From NCBI GenBank assembly GCA_030268105.1, contig BSDZ01000078.1, positions 806,001 through 870,000 of the forward strand: a stretch of 64,000 nt of DNA, written 5' to 3'. How positions within the stretch are numbered: the stretch's first letter is position 1; every line of letters starts with the position of its first letter. The notes beneath the pieces were generated by a model that was not told the DNA's origin, did no database searches, and worked only from the letters and a program-made list of their open reading frames with translations. This document shows, in pieces, positions 1 through 64,000 of this stretch. A program made the translations under genes and the position numbers. This stretch comes from Volvox africanus (lineage: Eukaryota > Chlorophyta > Chlorophyceae > Chlamydomonadales > Volvocaceae).

Positions 1-559
1 CGTATAGCAATAGTAATGTAGAACACACAAGTGTTCTCCGGTATCGAATGTCTTGTCTTGCTTAGCCGTCCTCGCATCTGTTATACTCGCAGTATCGCAA
101 TGCTGTACGATTCACATTAGGAGGCCGATCCTAGATGTGACAATCCTACTGCGTATAGGCAATGCCTACGCATAACAACGTATAAGCCTTTCCGGCATTC
201 GCATGATGCAAGGGTCCGGATAACGATATCCGGTTGCAGGGCATGTATCGCGACGAGTGCGGCGCTCTCAACGTGTGCTTTAATGAAGTAATATTATATC
301 AGATAATATTACTTATCGTTTCGTAGCACGAGCATAATGCGCACTTCAATGCTTCGGGCTTTCATGCATGCTAGGCGGATTTGCCATGATGCGATGTCGC
401 GATGGATAATGACAACATGCCAAATGCATATATAAATGTACACGAATACATTTATATCATGCAGATTCATTCATATGCAATGTGTTCATCACAATAGCAC
501 TTCACCTTGTAGGATCACATTGACCTACGCATCGGCGGGAAACTAACTGTAGCACAACA
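1..559 (-). repeat. 3' LTR of A0 (partial)
   Basis: Near-identical to 6648-7205, the matching part of the 5' LTR. The minus-strand LTR start TGTTGTGCTAC lies at 559, directly after the purine-rich tract. About 265 bp of its distal end lies outside the window. Confidence 0.93.
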
Positions 560-574
560 ATTATCCCCCCTCCC
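560..574 (-). promoter_or_regulatory. Polypurine tract of A0
   Basis: On the minus strand this reads GGGAGGGGGGATAAT immediately before the LTR start. The same tract precedes the 3' LTR of A1, A2, A3, A4 and A5, as expected for the plus-strand primer of reverse transcription. Confidence 0.8.
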
Positions 575-618
575 GTATGCAGCATCCTCGCTGCTTCATA
601 CAGCATCGACTGCAAGGG

Positions 619-3600
619 TCATTGGGCTTGCGTGGCACGTTTGCGGGCTTCTTCGAGCAGGGGCTTCATGTCCTGCGAGAAGTTGCGTGCCGGTTCCCAT
701 GAGTTGTGCTCGCTGGTATACCCTGTCCACTTGACCAAGTACTCGTGTACTGTCCGCTTACGTCGGTGTCGGCCCACATGACGAGCGCGATAATCTAACA
801 CCCGCTCCACATCGTAAAACTTCTGTTTACCAGCGACCCAGGTCTCGGGAACTGGTTCGATCGCTGCGGGGGCGTTAGAAGGCTCAGGGACGGGTTCCGT
901 ACCACGATACGGATGAACAAGCGATACGTGAAACGTGGGGTGAATGGTCATGTCAGCGGGCAATGCAAGCTCCACAGCCACATTCCCAACCATGCGCATG
1001 ACAGGATACGGACCAATCCAGCGGGGTAAAAGTTTTCGGGATCCGTCGGCCAAGGAACGCAAGTTCTTGGTGCTTAGCAACACGAGTTGCCCTTCCGAAA
1101 ACGTCACATCCTGCTTAGATTTGTTATAGTATTCCGTCGTTCGTTGCTGAGCCGCGTCCAAACACGACTTCGCGTCTGTGATTCGGGACATAAAAGACTT
1201 GGCAAAAAGTTTAGCAGCAGGCACGTTCACTTCCAACTCACGCCACACGGGTAGCGCGGGATGAAATCCGTAGTTGAAAAAGAACGGACTTTTGCCTGTA
1301 GAGCGGTTAACAGCATTGTTAAGCACGAATTCTGCCGCAGTCAAATACGTATCCCAAACGAGTGGTGTGCGACCAGCATAATTGCGCAACATATCACCCA
1401 ACGTGCGGTTTGTGCGTTCGGTTTGACCATCAGTCTGCGGGTGATACGCCGTGCTCAGGTTGACGCGCATGCCAACTAGTTTGCAGAGCGCTTCCCAAAA
1501 CTTAGACGTGAACTGTCCACCGCGGTCCGAGATCACATTTTTGGGAACTCTGTGTAACCGAACCACATTATCGAAAAACAAACGTGCGGTTTGCTCAGCC
1601 GTGCAGGATGATGTGCATGGTGCTAGGTGAACCATCTTAGTCAGACGATCGACCATTACGAACACCGCATCGTATCCCCCCTCAGTTTTGGGCAGCGCGA
1701 CTACGAAGTCCATGGAAACACTTTCCCAAGGCGCATCCGGGACAGGCAACGGTTGCAACAACCCCTGGCCCTTACTGGACAAAGCCTTATTGCGCTGGCA
1801 CAGACTGCATGTCTGTACGAAGTTCGCCGCATCCTTAGCCAAACGAGGCCACCAAAAGGAACGTTGCACCAAGTCGATCAATCGCTTGCTACCAGGGTGT
1901 CCTGCTAACGGGTCCTCATGGAACCGCGCAAGGATGTCGTAGCGTAGCGCGTCGTCGTTCGGAACGACGATTTGCGTAGCTGCACCCTCCGTCCGTAGCC
2001 AAAGGCCATTCTGCTTGCGAAGGTTTTCTACATTAGCCGGGTCCGCGAACCAGGCGTCTGCGTTGTAGGCAACCTTCAACCGCTCCACGAGGTCTGTCGC
2101 GATCGGTACCTCCTCGCTACGCGGCCGCACGACGGGCGCTGCCAAAATTGCAGTGTGTAGCGACGGATGTCGACTGAGAGCATCGGCAATATTCAATTTA
2201 CCAGAAATATACTCCCAGGTGCAGTCGAACCTAGCTAGGTATTCCATCCACCTAGCCTGACGGCGGTTCAACGTCGGAATGCTTTGCAAAAACGTTAGGG
2301 GCTTATGGTCAGTCTTTAAAGTAAACGGGCGTCCCTCGAGGTAACAGCGCCATTCCATTAAAGCATGGAGCACGGCCAGAAGCTCCTGTTCCCCGGTGGT
2401 GTAGCGAATCTCCGCACCAGAAAACTTCTTACTCGTGAAGGCGATCGGTCGCCCTTCCTGTAACAATACAGCGCCGCTTCCAAATATTGAGGCATCAGAC
2501 ACTACCTCAACACGAAATGGCAACGAGTAATCAGGGAATGCAAGGGTGACATCTTCGGCACGATTCGTTTGAGCTCTTCGAATGCCCGCTGGCATTGCGA
2601 CGTCCACGACTCGAGCGAAACGAAAACGCCTTTGCGAGTTAAGTTAGTAAGCGGGGCCGCAATGATGGAAAATTTTTCAATGAACTTTCGGAAATAATTG
2701 GTCAAGCCAAGGAACTTACGCAGCTCCGTGAGGTTCTGAGGCGCGGGCCAATCGCGAACCACGGCGACCTTCCGCGGGTCCATCTTCACACCGGTCGCCA
2801 ACACAATGTGGCCCAAATATTCCACCTAAGGCTGCGCCCAAAAGCATTTGGCGCGTTTAGCAAACAATTGCTCCCGCCTCATAACGTTGAGCACGAGCCG
2901 AAGATGCTCCAAGTGCTCCTCTCGCGTCTTAGAATAAACCAAGATGTCATCCAGGTAGCAAACAACGAACCTGTCGATAAACGACCTAAACATGCGGTCC
3001 ATAACCGCCTGAAACGTCGCAGGGGCATTAGTCAAACCAAACGATAGGACCGTATACTCAAAGTGACCGAAGGGCGTCCGAAAAGTGGTTTTCGGGATAT
3101 CAGAGGCAGCGATGCGAATCTGATTGTAGCCCTGTTGTAAGTCAATTGAGGAAAAATAAGCCGAGCCCTTCAGCTTATCCAACAGGTCGTCAACACGTGG
3201 CAAAGGGTAGCGATTTTTCACCGTATTCGCATTTAACCCCCGGTAATCAATGCACATGCGCAAGGTCCCATCCTTCTTACCGACAAACAAAATCGGTGCA
3301 GAATACGGGGATGTGCTGGGGCGTATCATACCCTTCGCGAGCAAATCCGTCACCTGGCGCTTTACCTCATCCAGCTCCAATGGACTCAACCTGTACATTG
3401 GCCGGGCCGTAGGCTGCGCTCCAGGCATGAGAGGGATTGTGTGATCAACAGGACGCATAGGTGGTAGGCCAGGGATATCTTTAAAGACGTCCTCATACTG
3501 CGACAGTAGGGCCTCAACCTCAGGATCCGGAGAAATCTGCGTGGTGGTGACACAACAGCCCACCCGTGGCCTCAAAAGCAGTCCGTGGGCACCCTTCCGT

Positions 3601-4679
3601 AACAAACGGACGGCCTCCTTACGCCCGACTAGCTCTGGTTCGATTCGTGCGGCCATTGCGGTCACAGCGAAATTATCCATAGGCACCGCCTCAGCTTCGC
3701 CCTCCTTTGGTGTGACATGTTCGAACGACAGGAAAGGTACCTTAATCGACAGAGTACCCTTGCACATATGCAGGGTTGCGGTCTCCATGTCGATGTGCGC
3801 GCGGTACTGTCGTAATGTCGAAGACCCCATTATGTACGGTGCAGTCTCTGCTAAGCCCTGCAGCACGTACGGCCGGGTCACAACACGCAAAGGGCCTATC
3901 GATAGGCTAAGGGTAATCCTGCCCACGATGGGATGCTTACCCCCGTTAGCAAGGGTAACCTGTGGACAATCAGACGACTCTGGGGACAACCCCAGCGCAT
4001 TCACCTCTGCGACAGAGATGAAGTCGTCGCTGGCACCGGTGTCAACAAGTGCCTTCAGAGTACGGCCATTCAAACCGATCTGAACCACAGGGACACGGTT
4101 ATCTACGAGCGACTGCCCAGCAGACAACGTCAGTGCACTTAGGGCGGGTCCGTAACCTACGGCACCCCCGTCAGGAGCTTCGTACCAAACGTCAACCGAG
4201 TAGGATGTGCTTGGCCACGGAGCCAGCGTACCCTCCCGATCCACACCATTAAACAAAACGGTGCCCGGCTCGAACTGGTGGACATGCCGCATACCCCTTA
4301 ACGATGCCTCTGCCTTGCGCCGACAGAAAGCGGGGAGTAAAACACATGCGGCGGTGCCTGGATATTGACGCCTACACCTCCTGTATATGGCCAACTGTTC
4401 CGACATCTCACGCAGAGACGAGGGGATGAACAAAACCACGTGGTTGGACAGATCGATAGACGACAGGGGACGGCGAGGTGTAAACGAATTACACAACGGG
4501 TCAAAGCAGAGAAGTCCCGTGCGTCCGTCAAGCGTGATGCGTCGCGCAATGACTCGCTCGATGTGTCCAAGTACACAAGGCAACAATGCCTTAACGGCTG
4601 GCCGTAAGGATGACCACCGACCACGCGTTAGTTCAGAAATCCCAGGTGGTGCCCCCTCCGCAGGAACCCGGGCAAGCCC
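619..4679 (-). pseudogene. pol: A0 pol (methylase-like, PR, RT, RNase H, IN, chromodomain), broken
   Basis: This reading frame continues that of gag after one UAG. In order it holds a methylase-like block (about 4620-4150), an aspartic protease with DTGASDDF (about 4040), reverse transcriptase with YLDD (about 2955), RNase H, an integrase with an HHCC zinc site and a DDE core, a GPY motif, and a chromodomain ending at the TGA at 619-621. Two lesions are visible: a CAG to TAG change at 2826-2828 in the RT motif where sister copies read QPQVEYLGH, and a one-base deletion near 2560 between RT and RNase H. The protein would make cDNA and integrate it, and the chromodomain would be expected to target heterochromatin. 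This copy cannot make it whole. Confidence 0.9.
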
Positions 4680-4682
4680 CTA
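4641..4682 (-). promoter_or_regulatory. Gag-pol stop codon with downstream stem (A0)
   Basis: The UAG is at 4682-4680. After a 7-nt spacer, CCCGGG (4672-4667) can pair with CCTGGG (4646-4641) across a 20-nt loop. Pol continues in the same frame. This is a candidate programmed readthrough signal. Confidence 0.6.
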
Positions 4683-5915
4683 TTTCGGCTGAGGTACAAA
4701 CGGCGGCATTAGCGGGCAATCCTTAGTGGAATGGCTCTCCGCACACCGTAGACAAACGTTGGCCAATTTCCGACGCTGGAATTCGGAACGATTGCAATTC
4801 CATTTTGGCATATACGTGTCGTCCGTGCGAGTCCGCTTTGCATTGGGGTCGGAACGCTGTGCGGCTGCCGTCGACGGCGCACCACCACGCTTCCTGCTTT
4901 TAGCCGGGTCCGAGCTCGGACCTGCTCCTCCTGACCCACGGACACCCGAGCTAGCGCCCCCGCGCACCTGGCGTTGCCGGTTGCTGCGTCGCGTCGCGGC
5001 AGTAGGCGTGGGGCGGGTCGCTCCGAAGTCCTGGTCAAGAGCTACGGCTTCCCCAAGCGGATCCTGCACTTGCACGGCATTTGCACGAGGGGCAGACTTG
5101 ACTTCTTCCTCACCGGCAAGGAGTCGTATCTCTGTGCCCTTAGCAAAAGCGACCAAAGCATCATACGACTTGATCTGCGCTCCAACCAAGTCAGTAGCGC
5201 ACCATTTAGCCAAAAGTTTCGTCAGGCCTCGCCTAAACCAAAAGACACGCTCGGATTCAGTGAGGTCAGCAATGGGAGTCACAAGTGCTTCAAAGCGTGA
5301 CTGGTACGCAGGTACATTCTCATCCCGACGCATGTGGTAGCTACCGGCTGCCAAAACCTTACGAGCTTCCACATCGCGTGCTTGAACCTCAGTAGTGAAT
5401 CGTGCGAGCAAAGCGGCGACCAACTCGTCAAAAGTATAGTTGTCCCGGGCGTTGGTCCAATTGCGATACCAGTCCTTCGCTGAGCCCTCGAGGGTGTTAC
5501 CAACGAAGAGACACCTGATACCGTCATTATCGCCACCATGAACAGCCTGGAGATACTTTTTAGCGTCACGCACGTACGCACGAGTTGCATCGGCTATGCT
5601 ATGCCCTGGTGTCTTGTCGGTCAGCGAAATATTGAGCCTAGGAACGGGAATTGACAATCTCATCACCTCAGGGATGTCATCATGCCCTCGAGCTTGAGGT
5701 AATGGTAGAACCCTTGTTCCAGCAGTGTTGTCCATATTCGTGTTCACTGCTGAATGTGGCACAATTAAGTGAGCAGGGGTCTGAAGGAAAAGGGGCTCTT
5801 GAGTGGCTCGCGCGCCAACTGCCTCAAGACCTCTGTCCGGTGCTCTAGCAGCCACAACAAAATCGGGTTGGCTAGCTAGGCTAGTGTGCGGCGTATCGTC
5901 GTGTTCCGCGGACAT
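4680..5915 (-). CDS. gag: A0 Gag, intact
   Basis: The 411-residue structural protein would form the retroelement particle and package its RNA. Residues about 100-260 resemble a Ty3-type capsid (retrotransposon gag) domain with conserved aromatic and leucine positions. A basic, Ser/Gly-rich stretch follows, then a zinc knuckle, CLRCAESHSTKDC, at residues 388-400. The knuckle spacing is CX2CX3HX4C, one residue shorter than the usual retroviral CX2CX4HX4C. The start at 5915 is chosen because the same MSAEHDD-like start occurs in families B and C. The ORF ends in UAG and pol follows in frame. Confidence 0.9.
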   Translation of the reverse strand: MSAEHDDTPHTSLASQPDFVVAARAPDRGLEAVGARATQEPLFLQTPAHLIVPHSAVNTNMDNTAGTRVLPLPQARGHDDIPEVMRLSIPVPRLNISLTDKTPGHSIADATRAYVRDAKKYLQAVHGGDNDGIRCLFVGNTLEGSAKDWYRNWTNARDNYTFDELVAALLARFTTEVQARDVEARKVLAAGSYHMRRDENVPAYQSRFEALVTPIADLTESERVFWFRRGLTKLLAKWCATDLVGAQIKSYDALVAFAKGTEIRLLAGEEEVKSAPRANAVQVQDPLGEAVALDQDFGATRPTPTAATRRSNRQRQVRGGASSGVRGSGGAGPSSDPAKSRKRGGAPSTAAAQRSDPNAKRTRTDDTYMPKWNCNRSEFQRRKLANVCLRCAESHSTKDCPLMPPFVPQPK

Positions 5916-6135
5916 GGAGCACGAAACGATACCCTAGGTTTGCGTAATAGAAGCCGACTTCTATCGCAAAGGCAAGAGTACAAAGCGATTCGGTGAGCCT
6001 ACCGACAGTACTCTTGAGAAGATTCAGTAAACTCAGCAAGTACTTGCCCAGCTGAGTCCTGATCTCTGTAGTTTGGGCAATGAGAGTCGCCAACTGGTCC
6101 GGACGAAAGCCGGTCTCAGTCGCCGCAGCAAGCAA
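5881..6135 (-). CDS. Leader ORF overlapping the gag start
   Basis: An 84-codon reading frame in the 5' leader, in a different frame from gag, ends 35 nt inside gag. Its C-terminal half is leucine-rich (YLLSLLNLLKSTVGRLTE). A1 has a near-identical ORF, and family B keeps similar wording (YLLYLLAILKSTVGRLTK). In A2 and A4 a deletion joins this ORF in frame to gag. It could be a translated upstream ORF or an alternative Gag N-terminus. No function is recognised. Confidence 0.35.
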   Translation of the reverse strand: MLAAATETGFRPDQLATLIAQTTEIRTQLGKYLLSLLNLLKSTVGRLTESLCTLAFAIEVGFYYANLGYRFVLHVRGTRRYAAH

Positions 6136-6360
6136 TGCCGGTGCACTGAGATTACCTGCGACTCAGAGCGTACACTTACACAACAAGTGCAGCAATCTAA
6201 GTAAAAGCAATTAAACAATTACAAACCGGAAGCGGCGGCGTCCAAAACGGCGCGGCCTAGGTCTTCGGCAAAAGTATCTAGCGGTCCTCGTGGTTCGTCG
6301 CTGGAGCTCGCCATAGAAAGAACCTACTTCCGATTAGACAAAGAGAGACAGTTAGGCAAC

Positions 6361-6378
6361 GAACCTGTCTCGATACCA
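6361..6378 (-). promoter_or_regulatory. Primer-binding site of A0
   Basis: On the minus strand this is TGGTATCGAGACAGGTTC, 3 nt after the 5' LTR. It would pair with a tRNA 3' end reading TCTCGAT-A-CCA. U72 and A73 there fit a eukaryotic initiator Met tRNA. Confidence 0.8.
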
Positions 6379-6381
6379 ATT

Positions 6382-7205
6382 TGTTGTACCTCTCGTTCGC
6401 GTTTGCTCATAAGTATCTGCACGTCTGGAGACTTTCGACACCGATGCGCGAGCACTTGCAAGTACAGCAAGGCAAGCGAGAGCAAACAGAGACAGCGGAA
6501 GACTTCAAGACGAAGAGAGATATAACTTACAGTTTTACAGATCGGAACGATGCAATGGACGAAATCGCCGTCAGCGCCAGAAGCAAGCAATCATCACGCG
6601 GCGGTGATTAGCGAAGTTCAGGCTTAGCTCGGGCTAAGTAGAATAGCGTATAGCAATAGTAATGTAGAACACACAAGTGTTCTCCGGTATCGAATGTCTT
6701 GTCTTGCTTAGCCGTCCTCGCATCTGTTATACTCGCAGTATCGCAATGCCGTACAATTCACATTAGGAGGCCGATCCTAGATGTGACAATCTTACTGCGT
6801 ATAGGCAATGCCTACGCATAACAACGTATAAGCCTTTCCGGCATTCGCATGATGCAAGGGTCCGGATAACGATATCCGGTTGCAGGGCATGTATCGTGAT
6901 GAGTGCGGCGCTCTCAACGTGTGCTTTAATGAAGTAATATTATATCAGATAATATTACTTATCGTTTCGTAGCACGAGCATAATGCGCACTTCAATGCTT
7001 CGGGCTTTCATGCATGCTAGGCGGATTTGCCATGATGCGATGTCGCGATGGATAATGACAACATGCCAAATGCATATATAAATGTACACGAATACATTTA
7101 TATCATGCAGATTCATTCATATGCAATGTGTTCATCACAATAGCACTTCGCCTTGTAGGATCACATTGACCTACGCATCGGCGGGAAACTAACCGTAGCA
7201 CAACA
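6382..7205 (-). repeat. 5' LTR of A0
   Basis: An 824-bp LTR bounded by TGTTGT and ACAACA. It contains five inverted repeats, at 6666-6683, 6758-6786, 6862-6879, 6932-6960 and 7076-7103 (see findings). The last includes TATA-like sequence and may lie in the promoter. Confidence 0.93.
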
Positions 7206-10200
7206 CATTCGAGATAGGAACGACTTGGCAAAGGTTTTAGCCACAGGGATATTTACTTCCAACTCTCACCAACCGGGTAACGCAGGATGGAATCCATAAT
7301 TTAGAAAGAAGGGGCTTTGACCTGAAGAGCGATTAACAGCGTTGTTAAGCGTGAATTCTGCCGAAGTCAGAAACGTATCCCAGACAGAGGACATACGTGC
7401 GATTTGTGTGTTCGGTTTGCCCATCAGATTGTGGATGATATGCTGTGCTCAAATGAACGCCCATACCGACGAGTTCACATAGCGCTTCCCAAAACTTAGA
7501 CGTGAATTGACCGCCGCGATCAGATATCACATTTTTAGGAACGCCATGCAATTGGACCACGTTATTAAAAAATAATCATGCTGTTTGCTCAGCGGTGCAA
7601 GACGAGGTGCAGGGGGCTAAGTGAACCATTTTGGTCAAGCAATCGACCATAACGAACACCGAGTAGTATCCCCCCTCAGTTTTGGGCAGCGCAACTACAA
7701 AGTTCATCGAAACACTTTCCCAAGGGCATCTGGTATAGGTAACAGTTGCAATAAACCCTGGACCTTACCGGATAGTGCTTTGTTACGCTGACATATACTG
7801 CACCTTTGCACTAAGTTTTCCGCATCCTTCACCACGCGCGGCCACCAGAACGAGTGTCGCACCAGCTCTGCCAAACGCGTGCTGTCAGGATGTCCTGCTA
7901 ATGGATCCTCGTGGAACCGAGCAAGAATATTGTAGCGCAAAGCGTCGTCGTTCAGCACGACGATTTGTGTTGTCGAGCCATCCATCCGCAACCAAAGGTA
8001 ATTTTGCTTGCGTAGATTTTCCACATTACTTGGCGTAGCAAACTATGGGTCTGCTTCATACGCCACCTTGAGTCGTTCTGCGAGGTCCGTTGCTATCTGC
8101 ACCTCCTGGCGGCGTGAATGTGTAACCGGCCCTGGCTTGTCCTCAGTTGAGCGTGGGGACACTCTGTAAAAATGTCAGCGGTTTGTGGTCGGTCTTCAGT
8201 GTAAAAGGACGGCCTTCGAGGTAACAGCGCCATTCCTTCAGAGCGTGTAGAACTGCCAACAGCTCCTGCTCTCCAGTTGTGTATCAGGTCTCCACTCCCG
8301 AGAATTTCTTACTCGTGAAGGTGATTGGTCATCCTTCCTGCAACAATACAGCGCCACTTCCATGAAGGGAAGCATCCGATATCACCTCTACGAGAAACGG
8401 CAACAAGTAATCAGGGAAAGAAAGGGTAACGTCGTCAGCAAAGATACGCTTGAGCTCTTCGAATGCCCGCTGACACCCAGGTGTCCATGCTTCGAGAGAA
8501 GCGAAGCCTCCTTTCCTCGTCAGATTCGTAAGTGGGGCCGCAGTATTAGAGTATTTGTTAATAAACTTACGGAAGTAGTTGGTCAAGCCTAAAAACTGGC
8601 GTAGCTCTGTGAGGTTCTGAGGTGCAGGCCATTTGCGAACCACAGCTACCTTCCGTGGGTCTATTCTTACCCCAGTGGCTGACACGATGTGGCCCAAATA
8701 CTCCACCTGAGGCTGCACCCAAGAACATTTAGCGCATTTGACAAACAATTGCTCCTGCTTCATTACCTCAAGCACAAGCTCGAGATGCTTCAAGTGCTCC
8801 TCGCGCGTCTTGGAATATATCAAAATATCATCCAAGTAACAGACGACGAACCTGTCAATATACGGTCTGAACATGCGGTCCATCACTGCTTGAAATGTGG
8901 CAGGCGCATTCATAAGTCCAAACGACAAGACCGTGTACTCAAAGTGACCAAAGGGGGTCCGGAAAGCGGTTTTCGGAATATCAGAAGCAGCAATGCGTAT
9001 CTAATTATACCCCTGTTGTAGATCAATCGAGGAAAAATAAGCTGAGCCTTTCAACTTATCGAGCAGGTCATCGACGCACGGCAAAGGGTAGCAATTTTTG
9101 ATCATACTCACATTCAAGCCCCGATAATCAATGCACATACGCAACGTCCCATCCTTCTTACCAACGAACAATATCGGTGCAGAATATGGCGATGTGCTGG
9201 GCCGAATCATACCCTTTGCGAGCAGATCCCTCACTTGCCGCTTCATCCGCTCAAATTTAGCAGGCTTAACCTGTACGTAGGTCGTGAAACGGATTGTGCT
9301 CCGGCACAAGAGGGATCGTATGGTCAGCAGGTAACATAGGTGGAAGCCCCAGGATGACAAAAGCATCAGTGTAATTTGACAATGGAGGGGAAGCTTCGAT
9401 CTCAGAATCGTTCACAAGAGACTGCACGGCGGTAGCATTCGGTTGCACCCAAGGCCTCACAAGCAATTCATGGGTGCCTTCCCTTATCATTTGATAGCCT
9501 CCTTTTGCACCCTTCAAGCTTGGGTTCTTCATTTCGGCGGACGAACGCCGCTAGAGCGAAAGTAACCATAGGCTCCACAACAGTTCCGCCCTCCTCTGGT
9601 GTGACATCTTGTTACGGCAGGCAAGGTACCTTAGGCGATAGGTTCCCTTTTGCACAATGGCCAATTGTGCTGGACTCCATATCGATGCGCACGCGGTACT
9701 GTCGGTATGTCGCGGCACTTAATGTCCATGTAGTGCTGTCTCCGAGAGACCTTGCAGCACTTATTGGGCCCTAACACACAGAGGGCCTATCGATAGGCTT
9801 AGGGTGATTCTGCCCACGATGGGATGCTTACCCTCATCAACGAGGGTAACCTGTCAACAATCAGACGACTGTGGGGTCGACCCCAACACGTTCACCTCTG
9901 CCTCAGAGATGAAGTCGTCACTGGCACCGGTATCCTCTAGTGCCTTCATCATTCGACCAGTGAGGCCGACTTCAATAACGGGAACACAACCTGTCAGAGT
10001 CGACTCCACAGATAACAAAAGTGATCCCAGGGCGGGCTCGAAATTAACAAAACCCACCACAGGAGCTTCATACCAGACATCAAAGGCATAGGGCAACTCC
10101 GGCAATGGAACTGGGGATCCCGCCACGTCCACACCATCAACCAATACAGTGCCCGATTCGAATCGGAGGACACGTTGCATACCTTTTAACAAAGCGGTAG

Positions 10201-10445
10201 CCCTACATTGGCTGTAAAACGGTAGCAACACACATGCAGCTGTGTCCGGACATTGATGTCTACATCTCCTGTACCTGACCAGCTGTTCGAACAGCTCACT
10301 TTGAGATGAGGGGATGAACAAAACGATACGTTCTCAAGGGCCAAAAGCGACGATGCTTCACAACTGGACGTAGGAACGACCACCGACCATACATTTGTTC
10401 AGCTGTCCCGGATGGAGTCAACTCCGCATCAATCCAGGCACTCCC
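7206..10445 (-). pseudogene. pol: C1 pol remnant
   Basis: Fragments in pol order on the minus strand: methylase-like block and protease (10321-9500), RT with YLDD (9366-8330), partial RNase H (8330-8150), and integrase with HHCC and part of the DDE core (8040-7206). A deletion removes the RNase H to integrase linker near 8150, where the sequence jumps from the LTD/QSV region to the integrase N-terminus. Stops include TAG for a Gln codon near 9001 and TGA for Arg codons near 8285 and 7577. It is non-functional. Confidence 0.85.
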
Positions 10446-10448
10446 CTA
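10407..10448 (-). promoter_or_regulatory. Gag-pol stop codon with downstream stem (C1)
   Basis: The UAG is at 10448-10446. CCTGGA (10438-10433) pairs with TCCGGG (10412-10407), with the same 7-nt spacer and 20-nt loop as in family A. The A-U closing pair replaces the G-C pair of families A and B. Confidence 0.55.
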
Positions 10449-11303
10449 CTTTGACCGCAGGGCCAAAGGCGGCAACAATGGCAATCCCTCATGAGATGAC
10501 CCACCGCACATCTCCAACAGAGAGTGATCTCCTTCCAACGCACAAGCTTGGCTTGCATGCACTCCCATTTTGTCAGTCATGGGTCCTGCGTTTGCATGGC
10601 AGTCACATGAGGCACAAATCTCAAAGCATTTTGTCTAGTTAAAATACGCATCTCAGCTCTTAGGACAAATGGCATCACCAGAGCCTCAAAACGTGATTGG
10701 TAAGCAGTTACAGTTTCATTCGGAAACATGAAAAACGAGCCGAAGGCTAATATACAGCGTGCCTCAATATCACGTGACTTCTGGGGTAAAGCGTGCAAGC
10801 AGGGCGACAGTCAACTCATCAAACGTGAAGTTTTCCCGTGCAGTGATCCATTGACCATACCATGTCTTTGCTATACCCTCGAGGGTATTCCCAACAAAGA
10901 GACACCTCACCTCATCATGTTCACCGCCACGGATCAACTGCAGGTACTTCCTAACATCACGTAGATATGAACGAGTTGCATTCGCAATGTCACGTTCAAC
11001 ATTCATATCATGCACCATAAACAATTTCGGTGCCGGGATAGTAAACCTCTTCACCTCATTACCGTCGGCGTGGTCTTGCATTTGAGGCGACAGGAAACCC
11101 CGTTGATCAGCAGTTTCATCTGTAACCGTCATGGCTGCCGAGCGTGGCGTAGTAAGATGGATAGGGGCCTGAAACACAAGAGGATCTTGAGCAGTAATTG
11201 TGTCAATAGTCTCAGGATCCCTATCAAACGTTCTAGGAACGGTACCCGGCTCAGGTTGATATGCGAAGCCTACAAACGACAGGTCGTCACGTCCCGCCAT
11301 CAT
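10446..11303 (-). pseudogene. gag: C1 gag remnant
   Basis: The N-terminal 177 codons (11303-10770) align with the start and capsid region of the other gag genes, beginning MMAGRDDLSF. The reading frame is then lost. A short C-terminal capsid piece (10798-10577) and a degenerate knuckle region follow, up to the UAG at 10446. Confidence 0.8.
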
Positions 11304-11677
11304 GGAACACTGGCCAATATATTCAAATTGCGTGACAATATACGATGCACATAATTCTAAAGCAAGTGTGCAAGCGATTCACACGAATCTAGCACAAGAG
11401 TACAAGCAATTCGGTCAGCGCACCGACAGTACTCTTGCAGGCTTCGAGTAGATCAACTCAGAGCGAAGGCTCACACCACAATTGCAGTAAACTACAAAGG
11501 TATAAAAGCAATCACAATTCGGAAGCAACAGTATCTAATACAGTGTGGGCAAGTTCTTCGGTGATAATGTTTAGTGGCCTATGTCGCCCATGGTAGACAG
11601 TCGTCCTAGAAAGAACTTACTTCCGATCGAGCATCATAAGACAGTCAGGCAACGAACCTGTCTCGATACCAAATTTG

Positions 11678-11970
11678 TTGTATCCTTCCTTCTTCAATCA
11701 TGCACTGAATCTGCACGTCTGGGTGTTAGCTTCACGTGCATCGTGCTTACGAACAGCAAAACACTTCAGTGCGAGCAACGCGACAGCGGAAGGAAAGATA
11801 AATAAGGAACGATTCAACTTACAATGATCTTCAGTTGCAAATTAGAAGTCTGCCGTCAGACCCCGCGGGCAGCATTCATCATCCGGCTGAAGGTGGTATG
11901 CTGGAATAGCTCAGGCCGAATATAAATGAGTAGAGCGTATGTATGAGAATTAGGTTGAGTCAAGTACCAC
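11678..11970 (-). repeat. C-family LTR, truncated (5' LTR of C1)
   Basis: Begins with the LTR terminus TGTTGTATCC on the plus strand next to the C1 primer-binding site. It matches 36698-36990 and is cut at the AAGTAC of the first LTR palindrome, where B gag sequence starts. Confidence 0.85.
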
Positions 11971-12379
11971 CACCATGGACCGCCTGCAGGTACTTCTTAG
12001 TATCACGCACATATGCACGAGTCGCGTCAGCGATACTACGTCCGGGGGTCTTAGGCTTCTCATCAAACGCAATATGAAGCTTAGGCACAGGAATCGTGAG
12101 TTTCATCACCTCAGGAAGACTGACGTGGTCCTGTATTTGAGGCGACAGCAGACCCTGTTGGTCCGCAGCTCTATCCATAGTCGTCGTGGCTGCCGAGCAT
12201 GGCACCATAAGATGGGCAGGGGTCTGGAACACAAGAGGATCTTGAGTAGCACGGGTGCCAACGGTCTCAGGACCTCTATCAGACGTTCTAGGAGCGGCGC
12301 CCGGCTCGGGCTGACTTGCCAAACCTTTGAACGAATGACATGTCGTCGCGTCTAGATGACATGGACCGTGGACTAACAC
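11971..12379 (-). pseudogene. gag: B-type gag N-terminal fragment
   Basis: About 125 codons match the B2 gag from its start through the beginning of the capsid domain (RSIADATRAYVRDTKKYLQ), then end at the breakpoint. The initiating Met region is altered compared with B2. Confidence 0.8.
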
Positions 12380-12905
12380 TTTCGGCTTGCGTGCTGAAAG
12401 ACAACTTCACACACAAATCTAGAACAAGAGTAAAAGTAATTTGGTCAGCCTACCGACAGTACTCTTCAGGATTGCGAGCAAGTATAGCAAATACGCACTG
12501 AGCTGGTCCCGATCTCTGTATTCCGTGCGATCAAAGCCTCCACTGGTCAGAATGTAGATTATAACCAGGAAATATTGCAAGCAGTGCCGGACCACTAGAT
12601 TCACCTGCAACTCAGAATGCAAGCTCCCACAACAAATGCAGGCAACTCTTAAAGGACAGCAGCAATCACAAACCAGAAGCAACGACGTCCAATATTGCAC
12701 GTCCAAGTTCTTTGGCAAAGATGTCTAGAGGGCTACATCGACCATCGTCGACATTCACCGTAGCCAGAACTTATTTCCGATTTCGCTCATAAAGTGTCTG
12801 CATGTCTGGGGCTTGGACACTAGCACAGAAGCGCTTGCAAGTACAACAAGCACTCGGAAGCAGCAAGAGACAGCGGAAGACTTGAGAAAGAGGAAAGATG
12901 TATCA
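11971..12905 (-). mobile_element. B-family fragment: gag start, leader, LTR piece
   Basis: Closely matches B2 at 27850-28860. It holds the gag N-terminus (minus, 12360-11971), the leader with a PBS-proximal deletion near 12780 (the PBS and LTR end are missing), and about 120 bp of B LTR to about 12905. Both edges are breakpoints: left against a C LTR, right against diverged sequence. Confidence 0.8.
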
Positions 12906-13190
12906 GACGACATCTACACGATGGAGTCCTCGACTTTGTTAGAGGAATTAGCCTAATAGTTTGGTGTTCAATGTCGACCCCAATGACGGAACTATCTTTA
13001 ATCTCGATTGATTAGGGATCTTAGGGCTGTTGTAGAGACAACTCCGACCGAGTATTCTCTGGTTTTAATTAAGCCAACTTCGTTGGTCAGATACTGGAGA
13101 CATCCACGTGTTACGGGTGTCATTGACGACTTTATCTTGGTAACGGAGATAAATGCGATGGGATCGATCCTGTAGTCATCTGATCGCACA
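12906..13190. other. Diverged segment between B and C fragments
   Basis: No intact gene. From about 13010 parts can be aligned with the C protease region (DTG-like and ISVTEINAM-like wording around 13110-13160), but much more weakly than any other copy here. Positions 12906-13010 match nothing else in the window. Confidence 0.4.
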
Positions 13191-14404
13191 GGTTACCCCG
13201 AATGAGGGGGTAAGCATCCCATCGTGGGGAGCATCACCCTTAGCCTATCGGTAGGCCCTCTGTGTGTTAGGGCCCAATAAGTGCTACAAGCTCTCTCGGA
13301 GACCGCACTATATGGATATTGGGTGCCGCGACATAACGACAGTACCTCGCGCGCATCAATATGGAGTCCAGCACAATTGGCCATTGTGCAAAAGGGACCC
13401 TGTCGACTAAGGTACCTTTCCTGTCGTACCAAGATGTCACACCAGACGAGGGCGGAACTGTTGTGGAGCCTGAGGTTAATTTCGCCGCGGCCACGTTGGC
13501 CCGCCAAACCAAAGAACCCAAGCTAATTGGGTGCAAAGAAGCCGATCGAATGATACGGAAAGGCGCCCATGCATTGCTTGTGAGGCCTCGGGTGCAACCG
13601 AATGCTACCACCACGCAGTCTCCCGTGAAGGATTCTGAGGTCGAAGCCCTCTTGTAAAATTATGCCGGTGTCTTTCATGACATCCCAGGGCTCCCACCTA
13701 TGCGACCTGTTGACCACACAATCCCTCTTGTGCCCGGAGCACAACCCGTTTCACAACCTATGTACAGGTTAAGCCCATTGGAGTTGGATGAGGTGAAGCA
13801 GCAAGTGAGGGATCTGCTCGCAAAGGGTATGATTCAACCCAGCACATCTCCGTATTCTGCACCGATATTGTTCGTCGGTATGAAGGACGGGACGTTATGT
13901 ATGTGCATTGATTATCGGGGTCTGAATGCGACTATGGTTAAAAATCGCTACCCTTTGCTGCCCGTCAATGACCTGCTCGATAAGATAAAAGGCTCAGCTT
14001 ATTTTTCCTCGATTGATCTGCAACAGGGGTATAATCAGATACGCATCACTTCTTCTGATATTCCAAAAACCGCTTTCCGGACCCCCTTTGGTCACTTCAA
14101 GTACAAGGTCTTGTCGTTTGGACTTACTAATGCGCCCGCCACATTTCAAGCAGTGATGGATCACATGTTCAGACCGTATATCGACAGGTTTGTCGTTTGT
14201 TATTTGGATGATATTTTAATATACTCCAAAATGCGCAAGGAGCACCTGAAGCATCTCGAGCTCGTGCTTGAGGTGATGAAGCGGGAGCAATTGTTTGCTA
14301 AATGCGCCAAATGTTCTTGGGCGCAGCCTCAGGTGGAGTATTTGGGCCACATCGTGTCGGCCACTGGGGTAAGAATGGACCCACGGAAAGTAGTTCACGA
14401 ATGG
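13191..14404 (+). pseudogene. pol: C-family pol fragment C3 (protease end to RT)
   Basis: Plus strand. It holds the protease C-terminal region (from about 13191), the linker, and RT from MRPVDHT to VSATGVRMDPRK, including the YLDD catalytic motif near 14203. A TAA replaces a Gln codon near 13655. The fragment ends at 14404, directly against the terminal TGTTGT of a minus-strand B LTR. The last 16 bp show a small deletion compared with C7. Confidence 0.85.
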
Positions 14405-15231
14405 TGTTGTATCTCTCCTCAGTTTTGCCCATAAAATGTCTGCACGTCTGGGGCTTAGACAATAGCACAGAAGCGCTTGCAAGTACAACAAAGCACTCAG
14501 AAGCAGCAAGAGACAGCGGAAGACTTGAGAACAAGGAAAGATATAACTTACAATGATGATAGGATGCAATGATAGGATCGGCCGTCAGACCCAGCGGGCG
14601 GCGATCATCATACGGCGATTGGCGAATAGTGAATGGCGAAGCTTGGGCTTAGCTCGGGCCAAAACAGCAGAGTAAATAGCAATAGTCCAGGTGAACACAG
14701 GCGTGTTCCGATAGCATACAAAGATGTTCTGCTCTACTTGGCCGTCCTCGCGCGCAATATTGATATGTAGTACAACTCACACTAGGAGGTAAATCCCAAG
14801 TGTGACAAACCCTAACACAGGGCACCAATATCTGCGTATTCCGACAATTAGCCTTCATGGCGTCCGCAAGATGCAAGGGTCCGAATAGCAATATCCGGTT
14901 GCCGATCGACCACTGCGACTTAGATGCTCGTCACACTCACACATTACGCATGCCAGCGATGGGGTAATAATATAGCAAATATTATTACTTAACAGCTCAT
15001 CTCATAATTATGCAACGCGCCTATGCTTCTCTGAGCATTCGTATCTTAGGCGTTTCAGGGATGATGCGCATAGTAGTGTGATGTGGCAAGTCGCAATGCA
15101 TGGCGTCAAACTAGCTAAATATGTTAAAACCCAAATATATTCATAACTAGTATGCATTTATTACGTTCGCTTATCACCTTGTAGGGTCGCAATGACCTAC
15201 ACATAGGGGGTAATTGAACCATCATACAACA
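14405..15231 (-). repeat. B-family 3' LTR
   Basis: An 827-bp LTR with ends TGTTGT and ACAACA, next to a purine tract (15232-15246) and the chromodomain C-terminus. It matches the truncated LTR at 28708-29352. Four inverted repeats lie at 14693-14708, 14777-14805, 14881-14898 and 14964-14988. Confidence 0.9.
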
Positions 15232-15290
15232 ATTATCCCCCTTCCTGTATGCAGCGTCCTCGCTGCATCATACTGCATCGACTGCAGGGA

Positions 15291-15660
15291 TTACTGGGTC
15301 TGTGTGGCACGAATGCGGGCTTCCTCCAATAAGGGCTTCATATCCGGCGAAAAGTTGCGTGCCGGTTCCCATGAATTATGCTCGCTTGAATATCCAGGCC
15401 ACTTAACCAGATACTCGTGTACTGTCCTCTTACGCCAGTGTCGGCCCACATGGCGGGTACGATAATCTAACACCCACTCCACATCATAAACCTTCTGTTT
15501 ACCAGCGATCCAGGTCTCCGGGACTGGTTCATCCGCTGCAGGGGCATTAGCAAGCTCAGGGACAGGTTCCGTACCGCGATAAGGGCGTACGAGGGAAACA
15601 TGAAACGTCGGGTGAATGGTCAGATCAGCGGGCAAGGCACGTTCTACTGTTGGGCTGGCT
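15291..15660 (-). pseudogene. pol: B-type integrase C-terminus and chromodomain fragment
   Basis: About 120 codons in frame from the integrase tail (ADLTIHPTFHVSL) to the end of pol. The chromodomain reads from YDVEWVLDY through VHEYLVKWPGY to HNSWEP, with the aromatic positions expected of the methyl-lysine cage. It is cut at 15660 by foreign sequence. It overlaps by about 60 bp the segment at 15978-16040 of B2, so the two come from different copies. Confidence 0.85.
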
Positions 15661-15701
15661 ACCACATACCCCACCGGTTGCTGAAAGCCTCGAACAAGTA
15701 G

Positions 15702-15756
15702 TGGTGACAGCGATGAGATTCGAACGTCAGTGCTCTTCCAATTAAGCTACGCTGCC
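15702..15756 (-). pseudogene. tRNA-like remnant lacking the anticodon loop
   Basis: On the minus strand, GGCAGCG pairs with CGCTGTC as a full 7-bp acceptor stem (one G-U pair), followed by ACCA. An A-box-like TAGCTTAATTGG with a D-arm and a B-box-like GTTCGAATC are present. At 55 nt it lacks about 20 nt covering most of the anticodon arm and the 5' T-stem. The encoded CCA suggests a processed tRNA copied into DNA, or an organellar tRNA. It has no relation to the PBS used by the elements here. Confidence 0.5.
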
Positions 15757-15798
15757 TATTACTTGATATATTTTGCCATAATGGACTCCACCAGAGAT

Positions 15799-15977
15799 GT
15801 CGGCCCCGAGTCAAACATGTTGACTGACACTGCGATGTCGGGAATGATGATGCAGTTTGCTCCATTAGCTAGATATATCCAAATATATCATGCTAATATA
15901 CTCATATCATGTTCAGTCATGCTTTGATAAGTTCAAGCCTACTTCGGCATGAGCGGTGATCGAACTGGCGTACAACA
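15799..15977 (-). repeat. C-family LTR fragment
   Basis: About 180 bp matching the start of the C LTR (compare 42774-42950): minus-strand TGTTGTACGCC at 15977, then the AT-rich palindrome (15870-15895) and the CAAACATGTTGAC stretch. It sits between two B pol segments. Confidence 0.75.
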
Positions 15978-18900
15978 TGAGGGACACATGAAACGTGGGG
16001 TGAATGGTCATATCAGCGGGCAAGGCAAGTTCTACTGCCACATTCCCAACCATGCGCACGACGGGATAAGGACCAATCCAATGGGGCAACAGTTTTCAGG
16101 AGCCCTCAGCAAAAGAGCGTAGGTTCTTAGTGCTCAGCAACACTAATTGCCCTTCCAAAAAGATCACATCCCGCTTGGATTTATTATAGTAGTCCGTCGT
16201 CCGTTGCTGCACCGCATCCAAATACGCCTTTGCGTCTGCCATACGGGATAGGAAAGACTTGGCAAAGGTTTTAGCAGCAGGCACGTTCACTTCCAACTCG
16301 CGCCACACAAGCAGCGCGGGATGAAACCCGTACTTAAGGAAGAACGGACTTGTTCCTGTGGAGCGGTTAACAGCATTGTTAAGCACGAATTCCGCCGCAG
16401 TCAAATACATATCCCAGACGAGGGGTGTGCGACCAGCATAATTGCGCAACATATCACCCAGCGTGCGGTTTGTGTGTTCGGGTTGCCCATCAGTTTGTGG
16501 ATTGTATGCCGTGCTCAGGTTGACTTGCATGCCAACTAGCTTGCAGAGCGCTTCCCAAAACTTAGACGTGAATTGACCGCCGCGATCTGATATCACGTTT
16601 TTGGGAACGCCGTGCAACCGAACCACATTGTCAAAGAACAATCGTGCTGTTTGATGCGCGGTGCAGGATGACGTACATGGTGCTAGGTGAATCATCTTAG
16701 TTAGGCGGTCAACCGTAACAAACACCGCATCGTATCCCCCCTCAGTTTTGGGCAGTGCGACTGCAAAGTCCATGGAAACACTTTCCCAAGGCGCATTCCG
16801 AATAGGCAAAGGTTGTAACAACCCGTGGCCCTTACCCGACAAAGCCTTGTTGCGCTGGCACAGACTGCAAGTCTGCACGAAGTTCTCCGCATCCTTGGCC
16901 AGGCGAGGCCACCAAAACAAGCGTCGCACCAACTCAACCAACCGTGTGCTACCAGGGTGTCCCGCCAACGGATCTTTGTAAAACCGTGCAAGGATGTCAT
17001 GGTGTAGCACGTCGTCGTTTGGAACAACGATTTGTGTAGCTGTACCCTCCGTCCGTAGCCAAAGACCATTCTGTCTGCGAAGATGCTCTACGTTGCCCGG
17101 TGTAGCAAACCAGGAATCAGCTTTCAACCGCACTGCAAGGTCCGAAGCAACCGGCACCTCCTCTCTCCGCGGTCGTAGGACGGGTGCTGCCAAAATTGCA
17201 GCATGTAGCAACGGGTGGCGACTGAGAGCATTGGCGATATTAATCCGCCCAGCAATGTACTCCCAGGTGCAATCGAACCGAGCTAGATACTCCATCCACC
17301 TAGCCTGTCGCCGGTTCAATGTTGGGACGCTTTGCAAAAACGTCAAAGGCTTGTGATCGGTTTTCAAAGTAAATGGGTGACCTTTAAGGTAACAGCTCCA
17401 TTCCTTCAAAGCATGCAGAGCTGCCAACAGCTCCTGCTCCCCGGTTGTATAATGGGTCTCCGCACCCGAAAACTTCTTACTCGTGAAGGCAATCAATTGC
17501 ACTTCCTGCAGCAATACAGCACCACTTCCATACACCGAAGCATCAGACACGGCCTCCACACGGAATGGTAACGAGTAATCGGGGAACGCAAGGGTAACAT
17601 CGTCGGCGACGATCCGTTTGAGCTTTTCGAATGCCCGCTGGCACTCGGATGTCCACGATTCAAGTGACACAAAAGCTCCCTTGCGTGTCAAATCAGTAAG
17701 CGGGGCCGCAAGGATGGAGTAATTTTCAATGAACTTCTGGAAATAATTGGTCAAGCCAAGGAACTTACGTAGCTCCGTGAGGTTCTGAGGCGCGGCCCAA
17801 TCACGAACCACGGCGACCTTCCACGGGTCCACCTTAACACCAGTGGCCGACACAATGTGGCCCAAATACTCCACCTGAGGCTGCGCCCAAAAGCATTTGG
17901 CGCGTTTAGCAAACAATTGCTCCCGCTTCATCACATCAAGCACGAGCCACAGATACTCCAAGTGCTCCTCACGTGTTTTGGAATACACCAAGATGTCATC
18001 CAAATAACATACAACGAACCTGTCAATAAACGGCCTGAACATGCAGTCCATCACCGCCTGGAACATCGCGGGCGCATTATTAAGCCCGAACAACAAGACC
18101 GTATACTCAAAGTGACCAAAGGGAGTCCGAAAAGCAGTTTTCGGAATATCAGAGGCAGCAATGCGAATCTGATTGTATCCCTGTTGCAAGTCAATCAAGG
18201 AAAAATAAGCTGAGCCTTTCAGCTTATCGAGCAGGTCGTCAACGCACGGCAAAGGGTAGCGATTTTTAACGGTCGTCGCATTCAAACCCCGGTAATCGAT
18301 GCACATGGGCAAAGTCCCATCCTTCTTCCCGACAAATAATATTGGCGCAGAGTATGGGGATGTGCTGGGGCGAGTCATACCCTTTGCAAGCAAATCCGTC
18401 ACCTGGCACTTCACCTCGTCCAACTCTAGTGGACTTAGCCTGTACATAGGCCGTGTGGTTGGTTGCGCTCCCGGCAGGAGAGGGATTGTATGATTGACAG
18501 GACGCATAGGTGGAAGCCCAGGAATGTCACGAAAGACATCAGCATACTCTTGCAGCAAGGCTTCGACCTCAGGATCCACAGAAGTCTGGGCGGTGGTGGC
18601 ATTCAGCAGCACCCGAGGCCTCACAAGCAGTCCGTGGGCACCCTTCCATAGCATACGGACGGCTTCCTTACACCCGACTGGCTTGAGTTCTGTTCGCCCG
18701 CCTATCGCAGTCGCAGCGAAGTTAACCATAGGCACCGCCTCAGCTCTGCCCCCCTCTGGTGTGACATCGGTAAACAGCAGGAAAGGTACCTTATACAACA
18801 GAGTCCCCTTGCACTACTGAAGGGTTGCTGACTCCATGTCGATGTGCACGCGGTACTGCCGTAATGTCGAAGACCCCAAAATGTACGGCACGGTCTCTGC

Positions 18901-19101
18901 TAGACCCTGCAGCACGTACGGATGGGTCACAACACGCAGAGGACCTAGCGAAAGGCTAAGGGTGATCCTGCCCACGATGGGATGCTTACCCCCGTGGGCG
19001 AGGGTAACCTGTGGACAATCAGACGACTTTGGGGTCAACCCCAACGCATTCACCTCTATCACAGAGATGAAGTCGTCACTTACACCGGTGTCAACAAGTG
19101 C
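15978..19101 (-). pseudogene. pol: B2 pol, protease to integrase
   Basis: A 900-codon open stretch (18798-16096) carries RT with YLDD (about 17990), RNase H, the integrase zinc site and the DDE core. A TGA replaces an Arg codon at 16096-16098. The protease (19101-18817) is separated from it by a TAG at 18814-18816. The protease active site, DTGVSDDF, is next to the A1 insertion. Chromodomain and pol end are missing. Apart from these lesions it is one of the better preserved pol copies. Confidence 0.88.
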
Positions 19102-19931
19102 TGTGCTACGGTTCATTTCCCGCCAATGCGTAGGTCGATGCGACCCTACGAGGCGAAATGCTATCTTGACGAACGCATGAATGATCATTGCATATGAATA
19201 AACCTGCATGATATAAATGTATTCGCATACATTTATATATACATTTGGCATGTTGTCATTATCCATCGCGACATCGCATCATGGCAAATCCGCCTAGCAT
19301 GCATGAAATCCCGAATCTTTGAAGTGTGCATTATGCTCGTGCTACGAAACGATAAGTTATATTATTTGATATAATATTACTTCATTACAGCACACGTTGA
19401 GAGCGCCGCACTCGTCACGATGCATGCCTTGCAACCGAATATCGTTATTCGGACCCTTGCATCATGTGAATGCCGGAAAGGCTTATACGTTGTTATGCTT
19501 GGACATCGCCTATACGCAGTAGGGTTGTCACACATAGGATCGGCCTCCTAGTGTGAATCGTACGACATTGCGATGCTGCGAGTATAACAGATGCGAGGAC
19601 GGCTAAGCAAGAAAAGACATTCAATACCGGAGAACACTCGTGTGTTCTACGTTATTATTACTATACGCTATTCTACTTAGCCCGAGCTAAGCCTAAACTT
19701 CACTATTCACCGCCGCGTGACGATTGCTTGCTTCCGGCGCTGACGGCAATTACGTCCATTGCACCGCTTCGATCTGTAAGACTGTAAGTTATATCTCTTC
19801 TTGTTTGAAGTCTTCCGCTGTCTCTGTTTGCTCGCGCTTGTCTTGCTGTACTTGCAAGTGCTCGCGCATCGGTGTCGAAAGCCTTCAGACGCGCAGATAC
19901 TTATGAGCAAACACGAAGGAGAGGTACAACA
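19102..19931 (+). repeat. 5' LTR of A1
   Basis: An 830-bp LTR ending GAGGTACAACA. It starts TGTGCTACGG instead of TGTTGTGCTACGG. It contains the same five inverted repeats as A0, and a candidate splice donor, GTAAGTT, near 19785. Confidence 0.9.
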
Positions 19932-19934
19932 AAT

Positions 19935-19952
19935 TGGTATCGAGACAGGTTC
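19935..19952 (+). promoter_or_regulatory. Primer-binding site of A1
   Basis: TGGTATCGAGACAGGTTC, 3 nt after the LTR, complementary to an initiator-Met-like tRNA 3' end. Confidence 0.8.
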
Positions 19953-20177
19953 GTTGCCTAACTGTCTCTCTTTGTCTAATCGGAAGTAGGTTCTTTCTAT
20001 GGCGAGTTCCAGCGACGAACCACGAGGACCGCTAGATACTTTTGCCGAAGACCTAGGCCGCGCCGTTTTGGACGCCGCCGCTTCCGGTTTGTAATTGTTT
20101 AATTGCTTTTGCTTAGATTGCTGCACTTGTTGTGTAAGTGTACGCTCTGAGTCGCAGGTAATCTCAGCGCACCGGCA

Positions 20178-20432
20178 TTGCTTGCCGCGGCGACTGAGAC
20201 CGGCTTTCGTCCGGACCATTTGGCGACTCTCATCGCCCAAACTACGGAGATCAGGACTCAGCTGGGCAAGTACTTGCTGAGTTTACTGAATCTTCTCAAG
20301 AGTACTGTCGGTAGGCTCACCGAATCGTTTTGTACTCTTGCCCTTGTGATAGAAGTCGGCTTCTACTACACAAATCTAGGGTATTGCTTTGTGTTCCATG
20401 TCTGCGGAACGCGACGATACGCCGCACACTAG
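20178..20432 (+). CDS. Leader ORF of A1
   Basis: An 84-codon ORF nearly identical to that of A0 (residues differ at a handful of sites). It overlaps the gag start (20398) in another frame. The same leucine-rich block is present. Confidence 0.35.
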   Translation: MLAAATETGFRPDHLATLIAQTTEIRTQLGKYLLSLLNLLKSTVGRLTESFCTLALVIEVGFYYTNLGYCFVFHVCGTRRYAAH

Positions 20433-21633
20433 CTTAGCTAGCCAACCCGATTTTGTTGTGGCTGCTAGAGCGTCGGATAGAGGTCTTGAGACTGTTGGCA
20501 CGAGAGCCACTCAAGAGCCCCTTGTCCTTCAGACCCCTGCTCACTGAATTGTGCCGCATTCAGCAGTTAATACAAATATGGACAACACTGCTGGACCAAG
20601 GGTTCTGCCATTACCTCAAGCTCGAGGGCATGATGACATCCCTGAGGTGATGAGATTGTCAATTCCCGTTCCTAGGCTCAATATCTCGCTGACTGAAAAG
20701 ACACCAGGACATAGCATAGCCGATGCAACTCGTGCGTACGTGCGTGACGCTAAAAAGTATCTCCAGGCTGTTCATGGTGGCGATAATGATGGTATCAGGT
20801 GTCTCTTCGTTGGTAACACCCTCGAGGGCTCAGCGAAGGACTGGTATCGCGAATGGACCACCGCCCAGGGCGACTATACTTTTGACGAGATGATCGCCGC
20901 TTTGCTCGCACGGTTCGCTACTGAGGTTCAAGCACGTGATGTGGAGGCTCGTAAGGTTTTGGCAGCCGGTAGCTACCACATGCGTCGGGGTGAAAATGTA
21001 CCTGCGTACCAGTCACGCTTCGAAGCACTTGTGACCCCCATTGCTGATCTCACCGAAACCGAGCGTGTCTTTTGGTTTAAGCGAGGCCTGACAAAACTGT
21101 TGGCTAAATGGTGCGCTACTGACTTGGCTGGGGTGCCGATCAAGTCGTATGATGCCTTGGTCACTTCTGCTAAGGGTACGGAGATACGACTCCTTGCCGG
21201 TGAGGAAGAAGTCAAGTCTGTCCCTCGTGCAAATGCCGTGCAAGTGCAGGATCCGCTTGGGGAAGCTGTGGCTCTAGACCAGGAACTCGGAGCGACCCGC
21301 CCCACGCCTACTGCCGCGACGCGACGCAGCAACCGGCAACACCAGGCGCGCGGGGGCGCTAGCTCGGGTGTCCGCGGGTCAGGAGGAGCAGGTCCGAGCT
21401 CGGACCCGGCTAAGAGCAGGAAGCGTGGTGGTGCGCCGTCGTCGGCAGCCGCACAGTGCTCTGACCCCAATGCGAAGCGGACTCGCACGGATGACTCGTT
21501 TATGCCAAAATGGAATTGCAATCGTTCCGAGTTCGAACGTCGGAAAGCGGCCAATGTTTGTCTACGGTGCACGGAGAGTCATCCTACGAAGGATTGCCCG
21601 TTACTGCCGCCGTTTGTACCTCAGCCGAAATAG
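20398..21633 (+). pseudogene. gag: A1 gag with one nonsense codon
   Basis: Aligns end to end with the intact A0 gag. A TGA at 20545-20547 replaces a Leu codon (TTA) about 50 codons in. The capsid domain and the CLRCTESHPTKDC knuckle are intact downstream. An internal ATG at 20572-20574 could still give a protein lacking the first ~58 residues. It ends in the conserved UAG. Confidence 0.88.
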
Positions 21634-21672
21634 GGGCTTGCCCGGGTTCCTGTGGAGGGGGCACCGCCCGGG
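21631..21672 (+). promoter_or_regulatory. Gag-pol stop codon with downstream stem (A1)
   Basis: UAG at 21631-21633, spacer GGGCTTG, CCCGGG (21641-21646), 20-nt loop, CCCGGG (21667-21672). Pol continues in frame after the UAG until an indel near 21920. Confidence 0.6.
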
Positions 21673-24600
21673 ATTTCTGAACTAACGCGTGGTCGGTGGT
21701 CATCCTTACGGCCAGCCATGAAGGCATTGTTGCCTTGCGTACTTGGGGGTATGCGGTGTGTCCACCTGTTCAAGCTGGGCACCGTTTTGTTTCATGGTGT
21801 GGATCGGGAGGGTATGCTGGCTCCGTGGCCAGGGACATCCTACTCGGTTGACGTTTGGTATGAAGCTCCTGATGAGGGTGCCGTAGGTTACGGACCCGCC
21901 CTAAGTGCGGACCCGCCCTAACATTATCTGCTGGGCAGTCGCTCGTAGATAACCGTGTCCCAGTGGTTCAGATCGGTTTGAATGGCCGTACTCTGAAGGC
22001 ACTTGTTGACACCGGTGCCAGCGACGACTTCATCTCTGTCGCAGAGGTGAATGCGCTGGGGTTGACCCCAGAGTCGTCTGATTGTCCACAGGTTACCCTT
22101 GCTGACGGGGGTAAGCATCCCATCGTGGGCAGGATTACCCTTAGCCTATCGATAGGCCCTTTGCGTGTTGTGACCCGGCCGTACGTGCTGCAGGGCTTAG
22201 CAGAGACTGCACCGTACATAATGGGGTCTTCGACATTACGGCAGTACCGCGCGCGCATCGACATGGAGACCGCAACCCTGCATATGTGCAAGGATACTCT
22301 GATGATTAAGGTACCTTTCCTGTCGTTCGAACATGTCACACCAAAGGAGGGCGAAGCTGAGGCGGTGCCTATGGTTAATTTCGCTGTGACCGCAATGGCC
22401 GCGCGAATCGAACCAGAGCTAGTCGGGCGTAAGGAGGCCGTCCGTTTGTTACGGAAGGGTGCCCACGGACTGCTTTTAAGGCCGCGGGTGAGCTGTTGTG
22501 TCACCACCGCGCAGATTTCTGCGGATTTTGAGGTTGAGGCCCTGCGCAGCCTATGGCCCGGCCAATGTACAGGTTGAGTCCATTGGAGCTGGATGACGTG
22601 AAGCGCCAGGTGATGGATTTGCTTGCAAAGGGTATGATACGCCCCAGCACATCCCCGTATTCTGCACCGATTTTGTTTGTCGGTAAGAAGGATGGGACCT
22701 TGCGCATGTGCATCGATTACCGGGGGTTGAATGCGAGTACGGTGAAAAATCGCTACCCTTTGCCACGCGTTGACGACCTGTTGGATAAGCTGAAGGGCTC
22801 GGCTTATTTTTCCTCGATTGACTTACAACAGGGCTATAATCAGATTCGCATCGCTGCCTCTGATATCCCGAAAACTGCTTTTCGGACGCCCTTCGGTCAC
22901 TTTGAGTATACGGTCCTATCGTTTGGTTTGACTAATGCCCCTGCGACGTTTCAGGCGGTTATGGACCGAATGTTTAGGCCGTTTATCGACAGGTTCGTTG
23001 TTTGCTACCTGGATGACATTTTGGTTTATTCTAAGACGCGCGAGGAGCACTTGGAGCATCTTCGGCTCGTGCTCAACGTTATGAGGCGGGAGCAATTGTT
23101 TGCTAAACGCGCTAAGTGCTTTTGGGCGCAGCCTCAGGTGGAATATTTGGGCCACATTGTGTCGGCCACTGGTGTGAAGATGGACCCGCGGAAGGTTGCC
23201 GTGGTTCGTGATTGGCCCGCGCCTCAGAACCTCACGGAGCTGCGTAAGTTCCTTGGCTTGACCAATTATTTCCGAAAGTTCATTGAAAAATATTCCATCA
23301 TTGCGGCCCCGCTTACTAACTTAACTCGCAAAGGTGTTTTTGTTTCGCTCGAGTTGTGGACGTCGCAATGCCAGCGGGCATTCGAAGAGCTTAAGCGAAC
23401 CGTTGCCGAAGATGTCACCCTAGCATTCCCTGATTACTCGTTGCCATTTCGTGTAGAGGTGGTGTCTGATGCCTCAGTGTTTGGAAGCGGCGCTGTATTG
23501 TTACAGGAAGGGCGACCGATCGCCTTCATGAGTAAAAAGTTTTCTGGTGCGGAGATTCGCTATACCACCGGGGAACAGGAGCTGCAAGCTTTAAAGGAAT
23601 TGGAATGGCAGTGCTGCATGCTTTAAAGGAATGGCGCTGTTACCTCGAGGGACGCCCATTTACTTTAAAGACTGACCACAAGCCCCTAACGTTTTTGCAA
23701 AGCGTTCCGACGTTGAACCGCCGTCAGGCTAGGTGGATGGAATACCTAGCTAGGTTCGACTGCACCTGGGAGTACATTTCTGGTAAATTGAATATTGCCG
23801 ATGCTCTCAGTCGACATCCGTCGCTACACCCTGCAATTTTGGCAGCGCCCATCGTGCGACCGCATAACGAGGAGGTGCCGATCGCGACAGACCTCACAGA
23901 GCGGTTGAAGGTTGCCTACAACGCAGACGCCTGGTTCGCGGACCCGGCTAATGTAGAAAACCTTCGTAAGCAGAATGGCCTTTGGCTACGGACGGAGGGT
24001 GCAGCTACGCAAATCGTCGTTCCGAACGACGACGCGCTACACTACGACATCCTTGCGCGGTTCCACGAGGACCCGTTAGCAGGACACCCTGGTAGCAAGC
24101 GGTTGGTCGAGTTGGTGCAACGTTCCTTTTGGTGGCCTCGTTTGGCTAACAATGCGGCGAACTTCGTACAGACATGCAGTCTGTGCCAGTACAATAAGGC
24201 TTTGTCCGGTAAGGGCCATGGGTTGTTGCAACCGTTGCCTGTCCCGGATGCGCCTTGGGAAAGTGTTTCCATGGACTTTGTAGTCGTGCAGCCCAAAACT
24301 GAGGGGGGATATGATGCGGTGTTCGTAATGGTCGATCGTCTGACTAAGATGGTCCACCTAGCACCATGTACATCGTCCTGCACGGCTGAGCAAGCGGCAC
24401 GTTTGTTTTTCGAAAATGTGGTTCGGTTACACGGTGTTCCCAAAAACGTGATCTCAGACTGTGGTGGGCAGTTCACGTCTAAGTTTTGGGAAGCGCTCTG
24501 CAAACTAGTTGGCATGCGAGTCAACCTGAGCACAGCGTACCACCCGCAAACTGATGGTCAAACCGAACGCACAAACCGCACGTTGGGTGATATGTTGCGC

Positions 24601-25365
24601 AATTATGCTGGTCGCACACCCCTTGTTTGGGATACCTATTTGACTGCGGCAGAATTCGCGCTAAACAACACTGTTAACCGCTCTACAGGCAAAAGTCCGT
24701 TCTTTCTTAACTACGGGTTTCATCCCGCGCTACCCGTGTGGCGTGAGTTGGAAGTGAACGTGCCTGCTGCTAAACTTTTTGCCAAGTCTTTTATGTCCCG
24801 AATCACAGACGCAAAGTCGTGTTTGGATGCGGTGCAGCAACGAACGACGGAATACTACAACAAATCCAAGAAGGATGTGACGTTTTCAGAAGGGCAACTC
24901 GTGTTGCTAAGCACCAAGAACTTGCGTTCCTTGGCCGACGGATCCCGAAAACTCTTACCCCGCTGGATTGGTCCGTATCCTGTCGTGCGCATGGTTGGGA
25001 ATGTGGCTGTGGAGCTTGCATTGCCCGCTGATATGACCATTCACCCCACGTTTCACGTATCGCTTGTCCGTCCTTATCGTGGTACGGAATCCGTCCCTGA
25101 GCCTGCTAACGCCCCCGCAGCGATTGAACCAGTTCCCGAGACCTGGATCGCTGGTAAACAGAAGTTTTACGATGTGGAGCGGGTGTTAGATTATCGCGCG
25201 CGTCGTGTGGGCCCACACAGACGTAAGCGGACAGTACATGAGTACTTGGTCAATTGGACAGGGTATACGAGTGAGCACAACTCATGGGAACCGGCATGCA
25301 ACTTCTCGCAGGACATGAAGCCCCTGCTCAAGGAAGCCCGCAAATGTGCCACGCAAGCCCAATGA
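21634..25365 (+). pseudogene. pol: A1 pol, broken at three places
   Basis: Methylase-like block (21634-21910), protease with DTGASDDF (22010), RT with YLDD (23008), RNase H, integrase and chromodomain (25150-25310), ending at TGA 25363-25365. Lesions: an 8-bp net gain at about 21900-21920 that ends the first frame and is shared with A2; a deletion of about 80 bp near 22543 between protease and RT; and a short duplication at about 23585-23628 inside RNase H. The remaining 586 codons, from RNase H to the end, are open. Confidence 0.9.
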
Positions 25366-25408
25366 CCCTGCAGTCGATGCTGTATGAAGCAGCGAGGACG
25401 CTGCATAC

Positions 25409-25423
25409 GGGAGGGGGGATAAT
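25409..25423 (+). promoter_or_regulatory. Polypurine tract of A1
   Basis: GGGAGGGGGGATAAT directly before the 3' LTR start at 25424. Confidence 0.8.
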
Positions 25424-26361
25424 TGTTGTGCTACGGTTCATTTCCCGCAGATGCGTAGGTCGATGAGACCCTATGAGGCGAAATGCTATCTTGACGAACG
25501 CATGAATGATCATTGCATATGAATAAACCTGCATGATATAAATGTATTCGCATACATTTATATATACATTTGGCATGTTGTCATTATCCATCGCAACATC
25601 GCATCATGGCAAATCCGCCTAGCATGCATGAAATCCCGAATCATTGAAGTGTGCATTATGCTCGTGCTACGAAACGATAAGTAATATTATTTGATATAAT
25701 ATTACTTCATTACAGCACACGTTGAGAGTGCCGCACTCGTCGCGATGCATGCCTTGCAACCGAATATCGTTATTCGGACCCTTGCATCATGTGAATGCCG
25801 GAAAGGCTTATACATTGTTATGCTTGGACATCACCTATACGCAGTAGGGTTGTCACACTTAGGATCGGCCTCCTAGTGTGAATCGTACGACATTGCGATG
25901 CTGCGAGTATAACAGATGCGAGGACGGCTAAGCAAGAGAAGACATTCAATACCGGAGAACACTCGTGTGTTCTACGTTATTATTGTTGTACCTCTGTTGT
26001 GTCAGCCTACAAAGGCCCAATCGGAAGATGACCATCGGTGGTCCAATGTTTGACACTACCCGTAGATACCCCAGGATACTACAATTATTACTATACGCTA
26101 TTCTACTTAGCCCGAGCTAAGCCTAAACTTCGCTATTCACCGCCGCGTGATGATTGCTTGCTTCCGGCACTGACGGCGATTACGTCCATTGCACCGCTTC
26201 GATCTGTAAGACTGTAAGTTATATCTCTTCTTGTTTGAAGTCTTCCGCTGTCTCTGTTTGCTCGCGCTTGTCTTGCTGTACTTGCAAGTGCTCGCGCATC
26301 GGTGTCGAAAGCCTTCAGACGCGCAGATACTTATGAGCAAACACGAAGGAGAGGTACAACA
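25424..26361 (+). repeat. 3' LTR of A1, with an insertion
   Basis: A 938-bp LTR from TGTTGTGC to ACAACA. It equals the 5' LTR except for substitutions and 105 extra bp at 25984-26088. Confidence 0.92.
25984..26083 (-). mobile_element. 100-bp LTR-like insertion in the A1 3' LTR
   Basis: Absent from the 5' LTR. It is flanked by a 5-bp duplication, ATTAT (25979-25983 and 26084-26088). Its plus-strand ends are TGTTGTACCTC and TACTACA. Read on the minus strand it ends AGAGGTACAACA, as the A LTR does. It looks like a tiny solo LTR or TRIM-like element. It encodes nothing. Confidence 0.65.
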
Positions 26362-26999
26362 ACAAGTGCCTTCAGCGTATGGCCATTCAGACCGACCTGA
26401 ATCACTAAGACACGATTATCTGCTAGCGACTGCCCTGCAGATAGCACTAGTGCACTCAAGGCGGGTTCAAAACTCGCGGAACCCTCAATGAGCAGGAGCT
26501 TCATACCAAACGTCAACGAAATAGGGAAGTCCCGGCAACGGAACTGGCATTCCCTGCATATCCACACCATTAAACAACATGGTGCCCGGTGCAAAACGGG
26601 AGATACGCTGCATACCCTTTAACAGAGCCTCAGCCTTGCGCTGGCTATAGGCAGGGAGCAAAACACATGCAGTGGTGTCTGGATATTGACGTCTGAATCT
26701 CCTATACAAGGCCAACTGTTCCGACATCTCTTGCAGAGATGAGGGGACGAACAAAACGACGTGGTTGGACAAATCGAGGGAAGACAAGGGACAGCACGGT
26801 GTAAACAAATTACACAGCGCGTCAAAGCAAAGGAGGCCGTGCGTCCATCAAGCGTAATGTGACGCTTAAGAGCACGCTCGATTTGTTCAAGAACAGAAGG
26901 CAACAATGCCTTCACGGCTGGCCGTAAGGATGACTACCGACCATGCATATGTTCTGAAATCCCAGGTGGAGTCCCCTCCGTTTCGGCCCGGGCAATCCC
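26362..26999 (-). pseudogene. pol: B2 pol N-terminal part (methylase-like block to protease)
   Basis: Follows the B2 gag UAG in the same frame (from 26999). It holds the start of the pol block (MKALLPSVL at about 26915), a frameshift near 26825 after LDGRT, then the conserved NHVVLFVPSS...ACVLLPAY...VDVWYEAP block (26770-26490) and the start of the protease, up to the A1 insertion. At least two frameshifts are present. Confidence 0.82.
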
Positions 27000-27002
27000 C
27001 TA
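26961..27002 (-). promoter_or_regulatory. Gag-pol stop codon with downstream stem (B2)
   Basis: UAG at 27002-27000, 7-nt spacer, CCCGGG (26992-26987) pairing with CCTGGG (26966-26961) across a 20-nt loop that itself can pair GGAG with CTCC. Confidence 0.6.
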
Positions 27003-28241
27003 TTTCGGCTTTGGGGCTAGAGGTGGCAACAACGGGCATTCGCTCGTGGGATGGTACCCCGCGCACCTTAAGCAAACTTTGGCCGCCTCCCGACGTTCAA
27101 ATTCAGAAAGCTTGCAATCCCACTTCTGCAAGAAGGGGTCCTCCGTGCGCATCCGCTTTGCATGGGGATGGGAGTTTTGCACTGCAGCCGCCGACGGCGC
27201 ACCTCCCCTCTTTTTGCTCTTGGCCGGGCCAGAACTTGGGCCTGCGCCCACTGATCCACGGACCCCGGTGCCTGAACCACCACAAGCACCGCGGCGCCGC
27301 TCTGGGCGCATGACCGTCGCAGCCGACGTAGGGCGCGTAGCACCAAGGTCATGATTGTTGGTCGCAGCTTCATCAGTCGGATCCTGTGCTTGCACACCAT
27401 TTGCACGAGGGGCAGGTTTAGGATCATCCTGACCAGCGAGGAGACGTACCTCAGTTCCCCGACCAAATTTTACCAAGGCATCGTACGTCCGGAACGGTTC
27501 TCCAGACAAATCAGCAGCACACCATTTTGACAGAGTCTTCGTCAGGCCGCGCTGAAACCAAAAGATGCAATCATCCTCGGAGATGTTCGCAATGGGCATC
27601 ACTATTGCTTCGAACCATGACTGGTACGCAGGTACATTTTCATGTGCACGCATATAATATGTGCCTTGCGCCAATGCCTTACGGGCCTCAATATTACGTG
27701 CATGTACCTCCGTAGCAAATCGTGCAAGCAACGCAGCAATCAATTCATTGAACTTGAAGTCACTCCGTGCAGTGGTCCACTCATCATACCAGTCTTTTGC
27801 CGCTCCGGAGAGGGTGTTGCCGACGAAGAGGCATTTAATACCATCATTTCCACCACCATGGACCGCCTGCAGGTACTTCTTAGTATCACGCACATATGCA
27901 CGAATCGCGTCAGCGATACTATGTCCGGGGGTCTTAGGCTTCTCATCAAACGCGATATGAAGCTTAGGCACAGGGATCGTGAGTTTCATCACCTCAGGAA
28001 GACTGGCGTGGTCCTGTATTTGAGGCGACAGCAGACCCCGTTGGTCCACAGCTCTATCCATAGTCGTCGTGGGTGCCGAGCATGGCACCATAAGATGGGC
28101 AGGGGTCTGGAACACAAGAGGATCTTGAGTAGCACGGGTGCCAACAGTCTCAGGACCTTTATCAGACATTCTAGGAGCAGCGCCCGGCTCGGGCTGACTT
28201 GCCAAGCCTTTGAACGACATGTCGTCGTGCCCCAATGCCAT
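27000..28241 (-). CDS. gag: B2 Gag, intact
   Basis: A 413-residue Gag from the start chosen by homology with A and C (MALGHDDMSF); an upstream in-frame ATG at 28289 would add 16 residues. The capsid domain is at residues about 105-265 and is clearly homologous to A0 Gag. A proline/serine/basic stretch is followed by the knuckle CLRCAGYHPTSEC at about 390-402, again CX2CX3HX4C. It ends in UAG with pol in frame. Confidence 0.9.
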   Translation of the reverse strand: MALGHDDMSFKGLASQPEPGAAPRMSDKGPETVGTRATQDPLVFQTPAHLMVPCSAPTTTMDRAVDQRGLLSPQIQDHASLPEVMKLTIPVPKLHIAFDEKPKTPGHSIADAIRAYVRDTKKYLQAVHGGGNDGIKCLFVGNTLSGAAKDWYDEWTTARSDFKFNELIAALLARFATEVHARNIEARKALAQGTYYMRAHENVPAYQSWFEAIVMPIANISEDDCIFWFQRGLTKTLSKWCAADLSGEPFRTYDALVKFGRGTEVRLLAGQDDPKPAPRANGVQAQDPTDEAATNNHDLGATRPTSAATVMRPERRRGACGGSGTGVRGSVGAGPSSGPAKSKKRGGAPSAAAVQNSHPHAKRMRTEDPFLQKWDCKLSEFERREAAKVCLRCAGYHPTSECPLLPPLAPKPK

Positions 28242-28686
28242 AACACGCAGGTCAACACTTTCAATTTGCGTGCTGAACGACAACTTCACTCACAAAGCTA
28301 GGGCAAGAGTAAAAGTAATTTGGTCAGCCTACCGACAGTACTCTTCAGGATTGCGAGCAAGTATAGCAAATACGCACTGAGCTGGTCCCGATCTCTGTAT
28401 TCCGTGCGATCAAAGCCTCCACTGGTCAGAATGTAGATTATAACCAGGAAATATCGCAAGCAGTGCCGGACCACTAGATTCACCTGCAACTCAGAGCGCA
28501 AGCTCCCACAACAAATGCAGGCAACTAGAAAAGGGCAGCAGCAATCACAAACCAGAAGCAACGGTGTCCAAAATGGCAGGTCCAAGTTCTTTGGCAAAGA
28601 TGTCTAGAGGGATACGTCATTCATCATCGATATCTACCATAGCGAGAACTTACTTCCGATTTAGCACCATTAGACAGTCAGGCAAC

Positions 28687-28704
28687 GAACCTGTCTCGAT
28701 ACCA
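28687..28704 (-). promoter_or_regulatory. Primer-binding site of B2
   Basis: Minus-strand TGGTATCGAGACAGGTTC, next to the LTR end at 28708; the same as in family A. Confidence 0.8.
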
Positions 28705-28707
28705 AAT

Positions 28708-29352
28708 TGTTGTATCTCTCCTCAGATTTGCCCATTAAATGTCTGCACGTCTGGGGCTTAGACTCTAGCATGGAAGCGCTTGCAAGTACAACAAAGCACT
28801 CGGAAGCAGCAAGAGACAGAGGAAGACTTGAGAAGAAGGAAAGATATAACTTACAATGATGATAGGATGCAATGATAGGATCGGCCGTCAGACCCAGCGG
28901 GCGGCGATCATCATACGGCGATTGGCGAATAATGAATGGTGAAGCTCGGGCTTAGCTTGGGCCGAAATAGCAGAGTAAATAGCAATAGTCTAACTGAACA
29001 TAGGCGTGTTCCGATAGCATACGAAAATGTTCTGCTCTACTTGGCCATCCTCGCATCTATTATACGCGCAATATTGATATGTAGTACAACTCACACTAGG
29101 AGGTAAATCCCAAGTGTGACAAACCCTAACACAGGGCATCGATATCTGCGTATTCTGACAATTAAGCCTTCATGGCGTCCGCAAGATGCAAGGGTCCGAA
29201 TAGCGATATCCGGTTGCCAATCGACCACTGCGACTTAGATGCTCGTAACACTCACACATTACGCATGCCAGCGACGGGGTAATAATATAGCAAATATTAT
29301 TACTTAACAACTCATCTCATAATTATGCAACGTGTCTATGCTTCTCTGAGCA
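28708..29352 (-). repeat. 5' LTR of B2, truncated
   Basis: Matches 14405-15032. The match stops after CTCTGAGCA at 29352, so about 198 bp of the LTR start is missing, and unrelated sequence begins. Confidence 0.88.
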
Positions 29353-29465
29353 GGGCACGACTTGGGAAACGGTGGCCTGGTTGGTACTTAAACAGGCCCG
29401 TAGGATTTGAATAATATAACATAAAAGCGTCCAATAACAACAAGGCGAGCTGCTGAAATTTGAAA

Positions 29466-31571
29466 ATGGTAAGTCAGCGAAAGGTGAGGCGAAAGACCGC
29501 AATCTGTCGCGTTCTGCTATGCCTAACACTCTGCAAGCTGATAACAGCATTCTGTGACAGCCTGGCTCCAGAAGCGGTGGAACCCGTGGTTTCCTGTCAC
29601 CCCCCCCTGTCAATCGACGAACGGGATCGTACGTGCAGGAACGTGCCACATAAGGGACGCGCTTACCGGAGGGGTCACGAAAAGAACGCAGCAAACAATC
29701 GAATTTCAACAGCAGCGATAAGTCCCGAGCGGACGCTGCCAATGATCCAAATCAGGGAAGCCCAGGCTTCATCATCAACTGAGACCAAGCAAAAGGCCGT
29801 AAATGCGTATTCCTACTTCTCAGAGTCAGCTCGTGAAGACCAGGATATGGGTCTGAAGGGAGACCATCGAGCACAGGACCTCAGCCAGAGCAACTCTTGC
29901 CCAGCAGATGACGACTTCTGTGAAAAAGCATTCCACAGACATGATAATTCTCTAAGATACGTTACAAACAGAACCTGTGGAAGGACGCCTGAAACAGACT
30001 ACTCTTCACGAAGAGCAGCTTCTGACTGTATAGACATAACGGAAAAATACACCATTGCAATCACAAATTGCAACACTAGAATGACCTCTGGAAAATGCCA
30101 CAACCGCGAAGGCAAGGACGTGGAAGACCCAAGAAACTTGCGAGCGAACAACCTAGTAACCAACAAAGCCCACGATAAGCCACAAATAGGATTATGGGGA
30201 CATCTAAGAAGATCCATTAAACAACCACCCGACATCAAGGTCACAGCCCAAGGTGTGAACGTTGCTGGACGAATGCTGGACAACCTTGGCCGTACAATGA
30301 ATGCCCCACAACTGCACCACACACGCCAGAACTCGCCACCTTCGACTGCAGGGACGATGCTTGGATCGGCTAGCCCACGGATCGCATCACGCGGCATCCA
30401 GAAAGCCTTTCAACCTTATCTTATGCGGGGAAGAAGCACACCGACTGGTGTGCACCTACCAGGGGATGTAATGCGCGCAGGTGGGCACCTAATACCCCAT
30501 ACCATCGAAGCGCTGCTGCACGATCTCGAAATTATGATCCTCATTGGGTACAGTATCATTGCCGGCCTTGGGGTAACGTATGCACTTTACAAAGTCAACA
30601 GAGCAGCAAGACAGTGGAATCGAAGCAAAGGGAGATCCCTGCAACAGACAGGCAATGCAATCCTACTTGCGGCTATGCTGTCAGCGCCCCTCGCCTGTGC
30701 GGTAGCACTGAGACCACTGGACTTAGCCATCCGTTTAACGTTACTAACAGTTGGACTGATTTGGGTTTTACGACACTTCAGTAAACGAATAGCAGCCAGC
30801 GCCGTACCCGTAGCAATAGACCTGGCTCTCGCCTGCACAATCTATGCTGCTGAAACAATCAAGTGGGCAGGTCAGCACCTATTGGCGACTAGGCAGATAA
30901 TGGTGTCAGCAGCCGCACTTGTCACACTATGTGTACAGCTGGCCACAGCAGCCCCAACGGTCCCCATTCAGTCTATCAGTACCCCCGCAATTGGTAAAGG
31001 CCTGAAGTATATACCAGGGCTAAAGGGACATGCAAGCTGGCTGATACACATCCGTCTGATAGTCGGCTTGGCGATACCGCAGAACACGATGTTTGGTACC
31101 ACAATAACCCTCATCGTTACACTGATAACGACTGCCAGTTGGGATAGAGACCCCGCTCCAGGGACAGAGGGACACCCTGAAGGAACGGAAAGCACCCAAT
31201 GTGCGGACCCACAAGATGAAACCACGCAAGCCGAGCGACCCCATACCCTTCCCAACACACGAGTGTGGCGGCTAACAGGACCTGGGGCCCCATCAAAACA
31301 AGTCACATGGCCGATAATGACAATCCCGCACAACCCAGATGACACCCTTTACCACGAGCAACAGCAGAAAGAGCTCTGCATGATCCACGCCATAAACAAC
31401 CTACTAGGGGGACCGTACATCGACCCACAGCACGTACTGCAATACTGTCGTACAATGCTGCAACACATGGCTGACCGGGAACTCCACAATGCAGCCGCCG
31501 CATGGCGACTAACCCACAACCAAAACACAGGCAACTTCTTAACGCTGGCAATCAATCCATACCTACGCTAG
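29466..31571 (+). CDS. Multi-pass membrane protein with Josephin-like protease N-half
   Basis: A 701-codon ORF from the ATG at 29466. Residues about 8-28 are a hydrophobic, Cys/Leu-rich segment after basic residues, like a signal peptide or anchor. Residues 30-350 are hydrophilic. Several hydrophobic segments follow at about 353-376, 397-416, 420-440, 446-464, 476-498 and 524-558. The C-terminal part holds the Josephin Cys motif ELCMIHAINNLLGG (Cys about 638), as in ataxin-3/JOSD deubiquitinases. The frame stops at TAG 31569-31571 and continues in the next 442 nt with the rest of the domain. I do not recognise the N-terminal 600 residues. Confidence 0.65.
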   Translation: MVSQRKVRRKTAICRVLLCLTLCKLITAFCDSLAPEAVEPVVSCHPPLSIDERDRTCRNVPHKGRAYRRGHEKNAANNRISTAAISPERTLPMIQIREAQASSSTETKQKAVNAYSYFSESAREDQDMGLKGDHRAQDLSQSNSCPADDDFCEKAFHRHDNSLRYVTNRTCGRTPETDYSSRRAASDCIDITEKYTIAITNCNTRMTSGKCHNREGKDVEDPRNLRANNLVTNKAHDKPQIGLWGHLRRSIKQPPDIKVTAQGVNVAGRMLDNLGRTMNAPQLHHTRQNSPPSTAGTMLGSASPRIASRGIQKAFQPYLMRGRSTPTGVHLPGDVMRAGGHLIPHTIEALLHDLEIMILIGYSIIAGLGVTYALYKVNRAARQWNRSKGRSLQQTGNAILLAAMLSAPLACAVALRPLDLAIRLTLLTVGLIWVLRHFSKRIAASAVPVAIDLALACTIYAAETIKWAGQHLLATRQIMVSAAALVTLCVQLATAAPTVPIQSISTPAIGKGLKYIPGLKGHASWLIHIRLIVGLAIPQNTMFGTTITLIVTLITTASWDRDPAPGTEGHPEGTESTQCADPQDETTQAERPHTLPNTRVWRLTGPGAPSKQVTWPIMTIPHNPDDTLYHEQQQKELCMIHAINNLLGGPYIDPQHVLQYCRTMLQHMADRELHNAAAAWRLTHNQNTGNFLTLAINPYLR

Positions 31572-32013
31572 AACATGCCGGTGCGAACTGCACAGCAAAG
31601 AAATGACTCCGCACACCCGCATGTTGCCTCCATAGGGAGTGGACAGGAAATAAAACCCAACGTGACGTTAAGCAGCGTACTACACCAACTGCCAGAACAC
31701 GCACGCAACTGGGGCTTCCTCGTACACCTCCCAGGCCATGCAGTAGCAGTACGAAAACACAAGGACCGGTGGTACATCCACGACTCTCTGCAATCGCAAC
31801 CTGTGGAACTAGGTGACGAAAACGCCACGTGGCCACGTGAACCTGGCGCAATATACACCCTAAATCTTCGGCACCACACAGAACCCACGGCAACGCATGT
31901 GGACCTGCGAGACATAATACCCCCGGACACATGGATGCGCACAGATCACACCGAGTATACGGAGATCCAAACAACCAACGGGACCACATGCACAGCATCG
32001 AGACTGCCACAAA
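31572..32013 (+). pseudogene. Josephin-like protease C-half (after in-frame TAG)
   Basis: In the same frame as the upstream ORF. It carries the second half of a Josephin catalytic domain: GFLVHLPGHAVAVRKHKDRW, with the His in GHAVAV (about residue 758), and then YIHDSL, where the Asp matches the third catalytic residue. Cys, His and Asp are thus all present if the TAG is read through or was originally CAG. The frame has no other stop before it runs into RT sequence near 32014, where it goes out of register. Confidence 0.6.
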
Positions 32014-34566
32014 GAAGGGCTCGGCTTATTTTTCCTCGATTGACTTGCAACAGGGCTATAATCAGATACGCATCACTGTCTCTGATATCCCGAAAACCGC
32101 TTTTCGGACGCCCTTCGGTCATTTCGAGTATACGGTCCTATCGTTTGGGTTGACCAATGCCCCTGCGACGTTTCAGGCGGTTATGGACCGAATGTTTAGG
32201 CCGTTTATCGACAGGTTCGTTGTTTGCTACCTGGATGACATCTTGGTTTATTCTAAGACGTGCAAGGAGCACTTGGAGCATCTTTGGCTCGTGCTCAATG
32301 TGATGAGGCGGGAGCAATTGTTTGAAGAAAACGCTAAGTGCTTTTGGGCGCAGCCTCAGGTGGAGTATTTGGGCCACATTGTGTCGGCCACTGGTGTGAA
32401 GATGGACCCACGGAATGTAGCTGTGGTTCGCAATTGGCCCGTGCCTCAGAACCTCACGGAGCTACGTAAGTTCCTTGGCTTGACCAATTATTTCCGTAAA
32501 TTCATTGAAAATTACTCCATCCTTGCGGCCCCGCTTACTAACTTAACTCGCAAAGGTGTTTTCGTTTCACTCGAGTCGTGGACGTCGCAATGCCAGCGGG
32601 CATTCGAAGAGCTCAAGCGAACCGTTGCCGAAGATGTCACCCTAGCATTCCCTGATTACTCGTTGCCATTTCGTGTAGAGGTGGTGTCTGATGCCTCAGT
32701 GTTTGGAAGCGGCGCTGTATTGTTACAGGAAGGGCGACCGATCACCTTCATGAGTAAAAAGTTTTCTGGTGCGGAGATTTGCTACACCACCGGGGAACAG
32801 GAGCTTCTGGCAGTGCTGCATGCTTTGAAAGAATGGCGCTGTTACCTTGAGGGACGCTCATTTACTTTAAAGACTGACCACAAGCCCCTAACGTTTTTGC
32901 AAAGCGTTCCGACGTTGAACCGCCATCAGGCTAGGTGGATGGAATACCTAGCTAGGTTCGACTGCACCTGGGAGTACATTGCCGGTAAACTTAATATTGC
33001 TGATGCTCTCAGTCGACATCCATCGCTACACGCTGCAATTTTGGCAGCGCCCGTCTTGCGACTGCGTAACGAGGAGGTGCCGATCGCGACGGACCTTGTG
33101 GAGCGGTTGAAGGTTGCCTACAATGCAGATGCCTGGTTCTCGAAGCCGGCTAATGTGAAATACATTCGCAAGCAGAATGGCCTTTGGCTACGGACGGAGG
33201 GTGCAGCTACGCAAATCGTCGTTCCGAACGACGACGCGCTACACTACGATATCCTTGCGCGGTTTCACGAGGACCCGTTGGCAGGACACCCTGGTAGCAA
33301 GCGGTTGGTCGAGTTGGTGCAACGTTCATTCTGGTGGCCTCGCTTGGCTAACGATGCGGCGAACTTCGTACAGACATGCAGTCTGTGCCAGCGCAATAAG
33401 GCTTTGTCTAGTAAGGGTCATGGGTTGTTGCAACCGTTGCCTGTCCTGGATGCGCCTTGGGAAAGTGTTTCCATGGACTTTGTAGTCGTGCTGCCCAAAA
33501 CTGAGGGGGGATATGATGCGGTGTTCGTAATGGTCGATTGTCTGACTAAGATGGTCCACCTAGCACCATGTACATCGTCCTGCACGGCTGAGCAAGCGGC
33601 ACGTTTGTTGAGCAATGTGGTTCGGTTACACGGTGTTCCCAAAAACGTGATCTCAGACCGTGGTGGGCAGTTCACGTCTAAGTTTTGGGAAGCGCTCTGC
33701 AAACTAGTTGGCATGCGAGTCAACCTGAGCACAGCGTACCACCTGCAAACTGATGGTCAAACCGAACGCACAAACCGCACGTTGGGTGATATGTTGCGCA
33801 ATTATGCTGGTCGCACACCCCTCGTTTGGGATACCTATTTGACTGCAGCAGAATTCACGCTTAACAATGCTGTTAACCGCTTTACAGACAAAAGTCCGTT
33901 CTTCCTTAATTATGGGTTTCATCCCGCGCTACCTGTGTGGCGTGAGTTGGAAGTGAACGTGCCTGCTGCTAAGATCTTTGCCAAGTCTTTTATGTCCCGT
34001 ATCACAGACGCACGAAGGCGTGTTTGGACGCGGTGCAGCAACGAACAACAGAGTACTACAACAAATCCAAACAGGATGTGACGTTTTCGGAAGGGCAACT
34101 TGTGTTGCTGAGCACCAAGAATTTGCGCACCTTGGCCGATGGATCCCGAAAACTTTTACCCCCGTGGATTGGTCCGTATCCTGTCGTGCGCATGGTTGGG
34201 AATGTGGCTGTGGAGCTTGCATTGCCTGCTGATATGACCATTCACCCCACGTTTCACGTATCGCTTGTCCGTCCTTATCGTGGTACGGAACCCGTCCCTG
34301 AGCCTACTAACGCCCCTGCAGCAATTGAACCAGTTCCAGAGACCTGGATCACTGGTAAACAGAAGTTTTACGATGTAGAGCGGGTGTTAGATTATCGCGC
34401 GCGTCGCGTGGGCCGACACCGGCATAAGCGAACAGTACATGAGTACTTGGTCAATTGGACAGGGTATACCAGCGAGCACAACTCGTGGGAACTGGCATGC
34501 AACTTCTCGCCAGACATGAAGCCTCTGCTAGAAGAAGCCCGCAAATGTGCCACGCAAGCCCAATGA
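32014..34566 (+). pseudogene. pol: A3 pol fragment
   Basis: RT from the fingers/palm with YLDD (32235), RNase H (about 32690-33020), integrase HHCC (33265-33395) and DDE core (33475-33770), GPY, and a chromodomain ending at TGA 34564. About 690 codons are open, then a small insertion near 34013 (GACGCACGAAGG versus GACGCGAAGG in A5) shifts the frame; the rest is open from about 34024. The reading frame upstream of 32014 is accidental and out of phase with the Josephin ORF. Confidence 0.88.
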
Positions 34567-34624
34567 CCCTGCAGTTGATGCTGTATGAAGCAGCGAGGAC
34601 GCTGCATACGGGAGGGGGGATAAT
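32014..34624 (+). mobile_element. A-family fragment A3 (RT to purine tract)
   Basis: Begins abruptly inside RT ([16 protein letters not shown]) and continues through RNase H, integrase, chromodomain and purine tract (34610-34624) into an A'-type LTR. There is no gag, leader or 5' LTR. Confidence 0.88.
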
Positions 34625-35221
34625 TGTTGTGCTACGGTTCGTTTCCCGCCAATGTGTAGGTCATTGCGATGCTACAAGGCAGGGTTTAGGGTTTTAGGGT
34701 TTTAGGGTTTTAGGGTTTTTAGAGTTTTGGGTTTTAGGGTTTTTTAGGGTTTTATGCGAATGCCGGAAAGGCTTATCGGTTGTTGTACATGGACATTGTG
34801 AATACACAGTAGGGTTGTCACACTTAGGATCGGCCTCCTAGTGTGAGTTGTACGGCGTGGCGATGCTGCGAGTATAACAGATGCGAGGATGGCTAAGTAG
34901 AGCAAGACATTTTGATACCGGAGAACACTTCTGTGTTCAATATTATTATTGCTAACCGCTCTCATACTTAGCCCGAGCTAAGCCTGAACTTCGCTTGTCA
35001 CCGCCGCATGATGATTGCTTGCTTCCGGCGCTGACAGCGATTACATCTATTGCATCGCTTCGGCCTGTATTATTGTAAGTTATATCTCTTCTTGTCTTGA
35101 AGTCTTCCGCTGTCTTTGTTTGCTCAATTGCCTTGCTGTACTTGCAAGTGCTCGTGCATCGGTATCGAAAGTCTTCAGACGCGCAGATATCTATGAGCAA
35201 ACCCGAAGGAGAGGTACAACA
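34625..35221 (+). repeat. A'-type LTR with internal telomere-like patch
   Basis: Starts TGTTGTGCTACGG and ends GAGGTACAACA. It aligns with the LTR at 57297-58124, but 307 bp (equivalent to 57346-57652) are missing, replaced by 73 bp of telomere-like repeat. It is followed directly by C-family protease sequence, not by a PBS. Confidence 0.88.
34681..34753 (+). repeat. Interstitial telomere-like repeat (TTTTAGGG)n
   Basis: 73 bp made of TTTTAGGG (four exact units) and variants TTTAGGG, TTTTTAGAG, TTTTGGG and TTTTTTAGGG. TTTTAGGG is the known telomere unit of Chlamydomonas-type green algae. It sits at the edges of a deletion in an LTR. Confidence 0.85.
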
Positions 35222-35955
35222 GTCCACTCCGACAGGAAATCGTGTCCCTATTATCGAAATCGGCCTCACTGGTCGACCGATGAAGGTGCTCATGGATACT
35301 GGCGCCAGTGACGACTTCATCTCGTCGAAGGAGGTGAACGCATTGGGGTTGACCCCTCAGTCGTCTGATTGTCCACAGGTTACCCTTGCTGACGGGGGTA
35401 AGCATCCCATCGTGGGCAGGATCACCCTGAGCCTATCAATAGGCCCTCTGCGTGTTAGGGTGCAACCGTATGTGCTACAAGGTCTCTCGGAGACAGCACA
35501 GTATTCTGGGTGCCGCGACATTACAACAGTAACACGCTCGCATCGATATGGAGTTTGTGTAATGGGAACCTATCAACTAAGGTACCTTTCCTGTCGTACC
35601 AAGATGTCACACCAGAGAAGGGCGGAACTGTTGCGGAGCCTGAGGTCAGTATCGCTCTAGTGGCGTTAGTCCACCGAAATGAAGAACCCAAGCTAATTGG
35701 GCGCAAAGAAGTCGATCAAATGATACGGAAAGGCGCCCATGCGTTGCTTGTGAGACCACAGGTGCAATCAAATGGTACCATCGCGCAGTCCACCGTGAAG
35801 GATCTTGAGGTCCAAGCCCTCCTGCAAAAATATGCTGATGTCTTTGGCGACATCCCAGGGCTCCCACCTATGCGACCTGTTGACCATACGATCCCTCTTG
35901 TGCCCGGAGCACAACCCGTTTCACGACCTATGTACAGGTTAAGCCCACTGGAGTT
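35222..35955 (+). pseudogene. pol: C-family pol fragment C4 (protease to RT start)
   Basis: Plus strand. Protease with DTGASDDF (35300), linker, and the beginning of RT ([10 protein letters not shown]...YRLSPLEL). It starts against the A' LTR end and stops at 35955, where C gag begins on the opposite strand. A frame change near 35505 disrupts it. Confidence 0.85.
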
Positions 35956-36205
35956 GCTCAGTACCGTGGGCGCGGTCTTGCATTTGAGGCGACAGCAAAC
36001 CCCGTTGATCAGCAGTTCCATCTGTAACCATCATGTCTGCCGAGCGTGGCGTAGTAAGATGGATAGGGGCCTGAAACACAAGAGGATCTTGAGCAGTAAT
36101 TGTGTCAATAGTCTCAGGATCCCTATCAAACGTTCTAGGAACGGTACCCGGCTCGGGTTGACATGTCAAGCCTACGAACGACAGGTCGTCACGTTCAGCC
36201 ATCAT
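35956..36205 (-). pseudogene. gag: C5 gag N-terminal fragment
   Basis: About 83 codons from MMAERDDLSF to the breakpoint at 35956, matching the first part of C8 gag (44081-44330). Confidence 0.82.
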
Positions 36206-36697
36206 GGAACACTGACCAATATATTCAAATTGCGTGACAATAAAAGATGCACATAATTCTAAAGCAAGTGTGCAAGCGATTCACACGAATCTAGCACAAG
36301 AGTACAAGCAATTCTGTCAGCGCACCGACAATACTCTTGCAGACTTTGAGTAGATATGGCAGATATGTACTCAGTTGGTCCCTCTAGTCCGCGCAATCAA
36401 AGCCTCCAGCTGATTAGAACGCAAGTTGTAACCAGGAGCTACTGCAAGCAGTGCTGGACCACTAGTTTCACCTGCAACTTAGAGCGAAGGCTCACACCAC
36501 AATTGCAGTAAACTACAAAGGTATAAAAGCAATCACAATTTGGTAGCAACAGTATCTAATTCAGCGTGGAAAAGTTCTTCAGCGATAATGTCTAGTGGAT
36601 TACGTCGCCCATCATCGACAGTCGTCCTAGAAAGAACTTACTTCCGATCGAGCATCATTAGGCAGACAGGCAACAAACCTGGTCTCGATACCAAATT

Positions 36698-37502
36698 TGT
36701 TGTATCCTTCCTTCTTCGATCATGCACTGAATCTGCACGTCTGAGTATTAGCTACACGTGCATGGTGCTTACGAACAGCAAGTCACTTCAGTGCAAGCGA
36801 CGTGACAGCGGAAGGAAAGATAAATAAGGAACGATTCAACTTACAATGATCTTCAGTTGCAAATTAGAAGTCTGCCGTCAGACCCCGCAGGCAGCGTTCA
36901 TCATCCGGCGGGAAATGCTATGCTGGAATAGCTCAGGCCGATAATAAATGAGTAAAACATATATATGGGAATTAGACTGAGTTAAGTACGTGGGTACTTA
37001 ATCCAAAGTAGCGTCAAGCTGACTTCGGTGTCTAGGCGGCCGTCCTTGCATCTATCACGTTTGCAATACCGATGTGCAATACAAGTCTCACTGGATTTCG
37101 ATCTTAAGTGTGAGTTCTATCATAGCAGTGTTCTAAATATCGCGTGATCCGTGATATTAATGGATGCAACATATGCAATATGCGAAGGACCGAATATCGA
37201 TATTCGGTTGCTGACCCAACCATCGCGATCAATGCGTTTCTGCATACGCGTATGGTTTATGATACGAATGAAGTAATAATATTTGAAATAATATTACGTG
37301 ATATATTATGCCAATATTGGGTTCGCGCATTGGTATCGGCCTAGAGTCAAACATGTTGACCGACAGCACAATGTCGTGAGTGATAATGCAACGTGCTATA
37401 TTAGCTAGATATATTCGAATATATCATGCTAAAATGCTTATATCATGCTCAATAGTGTTCGGATGGATTGCAGCCTACTTCGGCATAAACGGTGATCAAA
37501 CA
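36698..37502 (-). repeat. C-family LTR (5' LTR of C5)
   Basis: From TGTTGTATCC at 36698. Inverted repeats lie at 36982-37001, about 37087-37114, 37190-37207 (a perfect 18-bp palindrome), 37273-37297 and 37408-37425 (a perfect 18-bp palindrome). Confidence 0.88.
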
Positions 37503-37667
37503 CTGCAGAGGGTAGAGATTTTTAACCATAGTCGCATTCAAGCCCCGATAATCAATGCACATGCGTAACGTCCCGTCCTTCTTACCGACGAACAATATCG
37601 GTGCAGAATACGGCGATGTGCTGGGCCGAATCATACCCTTTGCGAGCAGATCCCTTACTTGCCGCTC
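37503..37667 (-). pseudogene. pol: C-family RT fragment
   Basis: About 55 codons on the minus strand covering [20 protein letters not shown] to [15 protein letters not shown]. It is joined on the left to an LTR end and on the right to plus-strand gag. Confidence 0.8.
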
Positions 37668-38262
37668 CCGGCACCGGAATTGTTTACCTTGCATAATATG
37701 AATGTTGAACGTGACATTGTGAATGCAACTCGTTCCTATCTACGTGATATTTGATATAAGTACCTGCAGTTGGTCCGTGGCGGTGAACATGATGAGGTGA
37801 GGTGTGTCTTTGTTGGGACTACCCTCGAGGGTATAGCAAAGACATGGTATGATCAATGGATCACTGCACGGGAAAACTTCACGTTTGATGAGTTGACTGT
37901 CGCCCTGCTTGCACACTTTACCCCAGAAGACACGTGATATTGAGGCACGCTGTATATTGACCTTCGACTCGTTTTTTCATGTTTCCGAATGAAACTGTAA
38001 CTGCCTACCAATCACGTTTTGAGGCTCTTGTGATGCCATTTGTCCTAAGAGCTGAGATGCGTATTTTAGCTAGACAAAATGCTTTGAGACTTGTGCCTCA
38101 TGTGACTGCCATGCAAACGCAGGATCCATGACTGACAAAATGGGAGTGCATGCAATCCAAGCTTGTGAGTTGGAAGGAGATCACTCTCTGTTGGAGATGT
38201 GCGGTGGGTCATCTCATGAGGGATTGCAATTATTGCCACCTTTGGCCCCACGGTCAAAGTAG
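37668..38262 (+). pseudogene. gag: C6 gag remnant
   Basis: Capsid-domain segment with a small insertion containing a stop near 37750, a frame loss near 37930, and a knuckle CWRCAVGHLMRDC near 38200 (CX2CX3HX4C). It ends in the conserved UAG. Confidence 0.8.
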
Positions 38263-38301
38263 GGGAGTGCCTGGATTGATGCGGAGTTGACTCCATCCGG
38301 G
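38260..38301 (+). promoter_or_regulatory. Gag-pol stop codon with downstream stem (C6)
   Basis: UAG 38260-38262, spacer GGGAGTG, CCTGGA (38270-38275), 20-nt loop, TCCGGG (38296-38301). Confidence 0.55.
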
Positions 38302-39628
38302 ACAGCTGAACAAATGTATGGTCGGTGGTCGTTCGTACGTCCAACTGTGAAGCATCGTTGCTTTTAGTCCTTGACGACGTATCATTTTGTTCATTCCCTC
38401 ATCTCAAAGTGAGCTGTTCAAACAGCTGGTCAGGTACAGGAGATGTAGACATCAATGTCCGGACACTGCCACATGTATGTTGCTACCGTTTTACAGCCAA
38501 CGTACGGCTACCGCTCTGTTAAAAGTTATGCAACGTGTCCTCCGATTTGAGTCGGGCACCGTATTGGTTGATGGTGTGGACGTGGCGGGATCCCCAGTTC
38601 CGTTGCCGGAGTTGCCCTATGTCTTTGATGTCTGGTATGAAGCTCCTGTCCCAGGTTTTGTAAATTTCGAGCCCGCCCTGGGATCACTTTTGTTATCTGC
38701 GGAGTGGACTCCGACAGGTTATTGTGTTTCCGTTATTGAAGTCGGCCTCGCTGGTTGAATGATGAAGGCACTTGAGGATACTGGTGCCAGTGACGACTTC
38801 ATCTCGGCAAAGGAGGTGAACGCGTTGGGGTCGACCCCACAGTCGTCTGATTGTTCACAGGTTACCCTCGTTGATGAGGGTAAGCATCCCATCGTGGGCA
38901 GAATCACCCTAAGCCTATCGATAGGCCCTCCGCGTGTTAGGGCCCAATGAGTGCAACAAGGTCTCTCGGAGACAGCACTACATGGACATTGGGTGCCGCG
39001 ACATAACGACAGTAACGTGCGCGCATCGATATGGAGTCCAGCACAATTGGCCATTGTGCAAAAGGGAACCTATCGCCAAAGGTACCTTGTCTGTCGTATC
39101 AAGATGTCACTAGAGGAGGGCGGAACTGTTGCGGAGCCTATGGTTAATTTCACTGTAGCGGCGTTCGTCCGCTGAAATCAAGAACCCAAGCTTGAAGGGT
39201 GCAAAAGGAGGCTATCAAATGATAAGGGATGGCATCCATGAATTGCTTGTGAGGCCTTGGGTGCAATCAATTGCTACCACCGCACAGTCTCTTGTGAAAG
39301 ATTCTGAGGTCGCAGCCCCCCCCATTGCCAAACTATACCGATACTTTTGTCATCCCGGGGCTCCCACCTATGTTACCTGTTGACCACACGATCCCTCTTT
39401 CACGAGCACAACCCGTTTCACAACCTATGTACAGGTTAAGCCCGCTAAAGTTGAAGCTGGACGAAGTGAAACGGCAAGTGAGGGATCTGCTCGCAAAGGG
39501 TATGATTCGGCCAAGCACATCGCCATCTTCTACACCGATATTGTTTGTCGGTAAGAAGGATGGGACGTTGCGTATGTGCATTGATTATCGGGGCTTGAAC
39601 GCGACTATGATTAAAAATTGCTACCCTA
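38263..39628 (+). pseudogene. pol: C6 pol remnant (methylase-like block, protease, RT start)
   Basis: In frame after the UAG, then interrupted. The block FIPSSQSELFKQL...ACMLLPFYSQ...[12 protein letters not shown] (38387-38650) is followed by the protease with DTGASDDF (38780). Two TGA codons interrupt it (near 38757 and 38948). RT begins near 39370 and is cut at 39628 by an LTR. The same two TGA codons occur in C8, so C6 and C8 share a recent ancestor. Confidence 0.82.
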
Positions 39629-40456
39629 TGTTGTATATTCTACGCCAGTTCAACCACCACTCATGGCAAAATAGGCTTGCTCTCATCTAAGCATGACTGA
39701 ACGTGTTATTATCATATTAGCATGATATATTCGAGTATATCTAGCTAATGTAGCACGTCGCATTATCATCCACAACATCGCGCTGTCGGTCAACATGTTT
39801 GACTCGAGGCTGATATCAATGCGCGAACTCATTATTGACATGATATATCACGTAATAATATTTTAAATATTATTACCTCATCCATGTCATAAACCATATG
39901 CGTATGCGGGAATGCGACGATCGCGATGGTTGGGTCGGCAACCGAATATCGAATTTTGGACCTTCGCATGTTGCATACGTTGCATCCATTAATATCACGG
40001 ATTACGCGATATTTAGGACAGTGCTATAATAGTACTCACATATGAGATTGGAATCCAATGAGACTTGTACTGCACATTGGTATCGCGAACGTGATAGGTG
40101 GGTGCAAGGACGGCCGCCTAGAGACTGAAGTCGGCTTGACGCTACTTTGGATTAAGTACCCACGTACTTAACTCAGTCTAATTCCCATATATATGTTTTA
40201 CTCATTAATTATCGGCCTGAGCTATTCCAGCATAGCATTTCCCGCCGGATGATGAACGCTGCCCGCGGGGTCTGACGGCAGGTTTCTATTTTGCAAATCG
40301 AAGATCTTTGTAAGTTGAATCTTTCCTTGTTGTTAAGTCTTCCGCTGTCATATTGCTCGCATTGAATCATCTTGCTGTTCGTAAGGACGACGCACTCGTA
40401 GCTAACACTCAGACGTGCAGATTCAGTGCATGATCGAAGAAGGAAGGATACAACAC
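39629..40456 (+). repeat. C-family LTR, solo
   Basis: 828 bp with ends TGTTGTA and ACAACA, flanked on both sides by plus-strand C pol but with about 350 bp of RT missing between the flanks and no clear 5-bp duplication. It is a solo LTR or a recombination product. Confidence 0.85.
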
Positions 40457-40921
40457 CAAATGCTCTTGGGCGCAGCCTCAGGTGGAGTATATGGGTCATA
40501 TCGTGTGGGCCACTGGGATAAGAATGGACCCGCGGAAGGTAAGGTAGCTGTGGTTCGTGAATGGCCTGCGCCTTAGAACATCACAGAACTACGTCAGTTC
40601 TTAGGCTTGCATAACTACTTCCGTAAATTTATTAAGAAATACTCCATTCTTGCGGCCCCGCTTACGAACCTGACAAAGAAAGGAGGCTTCGCTTCCCTCG
40701 AAGCATGGACATCCGAGTGTCAACTGGCATTTTAAGAGCTCAAGTGTATCGTCGCCGACGACGTTACCCCCTCTTTCCCTGATTATTCGTTGCCGTTTTG
40801 CGTAGAGGTAATATCGGATGCCTCCCTTTATGGAAGCGGTGCTGTATTGTTGCAGGAAGGACGACCGACAGCCTTCACGAGTAAAACGTTTTCAGGTGCG
40901 GAGACCCAATACACTACCGGA
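40457..40921 (+). pseudogene. pol: C-family RT/RNase H fragment
   Basis: Starts at the [11 protein letters not shown] motif, runs through the RT thumb/connection and the first RNase H strand ([17 protein letters not shown]), and ends at 40921 against an LTR terminus. A TAG replaces a Gln codon near 40575 and a TAA replaces a Glu codon near 40736. Confidence 0.82.
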
Positions 40922-41017
40922 TGTTGTATCCTTCCTCCTTCAATCATGCACTGAATCTGCACGTCTGGGTGTTAGCTACACCTGCATCGTGCTTGCGAAC
41001 AGCAAGGCGATTCAACA
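40922..41017 (-). repeat. C-family LTR stub
   Basis: The terminal ~95 bp of a C LTR beginning TGTTGTATCC at 40922, placed between plus-strand RNase H and minus-strand integrase. Confidence 0.7.
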
Positions 41018-42773
41018 TAACGTGAATTGACCGCCGTGATCGGATATCACATTTTTAGGAACGCCATGTAATTGAAAAATAATCGTGCTGTTTGCTCAGC
41101 GGTGCAAGACGAGGTGCAGGGGGCTAAGTGAACCATCTTGGTCAAGCAATCGACCATAACGAACACCGAGTCGTATCCCCCCTCAGTTTTGGGCAGCGCA
41201 AGTACGAAGTCCATTGAAACACTTTCCCAAGGGGCATCTGGTATAGGTAAAGGTTGTAATAAACCCTGGCCCTTACTGGATAGTGCTTTGTTACGCTGAC
41301 ATTAACTGCACCTTTGCACGAAAATTTCCGCATCCTTCACCACGCCCGGCCACCAGAACGAGCGTCGCACTAACTCTGCCAAACGCGTGCTGCCAGGATG
41401 TCCTGCTTACGGATCCTAGTGGAACCAAGCAAGAATATCATAGCGCAGAGCATGTTGTTCGGCATGATGATTTGTGTTGACGAGCCATCCATCCGCAACC
41501 TAAGGCCGTTCTGCTGGCGTAGATTTTCCACATTACTTGGTGTAGCAAACCACGGATCTGTTTCATACGCCACCTTGAGTCGCTGCGCAAGGTCCGCTGC
41601 TATCGGCACCTCCTGACTGCGCGAATGGGTAATCGGCACTGCTAGAATCGCAGCGTGTAACGACGGATGTCGACTGAGGGCGTCAGCAATTTTAATTTTG
41701 CCGGTGATGTATTCCCATGTACAGTCGAAACGAGATAGATATTCCATCCACCTGGCTTGTCCTCAGTTGAGCGTGGGGACACTCTGTAAAAATGTCAGCG
41801 GTTTGTGGTCGGTCTTCAGTGTAAAAGGACGGCCTTCAAGGTAACAACACCATTCCTTTAGAGCATGTAAGACTGCCAACAGCTCCTGCCCTCCGGTCGT
41901 GTATCGGGTCTCCGCACCGGAGAATTTCTTACTCGTGAAGGCAATCGGTCGTCCTTCCTGCAGCAATACAGCGCCGCTTCCATGAAGGGAAGCATCTGAT
42001 ATTACTTCTACACGAAACGGCAACGAGTAATCAGGGAAAGAATGGGTAACGTCGTCAGCGACGATACACTTGAGCTCTTCAAATGCCCGCTGACACACGG
42101 ATGTCCATGCCTCGAGAGAAGCGAAGCCTCCTTTCCTCGTCAGATTCGTATGCAGGGCCGCAATATTAGAGTATTTGTTAATAAACTTACGGAAGTAGTT
42201 GGTCAAGCCTAAAAACTGGTGTAGCTCTGTGAGGTTCTGAGGTGCAGGCCATTTGCGAACCACAGCTACCTTCCGTGGGTCCATTCTTAACCCAGTGGCC
42301 GACACGATTTGGCCCAAATACTCCACTTGCGGCTGCGCCCAAGAGCATTTGGTGCATTTAGCAAACAATTGCTCCCGCTTCATCACCTCAAGCACGAGCT
42401 CGAGATGCTTCAGGTGGTCCTCACGCGTCTTGGAATATATCAAAATATCATCCAAGTAACAGACGACGAACCTGTCGATATACGGTCTGAAAATGTGGTC
42501 CATCACTGCTTGAAATGTGGCGGGCGCATTAGTAAGCCCAAACGACAAGACCGTGTACTTGAAGTGACCAAAGGGGGTCCGGAAAGCGGTTTTCGGAATA
42601 TCAGAAGCAGCAATGCATATCTGATTGTACCCCTGTTGCAGATCAATCAAGGAAAAATAAGCTGAGCCTTTCAACTTATTGATCAGGTCATCGACGCACC
42701 GCAAAGGGTAGCAATTTTTGATCATACTCACATTTAAGCCCCGATAATCAATGCACATGCGCAACGTCCCATC
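41018..42773 (-). pseudogene. pol: C-family pol fragment C7 (RT to integrase)
   Basis: Minus strand: RT from [11 protein letters not shown] (42764) with YLDD (about 42450), RNase H (open to 41763), a frameshift near 41762, then the chromodomain-proximal RNase H end and integrase HHCC (41747-41370) and part of the DDE core. It is truncated at 41018 and, at its 5' end, by the start of a C LTR at 42774. The RT portion (333 codons) is undisturbed. Confidence 0.87.
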
Positions 42774-43588
42774 TGTTGTACGCCGGTTTGATCACCGGTT
42801 ACGCCAAAGTAGGCTGCAATCCATTCGAGCACTACTGAGCATGATATAAGCATATTAGGATGATATATTCGAGTATATCCAGCTAATGTAGCATGTCGCA
42901 TTATCATCTACGACATCGCGCTGTCGGTCAACATGTTTGACTCGAGGCTGACATCAATGCACGAACTCATTATTGGCATGATATATCACGTAATATTATT
43001 TCAAATATTATTACCTTATCCATGTCATAAACCATATGCGTATGCGGGAATGCGACGATCACGATGGTTGGGTCGGCAACCGAATATCGATATTTGGACC
43101 TTCGCATGTTGCATACGTTGCATCCATTAATATCACGGATTACGTGATATTTAGGACAGTGCTATAATAGTACTCACATATGAGATTGGAATCCAGTGAG
43201 ACTTGTACTGCACATTGGTATCGTGATGTGATAGGTGCGAGGACGGCCGCCTAGAGACTGAAGTCGGCTTGACGCTACTTTGGATTAAGTACCCACGTAC
43301 TTAACTCAGTCTAATTCCCATATATATGTTTTACTCATTAATTATCGGCCTGAGCTATTCCAGCATAGCATTTCCCGCCGGATGATGAACGCTGCCTGCG
43401 GGGTCTGACGGCAGACTTCTAATTTGCAACTGAAGATCATTGTAAGTTGAATCTTTCCTTATTTATCTTTCCTTCCGCTGTCACGTCGCTTGCACTGAAG
43501 TGACTTGCTGTTCGTAAGCACCATGCACGTGTAGCTAATACTCAGACGTGCAGATTCAGTGCATGATCGAAGAAGGAAGGATACAACA
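42774..43588 (+). repeat. 5' LTR of C8
   Basis: 815 bp from TGTTGTACGCC to ATACAACA. Reads in the same orientation as gag. It carries the family C set of inverted repeats. Confidence 0.9.
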
Positions 43589-43592
43589 AATT

Positions 43593-43610
43593 TGGTATCG
43601 AGACCAGGTT
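43593..43610 (+). promoter_or_regulatory. Primer-binding site of C8
   Basis: TGGTATCGAGACCAGGTT. It has one C more than the A and B sites, giving a T-stem/acceptor boundary (CCTGG-TCTCGAT-A-CCA) that fits the initiator Met tRNA layout. Confidence 0.75.
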
Positions 43611-44080
43611 TGTTGCCTGACTGCCTAATGATGCTCGATCGGAAGTAAGTTCTTTCTAGGACGACTGTCGACGATGGGCGACGTAGCCCACTAGACATTA
43701 TCGCTGAAGAACTTTTCCACGCTGAATTAGATACTGTTGCTACCAAATTGTGATTGCTTTTATACCTTTGTAGTTTACTGCAATTGTGGTGTGAGCCTTC
43801 GCTCTAAGTTGCAGGTGAAACTAGTGGTCCAGCACTGCTTGCGGTAGCTCCTGGTTACAACTTGCGTTCTAATCAGCTGGAGGCTTTGATTGCGCGGACT
43901 ACAGGGACCAACTGAGTACATATCTGCCATATCTACTTAAAGTCTGCAAGAGTATTGTCGGTGCGCTGACAGAATTGCTTGTACTCTTGTGCTAGATTCG
44001 TGTGAATCGCTTGCACACTTGCTTTAGAATTATGTGCATCTTTTATTGTCACGCAATTTGAATATATTGGTCAGTGTTCC

Positions 44081-44939
44081 ATGATGGCTGAACGTGACGA
44101 CCTGTCGTTCGTAGGCTTGACATGTCAACCCGAGCCGGGTACCGTTCCTAGAACGTTTGATAGGGATCCTGAGACTATTGACACAATTACTGCTCAAGAT
44201 CCTCTTGTGTTTCAGGCCCCTATCCATCTTACTACGCCACGCTCGGCAGCCATAACGGTTACAGATGGAACTGCTGATCAACGGGATTTGCTGTCACCTC
44301 AAATGCAAGACCGCGCCGACGGTAATGAGGTGAAGAGGTTTACTATCCCGGCATCGGAATTGTTTACCTTGCATAATATGAATGTTGAACGTGACATTGT
44401 GAATGCAACTCGTTCCTATCTACGTGATATTTGGAAGTACCTGCAGTTGGTCCGTGGCAGTGAACATGATGAGGTGAGGTGTCTCTTTGTTGGGACTACC
44501 CTCGAGGGTATAGCGAAGACATGGTATGATCAATGGATCACTGCACGGGAAAACTTCACGTTTGATGAGTTGACTGTCGCCCTGCTTGCACACTTTACCC
44601 CAGAAGACACGTGATATTGAGGCACGCTGTATATTGACCTTCGACTCGTTTTTTCATGTTTCCAAATGAAACTGTAACTGCCTATCAATCACGTTTTGAG
44701 GCTCTTGTGATACCATTTGTCCTAAGAGCTAAGATGCGTATTTTAGCTAGACAAAATGCTTTGAGACTTGTGCCTCATGTGACTGCCATGCAAACGCAGG
44801 ATCCATGACTGACAAAATGGGAGTGCATGCAAGCCAAGCTTGTGCGTTGGAAGGAGATCACTCTCTGTTGGAGATGTGCGGTGGGTCATCTCATGAGGGA
44901 TTGCAATTATTGCCGCCTTTGGCCCTGCGGTCAAAGTAG
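44081..44939 (+). pseudogene. gag: C8 gag, broken in the capsid region
   Basis: Starts MMAERDDLSF; 177 codons are open and align with A and B Gag up to the capsid middle (ALLAHFTPEDT). Near 44612 an indel ends the frame, and residues equivalent to the capsid C-terminus are degraded. The knuckle CWRCAVGHLMRDC follows near 44873, then UAG at 44937-44939. Confidence 0.85.
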
Positions 44940-44978
44940 GGGAGTGCCTGGATTGATGCGGAGTTGACTCCATCCGGG
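44937..44978 (+). promoter_or_regulatory. Gag-pol stop codon with downstream stem (C8)
   Basis: UAG, 7-nt spacer, CCTGGA (44947-44952), 20-nt loop, TCCGGG (44973-44978). The loop can pair GGAG with CTCC, as in B2. Confidence 0.58.
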
Positions 44979-45807
44979 ACAACTGAACAAATGTATGGTC
45001 GGTGGTCGTTCGTACGTCCAGTTGTGAAGCATCGTCGCTTTTGGCCCTTGAGAACGTATCGTTTTGTTCATCCCCTCATCTCAAAGTGAGCTGTTCGAAC
45101 AGCTGGTCAGGTACAGGAGATGTAGACATCAATGTCCGGACACTGCCGCATGTGTGTTGCTACAGTTTTAAAGCCAACGTAGGGCTACTGCTTTGTAAAA
45201 AAAATAATGCAACGTGTCCTCCAATTTGAGTCGGGCACCGTATTGGTTGATGGTGTGGACGTGGCGGGATCCCCAGTTCCGTTGCCGGAGTTGCCCTATG
45301 CCTTTGATGTCTGGTATGAAGCTCCTGTGGTGGGTTTTGTTAATTTTGAGCCCGCCCTGGGATCACTTTTGTTATCTGCGGAGTCGACTCCGACAGGTTA
45401 TTGTGTTTCCGTTATTGAAGTCGGCCTCGCTGGTTGAATGATGAAGGCACTTGAGGATACTGGTGCCAGTGACGACTTCATCTCGGCAAAGGAGGTGAAT
45501 GTGTTTGGGTCGACCCCACAGTCGTCTGATTGTGACAGGTTACCCTCGTTGATGAGGGTAAGCATCCCATCGTGGGCAGAATCACCCTAAGCCTATCCAT
45601 AGGCCCTCTGCGTGTTAGGGCCCAATGAGTGCAACAAGGTCTCTCGGAGACAGCACTACATGGATATTGGGTGCCGCAACATAACGACAGTACCACGCGT
45701 GCATCGATATGGAGTCCAGCACAATTGGCCATTGTGCAAAAGGGAACCTATCGCCAAAGGTACCTTGTCTGTCGTACCAAGATGTCACTAGAGGAGGGCG
45801 GAACTGT
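44940..45807 (+). pseudogene. pol: C8 pol start (methylase-like block, protease)
   Basis: Continues in the gag frame after the UAG. The methylase-like block (45060-45330) is frame-shifted near 45195 by an A-rich run. The protease DTGASDDF is at about 45455, preceded by a TGA at about 45436. It ends at 45807. Confidence 0.83.
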
Positions 45808-46641
45808 TGTTGTACCTCTCCTTCGTGTTTGCTCATAAGTATCTGCGCTTCTGAAGGCTTTCGACACCGATGCGCGAGCACTTGCAAGTACAGCAAGACA
45901 AGCGCGAACAAACAGAGACAGCGGAAGACTTCAAGACAGGAAGAGATATAACTTACAGTCTTACAGATCGAAGCGGTGCAATGGACGTAATCGCCGTCAG
46001 CGCCGGAAGCAAGCAATCATCACGCGGCGGTGGATAGCGAAGTTTGGGCTTAGCTCGGGCTAAGTAGAATAGCGTATAGTAATAATAATGTAGAACACAC
46101 GAGTGTTCTTCGGTATCGAATGTCTTCTTTTGCTTAGCCGTCCTCGCATCTGTTATACTCACAGCATCGCAATGTCGTACGATTCACACTAGGAGGCCGA
46201 TCCTAAGTGTGACAGCCCTACTGCGTATGGGCGATGTCCAAGCATAACAACGTATAAGCCTTTCCGGCATTCGCATGATGCAAGGGTCCGAATAACGATA
46301 TTCGGTTGCAAGGCATGCATTGCGACGAGTGCGGCACTCTCAACGTGTGCTGTAATGAAGTAATATTATATCAAATAATATTACTTATCGTTTCATAGCA
46401 CGAGCATAATGCGCACTTCAATGATTCGGGATTTCATGCATGCTAGGCAGATTTGCCATGATGCGATGTTGCGATGGATAATGATGACATGCCAAATGCA
46501 TATATAAATGTATGCAAATACATCTATATCATGCAGGTTCATTCATATGCAATAATCATTCATGCGTTCATCAAGATAACACTTCGCCTTGTAGGGTCGC
46601 ACCGACCTACGCATAGGCGGGAAACGAACCGTTGCACAACA
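45808..46641 (-). repeat. 3' LTR of A4
   Basis: 834 bp between TGTTGTACC and ACAACA (plus strand), followed by the purine tract at 46642-46656. Confidence 0.9.
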
Positions 46642-46700
46642 ATTATCCCCCCTCCCGTATGCAGCGTCCTCGCTGCTTCATACAGCATCGACTGCAAGGG

Positions 46701-47177
46701 TCATTGGGCTTGCGTGGCACCTTTGCGGGCTTCTTCGAGCAGGGGCTTCATGTCCTGCGAGAAGTTGCGTGCCGGTTCCCATGAGTTGTGCTCGCTGGTA
46801 TACCCTGTCCACTTGACCAAGTGTACTGTCCGCTTAAGTTGGTGTCGGCCCACACGACGCGCGTGATAATCTAACACCCGTTCCACATCGTAAAACGCGT
46901 CGTCGGGAATTGACAATCTCATCACCTCAGGGATGTCATCATGCCCTCGAGCTTGAGGTAATGGCAGAACCCTTGGTCCAGCAGTGTTGTCCATATTGGT
47001 GTCTATCGCAAGGGCAAGAGTACAAAACGATTCGGCGAGCCTACCAATAGTACTCTTGAGAAGATTCAGTAAACTCAGCAAGTACTTGCCCAGCTGAGTC
47101 CTGATCTCCGTAGTTTGGGCAATGAGAGTCACCAAATGGTCCGGACAAAAGCCGGTCTCAGTCGCCGCAGCAAGCAA
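46701..47177 (-). CDS. Leader-gag-chromodomain fusion ORF of A4
   Basis: A 158-codon ORF. Residues 1-60 are the leader ORF (MLAAATETGF..., leucine-rich), residues 60-92 the gag start (TNMDNTAGPRV to VMRLSIP), and the rest is the pol C-terminus with most of the chromodomain (FYDVERVLDY...VKWTGYTSEHNSWEP), lacking two residues in VHLVKW. The frame stays open across the 5-kb deletion. Whether it is translated is unknown. A stand-alone chromodomain protein could bind chromatin. Confidence 0.45.
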   Translation of the reverse strand: MLAAATETGFCPDHLVTLIAQTTEIRTQLGKYLLSLLNLLKSTIGRLAESFCTLALAIDTNMDNTAGPRVLPLPQARGHDDIPEVMRLSIPDDAFYDVERVLDYHARRVGRHQLKRTVHLVKWTGYTSEHNSWEPARNFSQDMKPLLEEARKGATQAQ

Positions 47178-47402
47178 TGCCGGTGCACTGAGATTACCTG
47201 CGACTCAGAGCGTACACTTACACAACAAGTGCAGCAATCTAAGTAAAAGCAATTAAACAATTACAAACCGGAAGCGGCGGCGTCCAAAACAGCACGGCCT
47301 AGGTCTTCAGCAAAAGTATCTAGCGGTCCTCGTGGTTCGTCGCTGGAACTCGCCATAGAAAGAACCTACTTACGATTAGACAAAGAGAGACAGTTAGGCA
47401 AC

Positions 47403-47420
47403 GAACCTGTCTCGATACCA
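47403..47420 (-). promoter_or_regulatory. Primer-binding site of A4
   Basis: Identical to the A0 and A2 sites, 3 nt from the LTR. Confidence 0.8.
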
Positions 47421-47423
47421 ATT

Positions 47424-48247
47424 TGTTGTACCTCTCCTTCGTGTTTGCTCATAAGTATCTGTGCGTCTGAAGGCTTTCAACACCGATGCGCGAGCACTTG
47501 CAAGTACAGCAAGGCAAGCGAGAGCAAACAGAGACAGCGGAAGACTTTAAACAAGAAGAGATATAACTTACAGTCTTACAGATCGAAGCGGTGCAATGGA
47601 CGTAATCACCGTCAGCGCTGGAAGCAAGCAACCATCACGCGGCGGTGATAGCGAAGTTTAGGTCGGGCTAAGTAGAATAGCGTATAGCAATAATAATGTA
47701 GAACACATGAGTGTTCTTTGGTATTGAATGTCTTATCTTACTTAGCCGTCCTCGCATCTGTTATACTCGCAGCATCGCAATGTCGTACGATTCACACTAG
47801 GAGGCCGATCCTAAGTGTGACAACCCTACTGCGTATAGGCGATGTCCAAGCATAACAACGTATAAGCCTTTCCGGCATTCGCATGATGCAAGGGTCCGAA
47901 TAACGATATTCGGTTGCAAGGCATGCATCACAACAAGTGCGGTGCTCTCAACGTGTGCTGTAATGAAGTAATATTATATCAAATAATATTACTTATCGTT
48001 TCGTAGCACGAGCATAATGCGCACTTCAAAGATTCGGTATTTCATGCATGCTAGGCAGATTTGCCATGATGCGATGTCGCGATGGATAATGATAACATGC
48101 CAAATGCATATGTAAATGTATGCGAATACATCTATATCATGCAGGTTCATTCATATGCAATGATCATTCATGCGTTCATCAAGATAACACTTCGCCTTGT
48201 AGGGTCGCATCGACCTACGCATCGGCGGGAAACGAACCGTAGCACAA
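47424..48247 (-). repeat. 5' LTR of A4
   Basis: 824 bp, close to the other A LTRs. The final bases are lost at the junction with A5 (GCACAA|TAGACGCCC). Confidence 0.9.
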
Positions 48248-49908
48248 TAGACGCCCATTTACTTTAAAGACTGACCACAAGCCCCTAACGTTTTTGCAAA
48301 GCGTTCCGACGTTGACCCGCAGACAGGCTAGGTGGATATCTAGCTAGGTTCGACTGCACCTGGGAGTACATTGCCGGTAAACTTAATATTGCCGATGCTC
48401 TCAGTCGACATCCGTCGCTACAGTCGCAATTTTGGCAGCGCCTGTCTTGTGACCGCGTAACGAGGAGGTGCCGATCGCGACGGACCTCACGGAGCAGTTG
48501 AAGGTTGCCTACAATGTGGATGCCTGGTTCATGGAACCGGCTAATGTGGAATACCTTCGCAAGCAGAATGGCCTTTGGCTACGGACGGAGGGTGCAGCTA
48601 CGCAAATCGTCGTTCCGAATGATGACGAGCTACGCTACGATATCCTTGCCCGGTTCCATGAGGACCCGTTGGCAGGACACCCTGGTAGTAAGCGGTTGGT
48701 CGAGTTGGTGCAACGTTCATTCTGGTGGCCTCGGTTGGCCAAGGATGCGGCGAACTTCATACAGACATGTAGTCTGTGCCAGTGCAATAAGGCTTTGTCC
48801 GGTAAGGGTCATGGGTTGTTGCAACCATTACCTGTCCCGGATGCGCCTTGGGAAAGTGTTTCCATGGACTTTGTAGTCGTGCTGCCCAAAACTGAGGGGG
48901 GATATGATGCGGTGTTTGTGATGGTCGATCGTCTGACTAAGATGGTCCATCTAGCACCATGTACATCGTCCTGCACGGCTGAGCAAACGGCACGATTGTT
49001 TTTCGACAATGTGGTTTGGTTACACGGTGTTCCCAAAAACGTGATCTCAGACCATGGTGGGCAGTTCACGTCTAAGTTTTGGGAAGCGCTCTGCAAGCTA
49101 GTTGGCATGCGAGTCAACCTGAGCACAGCACCCGCAAACTGATGGGTAAACCGAATGCACAAACCGCACGTTGGGTGATATGTTGCACAATTATGCTGGT
49201 CACACACTCCTCGTTTGGGATACGTATTTGACTGCGGCAGAATTCCCATTTAACAATGCTGTTAACCGCTCTACAGGCAAAAGTCCGTTCTTCCTTAACT
49301 ACGGGTTTCATCCCGCGCTACCTGTGTGGCGTGAGTTGGAAGTGAACGTGCCTGCTGCTAAGATCTTTGCCAAGTCTTTTATGTCCCGTATCACAGACGC
49401 GAAGGCGTGTTTGGACGCGGCACAGCAACGAACGACGGAGTACTACAACAAATCCAAGCAGGATGTGACGTTTTCGGAAGGGCAACTTGTGTTGCTGAGC
49501 ACCAAGAATTTGCGCACCTTGGCCGATGGATCCCGAAAACTTTTACCCCGTTGGATTGGTCCGTATCCTGTCGTGCGCATGGTCGGGAATGTGGCTGTTG
49601 AACTCGCATTGCCAGCTGATATGACCATTCACCCCACGTTTCACATATCGCTTGTCCGTCCTTATCGTGGTACGGAACCTGTCCCTGAGCCTGCTAACAC
49701 CCCTGCAGTGATTGAACCAGTTCCGGAGACCTGGATCGCTGGTAAACAGAAGTTTTATGATGTGGAGCGGGTGTTAGATTATCGCGCGCGTCGTGTGGGC
49801 CGACACCGACGTAAGCGGACAGTACATGAGTACTTGGTCAAGTGGACAGGGTATACCAGCGAGCACAACTCGTGGGAACCGGCACACAACTTCTCGCCAG
49901 ACATGTGA
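48248..49908 (+). pseudogene. pol: A5 pol fragment
   Basis: RNase H C-terminal strand (TDHKPLTFLQSV), frameshifts near 48330 and 48425, integrase HHCC (48655-48790) and DDE core (48865-49150), a deletion/frameshift near 49130 that removes YHPQTDGQTE, then the integrase tail, GPY and a chromodomain to a TGA at 49906-49908, about 12 codons before the normal end. Confidence 0.85.
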
Positions 49909-50024
49909 CCTCTGCTAGAAGAAGCCCACAAACCTGCCACGCAAGCCCAATGATCCCTGCAGTCGATGCTGTATGAAGCAGCGAGGACGCTGCATACAGG
50001 AGGGGGGATAATTGTTGTGCCACG
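48248..50024 (+). mobile_element. A-family fragment A5 (RNase H to LTR start)
   Basis: A plus-strand 3' half: RNase H end, integrase, chromodomain, purine tract (49998-50012), and 12 bp of an LTR (50013-50024, TGTTGTGCCACG). The rest of that LTR is probably 57297-58124, on the far side of the inserted A2. Confidence 0.85.
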
Positions 50025-50858
50025 TGTTGTACCTCTCCTTCGGGTTTGCTCATAAGTATCTGTGCGTCTGAAGACTTTCGACACCAATGCACGAGAACTT
50101 GCAAGTACAGCAAGGCAAGCGAGAGCAAACAGAGACAGCGGAAGACTTCAGGACAGGAAGAGATATAACTTACAATCTTACAGACCGAAGCGATGCAATG
50201 GACGAAGTCGCCGTCAGCGCCGGAAGCAAGCAATCATCATGCGGCGGTGAATAGCAAAGTTAAGGCTTAGCTCAGGCTAAGTAGAATAGTGTATAGTAAT
50301 AATAGCGTAGAACACACGAGTGTTCTTCGGTATCGAATGTCTTCTTTTGCTTAGCCGTCCTCGCATCTGTTATACTCGCAGCATCGCAATGTCGTACGAT
50401 TCACACTAGGAGGCCGATCCTAAGTGTGACAACCCTACTGCGTATAGGCGATGTCCAAGCATAACAACGTATAAGCCTTTCCGGCATTCGCATGATGCAA
50501 GGGTCCGAATAACGATATTCGGTTGCAAGGCATGCATTGCGACGAGTGCGGCACTCTCAACGTGTGCTGTAATGAAGTAATATTATATCAAATAATATTA
50601 CTTATCGTTTCGTAGCACGAGCATAATGCGCACTTCAATGATTCAGTATTTCATGCATGCTAGGCGGATTTGCCATGATGCGATGTCGCGATGGATAATG
50701 ATAACATGCCAAATGCATACGTAAATGTATGCGAATACATCTATATCATGCAGGTTCATTCATATGCAATGATCATTCATGCGTTCGTCAAGATAGCATT
50801 TCGCCTTGTAGGGTCGCATCGACCTACGCATCGGTGGGAAATGAACCGTAGCACAACA
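50025..50858 (-). repeat. 3' LTR of A2
   Basis: 834 bp, TGTTGTACC to ACAACA on the plus strand, followed by the purine tract 50859-50873. Confidence 0.93.
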
Positions 50859-50916
50859 ATTATCCCCCCTCCCGTATGCAGCGTCCTCGCTGCTTCATAC
50901 AGCATCGACTGCAGGG

Positions 50917-53900
50917 TCATTGGGCTTGTGTGGCACGTTTGCAGGCTTCCTCGAGCAGGGGCTTCATGTCCTGCGAGAAGTTGCGTGCCGGTTCCCATGA
51001 GTTGTGCTCGCTGGTATACCCTGTCCACTTGACCAAGTACTCGTGTACTGTCCACTTACGTCGGTGTCGGCCCACACGACGCGCGCGATAATCTAACACC
51101 CGCTCCACATTGTAAAATTTCTGTTTACCAGCGATCCAGGTCTCGGGAACTGGTTCTATCGCTGCGGGGGCGTTAGCAGGCTCAGGGACGGGTTCCGTAC
51201 CACGATAAGGACGGACAAGCGATACGTGAAACGTGGGGTGAATGGTCATATCAGCGGGCAATGCAAGCTCCACAGCCACATTCCCAACCATGCGCACGAC
51301 AGGATATGGACCAATCCAGCGGGGTAAGAGTTTTCGGGATCCGTTGGCCAAGGAACGCAAGTTCTTGGTGCTTAGCAACACGAGTTGCCCTTCCGAAAAC
51401 GTCACATCCTGCTTGAATTTGTTGTAACACTCCGTCGATCGTTGCTGCACCGCATCCAAACACGCCTTCGTGTCTGTGATTCGGGACATAAAAGACTTGG
51501 CAAAACGTTTAGCAGCAGGCACGTTCACTTCCAACTCACGCCACACGGGTAGCGCGGGATGAAACCCGTAGTTAAGAAAGAACGGACTTTTGCCTGTAGA
51601 GCGGTTAACAGCGTTGTTAAGCGCGAATTCTGCCGCAGTCAAATATGTATCCCAAACGAGTGGTGTGCGACCAGCATAATTGCGCAACATATCACCCAAC
51701 GTGCGGTTTGTGCGTTCGGTTTGACCATCAGTCTGCGGGTGGTACGCTGTGCTGAGGTTGACGCGCATGCCAACTAGCTTGCAGAGCGCTTCCCAAAACT
51801 TAGACGTGAACTGCCCACCGCGGTCCAAGATCACATTTTTGGGAACCCTGTGTAACCAAACCACATTGTCGAAAAACAAGCGTGCGGTTTGTTCAGCCGT
51901 GCAGGACGATTTGCATGGTGCTAGGTGGACCATCTTAGTCAGGTGATCGACCATTACGAACACCGCATCATATCCCCCCTCAGTTTTGGGCAGCAAGACT
52001 ACGAAGTCCATGGAAACACTTTCCCAAGGCGCATCCGGGACAGGCAACGGTTGCAACAACCCATGACCCTTACCGGACAAAGCCTTATTGTACTGGCACA
52101 GACTGCATGTCTGTACGAAGTTCGCCGCATTGTTAGCCAAACGAGGCCACCAAAAGGAACGTTGAACCAACTCGACCAACCGCTTGCTACCAGGGTGTCC
52201 TGCTAACGGGTCCTCGTGGAATCGCGCAAGGATGTCGTAGCGTAGCGCGTCGTCGTTCGGAACGACGATTTGCGTAGCTGCACCCTCCGTCCGTAGCCAA
52301 AGGCCATTCTGCTTGCGAAGGTTTTCTACATTAGCCGGGTCCGCGAACCAGGCGTCTGCGTTGTAGGCAACCTTCAACCGCTCTGTGAGGTCCGTCGCGA
52401 TCGGCACCTCCTCGTTATGCGGTCGCACGATGGGTGCTGCCAAAATTGCAGCGTGTAGCAACGGATGTCGACTGAGAGCATCGGCAATATTCAATTTACC
52501 AGAAATGTACTCCCAGGTGCAGTCGAACCTAGCTAGGTATTCCATCCACCTAGCCTGACAGCGGTTCAACGTCGGAACGCTTTGCAAAAACGTTAGGGGC
52601 TTGTGGTCAGTCTTTAAAGTGAATGGGCGTCCCTCAAGGTAACAGCGCCATTCCTTTAAAGCATGCAGCACTGCCAGAAGCTCCTGTTCCCCGGTGGTGT
52701 AGTGAATCTCCACACCAGAAAACTTCTTACTCATGAAGGCGATCGGTCGCCCTTCCTGTAACAATACAGCGCCGCTCCCGAATACTGAGGCATCAGACAC
52801 TACCTCAACACGAAACGGCAACGAGTAATCAGGGAATGCAAGGGTGACATCTTCGGCAACGGTTCGCTTGAGCTCTTCGAATGCCCGCTGGCATTGCGAC
52901 GTCCACGACTCGAGTGAAACGAAAACGCCTTTGCGAGTTAAGTTAGTAAGCGGGGCCGCAATGATGGAATATTTTTCAATGAACTTTCGGAAATAATTGG
53001 TCAAGCCAAGGAACTTACGCAGCTCCGTGAGGTTCTGAGGCGCGGGCCAATCGCGAACCACGGCGACCTTCCGCGGGTCCATCTTCACACCAGTAGCCGA
53101 CACAATGTGGCCCAAATATTCCACCTGAGGCTGCGCCCAAAAGCATTTGGTGCGTTTAGCAAACAATTGCTCCCGCCTCATAACGTCGAGCACGAGCCGA
53201 AGATGCTCCAAATGCTCCTCGCGTGTCTTAGAATAAACCAAGATGTCATCCAGGTAGCAAACAACGAACCTGTCGATAAACGGCCTAAACATTCGGTCCA
53301 TAACCGCCTGAAACGTCGCAGGGGCATTACTCAAACCAAACGATAGGACCGTATACTCGAAGTGACTGAAGGGCATCCGAAAAGCGGTTTTCGGAATATC
53401 AGAGGCAGCGATGCGGATCTGATTATAGCCCTGTTGCAAGTCAATCGAGGAAAAATAAGCCGATCCCTTCAGCTTATCCAACAGGTCGTCAACGCGTGGC
53501 AAAGGGTAGCGATTTTTCACCGTACTTGCATTCAACCCCCGGTAATCGATGCACATGCGCAAGGTCCCATCCTTCTTACCGACGAACAAAATCGGTGCAG
53601 AATACGGGGATGTGCTGGGGCGTATCATACCCTTCGCGAGCAAATCCGTCACCTGGCGCTTTACCTCGTCCAGCTCCAATGGACTCAACCTGTACATTGG
53701 CCGGGCCGTAGGCTGCGCTCCAGGCATGAGAGGGATTGTGTGATCAACAGGTGGTAGGCCAGGGATATCTTTAAAGACGTCCTCATACTGCGACAGTAGG
53801 GCCTCAACCTCAGGATCCACAGAAATCTGCGCGGTGGTGGCACAACAGCCCACCTGCGGTCTCAAAAGCAGTCCATGGGCACCCTTCCGTAACAAACGGA

Positions 53901-54378
53901 CGGCCTCCTTACGCCCGACTAGCTCTGGTTCGATTCGCGCGGCCATTGCGGTCACAGCGAAATTAACCATAGGCACCGCCTCAGCTTCGCCCTCCTTTGG
54001 TGTGACATGTTCGAACGACAGGAAAGGTACCTTAATCGACAGAGTACCCTTGCACATATGCAGGGTTGCGGTCTCCATGTCGATGTGCGCGCGGTACTGC
54101 CGTAATGTCGAAGACGCCATTATGTACGGTGCAGTCTCTGCTAAGCCCTGCAGCACGTACGGCCGGGTCACAACACGCAAAGGGCCTATCGATAGGCTAA
54201 GGGTAATCCTGCCCACGATGGGATGCTTACCCCCGTCAGCAAGGGTAACCTGTGGACAATCAGACGACTCTGGGGTCAACCCCAGCGCATTCACCTCTGC
54301 GACAGAGATGAAGTCGTCGCTGGCACCGGTGTCAACAAGTGCCTTCAGAGTACGGCCATTCAAACCGATCTGAACCAC
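50917..54378 (-). CDS. pol: A2 Pol: protease, RT, RNase H, integrase, chromodomain
   Basis: 1153 open codons. Protease DTGASDDF at residues 16-23; RT with [19 protein letters not shown] and YLDD near 379; RNase H from [13 protein letters not shown] near 526 with TDHKPLTF; integrase zinc site H..H..CSLC at about 722-765; catalytic Asp in SMDF (about 789), Asp in DRGGQF (about 851) and Glu in TDGQTERTNR (about 888); GPY motif near 1013; chromodomain at about 1084-1130 with EYLVKWTGYTSEHNSWEP. All recognised catalytic residues are present. A three-codon deletion (MRP) lies between protease and RT. The frame differs from that of the upstream block, so normal translation from gag would need a frame change near 54400. 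Confidence 0.93.
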   Translation of the reverse strand: MVQIGLNGRTLKALVDTGASDDFISVAEVNALGLTPESSDCPQVTLADGGKHPIVGRITLSLSIGPLRVVTRPYVLQGLAETAPYIMASSTLRQYRAHIDMETATLHMCKGTLSIKVPFLSFEHVTPKEGEAEAVPMVNFAVTAMAARIEPELVGRKEAVRLLRKGAHGLLLRPQVGCCATTAQISVDPEVEALLSQYEDVFKDIPGLPPVDHTIPLMPGAQPTARPMYRLSPLELDEVKRQVTDLLAKGMIRPSTSPYSAPILFVGKKDGTLRMCIDYRGLNASTVKNRYPLPRVDDLLDKLKGSAYFSSIDLQQGYNQIRIAASDIPKTAFRMPFSHFEYTVLSFGLSNAPATFQAVMDRMFRPFIDRFVVCYLDDILVYSKTREEHLEHLRLVLDVMRREQLFAKRTKCFWAQPQVEYLGHIVSATGVKMDPRKVAVVRDWPAPQNLTELRKFLGLTNYFRKFIEKYSIIAAPLTNLTRKGVFVSLESWTSQCQRAFEELKRTVAEDVTLAFPDYSLPFRVEVVSDASVFGSGAVLLQEGRPIAFMSKKFSGVEIHYTTGEQELLAVLHALKEWRCYLEGRPFTLKTDHKPLTFLQSVPTLNRCQARWMEYLARFDCTWEYISGKLNIADALSRHPLLHAAILAAPIVRPHNEEVPIATDLTERLKVAYNADAWFADPANVENLRKQNGLWLRTEGAATQIVVPNDDALRYDILARFHEDPLAGHPGSKRLVELVQRSFWWPRLANNAANFVQTCSLCQYNKALSGKGHGLLQPLPVPDAPWESVSMDFVVLLPKTEGGYDAVFVMVDHLTKMVHLAPCKSSCTAEQTARLFFDNVVWLHRVPKNVILDRGGQFTSKFWEALCKLVGMRVNLSTAYHPQTDGQTERTNRTLGDMLRNYAGRTPLVWDTYLTAAEFALNNAVNRSTGKSPFFLNYGFHPALPVWRELEVNVPAAKRFAKSFMSRITDTKACLDAVQQRSTECYNKFKQDVTFSEGQLVLLSTKNLRSLANGSRKLLPRWIGPYPVVRMVGNVAVELALPADMTIHPTFHVSLVRPYRGTEPVPEPANAPAAIEPVPETWIAGKQKFYNVERVLDYRARRVGRHRRKWTVHEYLVKWTGYTSEHNSWEPARNFSQDMKPLLEEACKRATQAQ

Positions 54379-54419
54379 TGGGACACGGTTATCTACGAGC
54401 GACTGCCCAGCAGATAATG

Positions 54420-54977
54420 TTAGGGCGGGTCCGCACTTAGGGCGGGTCCGTAACCTACGGCACCCTCATCAGGAGCTTCATACCAAACGTCAACCGAGTA
54501 GGATGTGCCTGGCCACGGAGCCAGCGTACCCTCCCGATCCACACCATTAAACAAAACGGTGCCCGGCTCGAACCGGTGGACACGCCGCATACCCCTTAAC
54601 GATGCCTCTGCCTTGCGCCGACAGAAAGCGGGGAGTAATACACATACGGCGGTGCCTGGATATTGACGCCTACATCTCCTATAAACGGCCAACTGTTCCG
54701 ACATCTCACGCAGAGACGAGGGGATGAACAAAACCACGTGGTTAGACAGATCGATAGACGACAGGGGACGGCGAGGTGTAAACAAATTACACAACGGATC
54801 GAAGCAGAGAAGTCCCGTGCGTCCGTCAAGCGTGATGCGTCGCGCAATGACTCGCTCGATGTGTCCAAGTACGCAAGGCAACAATGCCTTCACGGCTGGC
54901 CGTAAGGATGACCACCAACCACGCGTCAGTTCAGAAATCCCGGGCGGTGTCCCCTCCACAGGAACCCGGGCAAGCCC
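54420..54977 (-). CDS. A2 pol N-terminal methylase-like block
   Basis: 186 codons in the gag frame, starting right after the UAG and ending at a TAA created by a local duplication (GGACCCGCCCTAA repeated; plus-strand 54420-54450). It holds an N-terminal basic region, then [27 protein letters not shown], an alpha-helical [33 protein letters not shown] and VDVWYEAP. The order resembles the Dam-like methylase domain of some retroelements, with the NPPF/W motif replaced by IPSS, so catalysis is unlikely. It is conserved in A, B and C. Confidence 0.6.
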   Translation of the reverse strand, partial: GLARVPVEGTPPGISELTRGWWSSLRPAVKALLPCVLGHIERVIARRITLDGRTGLLCFDPLCNLFTPRRPLSSIDLSNHVVLFIPSSLREMSEQLAVYRRCRRQYPGTAVCVLLPAFCRRKAEASLRGMRRVHRFEPGTVLFNGVDREGTLAPWPGTSYSVDVWYEAPDEGAVGYGPALSADPP

Positions 54978-54980
54978 CTA
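54939..54980 (-). promoter_or_regulatory. Gag-pol stop codon with downstream stem (A2)
   Basis: UAG at 54980-54978, spacer of 7 nt, CCCGGG (54970-54965), 20-nt loop, CCCGGG (54944-54939). Confidence 0.6.
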
Positions 54981-56216
54981 TTTCGGCTGAGGTACAAACG
55001 GCGGCAGTAACGGGCAATACTTTGTAGGATGACTCTCCGCGCACCGTAGACAAACATTGGCCGCTTTCTGACGTTCGAATTCGGAATGATTGCAATTCCA
55101 TTTAGGCATAAACGAGTCATCCGTGCGAGTCCGCTTCGCATTGGGGTCAGAGCGCTGTGCGGCTGCCGACGACGGCGCACCACCACGCTTCCTGCTCTTA
55201 GCCGGGTCCGAGCTCGGACCTGCTCCCCCTGACCCGAGGACACCCGAGCTAGCGCCCCCGCGCGCCTGGCGTTGCCGGTTGCTGCGTCGCGTTGCGGCAG
55301 TAGGCGTGGGGCGGGTCGCTCCGAGTTCCTGGTCTAGAGCCACAGCTTCCCCAAGCGGATCCTGCACTTGCACGGCATTTGCACGAGGGACAGACTTGAC
55401 TTCTTCCTCACCGGCAAGGAGTCGTATCTCCATACCCTTAGCAAAAGTGACCAAGGCATCATACGACTTGATCGGCACCCCAGCCAAGTCAGTAGCGCAC
55501 CATTTAGCCAACAGTTTTGTCAGGCCTCGCTTAAACCAAAAGACACGCTCGGTTTCAGTGAGATCAGCAATGGGGGTCACTAGTGCTTCGAAGCGTGACT
55601 GGTACGCAGGTACATTTTCACCCCGACGCATGTGGCAACTACCGGCCGCCAAGACCTTACGAGCCTCCACATCACGTGCTTGCACCTCAGTAGCGAACCG
55701 TGCGAGCAAAGCGGCGATCATCTCGTCAAAAGTATAGTCGCCCCGGGCGGTGGTCCATTCGCGATACCAGTCCTTCGCTGAGCCCTCGAGGGTGTTACCA
55801 ACGAAGAGACACCTGATACCATCATTATCGCCACCATGAACAGCCTGGAGATACTTTTTAGCGTCACGCACGTACGCACGAGTTGCATCGGCTATGCTAT
55901 GTCCTGCTGTCTTTTCAGTTAGCGAGATATAGAGCCTAGGAACGGGAATTGACAATCTCATCACCTCAGGGATGTCATCATGCCCTCGAGCTTGAGGTAA
56001 TGGCAGAACCCTTGGTCCAGCAGTGTTGTCCATATTGGTGTCTATCGCAAGGGCAAGAGTACAAAACGATTCGGCGAGCCTACCAATAGTACTCTTGAGA
56101 AGATTCAGTAAACTCAGCAAGTACTTGCCCAGCTGAGTCCTGATCTCCGTAGTTTGGGCAATGAGAGTCACCAAATGGTCCGGACAAAAGCCGGTCTCAG
56201 TCGCCGCGGCAAGCAA
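54978..56216 (-). CDS. gag: A2 Gag with leader-derived N-terminus
   Basis: 412 open codons. The first ~60 come from the leader ORF (MLAAATETGF...), joined in frame by a deletion to the gag sequence from TNMDNTAGPRV. The capsid domain and the knuckle (CLRCAESHPTKYC, here with Tyr for Asp) are complete. The original gag start and about 58 N-terminal residues are gone, yet total length is almost that of A0 Gag. A4 carries the same join, so the altered gag spread. Confidence 0.85.
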   Translation of the reverse strand: MLAAATETGFCPDHLVTLIAQTTEIRTQLGKYLLSLLNLLKSTIGRLAESFCTLALAIDTNMDNTAGPRVLPLPQARGHDDIPEVMRLSIPVPRLYISLTEKTAGHSIADATRAYVRDAKKYLQAVHGGDNDGIRCLFVGNTLEGSAKDWYREWTTARGDYTFDEMIAALLARFATEVQARDVEARKVLAAGSCHMRRGENVPAYQSRFEALVTPIADLTETERVFWFKRGLTKLLAKWCATDLAGVPIKSYDALVTFAKGMEIRLLAGEEEVKSVPRANAVQVQDPLGEAVALDQELGATRPTPTAATRRSNRQRQARGGASSGVLGSGGAGPSSDPAKSRKRGGAPSSAAAQRSDPNAKRTRTDDSFMPKWNCNHSEFERQKAANVCLRCAESHPTKYCPLLPPFVPQPK

Positions 56217-56441
56217 TGCCGGTGCACTGAGATTACCTGCGACTCAGAGCGTACACTTACACAACAAGTGCAGCAATCTAAGCAAAAGCAATTAAACAAT
56301 TACAAACCGGAAGCGGCGGCGTCCAAAACGGCACGGCCTAGGTCTTCGGCAAAAGTATCTAGCGGTCCTCGTGGTTCGTCACTGGAACTCGCCATAGAAA
56401 GAACCTACTTACGATTAGACAAAGAGAGACAGTTAGGCAAC

Positions 56442-56459
56442 GAACCTGTCTCGATACCA
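56442..56459 (-). promoter_or_regulatory. Primer-binding site of A2
   Basis: Minus-strand TGGTATCGAGACAGGTTC, 3 nt from the LTR end at 56463. Confidence 0.8.
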
Positions 56460-56462
56460 ATT

Positions 56463-57296
56463 TGTTGTACCTCTCCTTCGTGTTTGCTCATAAGTATCTG
56501 CGCGTCTGAAGGCTTTCGACACCGATGCGCGAGCACTTGCAAGTACAGCAAGGCAAGCGCGAGCAAACAGAGACAGCGGAAGACTTCAGGACAGGAAGAG
56601 ATATAACTTACAGTCTTACAGATTGAAGCGATGCAATGGACGAAGTCGCCGTCAGCGCCGGAAGCAAGCAATCATCACGCGGCGGTGAATAGCAAAGTTT
56701 AGGCTTAGCTCGGGCTAAGTAGAATAGTGTATAGTAATAATAGTGTAGAACACACGAGTGTTCTTCGGTATTGAATGTCTTATCTTACTTAGCCGTCCTC
56801 GCATCTGTTATACTCGCAGCATCGCAATGTCGTACGATTCACACTAGGAGGCCGATCCTAAGTGTGACAACCCTACTGCGTATAGGCGATGTCCAAGCAT
56901 AACAACGTATAAGCCTTTCCGGCATTCGCATGATGCAAGGGTCCGAATAACGATATTCGGTTGCAAGGCATGCATCACGACGAGTGCGGCGCTCTCAACG
57001 TGTGCTGTAATGAAGTAATATTATATCAAATAATATTGCTTATCGTTTCGTAACACGAGCATAATGCGCACTTCAATGATTCGGTATTTCATGCATGCTA
57101 GGCGGATTTGCCATGATGCGATGTCGCGATGGATAATGACAACATGCCAAATGCATATATAAATGTATGCGAATACATCTATATCATGCAGGTTCATTCA
57201 TATGCAATGATCATTCATGCGTTCGTCAAGATAGCAATTCGCCTCGTAGGGTCGCATCGACCTACGCATCGGCGGGAAATGAACCGTAGCACCACA
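56463..57296 (-). repeat. 5' LTR of A2
   Basis: 834 bp, the same length as the 3' LTR. Its outer end reads GCACCACA instead of GCACAACA. Confidence 0.92.
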
Positions 57297-58124
57297 TCAG
57301 GGTTCGTTTCCTGCCAATGTGTAGGTCAATGCCACGCTACAAGGCGATGTACCGACTTGATGAATGCATGATAAATATGAATGAACTTGCATGAACATTA
57401 ATGTATTTGCATACATTTACATATGATTTGCATGTTACTATCATACATCACGACATATGTCATTGCATCATGGCTGATCCACCTAAAATGCATGAAATCC
57501 CGAATTATTGAGAAGCGCATTAAGCTCAGGCTATGGAGCGATAAGTAATATTATTTGCTATAATATTACATCATTATGGCATACGTCGGGAACACTGCAC
57601 TCGTCGCGATACATGCCTTGCAACCGAATATCGTTATTCGGACCCTTGCATCATGCGAATGCCGGGAAGGCTTATCGGTTGTTATACATGAACATCGCCT
57701 ATACGCAGTAGGGTTGTCACACTTAGGATCGGCCTCCTAGTGTGAATTGTGTACGGTGTAGCGATGCTGCGAGTATAACAAATGCGAGGACGGCTAAGTA
57801 AAGCAAGACATTTTGATACCGGAGAACACTTCTGTGTTCAATATCATTATTGCTAACCGCTTTCATACTTAGCCCGAGCTAAGCCTGAACTTCGCTTGCC
57901 ACCGCCGCGTGATGATTGCTTGCTTCCGGCGCTGACAGCGATTACATCCATTGCATTGCTTCTGTCTGTATTATTGTAAGTTATATCTCTTCTTGTCTTG
58001 AAGTCTTCCGCTGTCTCTGTTTGCTCTCGATTGCCTTGCTGTACTTGCAAGTGCTTGTGAATCGGTATCGAAAGTCTTCAGACGTGCAGATATCTATGAG
58101 CAAACCCGAAGGAGAGGTACAACA
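57297..58124 (+). repeat. A'-type LTR interrupted by A2
   Basis: Begins after A2 with GGGTTCGTTTCCTGCC, which continues the 12-bp LTR start left at 50013-50024, and ends GAGGTACAACA. It is complete in the region deleted from the LTR at 34625. A PBS and leader follow, so it also serves as a 5' LTR; with A5 upstream this looks like a shared LTR of tandem elements. Confidence 0.85.
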
Positions 58125-58127
58125 ATT

Positions 58128-58145
58128 TGGTATCGAGACAGGTTC
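58128..58145 (+). promoter_or_regulatory. Primer-binding site after the A' LTR
   Basis: TGGTATCGAGACAGGTTC, 3 nt after the LTR end. Confidence 0.78.
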
Positions 58146-58478
58146 GTTGCCTAACTGTCTCTTTGTGTTAAATCGGAAGTAGGTTCTTTCTATGGCGAGT
58201 ACCAGCGACGAACGACGTGGACCGCTAGATACTTTTGCCGAAGACCTGGGCCGCGCCGTGTTGGACGCCGCCGTTCCTGGTTTATAATTATTGATTGCTT
58301 TTGTCTGGTTGCTGCACTTGTTGTGTAAGTGTGCACCCTGAGTCGCAGGTAATCTCAGTGCTCCGGCATTGCTTGCCGCAACGACTGAGACCTGCTTGCG
58401 CCCGGACTAGTTGGCGATTCTGATCGCACAAACTACGGAGATTAGAACTCAGCTGGGCACGTACTTGCTGAACCTGGT
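58146..58478 (+). other. A-family leader, truncated
   Basis: Matches the leader of A1 (19953-20280) with moderate divergence and stops within the leader ORF at about 58478, where sequence of element E begins. No gag is left. Confidence 0.75.
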
Positions 58479-58781
58479 GGTTACCTACCACTTCGTAGAG
58501 TTCGCTGGAGTTAGAGTTGCGGGGACGCAACCCTTCGTGGAGGGGGGACGGTGTAACAGCGTGAATGGCGCAGAAGCGCCAGAACGAGCGAAACTGAGTC
58601 GTCAGACTGTGGCAATTACTTGTGACAAATAATGAATAGCAGAAACAGCCACTTCCTCTTCCTTTGTATACCACCTAGTATAATGTAAACTAACGAGGAG
58701 TCACCCTAGAACCACGTGCCCCACGGCACAGTTACTCGCCCATATTGCTCCGCCAAACAGCGAGGCAAAGCCTCTGTTACA
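58479..58781 (+). mobile_element. 3' end of an unrelated LTR element (family E)
   Basis: A purine tract, GGAGGGGGGACGG (58539-58551), is followed by a 230-bp LTR (58552-58781) with 8-bp terminal inverted repeats TGTAACAG and CTGTTACA. Upstream 58479-58538 is probably the end of its internal region. The 5' part has been replaced by the A' leader. Its right end marks the border with host sequence. Confidence 0.7.
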
Positions 58782-59188
58782 GGAAGTCTGACCGTATATC
58801 ACAACATGACTAAGTCGTTTATGGGATAAGTTCATTTTGCAGAGCGCAATTAATATCTTGTGACGTAGTGAGCTTAATTAAGACATTTTTGTAGTATGTT
58901 ACGTAGACCATGGACTCAGGTGTGAAGCAGTTTCAAGGTTTCAGCTTCCCTGAAATGCTATTCCCAGGGGGCCCCGGGGCGCTGGACAACGGTTGAGGAT
59001 GTAGCACTGAAACTGTAAGAGGTCGTATGAATATGTGAGAATCTGTGTTTGAATCACATAACATGTATGTATTCTTATTGTACGATGTATACTCTCAAGT
59101 ATCAAATGGCATTCTTTCATCGAAGTGTAGCACCCAGAAAGCCATTTAAAAACTTCAACCATACATATAGCGACACAAATACGTCTCC
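58782..59188. other. Intergenic host sequence
   Basis: No reading frame, repeat or RNA gene that I can support. AT-richer than the repeat island. Confidence 0.4.
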
Positions 59189-60047
59189 ATGGAGGATATG
59201 GCTGATGAGGGTCGCCAGGTTGCTCGCGACGCTTACATTCAGAACAACTTACTATCCCGGCGGATGACGAGTTTGGGGAGCCAATCACACCCTTTAAAGG
59301 CAAATAGTATGCGGACAGCTAAACGTTGTCGCAGGAGTTGGTGTGCTGGTTACTACTCTTGCTACAATATTCTGTACTCGAGCCATGATGGGCGGCGAGC
59401 GAATTCCACCTATGGCGCTGGCGGAGCACGAGACAGGTTCCTACAAGCATCGCGTCATCTATATAGAGGGAGAGAACCGTGAAGATTCTATAAAAGCCCA
59501 AGTTTATGGCATTTACCAGGCGGCAGGGCAACCGGCATATTTTAACTCGAACGAACAGGCAAGCATGTTCTTCTACTCTGCTGTATCCGACACTCATCCC
59601 TAAAGTATACATTTTGTATTCTTATCGTACGCAAATTGAAATGCCTTAATTTGTCCATGGAAAATACTTCCTGGACAAAGACGAGACAGGGTAGGGCAAC
59701 ACCGTTGAGTGGTTAAGTCAGCGTCTTGAGAACCCGTCTGCCGCGATTGTCATAATAGACTCATTGAACTCCGTGGTTTCCGGAGGCATACGATTAAGTT
59801 ATATTTTGTTTTAAATTGTTTAGAGTTATTGATGAAACTAATTTCGCTTTATCCATCTTGTAGACCCTCCACTGGCTTCCTTGAAGGGAGGGCAAGATTA
59901 GTCCAGCAAGGGAACACTGGAGCAGATGACAAAATGTACTTGACAATCAACATACCCCGTGCCGTACCCTATGGCGAAGGGCCTATGGTCCGTCCTCAGA
60001 ATTTGTGTATGGCAAAACATAAACCATTTTGGGGGCCCGTGATGTGA
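59189..60047 (+). CDS. Probable multi-exon host gene of unknown function
   Basis: Three stretches look coding. 59189-59306 starts MEDMADEGRQVARDAYIQNN. 59335-59603 has an acceptor-like TTGTCGCAG just before it and reads a hydrophobic GVLVTTLATIFCTRA followed by HETGSYKHRVIYIEGENRED. 59866-60047 follows an acceptor-like CTTGTAG and reads STGFLEGRARLVQQGN to HKPFWGPVM, then stops. A short stretch at 59655-59685 (GKYFLDKDETG) may be another exon. Exon borders are guesses. The hydrophobic stretch suggests a membrane-anchored protein. I do not recognise the family. Confidence 0.4.
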
Positions 60048-60821
60048 ACAGGTGACTGGCGGCACATCAGGCAACTTCATCTCTCTTATTCGGCGGTGGT
60101 AGGTTGGGCTGGACTATTGGGCCATTGGTGTGTTGTAGAGAAATTCCGTGTGCCGTATACAGAAATTCGATCTAAACTTCCGGACCAACCATACATTGGT
60201 GTTCGCTGAACCTTGCTACAAATGCTTCCACGCAGTCCTTTGAGTCCAACCCTGGTACGATGCTGTGCAAATACAAATTGATTTACTCCTTTGTTCTGAT
60301 GATTGCAGTCGACGTATAAAATCGGCAATCAACCTTCTGATAGACAGGTGTGTATTGTCGCCACTCTTCCTATATAGAACACCAGCTTCACCTTCCCATG
60401 CCCAGGTAGTAAACGCACATTGACTCGCTCCAAACCTCTTGCTTCTAAGTGGATGTTCCTGTTTCTTTAGTACCAGTTTCGGCATGGAAATCGGATGGTG
60501 TCAAACACCGGCCAAACATTGGCGGAGGAACTCGCACATCAATGCAGTCTGAATGTGTCCATTAACCTAGCCAGGACATCGAATAAAGCTGGGAAACCTC
60601 GTACGGTGAACGATACTTTAAGATATCCTCCATCACCTGGCTTTGGGCAAGTTGTGCGTGAACCTTAATGAGGCAGAAGCACACATACCATACGCTCGTG
60701 CATTACTACCACACACATTGCATACGCTCCGAGGTAACGAGGGCCCGCTACTTTGAAGTAGTCGCGTGCAGTTGCTCGACGCACACACGTACATATAATG
60801 GCGTAGGCTCAAATCGGTCAC
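60048..60821. other. Host sequence with an unassigned minus-strand ORF
   Basis: The only notable content is an 89-codon minus-strand ORF (60485-60216, MPKLVLKKQEHPL...) with a plausible continuation in another frame (DCVEAFVARFSEHQ) after a possible intron. It may be an exon of an unrecognised gene. No RNA gene or repeat is seen. Confidence 0.3.
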
Positions 60822-63297
60822 TCAGAATAAGGGACCGATGCCGACGTCAAGGCACAGTTCAACCAGGTATGGATCATTCCAGTTCTTGCCTTGCAACGCG
60901 CTCGAAATGCGGGAGGCAATAACGCAAATACTCTGTTTGACCAGAACATCGAGCTTGTGGAGCTTCAGGGCCGCAATCTGGACACAAGCACTCAGGCGGC
61001 CATAATATTCCTCATCGCCCATCTTTCGGAGCTTCGGGAAGAGGCCAGGGAGTTCTTCCTCAGGTACGTGGATGACGCACTGCTGCCACAGCTTACCAAC
61101 TTCTGTCTCGCCAGCAAAAGGAACAAAGCTTCCTTTCCCCGTAAGGATGGGGATGGACCCAAACCCAATGCCCTCTGAGAGGCGGAATGAAAGTGGACCA
61201 CAGCCACTAGGTGAAAAAGCGAACTTAGACCTACGAAGGCCTGTTTGGAAAAGGATGAGGATGGCGGTGAACACCGGCACGCTCAATGTCACGATATGAA
61301 CACTTTAAGCATCCATTACATAAACCCTCCATGCATCTATAGGGGATTCCTGCCGTACGTGCTGTGCAAGGCCAAGGGAGTGCCATAGGTTTCTGTAAGC
61401 TACGTGTGTGGGCACTGACGGGCTACTTCTGCCACCAGTGAAAAAATTGTTAACAATGCCGCGACCTTACTTGGCAGCGAAGGCTCATGTATGGCATCAT
61501 ACATCAGTGCCCCAACGACCTATTCAGACGCACAATAGTTTCAAATTTCCCGAGAGTGCCAAGCAGATAGAGCATGCGGTTGGTTTTAGGGATGCTTTGA
61601 GTACGGCTTGCTGCGGCCATCAGAAATACACACGGATGCTTGGGCACCGATATACTCCTAGGCCCCAGCAACCAACATAACAGTGGGAAACACCCTAATA
61701 ACCCCCGAGCTGCTTTTCACCGTCGTCCAGACGGAAGCCATTCCTAATTGGTTAGTGCCTGGGCACGTCCCAAAAGACTTTATTCGTGCAACAAATGAAT
61801 ATATATTATATCACATCACAGTGCATAACGCTGCCCATCCACTCACCATCGTGGAAAGAAATGTCTGGCCATTGGGCGGTACATGAAACTGGTGTCCCGT
61901 TTTCCTTGCGCATGTTGTTGACGCAGCCCTTGCAATGGGCAACTTGCAAGTGTGGTGACCTCACGTCCTGGACCTGACCGCATGTAGGCGCAATGATGAT
62001 GTCAGATTCATTCACCGGGGGACGAAGGATGGACCCGAAGATGCGTGACCGATAGGCACAAGAGTGGTCCCCGGGGTGCCCCTGCAAGGAAAACGCCCGA
62101 GCGAAGAGACATCGATTATTGGAGTGAACAAGGAATGTGAAGCCAGTACGTAGGGCAGCAGACGACGCACATAGATCACTCCCTTGAAGGTGGTCAGTAG
62201 GTCCCGTCCTCTGACAATCGGCTCAAGCACCTCCCGTACAGCAGCCGCCGAGGCATTCAACGCCAGCAGTCGACGGACACAGTGGCCAGCATACTCCACC
62301 TCTGGCAGTGGTTCATTCAGATGGGGCCGTGTCAGCGGCAGCAGCACGTCATAGTATGGTCGGTAGGTGTCTATTAACATGGCCCCCCCCACGAGGGCGG
62401 CCTTCCCCGTGTCGAATGCGGGGCGCGGGTGGTCCGTCCAGTAGTCCCAGACCTGCATCGCGATCCAACGGATTATGTCCACTGAGGTGTCGAAAGTCTC
62501 AAAACAGGAATCTCCTTTCTACGAGGTTCTTCCTTCAACATATTGAACAATTTTGCCCCGCAGCCAAATGAAAATAATATGGTAAGGAAATAGGCTGATG
62601 ATAAGTTTCCTGATTTTGGAATATTTTGCCGGCATGACTTGCTAACTTCTTGATGAATTCAACGATGTAGTGCGAGGATCTGGTACGGGGAAGTCGGCTT
62701 TTATCAAAACAGCTCGTAGTCGCGCTCGAACAGAATGTGCCATGCACACGCACCACGTGGCTTCGACCGCCGTTCCAATATGGTAGAGACTTCATAGCCT
62801 CACCAACTTGGATGCCTTCCTCTGGTGTGCACCTGTTCAGGGTGCTTCATACAGAAACGCAACAGCCGAATAAAGTGGGAACGCGCAACATAGCATATAG
62901 TTGTGGCGAGTGATACGTGTGCATGTAGTCCTTACCAGCCTTCGATGGTAGGAAACAATATGCAGGCCTCTGCGGGGTTATCCGTGAGGCTGAACCCAGC
63001 ACTCAGGATAGTGTGCGTCGCGCACGCCTGGAACCATTGCCTCTCATAAGCCAAGCCTTTTGTTGCTAAGAAAACATTTCTGTCCGGTCCTAAGCGATGT
63101 ATATTACAAGTTGGCTGTGACTGGTTAGTGGGCGTGGGGTAAACGTAGATTGTGAAGCCCTTAATACATTTTTCTAGATTGAAGCAGGTATCAAGTGTAC
63201 AATTAACGGGTTGAAATCCAGCCCAGTAATGAGCCCAGGCCACACATAGGGAAGAGCACAGCAGTAAGAGAATTGGCGGCTGCAATAGTGCAATCAT
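60822..63297 (-). CDS. Exostosin-like glycosyltransferase, multi-exon
   Basis: Exon 1 (63297-62936) encodes a signal peptide (ALLQPPILLLLCSSLCVAWA) and a Cys-containing start with FTIYVYP, typical of exostosin-domain proteins, and ends at a GTAAGG donor. Further coding pieces: 62810-62700 with SLPYWNGGRSH; 62478-62180 with PAFDTGKAALV...YRPYYDVLLPL and LLTTFKG; a 98-bp intron (62179-62082) joins FKG in frame to GHPGDHSCAYRSR. The last exon (61240-60822, acceptor CCAAACAG) carries SKFAFSPSGCGPLSFRLSEG, GSIPIL and the VPEEELPGLF helix, ending in TGA. Exostosins work in the Golgi, adding sugars to cell-wall or matrix glycans. Exact borders between 62.9 and 61.2 kb are uncertain, and I cannot exclude a decayed copy. 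Confidence 0.75.
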
Positions 63298-63521
63298 TCT
63301 TAGTATAAGTTCAGTATGAGATTAAGAACCCTGATTATACGATATCCAAAGACCATGTCCTAAAACATTGGTGGACCTAACATTTAAGTACGCTCGCCTA
63401 TCCCGTGCATGACCTAAATCCTGAATTTTCATACATGTAAAACAACATTTTTAAAGGTAAACATATTGAAATAATAGAATGGAAATGCATAGGTAAAGCC
63501 GGCCAGAATCCCTCAAAGCAA

Positions 63522-63713
63522 ATGAGCTCTCAAGAGTACAATTGCGAACGAGATCATCGTGATGACGCCTGCGTGTCTGCTGGTCACAGCTGCGGTTTCA
63601 GAAGAGCATGGATGGCCAACTACTCCTATGCTGCAGGTGTCGTAATTTCTGTGCTGACCGGACAAATTGTCGGATGGAAGCGAAATCCTGTTAAGAAAGC
63701 TGTAGCTCTCTAA
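63522..63713 (+). CDS. Small hypothetical protein or exon
   Basis: 63 codons, MSSQEYNCERDHRDD... with a hydrophobic stretch YAAGVVISVLTGQIVGW followed by a basic tail KRNPVKKAVAL. It could be a small single-pass membrane protein or the last exon of a gene. No family is recognised. Confidence 0.3.
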   Translation: MSSQEYNCERDHRDDACVSAGHSCGFRRAWMANYSYAAGVVISVLTGQIVGWKRNPVKKAVAL

Positions 63714-64000
63714 TCACTCTTCACAAGTTCTGCTAGCTTGCTCTGGATGCCGCTGCATACTTAAAGAGAGTGGCTCAGCAAGTTAAGTTGCTGGCGTCAC
63801 TAGAAATAAACATTTGGCTCCGAAATTGTTGGTATATAGATACCTAAGGCATGACTCAATCGCATAGTCCTTAAAAACGGCTTAGAGTGTCATTAAAATA
63901 CTTACGGGGGACCACTTATAAATGCACGGACACTTCATTGAATATGCAGATGGTAGTAGGCAAAAACGCTGCACCTTGGGATTTTGAGCAGAAAATATGG
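63714..64000. other. Host sequence, nothing recognised
   Basis: No supported gene, repeat or RNA. Confidence 0.4.

Follow-up and report, generated by a model that had tools for sequence, protein, structure and literature searches.

Stop codon readthrough assisted by an RNA structure 3' of the stop codon is best known from gammaretroviruses. Stop codons between gag and pol also occur in retrotransposons, among them Tca2 of Candida albicans, which belongs to the Ty1/copia superfamily. In Moloney murine leukemia virus (MLV), the UAG codon between gag and pol is followed by an 8-nt spacer and an H-type pseudoknot (PMC4178896). Among the Ty3/gypsy elements, the Tf1/sushi chromoviruses Tj1, Tosmo1-3 and Tcry1 carry an in-frame stop between gag and pol (PMC10085805, PMC4600332); an in-frame UGA is shared by the chromoviruses of fission yeast (PMC10085805), and in one of these, Tj1, the gag stop codon is needed for integration (PMC4600332). 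The junction of Tca2, in which an in-frame stop is combined with an 8-nt spacer and a possible bulged pseudoknot, gave no readthrough in baker's yeast (PMC2194720). In the green lineage, most plant groups use a single open reading frame according to survey data, and algal chromoviruses of the Chlamyvir clade have been reported from Volvox carteri and Chlamydomonas (PMC3350952; PMC6317226). In nuclear transcripts of Chlamydomonas, a UAG that is made leaky by the sequence CAA-TTA is read through (PMC7440625).

Here we analyze a gag-UAG-pol junction that is present in several copies in a 64,000-nt stretch of the Volvox africanus genome (hereafter the window; contig C75, 806001-870000) and that, judging from the combined sequence features, probably directs programmed UAG readthrough aided by a 3' hairpin. 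All genome-wide counts refer to the V. africanus assembly of 140,993,249 bases in 126 contigs; the assembly of strain 1101-NZ-11 is described as comprising 141.0 Mb in 129 contigs (PMC10291315). The likeness to MLV is one of layout, i.e., a UAG, a spacer of 7 to 8 nt and a structure. As in Moloney MLV, the UAG lies between gag and pol in one frame and is separated by a short spacer (8 nt in MLV, 7 nt here) from a compact structure with a long loop or bulge; however, the MLV structure is a pseudoknot and that of Volvox a bulged two-part hairpin, and the host, the element group and the chromodomain differ as well. Thus, the UAG, the spacer of about 8 nt and the structure of the MLV-type signal are all found in the Volvox elements but the pseudoknot is not. 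The in-frame stop between gag and pol is shared also with Tj1, Tosmo1-3 and Tcry1, but the stop in these elements is UGA within a conserved 8-nt context that includes CT after the stop, and the accessible portions of the respective reports mention no downstream structure (PMC10085805, PMC4600332). Tca2, with its in-frame stop, 8-nt spacer and possible bulged pseudoknot, is similar in layout and differs in using UGA and in belonging to a different superfamily; the failure of its junction to support readthrough in yeast is a warning with regard to the interpretation proposed here. With the Chlamyvir elements, compared here by description, the V. africanus elements have in common the chromodomain and the membership in the green-algal Ty3/gypsy group (PMC3350952; PMC6317226).

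Ty3/gypsy pieces in both orientations fill much of the window, and Pfam searches identified in them Ty3-capsid-like gag, aspartic protease, reverse transcriptase (RT), RNase H, integrase and chromodomain sequences. The pol frame of the A2 copy encompasses protease, RVT_1, RNase H, rve, SH3_Tf2-1 and Chromo, in the order that is typical of chromoviruses, and in the A0 copy, the same domains are spread over two frames. The gag protein, likewise, combines the two signatures of chromovirus gag, namely a capsid fold (Pfam Ty3_capsid, E 1.4e-5 on A1 gag, below the curated cut-off) and a CCHC zinc knuckle, CLRCxxxHxxxxC, read directly from the translation. On the strength of these domains, the elements that carry the seven junctions are classified as chromodomain Ty3/gypsy retrotransposons of V. 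africanus. The gag proteins of the window are up to 97% identical to proteins of the VaNZ11 set, in which gag ends at the position of the UAG, and the junction-bearing element is abundant in V. africanus. Several observations concern the arrangement of the copies. Within the segment 35927-47009 of the window, gag and pol fragments alternate in orientation, consistent with nested elements. Between elements, a 703-codon open frame (29460-31571, plus strand) shows a weak C-terminal match to Josephin (E 5.6e-4, below the cut-off). Elsewhere in the genome, copies of family A are equally spaced at C33:21460-49375 (9223 bases), C5:2628158-2648450 (9782 bases) and C16:2714302-2734971 (6647 bases), which suggests tandem arrays with shared LTRs.

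An earlier note, made from the letters of the window, had described seven AAR-UAG-GGG sites in copies of three families (A0, A1, A2, B2, C1, C6 and C8), each followed by a 7-nt spacer and two 6-nt arms placed 20 nt apart, and all seven are there with exactly these letters. In A0, on the minus strand, a gag frame of 417 open codons with a CCHC knuckle (4683..5933), capsid-like by the Pfam match of its A1 counterpart, ends in ...PPFVPQPK and is followed by the UAG (4680..4682), the spacer (4673-4679) and the hairpin, which occupies positions +8 to +39 after the UAG (4641..4672; letters and consensus fold model). The first part of pol, consisting of the linker, protease and RT as delineated by Pfam, remains open for 617 codons in the frame of the UAG (2829..4679), and its first 90 nt (4590..4679) match the region of low synonymous divergence that was measured between other copies of families A and B. 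Three more junctions lie on the minus strand: C1 (UAG 10446..10448, hairpin 10407..10438), with gag and pol broken around it; B2 (UAG 27000..27002, hairpin 26961..26992), with the arms CCCGGG/CCTGGG and, upon folding, an inner GGAG/CTCC stem; and A2 (UAG 54978..54980, hairpin 54939..54970), with CCCGGG/CCCGGG arms. On the plus strand are A1 (UAG 21631..21633, hairpin 21641..21672), which has the same arms as A2, C6 (UAG 38260..38262, hairpin 38270..38301) and C8 (UAG 44937..44939, hairpin 44947..44978). The arms of C1, C6 and C8 are CCTGGA/TCCGGG, which bears out the G-C to A-U swap at stem pair 6 that had been noticed in family C.

The additional claim that pol continues in the UAG frame in all these copies holds well only for A0: A2, A1 and B2 have early stops and the C copies are dead. 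The A2 frame closes 185 codons after the UAG and that of A1 after 95 codons, in both cases within a 13-nt block, GGACCCGCCCTAA, that is repeated just before the protease (A1, 21892-21925, plus strand; A2, 54408-54480, minus strand). At this place, A0 has 5 nt, so the repeated block amounts to a net frame shift of 8 nt that closes the frame, and this is why the pol of A2, with 1153 codons spanning protease, RT, RNase H, integrase and chromodomain (50917..54378, minus strand; Pfam and open frame), is not in the frame of the UAG. The presence of the same lesion in A1, which also carries a long deletion, and A2 suggests the spread of a defective lineage. The B2 frame closes 21 codons after the UAG, and in two other B copies, the frame is open for 495 and 503 codons. 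In the three C copies of the window, the sequence is broken on both sides of the UAG and the zinc knuckle is out of the UAG frame. All 18 C copies retrieved genome-wide (L039-L056) are dead, their frames closing 18-49 codons after the UAG, in many cases at codon 34 or 49; they keep the UAG and mostly the stem despite the closed frames and look as if a defective master had been amplified.

Across the genome, the UAG is nearly invariant. A sample in which neither the UAG nor the stem was prescribed was obtained with a 26-nt anchor that starts 57 nt after the UAG and occurs at 1128 places; in the first 30 of these listed, TAG is present without exception (in 29 copies at the exact offset and in one displaced because the stem has lost 1 nt), and the stem is retained in all but this one. 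Searches with exact flanks and any codon at the place of the UAG, which fix the first two stem bases and miss diverged copies, yielded 1039 junctions of family A, of which 1037 have TAG, along with 18 of 18 in family C and 5 of 5 in family B. The remaining two A junctions have CAG; in both, the 46th codon past the CAG is a stop, and the gag of one of them contains stops as well. Thus, neither of the findings that would have spoken against the earlier note was made: most copies do not lack the UAG or the stem, and the only two copies with a sense codon are broken rather than intact and young. Because young copies resemble one another through shared descent, this conservation draws its weight from the split between the families. 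An intact copy at C3:64729-70700 combines 417 gag codons, the UAG and 1353 pol codons that extend through the chromodomain to a TGA, the first in-frame AUG being pol codon 92. Among 55 A junctions, the gag frame is open for at least 400 codons in 43, pol is open as far as the retrieved DNA extends in 37, and both hold in 32; these are the first-listed or best-matching places rather than a random draw, and many were chosen as best gag matches, so the intact share is not that of the genome. In all, the table of retrieved junctions has 83 rows, with three places entered twice (L061/L084, L059/L085 and L062/L083). In these elements, then, the stop is kept and the frame downstream of it is kept as coding, the combination that characterizes gag-stop-pol readthrough.

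The near-fixation of the UAG would be of no special significance if this codon were sense in V. africanus or were decoded by a general amber-suppressor tRNA, and it could be added that both variants at the junction are CAG and that the MLV UAG can be read as glutamine (PMC4178896). A change of the genetic code as a general explanation was rejected, however, on examination of the ends of full-length histone H4 genes, of which 11 of 13 end in TAA, one in TGA and one in TAG, so that in V. africanus genes, too, UAG is used for termination. Moreover, pol of the intact copy ends in TGA, and general decoding leaves the constraint on the sequence after the UAG unexplained, so we regard this possibility as scarcely credible.

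Further evidence comes from a family, denoted D, that was detected via gag rather than via the junction, with a gag protein from another V. africanus assembly (P0009) as the query. Just past the zinc knuckle, the best match (L062, 62% identical) has AAG-TAG-TGG, a 7-nt spacer and the arms UCCAGG/CCUGGG. Compared with family A, pair 4 of the D stem is A-U instead of G-C, so that, together with the change at pair 6 in family C, two pairs have changed on both sides. The pol frame of L062 closes 69 codons after the UAG, and this is the one intact junction that represents family D; the spacing between the UAG and the stem in it is identical to that in A, B and C. Another relative (L082) has the UAG and CCCAG/CUGGG with a 1-nt deletion, and its arms pair only when the register is shifted. 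In L086, which is old and broken, TAA stands in place of the UAG, and no knuckle or junction was located in L087. Other V. africanus proteins, a V. carteri protein and one further contig likewise have a gag that ends at the corresponding position; these ends are known from the protein sequences, some of which are marked as partial.

The outer stem of the hairpin is conserved beyond chance. Within 110 nt downstream of the UAG, no longer helix is conserved in all four families (three representative sets), and the consensus fold of one sequence per family extends the simple 6-bp stem with a 20-nt loop of the earlier note, in which the arms and their spacing were correct but the structure was incomplete. 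In this fold, +8 to +14 pair with +33 to +39 in an outer stem of 7 bp, and a bulge of 6 nt leads to an inner hairpin of 4 bp with a tetraloop (+21 to +32). RNAalifold energies are 2.5 to 4.9 standard deviations below those of column shuffles (five tests, 200 shuffles each): z is -3.7 to -4.9 for the three sets of four single-family representatives and, depending on the length, -3.3 or -2.5 for 13 sequences, chosen by us from 48 distinct junctions for the fold and covariation statistics, which yielded the outer stem and one lone inner pair. All six outer pairs are present in 42 of the 48 distinct junction sequences, two of the six exceptions being 1-nt deletions; the pattern behind these sequences and the set of 55 A junctions fixes stem base 9 and limits base 8 to T or C, and that for the other B copies fixes most of the 5' arm. 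In the anchor-picked copies, where no stem base is fixed, the six pairs are found in 29 of 30, and the remaining copy has a 1-nt deletion. The inner four pairs are intact in 26 of the 48 sequences (5 of 23 in A, 15 of 18 in C and 6 of 7 in B and D).

In the junction alignment, the stem is kept with two double-changed pairs, and the covariation statistics alone are modest: the observed score is attained in 16 of 500 shuffles and the count of double-changed pairs in 321 of 500, and three random transitions leave all six pairs intact in 50 of 220 placements. As read from the codons, the changes between the C and A stems alter amino acids, which argues that pairing, rather than the protein sequence, keeps the arms matched. 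Helices of at least 6 bp conserved in A, B and D number three in the 110-nt junction versus two, overlapping, in 1260 columns of the gag alignment (gaps included), an excess that is favored by the better sequence conservation of the junction; the further helices conserved in these families are +61/+99 and +87/+104. A pseudoknot of the MLV type was rejected because the scan for conserved helices found none of at least 4 bp that is common to the four families, compatible with the outer stem and links the loop to +40..+110. Searches of Rfam with the window segment 21400-22000 produced no match at E of 1 or less, and among viral contigs, there was one pattern match and no relative.

Synonymous divergence provides a different view of the same region. 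Between families A and B (three pairs; L061 supplies the B gag, and three different copies supply the B pol), pS is 0.54-0.69 over gag codons -30 to -1 and drops to 0.17-0.19 over pol codons 1-30, which is indicative of an RNA element of about 90 nt overlapping the start of pol. By position, the values are 0.19-0.28 for pol codons 1-14, 0.08-0.19 for 15-29, 0.35-0.45 for 30-44 and 0.56-0.64 for 45-59; Fisher tests give p of at most 0.0004 when the last 60 codons of gag are the reference and 0.005-0.011 when codons 30-129 are (two of three pairs, rounded counts), and among sliding windows, the first 30 codons rank 10th of 891, 13th of 883 and 8th of 694 from the bottom. Recombination between the families is disfavored as the cause of this dip: amino acid divergence is not lowered in codons 1-14 (pN 0.22-0.26, a level also seen in much of gag), which a recent exchange alone does not explain. 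A second synonymous low, at pol codons 304-310, is lower still than the junction in two of three comparisons and reflects either another RNA element or an exchange between families.

At the protein level, A-B dN/dS is 0.23-0.30 (four pairs) over codons 1-86 after the UAG, all of which precede any AUG, and it is 0.83-1.26 over codons 1-30 alone; the latter value is high because dS is so low, so that protein-level selection is demonstrated only over the longer stretch. In the comparisons with D and C, which include broken sequence, the value for codons 1-86 is 0.57-0.88. As a whole, these 86 codons evolve as protein between A and B. This bears on an alternative in which the UAG is simply the end of Gag and translation of Pol begins afresh, through re-initiation or internal entry, at the first AUG in the frame (codon 92 of pol in the intact copy). 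A database gene model (P0013) does begin at this methionine, and given that the protease is located further downstream, the product would still contain the enzymes. Such a start, however, does not account for the selection on codons 1-86 (although the first 30 alone do not show it) or for the UAG frame that is unbroken to the end of the retrieved DNA in 37 of the 55 A copies, and it would require neither a shared frame nor an RNA element at the UAG; we consider it rather improbable. The coding and RNA constraint on this stretch is equally at odds with removal of the UAG as part of an intron spliced from a share of the transcripts. In one V. africanus gene model (P0005), the middle of gag is joined directly to the protease region and the junction is bypassed, but this join also eliminates the zinc knuckle as well as the protease DTG and so looks like a gene predictor dodging the stop, which makes splicing a very remote prospect.

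Folding of the isolated RNA yielded family-specific results. In family A, the stretch +1 to +60 alone prefers other pairings, with an outer-stem probability of 0.07-0.21, and without the spacer, the probability is 0.98-0.99 for +8 to +39, 0.84-0.93 in three copies and 0.29 in L014, which represents the most frequent of the sampled junction sequences (13 of 81 rows), for +8 to +60, and 0.94-0.99 in four copies for +8 to +100. In B, C and D (L082 apart), it is at least 0.89 over +1 to +60; over +8 to +60, it falls to 0.32 in L040, and over +8 to +100, it is low in L061 (0.30), L055 (0.11) and L040 (0.10). When the UAG occupies the decoding site, the ribosome would enclose the spacer, and the folds without the spacer may therefore be the relevant ones. 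The junction could be a composite RNA element of 90-100 nt that consists of the bulged hairpin (+8 to +39), downstream helices and, in family A, a rival fold using the spacer; it may act as a switch, sampled only while the spacer is covered by a ribosome, and may be ancestral in volvocine chromoviruses and independent of gammaretroviruses, a possibility that we put forward tentatively and with some doubt. The folding of the A RNA, in isolation not favoring the stem, and the extension of the constrained stretch beyond the hairpin, to approximately +90, are also what one might expect if the UAG is read through owing to its local context, AAA-UAG-GGG, and the hairpin does another job, for instance in packaging, dimerization or reverse transcription. 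Against such a division of labor, the position and spacing of the hairpin match those of known readthrough signals, such as MLV with its 8-nt spacer (PMC4178896), and families A, B and C share one distance from the UAG to the stem with the intact junction of D, so we consider it unlikely.

Taken together, a kept stop, an in-frame continuation devoid of AUG for 91 codons and an RNA element at a fixed distance are what programmed readthrough predicts, and re-initiation, splicing and code change are disfavored because each leaves at least one of these three features unexplained. The structure-assisted readthrough proposed in the earlier note is accordingly backed by the near-fixed UAG, the stem of family D and the synonymous constraint, from which we infer that ribosomes read the UAG at some rate and that the hairpin stimulates this process, its stimulatory role being the least certain step. 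Under this scheme, the elements would produce much Gag and little Gag-Pol by means of a UAG located just past the Gag zinc knuckle: most ribosomes would halt at the UAG, and a minority would insert an amino acid and continue in frame into pol. The RNA element that starts at +8, with its 7-bp stem, 6-nt bulge and inner hairpin and with conservation up to about +90, most likely would lower termination or slow the ribosome.

The strategy of readthrough at a stop between gag and pol is known, from MLV and, with UGA, from the fission-yeast chromoviruses. Among the matches listed in a search of literature titles and abstracts, outside of which most subscription papers fall, there was no green-algal chromovirus with a UAG and a conserved hairpin, which is weak evidence that this combination is new. 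If the proposed mechanism is correct, these elements would provide an abundant natural signal of this type in the green plant lineage and, with it, a case of repeated invention of an answer to the problem of the Gag:Gag-Pol ratio. The gene models of V. africanus in which gag terminates at this codon, of which there are several, would thereby be accounted for, and readthrough could be studied on a native signal in volvocine algae, for which a leaky-stop tool inspired by readthrough in viruses has been described (PMC7440625).
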